Position numbers and translations under genes: made by a program
In this document: positions 1-35,916 of the stretch, in pieces
How the letters are laid out: each line of letters opens with the position of its first letter
Position numbering within the stretch: position 1 is the stretch's first letter
Source: Clostridiales bacterium
Lineage (GTDB): Bacteria; Bacillota; Clostridia; Oscillospirales; Acutalibacteraceae
Direction of reading: 5' to 3'
Assembly: GCA_022793315.1 (NCBI GenBank)
Contig: JAAWCO010000088.1
Location: 1-35,916, forward strand
DNA length: 35,916 nt
The notes under the pieces: model-generated
What the model was told of the DNA's origin: nothing
What the model saw: the letters and a program-made list of their open reading frames with translations, nothing else
Database searches by the model: none

Positions 1-57
1 CCGCTGCCTGCGTTCGGGCAAGGTCACCCGCGCCGTCTGATTCATCGTACTGGTCAA

Positions 58-95
58 AAATCCGGCATGCGCCTCTCAGGCGTATGCCGGATTTT
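58..95. terminator. Bidirectional Rho-independent terminator
   Basis: AAATCCGGCATGCGCCT / AGGCGTATGCCGGATTT, ~17-bp stem with one G-T pair and a 3-nt loop, flanked by A and T tracts; lies downstream of ruvX. Confidence 0.8.
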
Positions 96-155
96 CTATA
101 TACGCACAAAGAAAAAGGATATGTCCATCCCCTCCAGCACCAAAGGGGGAGCACA

Positions 156-578
156 TCAGTTCTCTCGATTTTTACGGCTGTCGAGATAATCCTGCAAAAT
201 AATCACAGCCGATACCGTATCCACCACCTGCTTCCGCTTTTTTCCTCGGGTATCGGTCTGATTCAAAAAACCAATCGCAGAAACAGTGGTCAGACGTTCA
301 TCCCAAAGCGTGACGGAAAGGCCGGTTCTGGTTTGCAGCCGCTGGGCAAAGTCCTCCGCCAGACGAGCACTTTCGCCCCGCGTACCATCCATATTCCGAG
401 GATGGCCGACCACGATGGCCCCGGCGCCAAGCTCTTCCACCTTTTCCGTCACCTGCTCCAGCAGTCGCTCCCGGTCCTTTTGAAACAGAGTGCCCACCGG
501 TGACGCCAGCCGTTCTGAGGAATCGCAGATCGCCAGTCCAGTCCTCGCCACCCCAAAATCTACACTGAGTATCCTCAT
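156..578 (-). CDS. ruvX: Putative pre-16S rRNA nuclease / Holliday junction resolvase RuvX (YqgF)
   Basis: MRILSVDFGVARTGLAICD...VVGHPRNMDGT...LWDERLTTVSA; internal Met preferred over the 605 start. Confidence 0.9.
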   Translation of the reverse strand: MRILSVDFGVARTGLAICDSSERLASPVGTLFQKDRERLLEQVTEKVEELGAGAIVVGHPRNMDGTRGESARLAEDFAQRLQTRTGLSVTLWDERLTTVSAIGFLNQTDTRGKKRKQVVDTVSAVIILQDYLDSRKNREN

Positions 579-589
579 GCCATCCCCTC

Positions 590-1240
590 TTATGTTCTCC
601 ACCATGACTGTTTTTCAAAGGTGGAAATCTCTCTGTCCAGATGAGAATTGTCATTTTCATAGAGAATGCGGCGGCTGTTCCCATCAAACTCCAGCCGAGC
701 CACCGAGGTGTTGTCTGCCCAGGGGATATCGTTCAGCCTCTCCACCGGCCAGCCACGCATCCAGCACAGGGCGTTCCGGATCGTACAGCCATGGGAGGTA
801 ACCACCGCCGTCTTTCCCTCGAACCGGGCGGCAATGTCGGAAAGAGCCTGTGCCATCCGCTCGTATACCGCCTGCATGCTTTCCCCTTCCCGGGGATGAA
901 AGCTCCACGGCGTATGCAGCCAGGCCGCGCCCTCTTCAGGATACAGGCTGTCAAGATCATCCCATGCCTTTCCCTCCCACCGGCCGCCGTTGATTTCCTT
1001 CAGACGCGGGTCGGTTTCAATGGCCAGACCATGCCGGCCGTTCACCGCCTGAGCGGTTCGATAGGCGCGTTTCAGCGGACTGGACACGATTCCGTCCAGC
1101 GGGATGTCCTGAAATCGTTCAGTGAGCCGCTCCAGCTGCCGGACACCGTTTTCGCTGATCTCGCTGTCAATGTGTCCCTGAAAAATCCGTTTGATATTAC
1201 CCTCGGCTTCACAGTGCCGCACCAGATACAGGGTAGTCAT
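590..1240 (-). CDS. Histidine phosphatase (phosphoglycerate mutase-like) family protein
   Basis: MTTLYLVRHCEAEGN RHG motif, SSPLKRAYRTAQ, VVTSHGCTIR. Confidence 0.88.
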   Translation of the reverse strand: MTTLYLVRHCEAEGNIKRIFQGHIDSEISENGVRQLERLTERFQDIPLDGIVSSPLKRAYRTAQAVNGRHGLAIETDPRLKEINGGRWEGKAWDDLDSLYPEEGAAWLHTPWSFHPREGESMQAVYERMAQALSDIAARFEGKTAVVTSHGCTIRNALCWMRGWPVERLNDIPWADNTSVARLEFDGNSRRILYENDNSHLDREISTFEKQSWWRT

Positions 1241-1440
1241 CCCTCTGCTCCTTTCTGTCCAGCCAGCGCACCAAAGCAGCGAAAAAATCCAGAAGGAAAA
1301 CAAGGCCGCAGCAACACGGCTGTCCCCGGCAGACGCTGGCCCACCGGTATCCTCCGCTTGGCTGAGACTTTCCGTTCCCTGCCCTCTTTCGGCCCTTTTG
1401 GAGGTGTGTTGGCTGTCATCTTTCTCACGGAATTCACCAC
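1237..1440 (-). CDS. Small hypothetical ORF between pyrD and the phosphatase gene
   Basis: 67-aa ORF overlapping the pyrD stop and ATGA-coupled to the phosphatase start; no recognised family. Confidence 0.3.
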   Translation of the reverse strand: MVNSVRKMTANTPPKGPKEGRERKVSAKRRIPVGQRLPGTAVLLRPCFPSGFFRCFGALAGQKGAEG

Positions 1441-2351
1441 TTTTTCAGCGTACCGGTCAATTCGCTGATACTCTTCATCCCGTTCTGCTCCGCATAACGT
1501 TCCAGTCCCTCGATGATGCGGGGCATGGCCATCGGGTCACGGAAATTGGCGGTTCCCACCTGAACGGCGGAAGCGCCTGCAATCATCATTTCCGCTGCAT
1601 CCTCCCAGGTGGAGACACCGCCGATTCCGATCAAAGGAAGCGATACCCGCTGATAAACCTCCTGCACCATACGGACAGCCACTGGAAAAACCGCCGGCCC
1701 GGACAGCCCGCCGGTATTGTTGTGAAGAACTGGGCGTCTGGTACGCAGATCAATCCGCATACCGGTCAGGGTATTGATCAGCGAAAGCACGTCTGCCCCA
1801 GCGGCCTCCGCTGCCGCTGCCATATCACCGATACTGGTGACATTGGGCGTCAGCTTGACGATCAGCGGCTTGCAGCAGCGGCGGCGTACCTCTGCCGTGA
1901 CCTGCTCCACGCTCTGGCAGGAGGTTCCAAAGCTGGCACCGCCCTCTTTCACATTGGGGCAGGAAATATTGAGCTCCACCATATGGACGGCAGAGTCCTC
2001 CAGCCTTTCCGCCATGGCGCAATACTCCTCCAGTGTGCTGCCCGCTATGTTGGCAATCACCACCGTGTCCTGCTGAAGCAGCCAGGGAAGATGAATGGAA
2101 AGAAACGCCTCCACACCGGGATTCTGTAATCCCACGCTGTTGAGCATTCCCGCAGGAGTCTCCGCAATGCGGGAGGGTGGGTTTCCCGCCCGTTCCTTCA
2201 AGGTCGTCCCCTTGCAGGAAATGCCACCCAGCAGAGAAACCGGATAAAATTCGTTGTATTCCATCCCGTAGCCAAAGGTGCCGGAAGCGGCGATCACGGG
2301 ATTTTTCAGCTCTACACCGGCGACGGTCACGCGCAGATCACTCACTCCCAC
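1434..2351 (-). CDS. pyrD: Dihydroorotate dehydrogenase B, catalytic subunit
   Basis: FGYGMEYNEFYP, GTTLKERAGNPPSRIAETPAGMLNSVGLQNPG, ELNISCPNVKEGG. Confidence 0.95.
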   Translation of the reverse strand: MGVSDLRVTVAGVELKNPVIAASGTFGYGMEYNEFYPVSLLGGISCKGTTLKERAGNPPSRIAETPAGMLNSVGLQNPGVEAFLSIHLPWLLQQDTVVIANIAGSTLEEYCAMAERLEDSAVHMVELNISCPNVKEGGASFGTSCQSVEQVTAEVRRRCCKPLIVKLTPNVTSIGDMAAAAEAAGADVLSLINTLTGMRIDLRTRRPVLHNNTGGLSGPAVFPVAVRMVQEVYQRVSLPLIGIGGVSTWEDAAEMMIAGASAVQVGTANFRDPMAMPRIIEGLERYAEQNGMKSISELTGTLKKW

Positions 2352-3118
2352 ACCACCTCCTTTGCCGGAAAAACAGGGCCGTTAAGACAAACCCGCTGCA
2401 TTCGTTCCTCTCCCGACTCCTCCCGAATCATACAGGCACAGCCGATACAGGCTCCCACACCGCAGCCCATCCGTTCCTCCAGAGAAACGTAGCAGTCGCT
2501 CCCGCAGGCAGCGGCCAGCTCCGCTACCCTCTTCATCATCGGCCGGGGGCCGCAGGTGTACACCACATCACCGGAATGGGAGGACAGCTGCTCCTCCAGC
2601 ACCTGCGTGGTAAAACCGTGATATCCGGCGGAACCGTCGTCAGTACACAGAAGCACCCGTGCGCCGGCGGCGGTGAAATCGTCCCCCAGAATCGCTGCGG
2701 AGGACGAGCGGAACCCGGCAATCACGACAGCGTTTGTCCCATAATGCCGCGCCAGCGGCAGCAGAGGAGGCGTACCGATTCCACCGCCCACCAGCACCGC
2801 TTTTTGAGAGGGCTCAAGCAGGGGAAAACCATGTCCCAGCGGCCCAATCAGATCCAGCGTTTCTCCCCTCTGTCTGTCCGCCAACCAGGCAGTTCCCTTT
2901 CCTCTCACCTCAAAGACCAGGCGGAGAACGCCCAGTGTCGGGTCAAACCCGCACAGAGAAATGGGCCGCCGGAGAAGATATTCCCCACACAATATTCCCA
3001 CAAACTGACCCGCAGCCGCAGCCGAAGCCATTCGGGGGGCGGAAACGGTGCAGTTCCAGATACCGGGCGCCATTTTGCTCATACCAAGAATGCGGGCATG
3101 CTCCTGTGTATAACGCAT
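2342..3118 (-). CDS. pyrK: Dihydroorotate dehydrogenase B, electron transfer subunit
   Basis: LLRRPISLCGFD, VGGGIGTPPLLPLA, C-terminal 2Fe-2S cluster MGCGVGACIGCAC. Confidence 0.95.
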   Translation of the reverse strand: MRYTQEHARILGMSKMAPGIWNCTVSAPRMASAAAAGQFVGILCGEYLLRRPISLCGFDPTLGVLRLVFEVRGKGTAWLADRQRGETLDLIGPLGHGFPLLEPSQKAVLVGGGIGTPPLLPLARHYGTNAVVIAGFRSSSAAILGDDFTAAGARVLLCTDDGSAGYHGFTTQVLEEQLSSHSGDVVYTCGPRPMMKRVAELAAACGSDCYVSLEERMGCGVGACIGCACMIREESGEERMQRVCLNGPVFPAKEVVWE

Positions 3119-3130
3119 CGTTGTATCACC

Positions 3131-6100
3131 TCAGATTCCGGTAATATCCAGCAACTCCATGTCGGCCATGGTCTTTTTCATCGCCAGACACTTCAGCATC
3201 GCGTTGGCGGTGTCAATGGAGGTGAAGACCGGGATGGCTCTTTCAATCGCCATCCGCCGCATCCGGACGCTGGCCAGCCGGGGATCGCGCCCATGGGCGT
3301 CGGTGGAGAGAATATAATCAATTTTTCCGCTTTCGAGAAGATCGACAATATTGGGATGCTCCTCATGCATCTTCCGAACGGCGGAGGCGGGAATCATCTC
3401 CCGGTTCAGCTTGTTGGCCGTACCAGCAGTGGCATACAGGGAGAAGCCCATCTGGGCAAAGCGGTCCGCAATAACCATCGCCTCCGGCTTGTCGGAATCC
3501 CGCACCGTGATCAGAACACCGCCGCTCTTTTTCATCTGATAGCCGGCGCCAGCCAGCCCCTTGAGCAGCGCCTCGTCAAAGGCTTTAGCCAGTCCCAGCA
3601 CCTCGCCCGTAGACTTCATTTCCGGTCCGAGCTGCACATCCAGATCCCGCAGCTTTTCAAAGGAGAAAACTGGCACCTTAACCGCTACAATATCCCGTTC
3701 AGGGTACAGGCCGGTGCCAAAGCCCATGTCCTTCAGCGTCTCGCCGAGCATGCAGCGGGTCGCCAGCTCCACCATCGGGATATTGGTCACCTTGCTGATA
3801 TACGGAACCGTGCGGGATGAGCGGGGATTGACCTCAATCACATAAACGGTATCCTGATAAACCACATATTGGATATTGACCAGCCCCACCACCTTCAGCG
3901 CCCGGGCCAGCCGCCCAGTATAGGTCACGATGGTATCCCGGACCTTCTGGCTCAGCGTCTGAGCAGGATAGACTGAAATGGAATCGCCCGAATGGACGCC
4001 CGCCCGCTCCACATGCTCCATAATGCCGGGAATGAGATAATCATCACCGTCACAGATGGCGTCTACCTCTACTTCGCAGCCCATCAGATATTTATCAATC
4101 AGCACCGGGTTCTCCAGCTTCTGTGCGGTGATAATCGCCATATATTCGGTCACGTCGCTGTCGTCATAAGCAATGATCATGTTCTGTCCGCCCAGCACAT
4201 AGGAGGGACGCAGCAGCACCGGATAACCCAGACGACGGGCCACCTCCAGCGCTTCGGCAGCAGTGAAAACCGTATCGCCCTTCGGACGGGGAATCCCGCA
4301 CTGCTCCAGCAGCGCGTCGAAGCGCTCCCGGTCCTCCGCCGCGTCAATGCTGTCGGCCGGAGTACCCAGAATCCGCACACCCCGTTTTTCCAGATGCTTG
4401 GTCAGCTTAATAGCGGTCTGACCGCCGAACTGCACCACCACCGCTTCCGGCCTTTCGGTCTCCAGCACACTGTCCACGTCCTCCGGCGTCAGAGGGTCGA
4501 AGTACAGCCGGTCGGAGGTATCAAAATCGGTGGACACCGTTTCCGGATTGTTATTGGCGATAATCGCCTCATACCCCAGCTTTTTCAGCGTCCGGACGCA
4601 GTGCACAGAGCAGTAATCAAACTCTATGCCCTGTCCGATCCGGATGGGGCCGGAACCGAAGACAATGATCCGCTTTTTGCCCGAATTCAACTCCTGATTA
4701 TAAAGCTCCGCTTCATTCTCCTCATCCCAGGAGGAGTAGAAATACGGGGTCTCCGCATGGAACTCCGCCGCACAGGTGTCCACCATTTTATAGCTGGCGC
4801 TCTTTTTTACCGGCGGAGACTGATGCGAGAGCGCGGTAATCGTCCTGTCCAAAAAACCGAGACGCTTGGCCTGCATATAAATTTCCGGAGTAAGGGTCTC
4901 CTCCGTCAGCACCTTTTCCATCGCTGCCAGACGGTTCAGCTTGGATAAAAACCAGCGGTCAATCCTGGTCATTTCAAAGATTTCATCCGCCGTCATGATT
5001 TTCCGTTTCAGGGCGGTATAAATGGCAAAGATACGCTCATCGTCCATACGGCCGATAATTTCCCGGATTTCCTGATCGTTCTTTTCCTCCACACGGGGCA
5101 GATTGGGTGTATCAATGCCCAACTCGATGGAGCGGATCGCCTTCATAAAGGCGATTTCAAAGCCCGGACCGATCGACATCACCTCACCGGTTGCCTTCAT
5201 CTGTGTACCCAGATGGCGGTCGGCGTAAACAAATTTGTCGAATGGCCATTTAGGAAACTTAATGACACAATAATCCACCGCCGGTTCATTGCAGGCATAG
5301 GTTTTTCCGGTCACGGCATTGATAATTTCATCCAGCCGGTAGCCAATGGCAATCTTGCACGCTACCTTGGCGATGGGATAGCCGGTCGCCTTGGAGGCCA
5401 GCGCAGAGGAGCGGGAGACGCGGGGGTTGACTTCAATCACGGCGTATTCCAGACTGTCGGGCTTGAGGGCAAACTGCACATTGCAGCCTCCCTCCACTCC
5501 GAGAGCGGACACAATGTTGAGAGCAGCGGCACGCATCATGCGGAATTCGTAGGCGGTCAGGGTCTGGGCAGGAGCCACTACAATAGAATCGCCCGTGTGA
5601 ACGCCGACAGGATCGACGTTTTCCATTGAGCACACATCAATACAGTTGCCTGCCCCGTCCCGGATCACCTCAAATTCGATCTCTTTCCAGCCGGCCACAC
5701 TTTTTTCAATCAACACCTGATGGATCAGAGAGGCGCGCAGCCCGCCCGTACAGATTTCCCTCATCTCCTCATCCGAATGGACAAAGCCGCCGCCGGTGCC
5801 GCCCAGCGTATAGGCCGGGCGCACCACTACCGGATACTCAATCTCATGAGCAAAAGCAATCGCGTCCTCCACCGATTCCACCACTCTGGAAGGAATGCAG
5901 GGCTCGCCGATGGAGAGCATCGTATCCTTAAATGCCTGGCGATCCTCCGCCTTGCGGATGGTGTCGGGATTCACCCCCAGCAGTTTGATGCCCCGCGAGG
6001 TCAGAAAATCACCCTCCGACAGCTCCATTCCAATATTCAGACCGGTCTGCCCGCCCATGTTGGCCAGCACACTGTCCGGCTTTTCGATATCAATAATCCT

Positions 6101-6325
6101 CTGAATGACCTCTACGGTCAGGGGCTCAATATAAATCTTATCCGCCATGGTTTTGTCGGTCATGATGGTGGCCGGGTTGGAGTTGACCAGTACCACCTCC
6201 AGCCCCTCCTCCTTCAGGGCGCGGCACGCCTGTGTACCCGCATAGTCAAACTCGGCGGCCTGTCCGATCACAATCGGACCGGAGCCAATCATAAGAACCT
6301 TGTGGACATCTGTACGTTTTGGCAT
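3131..6325 (-). CDS. carB: Carbamoyl-phosphate synthase large subunit
   Basis: 1064 aa, duplicated ATP-grasp synthetase halves (KVLMIGSGPIVIGQAAEFDY..., RIIVFGSGPIRIGQGIEFDY...), C-terminal MGS-like domain. Confidence 0.97.
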   Translation of the reverse strand: MPKRTDVHKVLMIGSGPIVIGQAAEFDYAGTQACRALKEEGLEVVLVNSNPATIMTDKTMADKIYIEPLTVEVIQRIIDIEKPDSVLANMGGQTGLNIGMELSEGDFLTSRGIKLLGVNPDTIRKAEDRQAFKDTMLSIGEPCIPSRVVESVEDAIAFAHEIEYPVVVRPAYTLGGTGGGFVHSDEEMREICTGGLRASLIHQVLIEKSVAGWKEIEFEVIRDGAGNCIDVCSMENVDPVGVHTGDSIVVAPAQTLTAYEFRMMRAAALNIVSALGVEGGCNVQFALKPDSLEYAVIEVNPRVSRSSALASKATGYPIAKVACKIAIGYRLDEIINAVTGKTYACNEPAVDYCVIKFPKWPFDKFVYADRHLGTQMKATGEVMSIGPGFEIAFMKAIRSIELGIDTPNLPRVEEKNDQEIREIIGRMDDERIFAIYTALKRKIMTADEIFEMTRIDRWFLSKLNRLAAMEKVLTEETLTPEIYMQAKRLGFLDRTITALSHQSPPVKKSASYKMVDTCAAEFHAETPYFYSSWDEENEAELYNQELNSGKKRIIVFGSGPIRIGQGIEFDYCSVHCVRTLKKLGYEAIIANNNPETVSTDFDTSDRLYFDPLTPEDVDSVLETERPEAVVVQFGGQTAIKLTKHLEKRGVRILGTPADSIDAAEDRERFDALLEQCGIPRPKGDTVFTAAEALEVARRLGYPVLLRPSYVLGGQNMIIAYDDSDVTEYMAIITAQKLENPVLIDKYLMGCEVEVDAICDGDDYLIPGIMEHVERAGVHSGDSISVYPAQTLSQKVRDTIVTYTGRLARALKVVGLVNIQYVVYQDTVYVIEVNPRSSRTVPYISKVTNIPMVELATRCMLGETLKDMGFGTGLYPERDIVAVKVPVFSFEKLRDLDVQLGPEMKSTGEVLGLAKAFDEALLKGLAGAGYQMKKSGGVLITVRDSDKPEAMVIADRFAQMGFSLYATAGTANKLNREMIPASAVRKMHEEHPNIVDLLESGKIDYILSTDAHGRDPRLASVRMRRMAIERAIPVFTSIDTANAMLKCLAMKKTMADMELLDITGI

Positions 6326-6361
6326 AGTATCATCCTTTCGCAGTTGCGGAAAATGAAGGCT

Positions 6362-7447
6362 TCAGGCCCGGTTCGCCTCAATCAGCGAGACAAATTCGTC
6401 AAATATCCATGCGGTATCCTGATAACCGTTGCCGTCAGACGGTTCAAACTGTACCGTGAAGACCGGACAGTCCCGGTAGCGGATCCCCTCTACTGTACCA
6501 TCGTTGACATTGTGCAGGAACACATCCATCCTTTGGGCGTCCAGACTCTCCTCCTCCACGGTATAGCCGTGATTCTGCTCGGTCACCATCACACGGCCGC
6601 TGCGGCTGTCGCGTACCGGCTGATTGCTTCCCCGATGGCCCACCGGCAGCTTGACAATCGAACCCCCGGCCGCCACGGCCATCAGCTGGTGACCCAGTCC
6701 CCATCCGAATACCGGCCGGCCACTGGCGGCCAGCCCCTTAATAATCTCCACTATTTCCGGGTTATCCCAGGGATCCCCGGGGCCATCGGAAAGCACGATG
6801 CCGTCGGGATGAGAAGCCAGCAGCTCCTTCGCGGAAGTATGGGCCGGATAGAGGGTACAGGAACAGCCTCGCGTCAGAAAATATTCCAGGATCGAACGGC
6901 GGAAGCCATAATCCGGAATGACGATTTCATAGCGGGAATTTTCGGCGGCATAGCGTTTCGGCGCCTCAATGGTGATCGCACCGACCGCCGGCGGCACCCG
7001 ATAGGCCTTTGCCTGCCGGAGCAGCTCCTCACGATTGTCGAGAGAGGGAGCAATCACGCCATTCATCACACCATGGTCCCGGATATGGCGGGTGAGAGCA
7101 CGTGTATCAATGCCGCAAAGCCCCACGATATTCTGCTGCCGAAGATATTCATCCAGTGTAACAAACTCATGGGCATCCGTGGGTTCTACACACCATTCGC
7201 GCACAATATATCCGCTGGCCACCAGCCGGGATTCACTAACAGGATCCACCCCACGATTACCGATCAGCGGATAGGTCTGCACCACAATCTGACCGGAATA
7301 GGTGGGGTCCATCAGCAGATCCTGATAGGTGGTCATATCGGTGTTGAACACCACCTCGCCAAAGGCGGTACCTCCGGCTCCCATGGAATATCCCTGATAC
7401 TCAGTCCCATCCTCCAGCAACAGGTATGCCGGCTTTATCTTTTCCAT
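6362..7447 (-). CDS. carA: Carbamoyl-phosphate synthase small subunit with degenerate glutaminase triad
   Basis: CarA N-domain (AYLLLEDGTEYQGYSMG, DTRALTRHIRDHG) plus class I GATase fold (LSDGPGDP, FGWGLGHQ, EQNHGY). Cys->Gly250, His->Glu335 and Glu->Ser337 at the catalytic positions. Confidence 0.93.
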   Translation of the reverse strand: MEKIKPAYLLLEDGTEYQGYSMGAGGTAFGEVVFNTDMTTYQDLLMDPTYSGQIVVQTYPLIGNRGVDPVSESRLVASGYIVREWCVEPTDAHEFVTLDEYLRQQNIVGLCGIDTRALTRHIRDHGVMNGVIAPSLDNREELLRQAKAYRVPPAVGAITIEAPKRYAAENSRYEIVIPDYGFRRSILEYFLTRGCSCTLYPAHTSAKELLASHPDGIVLSDGPGDPWDNPEIVEIIKGLAASGRPVFGWGLGHQLMAVAAGGSIVKLPVGHRGSNQPVRDSRSGRVMVTEQNHGYTVEEESLDAQRMDVFLHNVNDGTVEGIRYRDCPVFTVQFEPSDGNGYQDTAWIFDEFVSLIEANRA

Positions 7448-7516
7448 CTGCGTACTCCCTTTCCTGATTTAAATCGTCCTCATCTCCGTCAAAGTCCTAC
7501 GTTTGACGCCAGCCGC

Positions 7517-8464
7517 CTATCTCACCGAAGCGAGAGCTTCCTTCATGCGCAGGGCCTCCCGCCGGGCCGCCCCGGCAAAATCTTCAGGGGGACAGCCCTC
7601 CTTTTGCCACGCGCAGAGGAGCGCACGGGAGGAATTCACCACTGCCCCCATTCCATCCGAATCGAATGCACCAGCGACATCGGAGGCTCCCCCTCCCTGT
7701 GCACCGTAGCCGGGCACCAGAAAAAAGGTGTGCGGCAGCACCCGCCGCAGCTCGGTCAGCTGCTCCGGCCAGGTCGCCCCCACCACGGCTCCCACGCCGG
7801 AGTAGCCATATTTCCCGGGCAATTGCTCCCCCCATGTTTCGCACAGGGCGCCCATTCGCCGGTATATGGTTTCGCCGCTCTCCAGCCGCAGGTCCTGAAG
7901 CTCACCCGACGAAGGATTGGAGGTCTTTACCAGAACAAACAAACCCCTGTCGTGCCGGCGGCACACCTCCAGCAGGGGACGTATCCCATCCATTCCCAGA
8001 TAGCCGTTGACCGTCAGCGCATCGCCGCCAAACGCTTCGCAGGCCTTGTCCGCCACCATCGTTTCCCCCAGATGGGCGGCGGCATAAGCCTCCATCGTGG
8101 AGCCGATGTCGTTTCTCTTTCCATCGGTGATGACGAAAAGTCCCTTTGCATGGGCATATGCAATCGTTTCACACAGAGCCCGCATACCCGGCCATCCAAA
8201 CAGCTCATAGTAGGCAGCCTGAGGCTTAACAGCCGGAACAATATCGCAAAGAGCGTCAATCAATTCCTGATTGAAACGCAGAATCGCCGCCGCCGCTCCC
8301 TCCAGCGTTTCGCCCCATTCCCGAAAGGCCTCTTGTTTTATGTACTCCGGCAGATATTCCAGCCGGGGGTCCAGTCCCGCCACGGTGGGATTGTCCTTTT
8401 TCCGTATGGCCTCCATCAATCTGTCCAGCGCCATCTGTCTGCCATCCTTTCTTTTCCCCATCAA
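7517..8464 (-). CDS. pyrF: Orotidine-5'-phosphate decarboxylase (long type)
   Basis: PTVAGLDPRLEYLPEY, DGKRNDIGSTMEAYA, VNGYLGMDGIRPLLE, VVGATWPEQL. Confidence 0.93.
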   Translation of the reverse strand: MMGKRKDGRQMALDRLMEAIRKKDNPTVAGLDPRLEYLPEYIKQEAFREWGETLEGAAAAILRFNQELIDALCDIVPAVKPQAAYYELFGWPGMRALCETIAYAHAKGLFVITDGKRNDIGSTMEAYAAAHLGETMVADKACEAFGGDALTVNGYLGMDGIRPLLEVCRRHDRGLFVLVKTSNPSSGELQDLRLESGETIYRRMGALCETWGEQLPGKYGYSGVGAVVGATWPEQLTELRRVLPHTFFLVPGYGAQGGGASDVAGAFDSDGMGAVVNSSRALLCAWQKEGCPPEDFAGAARREALRMKEALASVR

Positions 8465-8470
8465 CAGTTA

Positions 8471-9748
8471 TTAATCGGTATAAACCAGCTGTCCTTCCAG
8501 CAGAGTAGCCTTCACCCTTCCGTAAAGCTTCATGCCTTTAAAGGGACAGTTTTGAGATTTCCCATGCAGACGGCCGGGCTCCACCGTCCACGGCTCATCA
8601 GGGTCAAACAAAACCAGATCCGCCGGTGCTCCCCTTTGCAGCGAACCACCGGGAATCCCCAATAACTCAGCCGGAGAGGACGACATAAGGCGGATCAGGC
8701 GGGCTAGTGTCAGACAGCCGGTGCGCACCAGAAAGGTAATACCGACAGCCAGAGAGGTCTCCATGCCCACCGAACCGTTTGGCGCCCTTAAAAAATCCGC
8801 CTTGTCCTCCAGAGTATGCGGCGCATGGTCGGTGGCGATGGCGGAAAGCGTTCCGTCGCAAAGCCCCTCGATCACTGCTTCTACATCCTCAGGGGTCCGA
8901 AGCGGAGGATTCATACGGTAGTCGGCATCCCGCCTTCTCAGCAGTTCGTCGGTCAGAGAAAAATAATGGGGGGCGGTCTCTCCTGTCACCGGCACGCCGC
9001 GCCGCCGCGCATCGCGAAGCAGGGCGACACTTCCCCTGGTGCTCACATGGCAGATATGGACTGGACAGTTAACAGCCGCCGCCAGTGCAATCTCCCGCGC
9101 CGTGGCGGTTTCCTCTGCGGCGGGATGCAGGCCGGGAACACCAAGGAGTCGGGACACCTCTCCCTCATTCATAATCCCTCCGCGGGTCAGGGACAGCTCC
9201 TCACAATGGGACAAAACCGGCAGACCGGCCGCCGCAGCCCGACGCATGGCATCCATCATCCGGCCCGCCGTGGAAACCGGCCGGCCGTCATCGGAAAGGG
9301 CTACTGCGCCGCCGTTTTTCAGCTGCTCAAAATCCGTCAGTTCCTCCCCGGCCAGGGAACGTGTAATCGCCGCCACGGGATACACCCGGGCGGACGCTTT
9401 TTTGGCTTTTTCAAGAATCTCACGCAAAATTTCCGGGGAATCACAAGCAGGAGAGGTGTTGGGCATACAGGCCAGAGAGGTCACCCCTCCGGCAGCCGCT
9501 GCACAACAGCCGGAGAGGATATCTTCCTTTTCGGTCTGCCCCGGGTCGCGCAGATGAACATGCATATCCACAAGACCAGGCGCACAGCAAAGACCCTGTG
9601 CCTCCAGAATTCTCTTGTCCTCTGCCGGAAATGGGCCGCCGACCGCTTCCACCCGCCCATCAATCACCAAAAGGTCGTTTGGCTCAGAGGAAATCGTCTC
9701 CTGCTGAGGGTCGATGATCACAGCTCCCCGAATGACCAGCTTGTCCAT
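8471..9748 (-). CDS. pyrC: Dihydroorotase
   Basis: APGLVDMHVHLRDPGQTEKEDI, SHCEE, HICHVST, IATDHAPH. Confidence 0.96.
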   Translation of the reverse strand: MDKLVIRGAVIIDPQQETISSEPNDLLVIDGRVEAVGGPFPAEDKRILEAQGLCCAPGLVDMHVHLRDPGQTEKEDILSGCCAAAAGGVTSLACMPNTSPACDSPEILREILEKAKKASARVYPVAAITRSLAGEELTDFEQLKNGGAVALSDDGRPVSTAGRMMDAMRRAAAAGLPVLSHCEELSLTRGGIMNEGEVSRLLGVPGLHPAAEETATAREIALAAAVNCPVHICHVSTRGSVALLRDARRRGVPVTGETAPHYFSLTDELLRRRDADYRMNPPLRTPEDVEAVIEGLCDGTLSAIATDHAPHTLEDKADFLRAPNGSVGMETSLAVGITFLVRTGCLTLARLIRLMSSSPAELLGIPGGSLQRGAPADLVLFDPDEPWTVEPGRLHGKSQNCPFKGMKLYGRVKATLLEGQLVYTD

Positions 9749-9776
9749 CCTTTCCCCTCCTTATCAATCCATGAAC

Positions 9777-9793
9777 CGGTGCCTTGGGCACCG
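9777..9793 (-). promoter_or_regulatory. Leader hairpin of the pyrC operon
   Basis: CGGTGCC-TTG-GGCACCG perfect 7-bp stem between the predicted TSS and the SD (AAGGAGGGG); no following U tract. Confidence 0.5.
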
Positions 9794-9810
9794 ACTTTAC
9801 CTAAATAGAT

Positions 9811-9840
9811 AGTATACCACAGTTTCCCCATGCTGTGCAA
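9811..9840 (-). promoter_or_regulatory. Sigma-A-type promoter for the pyrC operon
   Basis: Minus strand TTGCAC-N18-TATACT upstream of pyrC. Confidence 0.7.
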
Positions 9841-10000
9841 TTCCCAATTGTCCTGTTTTTTATCTTTTTTGTCCATCAGAGATAGCATAAAGGGAGAGTA
9901 GCATAACGCAGCCAATCGCTCGGTTTCCTCCAAATTTTCAAACAAATCTCGCTTTTTTCCCGATAATACGAACTCTTATTGAATGATCGAAAGTTTCTAC

Positions 10001-10029
10001 TTGCATATTTGAGCAGAAGCCGGTATAAT
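10001..10029 (+). promoter_or_regulatory. Sigma-A-type promoter for gdhA
   Basis: TTGCAT-N17-TATAAT, followed by GGAGAGGG and the gdhA ATG at 10085. Confidence 0.8.
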
Positions 10030-10072
10030 GAAAAAAGCAGGTTATTTTGTCCTAATTTTATATAACCGATAA

Positions 10073-11416
<1,344 letters not shown>

Positions 11417-11536
11417 TGCCTTCCCGTGATTACCAGCAGAGGAAAATACCTTATCTGTATCTGTCATAATCTGTGTCATGAACAGGCTGTCGAAAGACCA
11501 GCAAATAAACACAAAGCACGGTGCCCCCGGCGCGAG

Positions 11537-11577
11537 GGCAGACTGAAACCTCTTCTCACAGAAGGTTTCAGTCTGCC
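11537..11577. repeat. Perfect inverted repeat downstream of gdhA
   Basis: GGCAGACTGAAACCT (11537-11551) / AGGTTTCAGTCTGCC (11563-11577), 15-bp stem, 11-nt loop. Confidence 0.75.
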
Positions 11578-11700
11578 TCCTGTGCCCTCCGTTTCAAAGG
11601 CTGTCGCGCCCGGTGCGACGCGCCTCCACTGCCTTTTGAAAAAGCGAGAAAAACTTTTTGTGCCAGATTTTCGGCGAAACAACTTTTTGAAAAGCTAGAA

Positions 11701-11740
11701 AACACCGTCTGATGCTATGAACATCAGGCGGTGTTTTTTC
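11701..11740. terminator. Rho-independent terminator between convergent gdhA and the membrane protein gene
   Basis: AACACCGTCTGATG-CTATGA-ACATCAGGCGGTGTTTTTT hairpin with T tract. Confidence 0.85.
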
Positions 11741-11824
11741 TGTCTGAAGAGAAGGAAAATAAAACCACAAGGCCCAAGCAGCTGCTGTCCTGCAAAATGG
11801 CCGGGTCATTATTTTTAGGTCCGT

Positions 11825-12367
11825 TCAATGGCGGAATATCCGGCTGAGACGTGGATGCAGCCGGTACCAGTAAGCTGTGAGTACATTGGTCAGCGCCAGA
11901 TCATAGATAACAAAAACCACGTTCCCTATCAAAAGAAAAATTAGCGGCAGACTGACCCCAAACAACTGAAAATCGGACGGCAGGTGAAACACAAAAATGG
12001 TCAGCCAATAGGAGCCTGCCATCGAACCATTAAACAGGATCAGTTTGATCAACCATTCCGCCCAACGCTTTTTCATCCGTTCCAGAAGACATTTCAGTAC
12101 AGGATAATAGCCGAAAAAGGTGAGAAACAGCACCTTTGCCTCTGGATCCGGCGCCACCAGAAAGGAGAGCAGTCCCACCGCCGCATAAGAGAGCCAGCCC
12201 CATTTAACGCCTGCCTCCATCACTACCGGTATCAGTACGGCCCCCGCCATAGCCGGCAATGCATATGTGGCGACAGGAACGATGGTCATCACCATCAGCA
12301 GCAAAGAAAGAGCCGACAATATCCCGCAAAGCGCGACCTTGCTGGTTTGCTTCATCGCCCGGAACAT
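11825..12367 (-). CDS. Polytopic membrane protein, ECF-transporter S-component-like
   Basis: 180 aa with several hydrophobic helices (VALCGILSALSLLLMVMTIVPVATYALPAMAGAVLIPVVMEAG...). Confidence 0.6.
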   Translation of the reverse strand: MFRAMKQTSKVALCGILSALSLLLMVMTIVPVATYALPAMAGAVLIPVVMEAGVKWGWLSYAAVGLLSFLVAPDPEAKVLFLTFFGYYPVLKCLLERMKKRWAEWLIKLILFNGSMAGSYWLTIFVFHLPSDFQLFGVSLPLIFLLIGNVVFVIYDLALTNVLTAYWYRLHPRLSRIFRH

Positions 12368-12390
12368 CCTTTCCTTTTCCTGCGCGGCGG

Positions 12391-12999
12391 TCAGCAGCAG
12401 GGAATAAAATCACCGCCCATACATTCACAGCAGCAGTCAGTACAAATCAGGGCGCTGCAAATGTCACATGAGGAACAGCCCCCGCCTCTTGTCGGTACAC
12501 CGGCGGTGTGATAGCCGCCGGTCTGCCGGCGGGCGTTCATCTGACTCACCGCCGCCTGATACTCTGCATTTCCAGGGTCCATCTGACATGCAGCGGAAAA
12601 ATTCTGATAGGCATCCTCCAGCCAGCCCTTCCGATACAGGATGCTTCCTTTCAGAAAGTACCACTCCGCATCGCGGGAGCCGGCCGGAACCCCATCAATC
12701 AGGATTTCGGCATCCTGTATTCGGCCGCTATTGATCATGCTGCGGACATCTGCATATCGTGAAGAAGCGCGTCCGCCGCCGGTTCCTGCTCGGGAACCGC
12801 CATTCCTGCGCTGGCGGATGATCCAATCATATGCCTCGTTGATCTCCTGCATTTTCTCCTGCGCCAAATCGGAAAGAGGGTTGTTGCTGTAATTATCGGG
12901 GTGATATTTCCGCGCCATCTCACGATAGGCAGCCTTCACCTCGTCGTCGGTAGCGTTGGGACTAATTCCCAATACCTGATAGGGGTCATTGACGCTCAT
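12391..12999 (-). CDS. J-domain (DnaJ-like) protein with Cys-rich C-terminus
   Basis: DPYQVLGISPNATDDEVKAAYREMARKYHPDN J-domain with HPD motif; tail CSSCDICSALICTDCCCECMGGDFIPCC. Confidence 0.88.
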   Translation of the reverse strand: MSVNDPYQVLGISPNATDDEVKAAYREMARKYHPDNYSNNPLSDLAQEKMQEINEAYDWIIRQRRNGGSRAGTGGGRASSRYADVRSMINSGRIQDAEILIDGVPAGSRDAEWYFLKGSILYRKGWLEDAYQNFSAACQMDPGNAEYQAAVSQMNARRQTGGYHTAGVPTRGGGCSSCDICSALICTDCCCECMGGDFIPCC

Positions 13000-13035
13000 T
13001 GCCTGTGATCACGCCTTTCAGCCGAAATCCGGGGG

Positions 13036-13953
13036 TCATGCTTCATATGGTTCTGCCGGCGGTTGAACATCCGGGACAGAGGCAGCAACCCTTTTGCCGC
13101 CCTGTACCGCCAGACGCTGTGCCGCGGGCATCCCCTGTTCCAGTATATTGCGAAGGATTCCGTCAAACCGGCGGACAGGGAGCAGATGATAGGCCGCCAG
13201 GCATTCCGCCAGGCAGGCATTAAGGGTAAGCAAAGCGTATTCCCGCGTCTCCCTTACGGCTTCATCCTCCCCCTGTTTCAAACCGCGGGAGAAGATATAG
13301 GGATTATAGCCGTTTTCCTTCAAATCATCGGCGAGATCATCCACCGCGTCGATCAGATAAATCCAGCGCCCAAGACAATATCCGAGCCGGTCCAAAACCA
13401 GCCGGTCCCGCTCATTCCGCGCCGACAGCTGCGCCAGATAGGATAAAAGCCGGGCGGAAGGCTCCGCCGCCGCATCAACAGAAGGAGTCCGCGCCCTTTC
13501 CAGCGCCGTCTGCCGTTCCATATACCGTTGAATTTCTTCATCCAGCCGCGGCTGACGCCGGCGGGCCCGGCGGCGTGCAGACGACACAAACGGCTGGACA
13601 AAACGCAAAGCCAGCCGGCGCAAAAATCCGCTGTCCTTTAAATTATCCAGCAGCTTGTAATAGGTGAGAAGCGCTGCCGCGTCTGCGGCAAAAGCAATGT
13701 GATCATTTTCACGGCAGCAGGTACGTTTTTTGAACGGATGCAAAAAACAGCGCCCCCGATGGAAACCGGGACAGGTATCGTCCAATGCCATGCGGAGAAG
13801 AGCTAAAAAGGTAAAATCATAACTCAGCGTCATACGGGAAAGCTGCCCGCAGCTTCTGCCAAGCTGCTTGCACAGAGAACAATACACACCCTGATACTGT
13901 TCATATTCCCCTATTTTCAATTCCGGCTTATAGACGCGGACATATCCAAACAT
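13036..13953 (-). CDS. DUF5685-family-like protein
   Basis: MFGYVRVYKPELKIGEYEQYQGVYCSLCKQLGRSCG..., DAVDDLADDLKENGYNPY; internal Met preferred as start. Confidence 0.75.
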   Translation of the reverse strand: MFGYVRVYKPELKIGEYEQYQGVYCSLCKQLGRSCGQLSRMTLSYDFTFLALLRMALDDTCPGFHRGRCFLHPFKKRTCCRENDHIAFAADAAALLTYYKLLDNLKDSGFLRRLALRFVQPFVSSARRRARRRQPRLDEEIQRYMERQTALERARTPSVDAAAEPSARLLSYLAQLSARNERDRLVLDRLGYCLGRWIYLIDAVDDLADDLKENGYNPYIFSRGLKQGEDEAVRETREYALLTLNACLAECLAAYHLLPVRRFDGILRNILEQGMPAAQRLAVQGGKRVAASVPDVQPPAEPYEA

Positions 13954-14229
13954 AGTCTGTCCTGTTCCCCGGCATTTTTCATCACAAGACCGGTGGTTAT
14001 TTCTGGACACAAAGCGGAGAGGATACTCACTCTGTTTATTTATCATACTCCATATAACCCTTCATTATATGAAAGATTTGTAAATATTCCGACAGACTCT
14101 TCCTGTATGGCAGCAGAGCCCCCGCCTCAGAGAAATCTGCCGGCCATTTGTAAGCCCCCTCTTTCCTTTTGCACAGGGGCAGGGTATAATGAGACAAAAG
14201 AGAATCAGGCCAAAGGAAGGATTGTAAGC

Positions 14230-15399
14230 ATGAAATACGTTATCTTGCTCTGTGACGGCATGGCGGATACGCCTAATGCCGCTCTGGGAGGAAAAACACC
14301 CATGGAGGCGGCAGATAAGCCCTGCATGGACCAGCTGGCTCACGAGGCTGAAATCGGCATGGTCCGAACCGTGCAGCAGGGCATGTCTCCCGGCAGTGAT
14401 GTGGCCAATCTGACCGTCCTGGGCTACGATACACGGGAATGCTATACCGGCCGCTCCCCTCTGGAGGCGGCCAATATCGGCATAGAGCTTGCGCCGGACG
14501 ATGTGGCCCTGCGCTGTAATCTGGTGACGCTGTCGGGAGAAGAGAAATATGCGCAAAAACGGCTGACCGACTATTGTGCGGGAGACATCCATACCGGGCA
14601 GGCCGCCCCTCTGATTGCGCGGCTTCAGTCGTCCTTTGGCGGCGGAGAGTTCGATTTTTATACCGGAACCGCTTACCGTCACTGTCTGGTCTGGCACCAT
14701 GGAAAATCTGCGCTTGGCCGTGTCACCCCGCCGCATGATATCACCGGACAGGTGATCGGCCCCTATCTTCCTCTTCATCCGGACGCCGCTCCCCTTCTCA
14801 GTATGATGGAGAAAAGCGTGGAGCTTCTCCAGGATCAGAAGACCGCCAACGCGATATGGCTTTGGGGGCAGGGAAGCCGTCCCCGTCTTTCGGATTTTTA
14901 TGAGCGTACAGGAAAACGGGGATCGGTGATTTCCGCTGTTGATCTTATCAAGGGAATCGGCAGGCTGTCCGGCATGCGGGTATACGATGTTCCCGGCGCC
15001 ACCGGATATATCGACACCAATTTTGAAGGGAAGCGGGACGCCGCTTTGCAGGAGCTGAAAGAGGGGCAGGATTTTGTCTACATCCATGTGGAAGCGCCCG
15101 ATGAATGCGGACATCGGGGAGAAGCTGAGAACAAGGTGACAGCTATTGAGCAAATCGACCGGCTCATCCTTTCCCCTCTGGTAGAGGAGCTGAAAAAAAT
15201 GGGGGAATTCCATCTGCTGATTCTTCCCGATCATCCCACACCTCTGGCCATCCGCACCCATTCCTCCGATCCCGTCCCCTATCTTCTTTACCGAAGTGAA
15301 AAGAGCACAAAAGGTGTCGGCTGCTTCACCGAGGCCTCTGGCCTTTCCACCGGCCGCTTCGTGGAGGAAGGACGTACCCTGATCGACCAGCTGTGGTAA
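14230..15399 (+). CDS. apgM: Cofactor-independent phosphoglycerate mutase, archaeal-type (ApgM)
   Basis: MKYVILLCDGMAD, GKTPMEAADKPCMDQLA, GSDVANLTVLGYD, YIHVEAPDECGHRGE, LPDHPTP. Confidence 0.92.
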   Translation: MKYVILLCDGMADTPNAALGGKTPMEAADKPCMDQLAHEAEIGMVRTVQQGMSPGSDVANLTVLGYDTRECYTGRSPLEAANIGIELAPDDVALRCNLVTLSGEEKYAQKRLTDYCAGDIHTGQAAPLIARLQSSFGGGEFDFYTGTAYRHCLVWHHGKSALGRVTPPHDITGQVIGPYLPLHPDAAPLLSMMEKSVELLQDQKTANAIWLWGQGSRPRLSDFYERTGKRGSVISAVDLIKGIGRLSGMRVYDVPGATGYIDTNFEGKRDAALQELKEGQDFVYIHVEAPDECGHRGEAENKVTAIEQIDRLILSPLVEELKKMGEFHLLILPDHPTPLAIRTHSSDPVPYLLYRSEKSTKGVGCFTEASGLSTGRFVEEGRTLIDQLW

Positions 15400-15510
15400 T
15401 TCCGCCTCACTCTTTTGGGGGAAATGTCAGCCGGCACGGCAGGTATCCCGGAAAAATTCACTCCTCAGCAAATAGCTTTAAGCATACATATAGACAAAAT
15501 AGTATCTGCC

Positions 15511-16515
15511 TCAAAGCGTCTTTTTGCCCATCATTTTTAAAAAAGAATTCACGGTTTTAAACACAGCGGGCTTAAAAACATAATCAAACTCCCCGGCAAA
15601 ATTCAGTACTCTGCCGTTAAAGCCTCTTTTAAAGCGGTATACACCGTAATTGGGGTGATTTTCGTCATCATAATATGGTATCCCTTCAAAGCTGTAAAGG
15701 GTGCATTCTGTTTCGAGCGCCCATTTTATGATTTCCCATTGCATAAGATAATTCGGCATATAATCCCTGTACTGCGAGCTGGAAGCGCCGTAAACATAAT
15801 GCGTTTTTCCCGCATAATTAACCACTACCGCCCCAGAAAGCGGAATATCTCCCAAATGGCACAGATACAGCCTGCCATGATTACCGAAGGCGCTGAGCAT
15901 TTTTACATAATAAGCCTTTTGACGTATTTTAAATCCGTCGCGCGCGGCAGTTTCCTGAAGCAGTTCAAAAAACTCATCCACTCTTTCCGCCCCATAGTGT
16001 CTGCAAACCACTCCTTTTTTAAGGGCAAGTCTGATATTGTAGCGATATTTGGATTTAAATTGTGCAAATATCTCGTCTTCAGTTTTACCTTCAAGCTCTA
16101 AAATGTAATTTTCTCTGCATTGTACATTTTGATATCCTACCTTGTCTGATGCGTACCGGAAACCGAGGTTTATCAGTTCGGCCGCTGCGCTGTCCCCGCT
16201 TTCAAAGGCGGGGTCCGTCTTGAGCATAAAGGCATTGTACTTTTTTTGCAGTTTCTTAACCTCCTCAAGCAGCGCGTTCAGCACACTGGTATTTCCAAAA
16301 TCGCATATAGGACCCCGCGGCGAATACATAAACGCGGTGTTGAACACAGGCATTTTCTTGATCAGCACCAGCATACAGGCGGTTATGTCTCCCTGACTGT
16401 CCCTTAAAACGATTCTTTCATTTATCCAATTGTCCTTTACATGGCACCAGCAGTCGCTTTGCATAAAGCTGCCCGCTTTGTTAAGACGCATAAAATCATA
16501 CAATTCCTTCTGCAT
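15511..16515 (-). CDS. FemAB/FemX-like peptidoglycan bridge aminoacyltransferase
   Basis: GSFMQSDCWCHVKDNW, FMYSPRGPICD, KYRYNIRLALKKGV, HYVYGASSSQYRDYMPNYLMQWEIIKWALE. Confidence 0.85.
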   Translation of the reverse strand: MQKELYDFMRLNKAGSFMQSDCWCHVKDNWINERIVLRDSQGDITACMLVLIKKMPVFNTAFMYSPRGPICDFGNTSVLNALLEEVKKLQKKYNAFMLKTDPAFESGDSAAAELINLGFRYASDKVGYQNVQCRENYILELEGKTEDEIFAQFKSKYRYNIRLALKKGVVCRHYGAERVDEFFELLQETAARDGFKIRQKAYYVKMLSAFGNHGRLYLCHLGDIPLSGAVVVNYAGKTHYVYGASSSQYRDYMPNYLMQWEIIKWALETECTLYSFEGIPYYDDENHPNYGVYRFKRGFNGRVLNFAGEFDYVFKPAVFKTVNSFLKMMGKKTL

Positions 16516-16727
16516 ATAAATTCTCCTGCAAAATCACAGTTTTGGCATACCTGTCCCCGGTATACCGTCTGCTATTTTACAGGAGCGTTGTATCATATTT
16601 GTATCCTGACGGCCTGTATTTTAATGAATACTGCTGTTGTTCAGGCCGGATCTTGATATTCTCTTTTTGACAGTTGATTTTCAAAAACCGTTTTTTATAT
16701 TTTTTGCCAAAGCCCGGCATCTGCTGC

Positions 16728-16766
16728 AAAAGCCCCGGCCCGATTTTGCCCCCGGCCGGGGCTTTT
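16728..16766. terminator. Bidirectional Rho-independent terminator
   Basis: AAAAGCCCCGGCC / GGCCGGGGCTTTT, 13-bp stem; downstream of the sugar transferase. Confidence 0.75.
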
Positions 16767-16844
16767 TGCAGTTGTCATCAGGAGCAAAAAACGATAATCA
16801 TTGCTCCCTGGAAGAGGGCCCTTATCCCAACGGAGTCCCCCGCT

Positions 16845-17561
16845 TCAGTGAAGCACCGCGCCCACCGTCTGAAACATCAGGCGAATATCCCGAAAAAAGG
16901 AAAACTCTTTTAAATAGTCCAGATTATATTTCATCTTTTCCGGCAAAATCTCCTCTGTATACACCCGATCGGCATTCTGTGCGTCGGCCAGCAGACGATC
17001 CTCATCCTTGTAACGTATACTGGCCAGAGAGGTCACCCCTGCCGGAAGCAGCAGCGTCGCCCGCATTTCATCGGTATAGGCAGCCACATATCGAGGAACC
17101 TCGGGCCGCGTTCCCACCAGTGACATATCGCCGATAAAAATATTGAACAGCTGAGGCAGCTCATCCAGACGATACCTTCGCAGAAACCGGCCGCTTCGAG
17201 TCACCCGGGAGTCATTTTTCACGGTAACCTGAGCCCCCAGCTTTTCCGCATCACTGACCATGGTACGAAATTTAAAAATACGAAATTCGCGGCCATAGGA
17301 TGTGACCCGCTTCTGCCGAAAAAAAACGCCGCCGCGGGAATCGCACAGAATGACCAGCGCCAGCAGCAGCAGCACCGGAGATAAAAGCAGAATCAGAAAA
17401 GAGGAAACCGCTACATCCAACAGCCGCTTCACCACCAGACTGCCTGTACGTTTTTTCAAATAATGATAATATTCTCTGACCGCGTCATTCTGCATGTTAG
17501 ATGGCAATTGTTCCCAGCGCTTCAGCAGCACAGCTGTCTCCCCTGTTCCGTCAAATTTCAT
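16845..17561 (-). CDS. Bacterial sugar transferase (undecaprenyl-phosphate glycosyl-1-phosphate transferase family)
   Basis: KRLLDVAVSSFLILLLSPVLLLLALVI, FFRQKRVTSYGREFRIFKFRTM, RRYRLDELPQLFNIFIGDMSLVGTRPEVP. Start uncertain; 17561 chosen because a promoter lies just upstream. Confidence 0.85.
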   Translation of the reverse strand: MKFDGTGETAVLLKRWEQLPSNMQNDAVREYYHYLKKRTGSLVVKRLLDVAVSSFLILLLSPVLLLLALVILCDSRGGVFFRQKRVTSYGREFRIFKFRTMVSDAEKLGAQVTVKNDSRVTRSGRFLRRYRLDELPQLFNIFIGDMSLVGTRPEVPRYVAAYTDEMRATLLLPAGVTSLASIRYKDEDRLLADAQNADRVYTEEILPEKMKYNLDYLKEFSFFRDIRLMFQTVGAVLH

Positions 17562-17582
17562 GCTTCGATTATAACGTTGACC

Positions 17583-17611
17583 AGTATAATGCATTCTATG
17601 CACAGAATCAA
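17583..17611 (-). promoter_or_regulatory. Putative sigma-A promoter for the sugar transferase gene
   Basis: Minus strand TTGATT-N17-TATACT. Confidence 0.5.
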
Positions 17612-17767
17612 TCATTGGCGCCACCCACATACAAAACTGCCCCATCGCGTTGAGAAGCGCCTCCAGGCAACCCGCCTGTAAGAAGGTCAGCAGGCACACA
17701 GCCGGTTTCCGATGCCGGCCCGGATTCTTCCCCGCTCCTCCGGGCCGAATGGCAGGGATACTGCCGG

Positions 17768-19459
17768 TCAGAGAGAACCGTCCCCGGAAAGAGGGGAAAG
17801 ATTCTCCCTCAGCATTTCCCTGGCCGCCAGCAGATTGGCATCGGTCGCTGTGCCGCCGATAATCCGGGCCAGCTCCTGCTCCCGTTCTTCCCCCTCCAGC
17901 GGTGTGACGCCGGTGAAGGTACGCCCTTCCCGAACCTCCTTGCGGATCAGCAGATGACGATGGGCCAGCGCCGCAATCTGGGCCAGATGGGTCACACAAA
18001 GCACCTGACGCTCTCCGCCGATCTGTCGGAGCTTGATCCCCACCTTGCGGGCGGCCCGGCCGCTGATCCCGGTATCAATCTCGTCAAATATCAGGGTGTC
18101 GATATCGTCCGCTCCCGCCAGAACCGATTTAAGAGCCAGCATGATTCGGGAAAGCTCACCCCCAGAAGCAATTCTGGAGATAGCCCTGACCGGCTCGCCG
18201 GGATTAGCCGAAATCCGAAATTCCACCTGATCGGCCCCAGAAACGGACAGCTCCGCCGGCTCAACGGCCACCTCCAGCCGTACATCTGGCATATCCAAAA
18301 ACGTCAGTTGTTTTCCCACATCGGCGGTAAAACGTTTCGCCGCCGCCCGCCGTGCGGCGGTCAGCACAGACGCTGCCTTTTTTGCCGCGTCGGCGGCCAC
18401 GGTTAATTCCTCCCGCAGATGAGCAAGATGCTCGTCAGACAGCTCAATTTCCTCCAGCTCTGCCGCGGCCGCTGCTCCGAAGCGGAGAATCTCCTCAATA
18501 CCGGGGCCGTACTTGACGGTTAGACGCCGAATGGTCTCAAGACGTGTCTCGATCCGATCCAGCTCATCCGGATCAAATTCCAGCGAGGAACCGAAATCCC
18601 GCAGCTCACCGGCACATTCCTCCAGCTCATAAAGCAGACTTTGCGCCCGCTTCTCCAGCTGCTCCATTTCACTCACATACCGGCCTGCCTCGCTGATGGC
18701 GTCCACCGCAGCCGACAGCCGCGCCAGAGCGCCGTCGCTTTCTTCATCGCCTGAAAGCGCCTGTCGGGCAGCTGCCACCGCTTCCGCAATTTTTGCCGCG
18801 TTGCGATAGAGGTTTCGCTGCTCCAGCAGTTCCTCCTCTTCCCCCATCTGCAATCCGGCTTCGTCGATTTCCTCTACCTGATAGTGCAGCAAATCCATCC
18901 GGCGCGCTTTTTCCCGCTCATCCATATCGCTTTTCCCCAGCTCTGTCCGAATGGCGCAAAAGCGGTGGTAGGCCTCCTGATAGGCATTCCTTTTGGCCTC
19001 AATTCCCCCAAGGCGGTCGAGGTATCCCACATGGCGTTCAGGGTCGAGCAGAGCCTGATTTTCATGCTGGCCGTGGATATTCACCAGCTCCCGTCCGATT
19101 TCTCTCAATACTGCCACTGTCACCGGCCGACCATTGATACGGCAGGCACTTTTTCCCTCTGCCGTGATCATACGCTGAATCAAAAGGGCGCCCTCTTCGT
19201 CGGGCGGATACCCCTTCGCCTCCAGCATGGCCGCTGTACTGCCTGCCAGTCCGGTAAAAAGCGCTGTAACCTCCGCCCGCGGACTGCCGCTGCGTACGAT
19301 TTCCCGGCTGACCCGCTCCCCCAATACGGCGTTAAGAGAATCAATCACAATTGATTTTCCCGCACCGGTCTCGCCGGTCAGCACATTCAGTCCACTGTCG
19401 AATTCTATCTCAGCCTTTTCGATGACAGCGATGTTGGCAATATACAAACGCGACAGCAT
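17768..19459 (-). CDS. recN: DNA repair protein RecN
   Basis: MLSRLYIANIAVIEKAEIEFDSGLNVLTGETGAGKSIVIDSL, GGELSRIMLALKSV, DEIDTGISGRAA. Confidence 0.97.
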   Translation of the reverse strand: MLSRLYIANIAVIEKAEIEFDSGLNVLTGETGAGKSIVIDSLNAVLGERVSREIVRSGSPRAEVTALFTGLAGSTAAMLEAKGYPPDEEGALLIQRMITAEGKSACRINGRPVTVAVLREIGRELVNIHGQHENQALLDPERHVGYLDRLGGIEAKRNAYQEAYHRFCAIRTELGKSDMDEREKARRMDLLHYQVEEIDEAGLQMGEEEELLEQRNLYRNAAKIAEAVAAARQALSGDEESDGALARLSAAVDAISEAGRYVSEMEQLEKRAQSLLYELEECAGELRDFGSSLEFDPDELDRIETRLETIRRLTVKYGPGIEEILRFGAAAAAELEEIELSDEHLAHLREELTVAADAAKKAASVLTAARRAAAKRFTADVGKQLTFLDMPDVRLEVAVEPAELSVSGADQVEFRISANPGEPVRAISRIASGGELSRIMLALKSVLAGADDIDTLIFDEIDTGISGRAARKVGIKLRQIGGERQVLCVTHLAQIAALAHRHLLIRKEVREGRTFTGVTPLEGEEREQELARIIGGTATDANLLAAREMLRENLSPLSGDGSL

Positions 19460-19487
19460 GACACCCCGTCCTTTCCCTTCCGCCGGT

Positions 19488-19946
19488 TTAACGGCTGTTG
19501 TTCAGCAGCCGCTTCAGCTCACCGGTCAGCTCAATAGCCCTCTCCTCATTCTTGGTGATGCAAATAAAAGTGTCGTCTCCACTCAGTGTGCCGACCACCT
19601 GATCCCAGTGAAGGGAGTCCATTCCGGCGCAGACCGCCTGTGCCATACCGGTCAGGCATTTGATCACCACAAGATTCGCAGCATAGTCGATCCCAATCAC
19701 CGCGTCTGCAAACAGGGAATGAAATTTGGAAGACATATGATCGTTTTCCAGACGGACGGTAGAATATCGATACCGTCCATTGGAATCCAGAGTCTTAATC
19801 AGGCGCAGTTCCTTGATATCCCGTGAAATAGTGGCCTGTGTGACCTCATACCCGCTGTCCCGAAGCCATTTGAGCAGTTCCTCCTGCGTATCGACAGGAT
19901 GGGTATGAATAATCTCCAGTATTTTGGCATGCCGCTGTGTTTTCAT
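19488..19946 (-). CDS. argR: Arginine repressor
   Basis: KILEIIHTHPVDTQEELLKWLRDSGYEVTQATISRDIKELRLIK; C-terminal GDDTFICI. Confidence 0.95.
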   Translation of the reverse strand: MKTQRHAKILEIIHTHPVDTQEELLKWLRDSGYEVTQATISRDIKELRLIKTLDSNGRYRYSTVRLENDHMSSKFHSLFADAVIGIDYAANLVVIKCLTGMAQAVCAGMDSLHWDQVVGTLSGDDTFICITKNEERAIELTGELKRLLNNSR

Positions 19947-19962
19947 CGGTCCTCTCCTTTCA

Positions 19963-20805
19963 CTAACGGCGGTCCATCAGCTTCTGATTCAGAATGTCGT
20001 AAAAGTCACCCTGTTTGATTTTAATCAGACGGGCATCGGTTTTTCCACGGGACACTGTCACAAAACAGTTCGGCTCCAGCCGGGCTCCCTCCTCACCGTC
20101 AATTGTGAGATATACCTCCCGGTCCGCCGGGGAGAGCGGACGGATGGTCAGCCGTGTACTATCGCTGAAAATAAAGGAGCGGGCATACAGTGAGTGAGGG
20201 CAGACCGGCGTCATCAACAGACAATGAACCTTTGGGTCTACAATAGGGCCGCCAGCCGACAGAGAGTAGGCTGTCGAGCCGGTTGGAGCAGCAATAATAA
20301 CGCCGTCCGCCCGATACTCTGTGACCAGAGCGCCCTCTTTGGTCACCTCCAGCTCCACCATACGGGAGAGGGAGCCGCGGGAAATAACCGCCTCGTTGAG
20401 AGCGCAATATGAACGGAGGGGCGTTTTTCCCTCCTCCCTATATAAGCCCACCTCCAGCAGCATCCGGCGCTCGATGGTATACTGTCCTTCAATCAGCAGC
20501 GGCAGCCGGGACAGCTCGTCCGATTCCAATCCTGCCGTAAAGCCCAGATGACCACAATTGATGCCCAGAACCGCCTTTTCATACTGGGCGGCCCGTTTGG
20601 CGATATGAATAATTGTACCGTCTCCCCCCAGGGCGACTGCCAGATCACAATCTTCCAGCAGGCGGTCGGTATCCGCCGGAGGAAAGGTCCTGGAATTTTT
20701 CGGATACAGAACCTGCGCTCCCAGCGATTCCAGACCGCGGCGGACGGCGGCGCAGGCCTCGCCGATAGCCTTGGTCTGGTGGTTGGCAATCAAAGCAATT
20801 TTCAC
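19963..20805 (-). CDS. nadK: NAD kinase
   Basis: ALGGDGTIIH, GINCGHLGFTA, NEAVISRG, TGSTAYSLSAGGPIVDP. Confidence 0.95.
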   Translation of the reverse strand: MKIALIANHQTKAIGEACAAVRRGLESLGAQVLYPKNSRTFPPADTDRLLEDCDLAVALGGDGTIIHIAKRAAQYEKAVLGINCGHLGFTAGLESDELSRLPLLIEGQYTIERRMLLEVGLYREEGKTPLRSYCALNEAVISRGSLSRMVELEVTKEGALVTEYRADGVIIAAPTGSTAYSLSAGGPIVDPKVHCLLMTPVCPHSLYARSFIFSDSTRLTIRPLSPADREVYLTIDGEEGARLEPNCFVTVSRGKTDARLIKIKQGDFYDILNQKLMDRR

Positions 20806-20833
20806 AGAACGCCGTCTCCTTTCCCAGCGATTA

Positions 20834-21637
20834 TCAGGCCTTCAAAGTACGAAAGGCATTGTCTACCAGCTGTTTCACATCCGGTTTCCACCGTTCTTTC
20901 CCGCCACGCCGAAGCGCCGCCAGATATTCCCGGTTTCCAGTCCCCCCTGTGACCGGAGAATAGCTCAAATAAACAACATCGCAGCCGCAGGCGCCAAACA
21001 GATGCAATTGCTCCTGAAGAACCCGAATATGATCGGCCTTATGACGTACAACGCCGTTATTTCCCAGTGCAGCACGGCCCGCCTCAAACTGCGGTTTAAT
21101 CAGACAGACGATCACGGCCTCCGGGGACAAAAGCGGCAGCACAGCCGGCAAAACCTGTTTTAACGAGATAAAAGCGACATCAATCGTACAGTAGGAGAGC
21201 AATCGCCCGCCTAAAAACGTTTGAACCTTCACCGTATCGCGGATGTCCGTTTCCTCCAGACAATGAACCCGTGGGTCCGCCCGCAGCGAGGGATGGAGCT
21301 GACCACGCCCCACATCCAGCGCAAAAACCTCTGCCGCGCCGTGCTGAAGCAGACAATCGGTAAAGCCGCCGGTAGAAGCACCCACATCCAGCACACAAAG
21401 ACCATGAACGGAAAGGCGGGATTCCTCCAGCACCTTTTGCAGCTTTTCTCCGCCGCGCCCCACATAGCGCGGCCCTTCTCCTTCACAGCTGATGGCATCC
21501 TCCGGCCCCACCATCAGCGCCGGTTTTCCGGCTGTGCGTCCATTCACTTTTACACGTCCACTGCAAACTGCCTCCTTGGCTCTCTCACGAGAGGGGACCA
21601 ATCCCCGCTCCACCAAAACAGCATCCAGCCGCTTCAT
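20834..21637 (-). CDS. tlyA: TlyA-family rRNA (cytidine-2'-O)-methyltransferase
   Basis: S4-like N-terminus (MKRLDAVLVERGLVPSRERAKEAVCSGRVKVNG), YVGRGGEKL, LDVGASTGGFTDCLLQHGA; ATGA overlap with the dxs stop. Confidence 0.93.
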   Translation of the reverse strand: MKRLDAVLVERGLVPSRERAKEAVCSGRVKVNGRTAGKPALMVGPEDAISCEGEGPRYVGRGGEKLQKVLEESRLSVHGLCVLDVGASTGGFTDCLLQHGAAEVFALDVGRGQLHPSLRADPRVHCLEETDIRDTVKVQTFLGGRLLSYCTIDVAFISLKQVLPAVLPLLSPEAVIVCLIKPQFEAGRAALGNNGVVRHKADHIRVLQEQLHLFGACGCDVVYLSYSPVTGGTGNREYLAALRRGGKERWKPDVKQLVDNAFRTLKA

Positions 21638-23544
21638 ACCGATCCGGTTGCTCTCCACAGTTCCTCCTTCTGACCAGAAAGGTCCTCCAGCGCCCGGCGA
21701 ATCGCTTCTTCCATACCGTGAGCATCCAGCCCTTCCCGACGCAGACCGGCATCGGTCTTACAGACTGGGACAAATTCTTCGATAGCATAGCTCCAATACC
21801 GGCCGCGATAGGCGCTCTCCATCAATCGGGAACCAAGCATCTCTCCCATCCCTCCGGCGCGGCTTCCCTCCTCCATAAACACCACGCCGCTGTACTCCAT
21901 GGCCAAGCGCAAGCTGTCCTCCTCGAGGGGAAGAACGCGGTTGAGCTTCAGTATGGAAATCCGGATACCTTCACAGGCTAATTTCTGAACCGCCGCCAGC
22001 GCGTTAAAGAAAATCCGTCCATAAGTAATCAGCAGCAGATTGGCCCCTTGTGCGCGGAACAGGGTATAGGGCTTGTAATCGGTCACATATCCCTGGGGAA
22101 CCATTCCCTCTCCTCCGCGAGGATAGCGGACGGCGGCAATCCCTTTCTCGTCATACAGCGCCTGCTTCAGATGAATACGCAGCTCGTCATAACAGGCCGG
22201 CGCATAGAGCGCAACGCCCGGTATAGTGTGAAGAAATGAGACATCAAAGATTCCCTGATGCGTCTCGCCGTCATCGGGAACAATCCCCGCCCGGTCAATC
22301 GCCAACACAATATGCTGTCCCAGAATAGCGGTATCGTTAAGAATCTGGTCATAGCTTCGCTGCAAAAAGGTGGAGTATACCGCAAAAACCGGCAGCATCC
22401 CATTGCAGGAGAGACCAGAGGCAAAGGTGACAGCATGCTGCTCTGCAATCCCCACATCAAAAAATCGGTCGGGAAAACGCCGGGCAAACGAACCAAGACC
22501 GGTGCCATTCTGCATGGCAGCCGTGATAGCGCAGATGTGCCGGTCTTCGCTGGCCAGCTGACAAAGCGTATCGCCGAAAACCGATGAAAAAGAATCCCCT
22601 CCGGACGGTGTTTCTCCCGTCTCCCGGTCAAAACCTGACACGCCGTGATAGGTATCCGGGCTCTGCTCCGCAAAGCCATAGCCCTTGCCCTTTACCGTCT
22701 CCACATGCAGCAGCACCGGACGTTCAATATTCTTCGCCGCCCGGAGTGCGCGGGTCAGGTCGGATAAGCTGTGTCCATTGACCGGCCCCAGATAATAAAA
22801 CCCCATATCCTCAAAGATTGGACTGTTCTTATACAGGGCATTTTTCAGTTTGGTTTTGATCTCCAGCAGAAGGGAATACAGCGGTTTTCCCACCAATGGA
22901 ATATGGGAAACAAAAGCTCCAAAACCATTTTTGACGCGAACATACCGAGGCCGGGAGCGAAGAATCGCCAGATGGCGCGCCACAAATCCTACATTCCGGT
23001 TAATCGACATACGATTATCGTTGAGGATAACAATCAGACGATCCTCACTCCGGCCGGCGTTGGAGAGACCTTCATAGGCGATTCCCCCCGTCATGGCGCC
23101 GTCCCCCATTACAGCGATAACATAGCCTTTATCGCCGGTCAGCTTTTTCGCCTTGGCCAATCCGTTGGCAGCGGAGACCGCCGTACTGCTGTGCCCCACA
23201 ATAAAGGTATCGTATTCGCTTTCCGCCGGGCGGGGAAAGCCCGACACGCCACCCTCGGTACGAAGAGTGTGAAACTGCTCCGCCCGACCGGTCAGCAGCT
23301 TATGAACATAACATTGATGCCCCACATCCCAGACAATCTGGTCGCGGGGCGCATCAAAAATAAGGTGGAGCGCCACTGTCAGCTCCACGACACCCAAATT
23401 GGAGGACAAATGTCCACCGTTGCAGGATACTGTTTCAATCAGGGTATCCCGTATCTCAGCGCACAATGTTTTAATCTCTGCTGCCGACAGCTTTTTCAGA
23501 TCTGCCGGTGTCTGGATACGATCCAGCATCGCATGTTCAGACAT
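21634..23544 (-). CDS. dxs: 1-deoxy-D-xylulose-5-phosphate synthase
   Basis: GGHLSSNLGVVELTVALH, WDVGHQCYVHKLLTGR, VMGDGAMTGGIAYEGLSNAG, DVGIAEQHAVTFASGL. Confidence 0.97.
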   Translation of the reverse strand: MSEHAMLDRIQTPADLKKLSAAEIKTLCAEIRDTLIETVSCNGGHLSSNLGVVELTVALHLIFDAPRDQIVWDVGHQCYVHKLLTGRAEQFHTLRTEGGVSGFPRPAESEYDTFIVGHSSTAVSAANGLAKAKKLTGDKGYVIAVMGDGAMTGGIAYEGLSNAGRSEDRLIVILNDNRMSINRNVGFVARHLAILRSRPRYVRVKNGFGAFVSHIPLVGKPLYSLLLEIKTKLKNALYKNSPIFEDMGFYYLGPVNGHSLSDLTRALRAAKNIERPVLLHVETVKGKGYGFAEQSPDTYHGVSGFDRETGETPSGGDSFSSVFGDTLCQLASEDRHICAITAAMQNGTGLGSFARRFPDRFFDVGIAEQHAVTFASGLSCNGMLPVFAVYSTFLQRSYDQILNDTAILGQHIVLAIDRAGIVPDDGETHQGIFDVSFLHTIPGVALYAPACYDELRIHLKQALYDEKGIAAVRYPRGGEGMVPQGYVTDYKPYTLFRAQGANLLLITYGRIFFNALAAVQKLACEGIRISILKLNRVLPLEEDSLRLAMEYSGVVFMEEGSRAGGMGEMLGSRLMESAYRGRYWSYAIEEFVPVCKTDAGLRREGLDAHGMEEAIRRALEDLSGQKEELWRATGSV

Positions 23545-23621
23545 ATCGATTTCCGATCCTCCTGTCAGCTATCCGCCATGTTCGCCGCGTTTTTATCCAA
23601 AACCTTGCGCGCGGCCCCGTC

Positions 23622-24101
23622 TCAGGGGATGAGGATACCGATCATGATACCCAGCAAAACACCGCCGAGCACCTCCATCGGCGTATGGCCGATAAACTCT
23701 TTGAGGTCGATTTCATCCACCTCGATATCCGGCATGCCATCGCCATTAGTATCGGCGTTCTGCATCGCTATCTGATTGAGATACTTGTTCAGCAGACGGG
23801 CATGCTCTCCCGCTTCTCTCCGAACCCCCATAGCATCGTACAGGGTGACAAAATCAAAAATGACCGCCAGGGCAAAAAGAGGCGTATTAACCCCATAAAA
23901 GCGCGCAAGGGCAATCGTCAGAGCGCTGACCATCGCGGAATGAGCGCTGGGCATGCCGCCGGCGCCCCACAGCCGCTCCAGATTCAGCTTGCGTGTGAGG
24001 AACAAATTCAAAAGCACCTTAAGCACCTGCGCGAAAAACCATCCCAATATCGCGGCGGCCAACGCTTTATTCTGAATGAATTCCTGAAAAAATTGTGTCA
24101 T
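23622..24101 (-). CDS. Divergent PAP2 / DUF212 family membrane protein (YuiD-like)
   Basis: AGGMPSAHSAMVSAL, DFVTLYDAMGVRREAGEHA, EFIGHTPMEVLGGVLLG; internal Met as start. Confidence 0.88.
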   Translation of the reverse strand: MTQFFQEFIQNKALAAAILGWFFAQVLKVLLNLFLTRKLNLERLWGAGGMPSAHSAMVSALTIALARFYGVNTPLFALAVIFDFVTLYDAMGVRREAGEHARLLNKYLNQIAMQNADTNGDGMPDIEVDEIDLKEFIGHTPMEVLGGVLLGIMIGILIP

Positions 24102-24141
24102 TCCTTTTTCATGCCCTTCTCTGTGGGATGACCCGCGCCCC

Positions 24142-25020
24142 TCAGCGCTCTCTCTGAAGCAGAGCCTGCGCCAGCCGGCACAGGGTTTTTGCCTCTTCTC
24201 CAAAAGTCCTGAGAGCAGCTTCGGCCTCTTCGGTATGGCTGGCCGCCCGGCGGCGGGTCTCCTCCACCCCCAGCAGGGTAACATAGGTCGCCTTCTCATT
24301 CGCCTGGTCACTGCCAGTCGGTTTCCCCAGCGTTTCCCGGTCGGAGGTGATATCCAGTATATCATCCACCATCTGAAAACTCAAGCCGAGCTCTGATCCA
24401 AAGCGGGCGGCTGCCTCCAGCCGTACATCCGTCACTCCGGCCGCCAGGCATCCCAGCTGACAGGCGGCGGTCAGCAGCGCTCCGGTTTTCCCCCGCTGCA
24501 GCTCCTCCAGCGTGTCAAGGTCAATCGCTTTTCCTTCGCTTTCCAAATCCAGCATCTGGCCGCCCACCATGCCTCCGGCGCCCGCCGCCCGCGCCAGAGT
24601 GAGCGACGCTCCCGCAACAAAGGCGGGCTCCATTTCAGCGCCGGCGATTGTCTCAAAAGCGGCGGTCAGCAGCGCATCGCCTGCCAGCAAGGCCGCTGCC
24701 TCGCCAAAAGCGGCGTGTGCCGACGGCTTTCCCCGGCGCAGGAGACTGTCGTCCATACAGGGAAGATCGTCGTGTACCAGCGAATAAGAATGCAGCATTT
24801 CCACCGCGCAGGCAAAGGGCAGCGCCGCCGCAGGATCTCCGCCGCACAATCGGCAAAATTCGAGTGTCAGCACGGGCCGAATGCGTTTTCCACCCGCCTC
24901 GCAGGCATAGCGCATAGCGGCGGACAGGCTGTCTTTTCCAGTCGGCAGATATTCCGGCAGCGCCTGTTCAATCCGGTTCCAGTGCTCCTGAAGCTGCTGA
25001 TCATACAGATTCTGTTTCAT
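24142..25020 (-). CDS. ispA: Polyprenyl (farnesyl/geranylgeranyl) diphosphate synthase
   Basis: GGKRIRPVL, SLVHDDLPCMDDSLLRRGKPSAH, GGQMLDLE, FQMVDDILDITSD. Confidence 0.95.
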   Translation of the reverse strand: MKQNLYDQQLQEHWNRIEQALPEYLPTGKDSLSAAMRYACEAGGKRIRPVLTLEFCRLCGGDPAAALPFACAVEMLHSYSLVHDDLPCMDDSLLRRGKPSAHAAFGEAAALLAGDALLTAAFETIAGAEMEPAFVAGASLTLARAAGAGGMVGGQMLDLESEGKAIDLDTLEELQRGKTGALLTAACQLGCLAAGVTDVRLEAAARFGSELGLSFQMVDDILDITSDRETLGKPTGSDQANEKATYVTLLGVEETRRRAASHTEEAEAALRTFGEEAKTLCRLAQALLQRER

Positions 25021-25270
25021 CGGTGCTCACTCCCGTATCCGGCGCCGGCTCCTCCGACGCTTTTTCCTCATTTCCATCCTGTCCGGCGGCAGTCAGACGA
25101 ATGATCTTCTGCTCCGCCGTTTTCAGCATTTTCGTACAATAAGCGGTCAGACGGGTGCCTTCCTCAAACAGCTTGAGAGATTCGTCCAGCGTGCAGCGTC
25201 CGCTTTCCAGCGCGCCGACAAGCTGTTCCAGCCGTGTGATCGCCTTTTCAAATGTCCATTCTGTCGCCAG
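25001..25270 (-). CDS. xseB: Exodeoxyribonuclease VII small subunit, probable non-AUG (CTG) start
   Basis: Manual translation: (L/M)ATEWTFEKAITRLEQLVGALESGRCTLDESLKLFEEGTRLTAYCTKMLKTAEQKIIRLTAAGQ...ETESV*, 89 aa. Sits between xseA and ispA. Absent from the ORF track because there is no ATG in frame. Confidence 0.85.
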   Translation of the reverse strand: MATEWTFEKAITRLEQLVGALESGRCTLDESLKLFEEGTRLTAYCTKMLKTAEQKIIRLTAAGQDGNEEKASEEPAPDTGVSTDETESV

Positions 25271-25326
25271 AAGAATCGCTTCCTTTCTCTGCGGCAGCCT
25301 GTGGAAAAACAGAGCTGTGGTTCCTT

Positions 25327-26583
25327 CTAATCATCGGCTGCCGTTTCTGTCCGCCCTGCCGTTTTTCGCCGGGGCTTCAGCTTCACCTTCTCCACCCGGC
25401 AATTCACTTCACCATCAGCATAGCGGAGGGTCAGCTCCTCGCCCTGACGCGCATCCGCCGCCTGCTTGAGCACCTGCTCTCCCTGATAGCCGATCGCATA
25501 TCCGCGAGAGAGCACCTTTAACGGGCTGAGAGCGTCCAGCTTGCCGCCTGCCTGTGCCAGTCGTGCTTTCGCCCCGGTCAGCTGCACCCGCGCCGCGCCG
25601 GCAAAGGCACGGGTAAGATAATCCAGCCGCATCCCCTGCTCCTCGACATAAAACAGCGGGGTGGCCAGACAGCGCTTTTCCTGCAGATTCCGCAAACGGC
25701 CAGCCGCTCCCTCCCACGTATTCCGCACCGAACGTACTGCCGCCGAATGCCTCTGCGTCAGACGGAGCAGCAGCTCCGCCGTATCGGGAACCGCCAGCTC
25801 CGCAGCGGCGGAGGGCGTCGGCGCACGCAGGTCGGCGGCAAAATCGCAGATAGTAAAATCCGTTTCGTGTCCCACCGCTGAAATAACAGGAATCGCCGAT
25901 GCGGCAACCGCGCGGGCCACTCCCTCGTCGTTGAACGCCCACAGCTCTTCAATGGAGCCGCCGCCCCGGCCAATAATAATGACATCGGCAGCCTGGTTTT
26001 CATTAAAATACCGAAGCGCCTCCATCAGCTGAGGCGGCGCGCCTTCACCCTGTACCAGCACGGGGGCAAGCAGAATCGTGGCCAATGGGAAGCGCCGTCC
26101 TGTCACGTTCAGAATATCCCGTACCGCCGCGCCTGTCGGCGAGGTGATGACGCCCACACGTCCAGGATAACGAGGCAGCGGCTTTTTTCGGCTTTCGTCG
26201 AACAGCCCCTCCGCCGCCAGCCGGGCCTTCAGCTGCTCATAGGCCACCTGAAGAGCGCCCACGCCGTCCGGCTGCATCTCTTCGATATAGATTTGAAAGG
26301 CGCCATCCTTTGCGTACAGCGAAACCCGCGCACGGACGATTACCTTCATCCCGTTTTCGGGCTGAAAACGGAGGCGGGAGGCATAGGCGCGAAACATCAC
26401 CGCCTTTACCACCGCGCCGTCGTCCTTCAGAGACAGATAAAAATGACCGGATTTATAATGGTTGGTAAAATTGGAGATCTCCCCGCTGATAGAGACAGAC
26501 GCCAGATTCCGGTCCCCTTCCAGCAGGGATTTGACATACTGATTGAGCTGGCTGACGGTAATTACACGCGAATCCGTAGCCAT
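25327..26583 (-). CDS. xseA: Exodeoxyribonuclease VII large subunit
   Basis: VITVSQLNQYVKSLLEGDRNLASVSISGEISNFTNHYKSGHFYLSLKDDGAVVKAVMFR, IGRGGGSIEELWAFNDE, AVGHETDFTICDFAADLRAPTPSAAAE. Confidence 0.96.
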   Translation of the reverse strand: MATDSRVITVSQLNQYVKSLLEGDRNLASVSISGEISNFTNHYKSGHFYLSLKDDGAVVKAVMFRAYASRLRFQPENGMKVIVRARVSLYAKDGAFQIYIEEMQPDGVGALQVAYEQLKARLAAEGLFDESRKKPLPRYPGRVGVITSPTGAAVRDILNVTGRRFPLATILLAPVLVQGEGAPPQLMEALRYFNENQAADVIIIGRGGGSIEELWAFNDEGVARAVAASAIPVISAVGHETDFTICDFAADLRAPTPSAAAELAVPDTAELLLRLTQRHSAAVRSVRNTWEGAAGRLRNLQEKRCLATPLFYVEEQGMRLDYLTRAFAGAARVQLTGAKARLAQAGGKLDALSPLKVLSRGYAIGYQGEQVLKQAADARQGEELTLRYADGEVNCRVEKVKLKPRRKTAGRTETAADD

Positions 26584-27515
26584 CCCTCCTCCCTGACCGC
26601 ACACAAAAGCGCGATGCCACAAGCGTTATCCGCCGACAGCTCCGGCGGTGCGAAAGCCCCGCCGTATTTTTGCGACAGCTTCTCTCTCAACAGCGTGTTA
26701 GCCATGACCCCGCCCGCGAACAAAAGCGGCAGCGGGCCAAAGCGTTCTCTCAGTGCGCCTGCCATACCGTCCGGTGCTACGTAAAGGCTTTCCAGACAAA
26801 AAAGCGCGATCTCTTCATCGGGGAGCCCTTTTTCCTTCCACGCGCGGCACTGATTTTCCACCCCCGAAAGACTGCAGCTCCCCTCCTTCAGAGAGGGGCG
26901 GGGACGATAGCTTCCCACCGCCTGCTGCGCCAGCCTGTCCAGCTGCGGCCCGGCGGGAAACGGCAGTCCAAGCATCCTGCCCACCCGATCAACCAGCTGC
27001 CCTGCCTTCAGATCCAGTGAACCGGCCACTGCCGAGCAGCGAATCACCGTCTCGCCGTCCGGCTCCACCAGCAAAGCATCAGTGGTGCCGCCGGACACGT
27101 GAAAGGCCAAAAGCGGCTTTCGGAGCCATTCGAGGCGATCTGCCCCATAAGCTGCCGCCGCCACATGCCCCTGCTGATGGGAAAACAGATGACACGGGAG
27201 GGTGAGCAGAGCGGAAAACTCCCGCGCCAGACCCACCCCCGCCAGAAAGCAGGGCATATAGGAACCCTCCGCCTGACGCGGACGGCTGGAAGCTGCCACA
27301 GCACCGAGTTCCCGCTGCCTTTCCGCCAGCAGCTGCTCCAGTACATCGGGAAGCTGGCGGACATGATGAAACACCGCGTCACTCTGCCGCAGCCCAAGCT
27401 CCCCCTCCCGTACCGGCAGCAGCTGTCTGCGGCCGCAGAGACAATCCCTGTCCGAATCATACAGAGCGGCGGAGGTGGTATAATTGCTGGTATCTATCCC
27501 CAAAAACAGACCCAC
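26562..27515 (-). CDS. TsaD/Kae1-like (peptidase M22-like) paralog
   Basis: FLGIDTSNYTTSAAL, FSHQQGHVAAA (HxxxH), FHVSGGTTDALLV, FAGGVMANTLLRE, SADNACGIALL; distinct from canonical TsaD (MEGH, GGHT). Confidence 0.85.
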   Translation of the reverse strand: MGLFLGIDTSNYTTSAALYDSDRDCLCGRRQLLPVREGELGLRQSDAVFHHVRQLPDVLEQLLAERQRELGAVAASSRPRQAEGSYMPCFLAGVGLAREFSALLTLPCHLFSHQQGHVAAAAYGADRLEWLRKPLLAFHVSGGTTDALLVEPDGETVIRCSAVAGSLDLKAGQLVDRVGRMLGLPFPAGPQLDRLAQQAVGSYRPRPSLKEGSCSLSGVENQCRAWKEKGLPDEEIALFCLESLYVAPDGMAGALRERFGPLPLLFAGGVMANTLLREKLSQKYGGAFAPPELSADNACGIALLCAVREEGWLRIRV

Positions 27516-27517
27516 CT

Positions 27518-27973
27518 TCAGCGCTCCTTCTCCCCTGCAGGGGCCGTCTGAACCTCCTCTGAGGGTGCCGTCTCTTCCTCCTGATTCCGGCGGGCAATAC
27601 CGCCAAGGACGCCGTTGACAAAGGCCGGGTCATCGTCGCCACCATAGGTTTTCGCCAGCTCTACCGCTTCATTGATAGCAACGCTGTTGGGAATATCCTG
27701 GCAGCGCTCCATCTCATATACGGCAAGCCGCATGATGGACAGCGCCACGCGATTGATTCGATTTTTGCTCCATTTATGGGAAAAGGCAGCAATCAGGGCA
27801 TCCATCTCCTCCAGATGCCCCTCCGCCCCCTCGGCCAGCGATAAAGCAAAGGCGTCGCTCTCCACGTCTCTCGCTTCTCCGGCGTTCAGGAGCAGCTCCC
27901 GGACCGGAGCGCCGCTGAAGGATTTTTCAAACAGGAGAGCAAACGCCAGTTCCCGCGATTCATGCCGTGTCAT
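27518..27973 (-). CDS. nusB: Transcription antitermination protein NusB
   Basis: MTRHESRELAFALLFEKSF, INRVALSIMRLAVYEM, NSVAINEAVELAKTYGGDDDPAFVNGVLGGIAR. Confidence 0.94.
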   Translation of the reverse strand: MTRHESRELAFALLFEKSFSGAPVRELLLNAGEARDVESDAFALSLAEGAEGHLEEMDALIAAFSHKWSKNRINRVALSIMRLAVYEMERCQDIPNSVAINEAVELAKTYGGDDDPAFVNGVLGGIARRNQEEETAPSEEVQTAPAGEKER

Positions 27974-28070
27974 TTTCACATCACGCCTTTTCTGAATAAC
28001 TCTGGTCTGTGCCGAAAACGCCTCAACGCCTCTTAATAAACTTTCCCAATTTCCTTTTGTGTTCCTGCTG

Positions 28071-28560
28071 CTATGACTGCCTTCCATCGCACCATTTGTC
28101 CATGCGGCGGTAGATACCCACACGGAGGCTGTCAAACTCATTTTGACTGGGCGCACACCATACTCCCAGCCTCTTCAGCAGTAAATTGATAGAGCCATTT
28201 CCTTCCTGAGGTTCGATAGAAATACGCCCATTTTCATATGAAACACCAGCCTGGGTTCCGGCATAACCAAAATAATCTATTTCAACATATACCAGTTTGG
28301 TGCGAAAGGAACATTTTTCTAAAAGAAACTTCGTTTCTGCGGTAAAGTCTGAGCGTTCTGCAAATGCTTGAAGTACAGGCTTATGCAGTGCGTCAGAGGG
28401 CTCTGTCAGCTCTGCAATGTCATCTAAAAGGGCATTCGTCAAAAATACCATATCTCTGTGGTAGCTGGATTTCCTTTGCCTGTACCCAATCGCTGACGAG
28501 GGACCGAATCGTATCATATGTGTTCCCATGATGGCTCGAATACAACAGCCTATCGCCCAT
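28071..28560 (-). pseudogene. Hypothetical gene interrupted by a single-nucleotide frameshift near 28443
   Basis: Frame A MGDRLLYSSHHGNTYDTIRSLVSDWVQAKEIQLPQRYGIFDE joins frame B ALLDDIAELTEPSDALHKPVLQAFAERSDFTAETKFLLEKCSFRTKLVYVEIDYFGYAG... if one nt is skipped. Confidence 0.55.
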
Positions 28561-28740
28561 CCCCTTCTTTTGCAACGGCTTCCCTGTTACTTTATATCCG
28601 CATTGCCGGACTTGCTTTTTATGACATTTGGTTCGCCTGGGAATATGAAGTCGAAATGGAATAAAAATAAACAAAATATCGCCCCCAGACCTCTGCCGTC
28701 GGGCTATTTCGGCGATTTTCGCCGCCGCCATAATAAGGAA

Positions 28741-28765
28741 ACCCTCCGCCGCTTCCGCAGAGGGT
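28741..28765 (-). terminator. Terminator downstream of asp23
   Basis: ACCCTCCGC...GCAGAGGGT hairpin followed on the minus strand by TTTCCTTATT. Confidence 0.6.
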
Positions 28766-28788
28766 CTTCCTTGCTGCACCGCCCATGT

Positions 28789-29151
28789 CTACTGACTTTT
28801 CTCTTCCTCCAATGCCAGACCGACCACATGAACATTCACTCTGGTTACCGGTTTGCCCGTCATAGACTGGACCGCTACTTTGACGCTGTGCTGAACCTCG
28901 CCCGCCACATCGGGAATCCGTGCGCCGGACTTCAGATTGATATACACATCCAGTATTGTCTCACTCTCGTTATTCAGTACGCGGACCGCACGGGCTGCCG
29001 CCGAACCGATAATCCCACGGATATCTGCCGGTCTCTGCGCCATACCCGCCACACCCGGCACCTCCACCGCCGCACTGCCGGCGATGGTCGCGATCACTTC
29101 TTCAGAAATAATGCAGCTGCCATCCGCACGTCTGTAAGCCTGTTCTTCCAT
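28789..29151 (-). CDS. Asp23/Gls24 family envelope stress response protein
   Basis: ISEEVIATIAGSAAVEVPGVAGMA, VYINLKSGARIPDVAGEVQHSVKVAVQSMTGKPVTRVNVHVVGL. Confidence 0.94.
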   Translation of the reverse strand: MEEQAYRRADGSCIISEEVIATIAGSAAVEVPGVAGMAQRPADIRGIIGSAAARAVRVLNNESETILDVYINLKSGARIPDVAGEVQHSVKVAVQSMTGKPVTRVNVHVVGLALEEEKSQ

Positions 29152-29383
29152 ATCAGGGACCTCCTTTATTTCCCAAAGTCTGTCATCCGCTGAACGCCTG
29201 TTTTACAGCAGGGAAAACCATCAACAGCCGTTCACGGCCAAAGGACAAACCATCAAACCTTTTTCAGGGCAGTATCCCAAAAGTCACCCCGATATACCCT
29301 CTTTCGCCGGCGAAGACAGGAGCCTTCGCCCCATAAAACGCCTGCCCCGGCCCCCAAAATAAACAGAAAGGGGTCCGGGGCTA

Positions 29384-29412
29384 TTATACCAATAAACCGG
29401 AAGCAGAGCAAC
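29384..29412 (-). promoter_or_regulatory. Sigma-A promoter for asp23
   Basis: Minus strand TTGCTC-N17-TATAAT, just downstream of spoIIIAH; implies a ~225-nt leader. Confidence 0.6.
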
Positions 29413-29421
29413 TGTTTTTTC

Positions 29422-30012
29422 CTATTTCACCGCGACGATATGAATGTTTTGCGCGACAATCTTCGACTGGGTGGTCACAATCTCCGTAATCTGTACCGCC
29501 TCCTGCGGTTTCAGTTCATCTGCCTTCACTACCAGATTGCATTCCCCCTCCGATAGGTAAGCGACACAATCCGCAAAGCCTTTTGCCTTGACAAGACTTT
29601 CAATACTGTTTTCCTGCTCTACCTGGGCGGCAATGGCAGCTGCCTTTTCCAATGCTTCCTTTTTAGCGGCGTCCTCTCCTTTAATATCATTCAGAATGTC
29701 CTTCAGAATGTCCAGCGCCTCTGCTCGTGCATTTTCCCGATTTCGGCGCGCCTCAGCAAAATAGTCTCCACTGCTCTCTCCGCCCGAAGAGGGCTCTCCG
29801 CTGCTTCCCGTGGCTTCTTCCGGAGAAATGGTAGAGGAATTTCCTACATATTGGGCATCCCCCAGATTTTTGGTGGAATCCGTTACCTTTGTATCGGCAT
29901 CGACTACTCCCGGCTGCTGAGAAGAAAAATAATAGTTCAGATAGACCGCCACGCCCAGCGCCGCGACCAACACCGCTAAAACCGCCTGCTTTTTTCCAAA
30001 AATGCCACTCAC
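29422..30012 (-). CDS. spoIIIAH: Stage III sporulation protein AH
   Basis: Single N-terminal TM (KQAVLAVLVAALGVAVYLNYYF); C-terminal YscJ/FliF-like domain; position last in the spoIIIA operon. Confidence 0.9.
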   Translation of the reverse strand: MSGIFGKKQAVLAVLVAALGVAVYLNYYFSSQQPGVVDADTKVTDSTKNLGDAQYVGNSSTISPEEATGSSGEPSSGGESSGDYFAEARRNRENARAEALDILKDILNDIKGEDAAKKEALEKAAAIAAQVEQENSIESLVKAKGFADCVAYLSEGECNLVVKADELKPQEAVQITEIVTTQSKIVAQNIHIVAVK

Positions 30013-30059
30013 CGACGACCATTCCCTTCATTACTGTTTCTGTTAATGGAAGTTTAAAA

Positions 30060-30653
30060 TCAAGTAAGGCCTGTTCCCTTTACTACACAGACCCTCAAAG
30101 AGGATATGTTCAGCGCCGTGGTCACTGCTTCTGTGACCCGCCGGCGTACCTCTTCTGCATCTCCCCCGTCGCATACCACCACCACACCGCGCACCGTCGG
30201 CTGAATTTCGGTCACCAGCAGCCCCTCTTTGCCGCTTCCTGTATCCACCAGAATAATACTTTGTTCCGAATCATCCTTTTGCGACAGCTTGGAGGAGTTG
30301 GTGCCCGAATCCTCCTCCCGATTGGAATTGATCCGGTTTTCGCTGGCGTACACATATTCCACACCATTCTCCAGTGTGACCATCACCTGACAGCGACCGG
30401 CCCCCTCAATTCCACCTACCAGAGAGCGCAGCCTTTCCTCCGTTTTGGCAACGTATTCCTCCGTACTGACGGCGGCACGCGCCGTTTCCTGCGGCGCTGT
30501 CTCCCGTTTCGGCCAAAACTGTGAGAGCAGAATCAGGGCCATACCGGCAAGACCGGCTGCCAAAATCAGCTTTTGTCCCATCCCTCCCTTGAAAAAATCC
30601 ACCGCACGGGCCGCCAGTCCTCCTCCACGGTCTGTGACCGTTTCGGTTTTCAT
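30060..30653 (-). CDS. spoIIIAG: Stage III sporulation protein AG
   Basis: N-terminal TM, EERLRSLVGGIEGAGRCQVMVTLENGVEYVYA, VRGVVVVCDGGDAEEVRRRVTEAVTTALNI. Confidence 0.92.
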   Translation of the reverse strand: MKTETVTDRGGGLAARAVDFFKGGMGQKLILAAGLAGMALILLSQFWPKRETAPQETARAAVSTEEYVAKTEERLRSLVGGIEGAGRCQVMVTLENGVEYVYASENRINSNREEDSGTNSSKLSQKDDSEQSIILVDTGSGKEGLLVTEIQPTVRGVVVVCDGGDAEEVRRRVTEAVTTALNISSLRVCVVKGTGLT

Positions 30654-30672
30654 CTTTCATCGACCGCCTTTC

Positions 30673-31149
30673 TCATTCCTTCCATTCCTCCACATAGACA
30701 TCCGTTCCCAGACGCTGCTCCATCACCTGTTTGGCCGCGATCGCCTTTTGAATATTTTGTTTGTCCAGATAAAGGGTAATTCTGGTAATGTATATGCCGC
30801 CGTCCTCCGAAGTATCCGTCTGAGCGGTAATTTTTGCTGCCGCAATACCGTAATTTTTCAGCGTATCGTCCGCCACCTGCTTCAGTGCCAAATCAATCTG
30901 GCGGCTGAGCTGAGCCTCTACCTGATCCTGCAGCCGTTCGGAGGAACCGCTGCTTTCTATCCGGGGCAGAGACAATTCCCCCAGAGATTTTAGTTTTAAA
31001 AGAGGCGAGGTCAGACAGCAAATAAAAAACGCGACGGTCAGGATCCGAAAAATCCGCCCCATCCCTTCTTTGGGGCCCAGCATTTGCAGGATGGTGCAGA
31101 CCACGGCCGCCGCACACAGCCCCACCGCCCATTCTCTGACAGCTTCCAT
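30673..31149 (-). CDS. spoIIIAF: Stage III sporulation protein AF
   Basis: MEAVREWAVGLCAAAVVCTILQMLGPKEGMGRIFRILTVAFFICCLTSPLL; operon position. Confidence 0.88.
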   Translation of the reverse strand: MEAVREWAVGLCAAAVVCTILQMLGPKEGMGRIFRILTVAFFICCLTSPLLKLKSLGELSLPRIESSGSSERLQDQVEAQLSRQIDLALKQVADDTLKNYGIAAAKITAQTDTSEDGGIYITRITLYLDKQNIQKAIAAKQVMEQRLGTDVYVEEWKE

Positions 31150-31255
31150 ATCCTGGTTCCTTCCTTTCCCTGCCCGATCGGCGGTTTTGGCGGAATAGTG
31201 TCCAGATCTCTCCATATGAAAGGCCTGACCTTCCGGCTGCACCCACCGCCCACTG

Positions 31256-32422
31256 TCAAACAGTGGTATGTCCTGTCAGCGTCACCACCGCGGTAGCAAT
31301 AATCATAAACAAAGCGCAGGCAGACAGCACCCCAATCAGAGTCTTGAGCACCGACAGCGCGGAACGAAACAGGGCGGTAAGGGATTTCAACTCAAACAGC
31401 TCCGCCGCTGCTCCGCAAACACTCAGACACAGGCACCACAATGCACACTGAACCAGCGGAGGCAAAACGATCAGCGCTGTCGCCAGCATACCATATCCCC
31501 CCAGTGTGGTTTTCAGCATCCCTAGGCAGCCCCTGACCGTTGTGAAGGCCTCGCTCAGAGCATTGCCCACCACCGGCACCATGCTGGAGAGGGAAAAGCG
31601 AATGGCACGCCCCGATAAAGAATCCGCTGCACTGCCCATAAGTCCCTGTAAAGACAGCAGCCCGACAAACAGGGTGGTTGTGATACCCAGCAGCCAGACC
31701 GCCGCCCGGCTCATCATTCCCCCCACCGTCTCCAGCCGCATGCCCGAGCTGACCGACCCCACCAGGCCCAGCGCCAGAGATACCGTCATCAGCGGCAAAA
31801 CCACCTGTGTGACCAGAAGGGTCATCATCTCCGCAGCGAACAGCACCACGGTATGATAGGAGGCAGCGGCAGCGGCCTGACCGGAGGTCAGCAGCACGCC
31901 GGCGTATACGGGAACATAGCTGGTCATAAAGACAGAAACGCTTTCCGCCGCAGAGCACACCGTTCGGATGACCGCCGATACCGGCATCAGCACCGCTGCA
32001 CAGGCCGCCAACGCACAAACACTCTCAAAAATCCCGGAAGCCGCCGGTTCCCGCAGCGTTTGACGCATTCCATCCATCAGGGCTCCAATCAGAATGATGC
32101 CCAGAAGCACCCCTGCTGAACGCAGGGGTCCGCCCGACTGCTCCCCAACAATATCCAGCAGTGCATCCAGCAGCCTGTCCGGCTGTAAAGCGGCAATACT
32201 TTCCGACTGTGTTCCCTCTTCCAGCCCGGTGATCCCCAGCTTGTCCAGCAGCTGGCGTGTTTCCTCCGGCAAATGCTGGGGCAGCTCGTCCGCTCCGCTG
32301 GCCTCTACCTGTTCTGTGAACAGAGCCTGTTCCTCTCCTTTACCCGGTTCCGCCCGGACAGGCGAACCCAATAAAAGAAGGAGAAAGGGCAACAGCAGAA
32401 GGTTCCGTATTCCCCTCTTCAT
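31256..32422 (-). CDS. spoIIIAE: Stage III sporulation protein AE
   Basis: 388 aa, signal peptide then polytopic membrane protein; SLSSMVPVVGNALSEAFTTVRGCLGMLKTTLGGYGMLAT. Confidence 0.93.
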   Translation of the reverse strand: MKRGIRNLLLLPFLLLLLGSPVRAEPGKGEEQALFTEQVEASGADELPQHLPEETRQLLDKLGITGLEEGTQSESIAALQPDRLLDALLDIVGEQSGGPLRSAGVLLGIILIGALMDGMRQTLREPAASGIFESVCALAACAAVLMPVSAVIRTVCSAAESVSVFMTSYVPVYAGVLLTSGQAAAAASYHTVVLFAAEMMTLLVTQVVLPLMTVSLALGLVGSVSSGMRLETVGGMMSRAAVWLLGITTTLFVGLLSLQGLMGSAADSLSGRAIRFSLSSMVPVVGNALSEAFTTVRGCLGMLKTTLGGYGMLATALIVLPPLVQCALWCLCLSVCGAAAELFELKSLTALFRSALSVLKTLIGVLSACALFMIIATAVVTLTGHTTV

Positions 32423-32826
32423 CCGCCCACCGCCTGTCCATTCATCAGTGCCGCCGCCAGCTCCGCTATTTTCTGAAACAGCGGCAGCGCCAGCACCAGC
32501 AATCCAAACTTCCCCGCCAGCTCCGCCTTGGCGGCCAGCGCCTTTTCTCCCGCGTCTTCACAGGCGTCGGAGGCCAGCTGGGTCAGCAGACAAACACCCA
32601 TAGCCTTGAAAAGCACGGCCCCATATTCCGCAGAAAGGGAAACCTGATCCAGCATCTCCTTCAGCCTGTCCATCATCGGAGCGGCCCGGATAAGAACCAG
32701 GGTCAGGAGCGCTGCACCCGCCATCAGACTGATAGCCAGAGCGTATTCCGGCCGCTGCTGACGCAGGACCACCGCCAGAAAGGCAGCCGCCACCGTCAGG
32801 CCGATCACCGCAGCTACTTCCATCAT
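32419..32826 (-). CDS. spoIIIAD: Stage III sporulation protein AD
   Basis: MMEVAAVIGLTVAAAFLAVVLRQQRPEYALAISLMAGAALLTLVL; CEDAGEKALAAKAELAGKF. Confidence 0.92.
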   Translation of the reverse strand: MMEVAAVIGLTVAAAFLAVVLRQQRPEYALAISLMAGAALLTLVLIRAAPMMDRLKEMLDQVSLSAEYGAVLFKAMGVCLLTQLASDACEDAGEKALAAKAELAGKFGLLVLALPLFQKIAELAAALMNGQAVGG

Positions 32827-32848
32827 TTTTCCCGCCTTTCTCTTCTTA

Positions 32849-33043
32849 TCAAAGGCCGAAAACCGATTTGACCATGCTGAACAGATCACCAATTTCTGAT
32901 ACGATCAGGGAGAGCACCACAATCAGACCAGCCAGTGTGGTCAGCATGGCCTGCTCTTCCCTTCCGGAGCGGATCAGCACCTGATTCAGCACAGCGACAA
33001 TGATGCCGACTCCGGCAATCTTAAAAATCAGATCCACATCCAT
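32849..33043 (-). CDS. spoIIIAC: Stage III sporulation protein AC
   Basis: MDVDLIFKIAGVGIIVAVLNQVLIRSGREEQAMLTTLAGLIVVLSLIVSEIGDLF. Confidence 0.95.
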   Translation of the reverse strand: MDVDLIFKIAGVGIIVAVLNQVLIRSGREEQAMLTTLAGLIVVLSLIVSEIGDLFSMVKSVFGL

Positions 33044-33137
33044 CGCGATCCATCACGCCTTTCTCTTTCCCCTATGCCAGCCATCGTTTGGCTGGATAGG
33101 GCCTGCCCTAACTTCTGGCTGTTCCATCCTGTCCGTT

Positions 33138-33650
33138 TCAGAGCATCAGCAGAGCAAAGGCCGCCCCGCCGATCACCCCCAGCGTCGTATACAGGCGCCC
33201 TTTCGCTCTGACCTCATCACGTGCCTGACCAAGATGCTCCGCCAGCAGATCGCCGTACAGCTCACAGTGGGACAGCTGCCCCTCGATATCCGTCTTTCCC
33301 AGTCCGGCGCCAAAACGGTCCAGCAGCTCCCTGTCGCTTCGGCTGAGACCGCCGGCTTTTCCCAACTTTTCCAGCGCCTGGCTCCAGGCGGTCACCGGGT
33401 CCTGCCCCTCACGAATTCCCCTGGCCGCTGGCTGTAAAAACAGCAGCGAAGAAAACTCCCGTTCCTGTGAAGCCTCCCACAAAAGCTCTCCCACAGAGGC
33501 GGCAGAATACCGGATACGGGTGGCCAGCCACCGCAGCAGACAGGCAGCGTCCTCCAGCGCAGCAGCACGCCGCCGGAGGGCAATCGACGCACCGATTCCC
33601 GCTCCTGCTCCTGCGGCTGTCACCAGAAGCAGCCCTATCATTTTCAGCAT
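33138..33650 (-). CDS. spoIIIAB: Stage III sporulation protein AB
   Basis: 170 aa, N-terminal TM, LLRWLATRIRYSAASVGELLWEAS, LGKTDIEGQLSHCELYGDLLAEHLGQA. Confidence 0.92.
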   Translation of the reverse strand: MLKMIGLLLVTAAGAGAGIGASIALRRRAAALEDAACLLRWLATRIRYSAASVGELLWEASQEREFSSLLFLQPAARGIREGQDPVTAWSQALEKLGKAGGLSRSDRELLDRFGAGLGKTDIEGQLSHCELYGDLLAEHLGQARDEVRAKGRLYTTLGVIGGAAFALLML

Positions 33651-34615
33651 CCTGCTTTCCCTCCATCAGACGGCGTCAGACTGGAGGACAGCGCCTCCAC
33701 CGCCGAGAAGATCCGCCGAATACGTCCCGGCTTCCCGCGCCCCTCCAGCAAAACAATGTGTTCAAAGGCGCCTTTTTCCAGAGCCAGTCTCACCTGCGGC
33801 CGGCGCAGGAGTGCATTCAGGTCGTGGCCGTGGGCCGTCGCCACCGCCGTCACACCAGAGTTCAGTCCCGCCAGCACCGCCTCGGTTTCCGCCACTGTGC
33901 CCAGCTCATCGAATAAAACCATCTCCGGCGCCAGACAGCGGACCGCCTGCTCAATCCCCTCCGCTTTGGGATAGTGAAGAAGCATATCGCACAGCGAAAG
34001 ACCTCCCCCGCCTGAAAGCTCCCCCCGCTCGTCCACCACCGCCACGCGGCAACCGCCACCGTAATTCCCCATGGAAAAGCCTCGTGCCAGATCCTTCAGC
34101 AGACTGGTTTTCCCGCTGGCAGGCTCCCCACAGATCAGAGCGCTGCCCAGCCGCCCTCCCGCAGACAGGCGGCGCGCAAGCTCCCCGGCGCAGCCATCGT
34201 GGCGTCTGGATACCCGCAGGCAAAGGGAGGTGATGCTGCGCACGGAAACGATTTTCCCCTGTTCTGTGACAGCCGTTCCGGCAATACCGGCACGACAGCC
34301 GTTTCTGGCCGCGATATACCCCCGGCGGATTTCCGACTGATGAGTATGTACGGAAAAATCGCATAATATCTGAAAACAATCACTCAAATGCGAACCTGTA
34401 CAGACCAGCAGCCTGCCCTCCGGATGCCGCCGAGCCTGTCCGCTTTCTGTCACAAAATAATCACCCTCCGGCGCTGACAGGACCAGCGGCGCATTCTGCC
34501 GTAGCCTTATTTCCTGTATTCTCTGGCTGAGCTCGTCCGGAAGGTGCATAACCGCCTGGCGCAGCGCTGCAGGCAAAAGCGATGCCGCGCCTTCAAATTC
34601 GTTCGTTTTATTCAT
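33644..34615 (-). CDS. spoIIIAA: Stage III sporulation protein AA (ATPase)
   Basis: ISGAEPASGKTSLLKDLAR-type Walker A (read as LICGEPASGKTSLLKDLARG), VVDERGEL, VLFDELGTVAE, TAHGHDLNALLRRP. Confidence 0.95.
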   Translation of the reverse strand: MNKTNEFEGAASLLPAALRQAVMHLPDELSQRIQEIRLRQNAPLVLSAPEGDYFVTESGQARRHPEGRLLVCTGSHLSDCFQILCDFSVHTHQSEIRRGYIAARNGCRAGIAGTAVTEQGKIVSVRSITSLCLRVSRRHDGCAGELARRLSAGGRLGSALICGEPASGKTSLLKDLARGFSMGNYGGGCRVAVVDERGELSGGGGLSLCDMLLHYPKAEGIEQAVRCLAPEMVLFDELGTVAETEAVLAGLNSGVTAVATAHGHDLNALLRRPQVRLALEKGAFEHIVLLEGRGKPGRIRRIFSAVEALSSSLTPSDGGKAGC

Positions 34616-34829
34616 CCTGTCACCCTTTCCTGTCCTGTGTACAATTGATTCCTATGACAGATCATGAAAAAATAGAACTGCTTCTCTTCCCCGCATAAAA
34701 GCCGGAGCTCTCTGGAACACTAACAGAGACCCGTCCAGTGTTAATGAAAAGAGGATTTTTCATGGCGTTCGGGCAGGCCAAAAGGCACCGTACAAGGGCC
34801 GACAGGCACAGGATTGGGGGAAATTGCGG

Positions 34830-35015
34830 ATGAATGATGACCACAGCTACCGGCTGGGACTGTCTGATCTGCTCGATCAGGACCTTTCCAGCTACGAATA
34901 TTACCATTCTCTTTCCAAAGAAATGCAGAAGCAAATTGCGGACAAAGACATCTCCTCACTGGAGGAAATGCAGGAGTACGTCGCCCACCTCCGCTCCCGA
35001 AATACTCACTTTTAA
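34830..35015 (+). CDS. Small conserved-looking acidic/helical protein
   Basis: MNDDHSYRLGLSDLLDQDLSSYEYYHSLSKEMQKQIADKDISSLEEMQEYVAHLRSRNTHF, preceded by GGGGG SD. Confidence 0.65.
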   Translation: MNDDHSYRLGLSDLLDQDLSSYEYYHSLSKEMQKQIADKDISSLEEMQEYVAHLRSRNTHF

Positions 35016-35063
35016 GTTTGGAGTCCCCTCACAGGGCAGAGAAAAGAGGATTTCCAGGCTATA

Positions 35064-35116
35064 ACCATCGGGGAGGCGCTGCAAATGTCTACATTTTGCA
35101 GCGCCTCCCCGATGGT
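35064..35116. repeat. 22-bp perfect inverted repeat with 9-nt loop
   Basis: ACCATCGGGGAGGCGCTGCAAA (35064-35085) / TTTGCAGCGCCTCCCCGATGGT (35095-35116), between convergent genes, without flanking T tract. Confidence 0.85.
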
Positions 35117-35137
35117 CTGTATACAGATCTCCCTCTC

Positions 35138-35407
35138 TTACACATTAAAAATCACTTTCAGCACCAGCAGCGCAACGACGCCGGGGATCCCCAGTACAAC
35201 GCAGCACAAACCGGACAACAGGCTGAGTCCCAGCGAAACTCCGGTAAACGCGCCTGCCACATTCACTGCCGCCAATGCGCAGATTCCCTGAGCGCCGGAG
35301 CTCAGAAGCCCGCGGATCGGCCGCCTGGATTTCAGCAGAGCGGTTCCCACCGCCAGAGCCACCAATCCCCCAACGGCATACACCAGAATTTGCAGTCCCA
35401 GACTCAT
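35138..35407 (-). CDS. bofA: Pro-sigmaK processing inhibitor BofA family protein
   Basis: 89-aa membrane protein; LSLLSGLCCVVLGIPGVVALLVLKVIF C-terminus; adjacent to DUF2508. Confidence 0.85.
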   Translation of the reverse strand: MSLGLQILVYAVGGLVALAVGTALLKSRRPIRGLLSSGAQGICALAAVNVAGAFTGVSLGLSLLSGLCCVVLGIPGVVALLVLKVIFNV

Positions 35408-35664
35408 TTCCTGTTCTCCTCTCCCAATGATGACAGTCCTTCTGCTGTCACGCCCTTCGTTTTGGCTATACGGAGCAGATAGCGGTAGCGCGCCCTCAGC
35501 GCTTCCATTTCATAGATACACGCTTCAATCAGATCGCTGTCGCTCTCCATCTCAAAGCGGCGGTTGACCATATCCAGACGGCTGCAAACCTCCCGGATAG
35601 CCTCCACAATTTCATCAGGCCGTTCATCAATCCTTAATATGGCTTTTTTCAGAGCGCCTTCCAT
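35404..35664 (-). CDS. DUF2508 (YaaL-like) family protein
   Basis: LDMVNRRFEMESDSDLIEACIYEMEALRARYRYLLRIAKTKG; 4-nt overlap with bofA. Confidence 0.82.
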   Translation of the reverse strand: MEGALKKAILRIDERPDEIVEAIREVCSRLDMVNRRFEMESDSDLIEACIYEMEALRARYRYLLRIAKTKGVTAEGLSSLGEENRK

Positions 35665-35916
35665 GCTGTTCCCGCCTTTCCATAAATGGTTATGCTTATG
35701 ATTGGCAATTTATGTCATCTTTAATCCTGGCAGGAAAGCAAAGATTTTCGGCTGATCGGATGCGCATCGGACAGAGTCCTCCATTTTCTTCCAAAACGAA
35801 TGCGGAAAAAGCCAAATTTTTTCTCACCAGCCGCTCTTTCGCGTTTTTTACAAAACAGACGTTTTTTCAAAAAAGACTTGTTCCTCTTCCTTTTATGCTT
35901 TATCATATTGATAAAC

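Follow-up and report, generated by a model that had tools for sequence, protein, structure and literature searches.

The glutamine-dependent (class II) carbamoyl-phosphate synthase (CPS) of Escherichia coli consists of two separate subunits, CarA and CarB, and glutamine is given as the physiological nitrogen donor in a 2018 review. E. coli CarB can use ammonia, but only at high concentration, and the ammonia concentrations needed by the E. coli enzyme have been called likely physiologically irrelevant (PMC6245113). In the ammonia-dependent vertebrate CPS I, the glutamine amidotransferase (GATase)-like domain is inactive, in human CPS1 through replacement of the catalytic Cys by Ser294 (PMC4655335). 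A folded CarA without its nucleophile has also been made in the laboratory, as in the E. coli C269S mutant (structure 1c30), and ammonia-using synthetases without a glutaminase are known from the single-domain NAD synthetases, which occur in many bacteria and whose single-domain form is most likely ancestral (PMC3376133). In the open-access literature, to which our search was confined, with subscription papers outside it, we found no description of a natural bacterial CarA that is glutaminase-dead or missing; absence from that literature is no proof of novelty.

Here, we describe a pyrimidine operon with such a CarA on a stretch of 35,916 nucleotides from a Clostridiales bacterium of the gut, referred to below as the window, in which the genes follow the order pyrC-pyrF-carA-carB-pyrK-pyrD. 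The features used in the text are these:

1434 to 2351, minus strand: pyrD, dihydroorotate dehydrogenase (NF005574)
2342 to 3118, minus strand: pyrK, dihydroorotate dehydrogenase electron-transfer subunit (best model, NF000799, below its cut-off; PF10418 above cut-off)
3131 to 6325, minus strand: carB, synthase subunit, with all checked catalytic residues in both ATP-grasp domains (profile matches, residue check)
5501 to 5566, minus strand: codons for CarB residues 254 to 275 (E. coli numbering), including R265, changed relative to the CarBs of live CarAs (alignment)
6362 to 7447, minus strand: carA, predicted glutaminase-dead CPS small subunit, 361 amino acids (profile matches, AlphaFold, Foldseek)
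6422 to 6424, minus strand: Tyr342 codon, in place of Pro (E. coli P360; alignment); the same Pro-to-Tyr change occurs in the Syntrophomonas-like family f121
6437 to 6439, minus strand: Ser337 codon TCT, in place of the catalytic Glu (E. coli E355; alignment)
6443 to 6445, minus strand: Glu335 codon GAA, in place of the catalytic His (E. coli H353; alignment)
6698 to 6700, minus strand: Gly250 codon GGA, at the nucleophile position (E. coli C269; alignment to E. coli CarA)
6701 to 6703, minus strand: Trp249 codon, beside the nucleophile position (E. coli I268), common to the genomes G001, G002 and Candidatus Avimonas
7517 to 8464, minus strand: pyrF, orotidine-5'-phosphate decarboxylase (TIGR02127)
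8471 to 9748, minus strand: pyrC, dihydroorotase (TIGR00857)
10085 to 11416, plus strand: gdhA, NADP-specific glutamate dehydrogenase (NF006929, 799 bits), divergent from pyrC

The carA frame is full length, starts with ATG and contains no internal stops. Its product scores above the equivalog cut-offs of NF009475 (378 bits) and TIGR01368 (360 bits), and it belongs to the CarA family by virtue of PF00988 and PF00117 matches above their curated cut-offs and an adjacent carB. The AlphaFold model (mean pLDDT, 92.5) is best matched in Foldseek by E. coli CarA (1a9x_B; TM, 0.91), the C269S mutant (1c30_B; TM, 0.91) and human CPS1 (5dou; TM, 0.84), and the predicted protein keeps the CarA fold. The Cys-His-Glu triad of class I amidotransferases is nevertheless absent: the alignment places G250, E335 and S337 at the positions of C269, H353 and E355. 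A preliminary description had claimed as much, namely, that the entire triad is missing from a full-length, in-frame CarA in an otherwise intact pyr operon with a normal CarB, and the alignment, the gene order and the catalytic residues checked in CarB bear it out. It had also listed other near-invariant positions as altered. Here, K202 (R183), N204 (S185) and N240 (D221) are indeed changed, as are S47 (T49), I268 (W249) and P360 (Y342); the replacement of NHP by NQP, on the other hand, is ordinary, with Q in 24 of 41 live CarAs. Q273, N311, H312 and G313 are unchanged. Judged from these residues, a CarA of this type cannot hydrolyze glutamine by the known mechanism. The window CarB, in turn, is normal at all 23 catalytic positions checked and keeps the effector-site residues K954, T974, T977 and K993, so that the pair combines an inactivated glutaminase with an intact synthase subunit, the sequence-level hallmark of an ammonia-dependent CPS.

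The locus thus resembles E. coli CarAB in its two separate subunits, in the fold of CarA and in the checked catalytic and effector-site residues of CarB and differs from it in the triad, in P360 of CarA and in residues 254 to 275 of CarB. With vertebrate CPS I it shares an inactive GATase domain retained in an otherwise working CPS and, as we infer, the need for external ammonia. It differs in that carA and carB are separate genes serving pyrimidine synthesis instead of encoding a single fused polypeptide and in that, as regards the N-acetylglutamate activation of CPS I, the checked effector-site residues are E. coli-like; moreover, bacterial glutaminase-dead (here, dead) CarAs have lost the whole triad, mostly with Gly for Cys, and are of multiple, independent origin. 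Unlike the laboratory-made C269 mutants, they are natural and selected and also lack the His and the Glu.

The G/E/S replacement is conserved in a clade, being present also in the congeners G002 (88% identical) and G001 (81%), in Candidatus Avimonas faecium and in G452, five genomes in all. In pairs among these five CarAs, identity is 88 to 100% over 32 positions at or near the former active site (94 to 100% in pairs that include the window CarA) versus 65 to 87% elsewhere. Among the three congeners, the dN/dS of the dead CarA is 0.06 to 0.11, ratios that are rough because synonymous sites are near saturation, and the marks of a pseudogene, relaxed selection or frame damage, are absent. The fraction of changed nonsynonymous sites is 0.074, 0.118 and 0.140 for the dead CarA versus 0.136, 0.165 and 0.178 for an intact CarA of the same genomes; purifying selection on the dead CarA is stronger than on the intact one. 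Because the new motif is conserved in the window clade, it argues for a positive role over slow decay. A genus-wide loss of glutaminases is ruled out, since the second CarA copy, GuaA, PyrG, HisH and a TrpG-like protein, the remaining class I amidotransferases in the three congeners, keep C..H.E.

The intact CarA of the window genome (C79, L053) was found by the genome search that the preliminary description had proposed, whose interpretation had missed this copy; the organism is therefore not wholly ammonia-dependent. The gene lies in a cluster of the order gltB (C-terminal part)-glnA-ANTAR regulator-carA-carB::dapF-dapL, which is found also in G002 and in which the names gltB and ANTAR are our own assignments from sequence, with no NCBIfam match at 1e-20. 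Here, a GltB C-terminal-like domain, a glutamine synthetase and an ANTAR-like regulator stand immediately upstream of the intact carA-carB (L053:652-4513), possibly forming a nitrogen-regulated, glutamine-type CPS cluster. In the sampled order, 8 CarAs of pyr operons are dead versus 3 live, and 14 nitrogen- or dap-linked CarAs are live versus 2 dead (Fisher p 0.003, for counts that ignore relatedness). CarB and DapF (diaminopimelate epimerase) form one continuous open reading frame of about 1,350 amino acids in 11 loci of the order (L053:4458-8558, L055, L057, L033, L037, L039, L066, L067, L069, L070 and L071), and the L053 fusion matches the equivalog models of both proteins. A lysine riboswitch and a T-box leader were seen near intact-CarA clusters (L055:15713-15888 and L057:583-834). 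At the pyr operon, an Rfam search of the window at gathering score found no riboswitch or other regulator. In each of the three congeners, gdhA points away from pyrC, and the gene is very conserved among them (dN/dS, 0.025 to 0.057).

Dead CarAs are not confined to this clade. A pattern for CarA without Cys at position 269 matched at least 120 contigs of the genome collection, and 80 loci were read among the matches listed. The pattern fixes residues 270 to 273 and most of 289 to 296 and excludes codons beginning with T; therefore, the fixed positions are uninformative, and replacements by Ser (TCN), Tyr, Phe and Trp are undercounted. With T-initial codons thus excluded, position 269 is Gly in 83 of 91 aligned dead CarAs among the matches listed, and H353 and E355 are replaced by many different residues. 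Pocket residues outside the triad are mostly kept (N311 in 82/91, G313 in 68/91, Q310 in 88/91 and H312 in 88/91); S47, N240 and K202 are relaxed across the set, and P360 is among the most relaxed positions. When the class and the phylum were sampled broadly, a match turned up in 16 of 391 and in 18 of 399 genomes, respectively, one of the phylum matches (in G580) looking unlike CarA. The dead label changes 21 times on the CarA tree, at least 8 of these changes being forced by well-supported branches, and 21 times on the CarB tree (FastTree), with at least 17 forced. On these trees, glutaminase loss in bacterial CarA is polyphyletic, having arisen many times independently.

Of the 50 genomes examined that have a dead CarA (among the matches listed), 37 lack a live one. 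Many of the 50 are MAGs and may be incomplete; however, incompleteness is not an easy explanation for six isolates without live CarA (Allobacillus halotolerans, Aliibacillus thermotolerans, Hydrogenoanaerobacterium saccharovorans An564, Sporosarcina jiandibaonis, Edaphobacillus lindanitolerans and Kroppenstedtia guangzhouensis) or for the single-contig genomes G509 and G751, which likewise have a dead CarA and no live one. MAG names can mislead, as with two contigs labeled Alistipes (L112 and L123), whose CarAs have Asp at the Cys position but group with clostridial CarAs on the CarA tree; these contigs are probably mis-binned. In family f121, whose label of Syntrophomonas-like rests on a motif common to named Syntrophomonas loci, 11 of 12 sampled genomes have a G/D/E CarA with the motif QFDPE[GS][YF].G[YF]S, located in a pyr operon wherever the context was read (6 genomes). 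Six of these 11 genomes also have an intact second CarA, and 5 do not; Tyr at position 360 is common to this family and the window clade. A Pelotomaculum CarA (L195) has lost the Cys alone. In A. thermotolerans (L209) and K. guangzhouensis (L203), both CarA copies lack the Cys, and in each genome one copy retains His353 and Glu355, which suggests that the Cys is lost first.

Some relatives have no CarA at all. Among 60 genomes sampled around that of the window (genus, family and order), 10 encode a full-length or nearly full CarB without a CarA, and a PF00988 search of these 10 gave no match even at E ≤ 10. In eight of them, pyrC is followed by carB in the pyr operon (and then by pyrK-pyrD where the contig extends far enough), with carA missing from its place (L317 to L323 and L326); pyrF and pyrE-like genes follow pyrD in some. 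The CarA-less CarBs are identical to E. coli CarB at 23 of 23 checked catalytic residues and retain the gates C232, A251 and A314. R265 is replaced by N or L in all except one, a second CarB of G055, which keeps R, and the 253 to 275 segment around it is likewise changed. On the CarB tree, the CarA-less state requires three changes or more. A second type of CarA-less CarB (L325, L327 and L328), located outside the pyr operon, is 68 to 70% mutually identical in the distantly related genomes G046, G015 and G774 and was possibly spread by horizontal transfer. By these comparisons, the CarA glutaminase in these lineages was present, was inactivated and was sometimes deleted, a history that sets CPS apart from the single-domain NAD synthetases. 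They also qualify the earlier suggestion that the dead CarA is a retained structural or regulatory subunit and not a product of decay: decay is excluded, but relatives live without CarA, which is therefore not needed as a scaffold, and its retention in the window clade needs another reason. CarA as an obligatory scaffold is thus weakened as an explanation.

CarB catalytic residues are conserved alongside dead CarAs, and the changes in CarB lie elsewhere. When CarBs beside live (n = 35) and dead (n = 71) CarAs were compared for entropy, the twelve 12-residue segments of largest gain in the whole protein all started at residues 253 to 264, phylogeny not being corrected for, and Q262 was the most changed position beside dead CarAs. 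R265 is invariant with live CarA and replaced in 11 of 69 cases with dead CarA (Fisher p 0.015, which ignores phylogeny). The 253 to 275 segment presumably contacts CarA, a placement taken from E. coli structures and mutants, and we take R265 of CarB and P360/H361 of CarA to be part of the ammonia-tunnel wall. Perforating the CPS tunnel wall reportedly uncouples glutamine from synthesis (Kim and Raushel in 2004).

Taken together, we think it likely, on sequence grounds, that the pyr operon encodes an ammonia-using CPS with a repurposed, non-catalytic CarA. The proposal of the preliminary description, a bacterial NH3-dependent CPS with a catalytically dead GATase subunit, is largely supported, the triad loss being common to a clade and under purifying selection; it overlooked how widespread and polyphyletic the loss is and that some relatives have dispensed with CarA. 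CarB, which keeps both phosphorylation sites and the carbamate tunnel, would make carbamoyl phosphate from NH3, bicarbonate and two ATP; CarA would still be folded, presumably still docked on CarB, and kept by selection while hydrolyzing no glutamine. The remodeled site (G250, W249, E335, S337 and Y342) would most simply be part of an ammonia entry path or else belong to a stabilizing or regulatory subunit. All 20 genomes checked have PyrB, and none of these 20 has a carbamate kinase (ArcC) above cut-off, for which reason we reject this enzyme as another source of carbamoyl phosphate there; the compound is therefore needed, with CarB its evident source, and, as there is no glutaminase, free ammonia would be the evident nitrogen source. 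The case for ammonia as the donor is drawn from the genomes whose sole CarA is dead and from those without CarA. High ammonia levels are typical of gut contents, of syntrophic digesters and of alkaline or ureolytic habitats, in keeping with the hosts in which dead CarAs were seen. Since the window genome also holds a glutamine-using CarA-CarB in the GltB-GlnA-ANTAR cluster, the two CPSs of the genus look like an ammonia-rich/ammonia-poor pair, with the NADP-dependent glutamate dehydrogenase beside the ammonia form. A broader scheme, tentative and in its entirety rather less probable than not, would be a route taken repeatedly by bacterial CPSs from live CarA through dead, remodeled CarA to no CarA, in which the old pocket becomes a dedicated ammonium/ammonia entry port, opened by Gly, with the catalytic His giving way to an acidic residue, which is Glu in the window clade and Asp in the Syntrophomonas-like family, and the tunnel-wall Pro360 giving way to Tyr, and in which species with two CPSs switch between the ammonia form (with glutamate dehydrogenase) and the glutamine form (with GS-GOGAT and the ANTAR regulator).

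An ammonia-using CarB could also be paired with a dead CarA that is mainly a regulator, binding glutamine or another ligand unhydrolyzed and tuning CarB to nitrogen status. The wide retention of N311, G313, Q310 and H312 and, in the window clade, a remodeled site better conserved than other parts of the protein are in keeping with this, but the surroundings of the glutamine pocket change (S47 to T, N240 to D, K202 to R and I268 to W), three of these positions being relaxed across the dead set, and some relatives drop CarA entirely, so that we consider such a role unlikely. All three congeners, as well as G451 and G452, have an intact CarA, and that of the nitrogen cluster might conceivably supply both CarBs in trans and leave the pyr-operon CarA a spare or competitor. 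We regard this as very improbable, given the dead-CarA genomes with no live copy (37/50 among the matches listed), the identity of only about 45% between the two CarAs of the window genome and the segment around R265, which is changed in the CarB of the dead pair and unchanged in that of the live pair. It is also highly doubtful that ammonia is drawn from glutamine by another glutaminase or by a different nucleophile in the remodeled site: a working site would show the kind of conservation that the new motif, QFEPSDGNGYQD, has in the window clade, but Gly, the usual residue at the nucleophile position, offers no side chain, the residues at 353 and 355 vary between lineages, and no glutaminase partner is seen in the operon. 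We know of no glutaminase partner of such a kind. Finally, that the gene is a pseudogene in decay, an assembly error or an isolated bad allele is ruled out for practical purposes. Nothing was found in favor of this, and only the MAG origin of the window gives reason to consider it; against it stand identical residues in independently assembled genomes and in different genera, losses of this kind in isolates, the full-length open frames and purifying selection.

Many bacteria thus probably draw on free ammonia to make pyrimidines, contrary to the prevailing assumption of a glutamine source; the dead-CarA genes of many lineages, those of isolates among them, contradict the glutamine-donor view, and the family models used in public annotation label these proteins as glutamine hydrolyzing. 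Bacterial CPSs whose GATase is live, dead or gone are natural replicates that make the retention of the dead domain in vertebrate CPS I testable. Metabolic models of gut and syntrophic bacteria are affected as well, since their pyrimidine and arginine synthesis would depend on ammonia.
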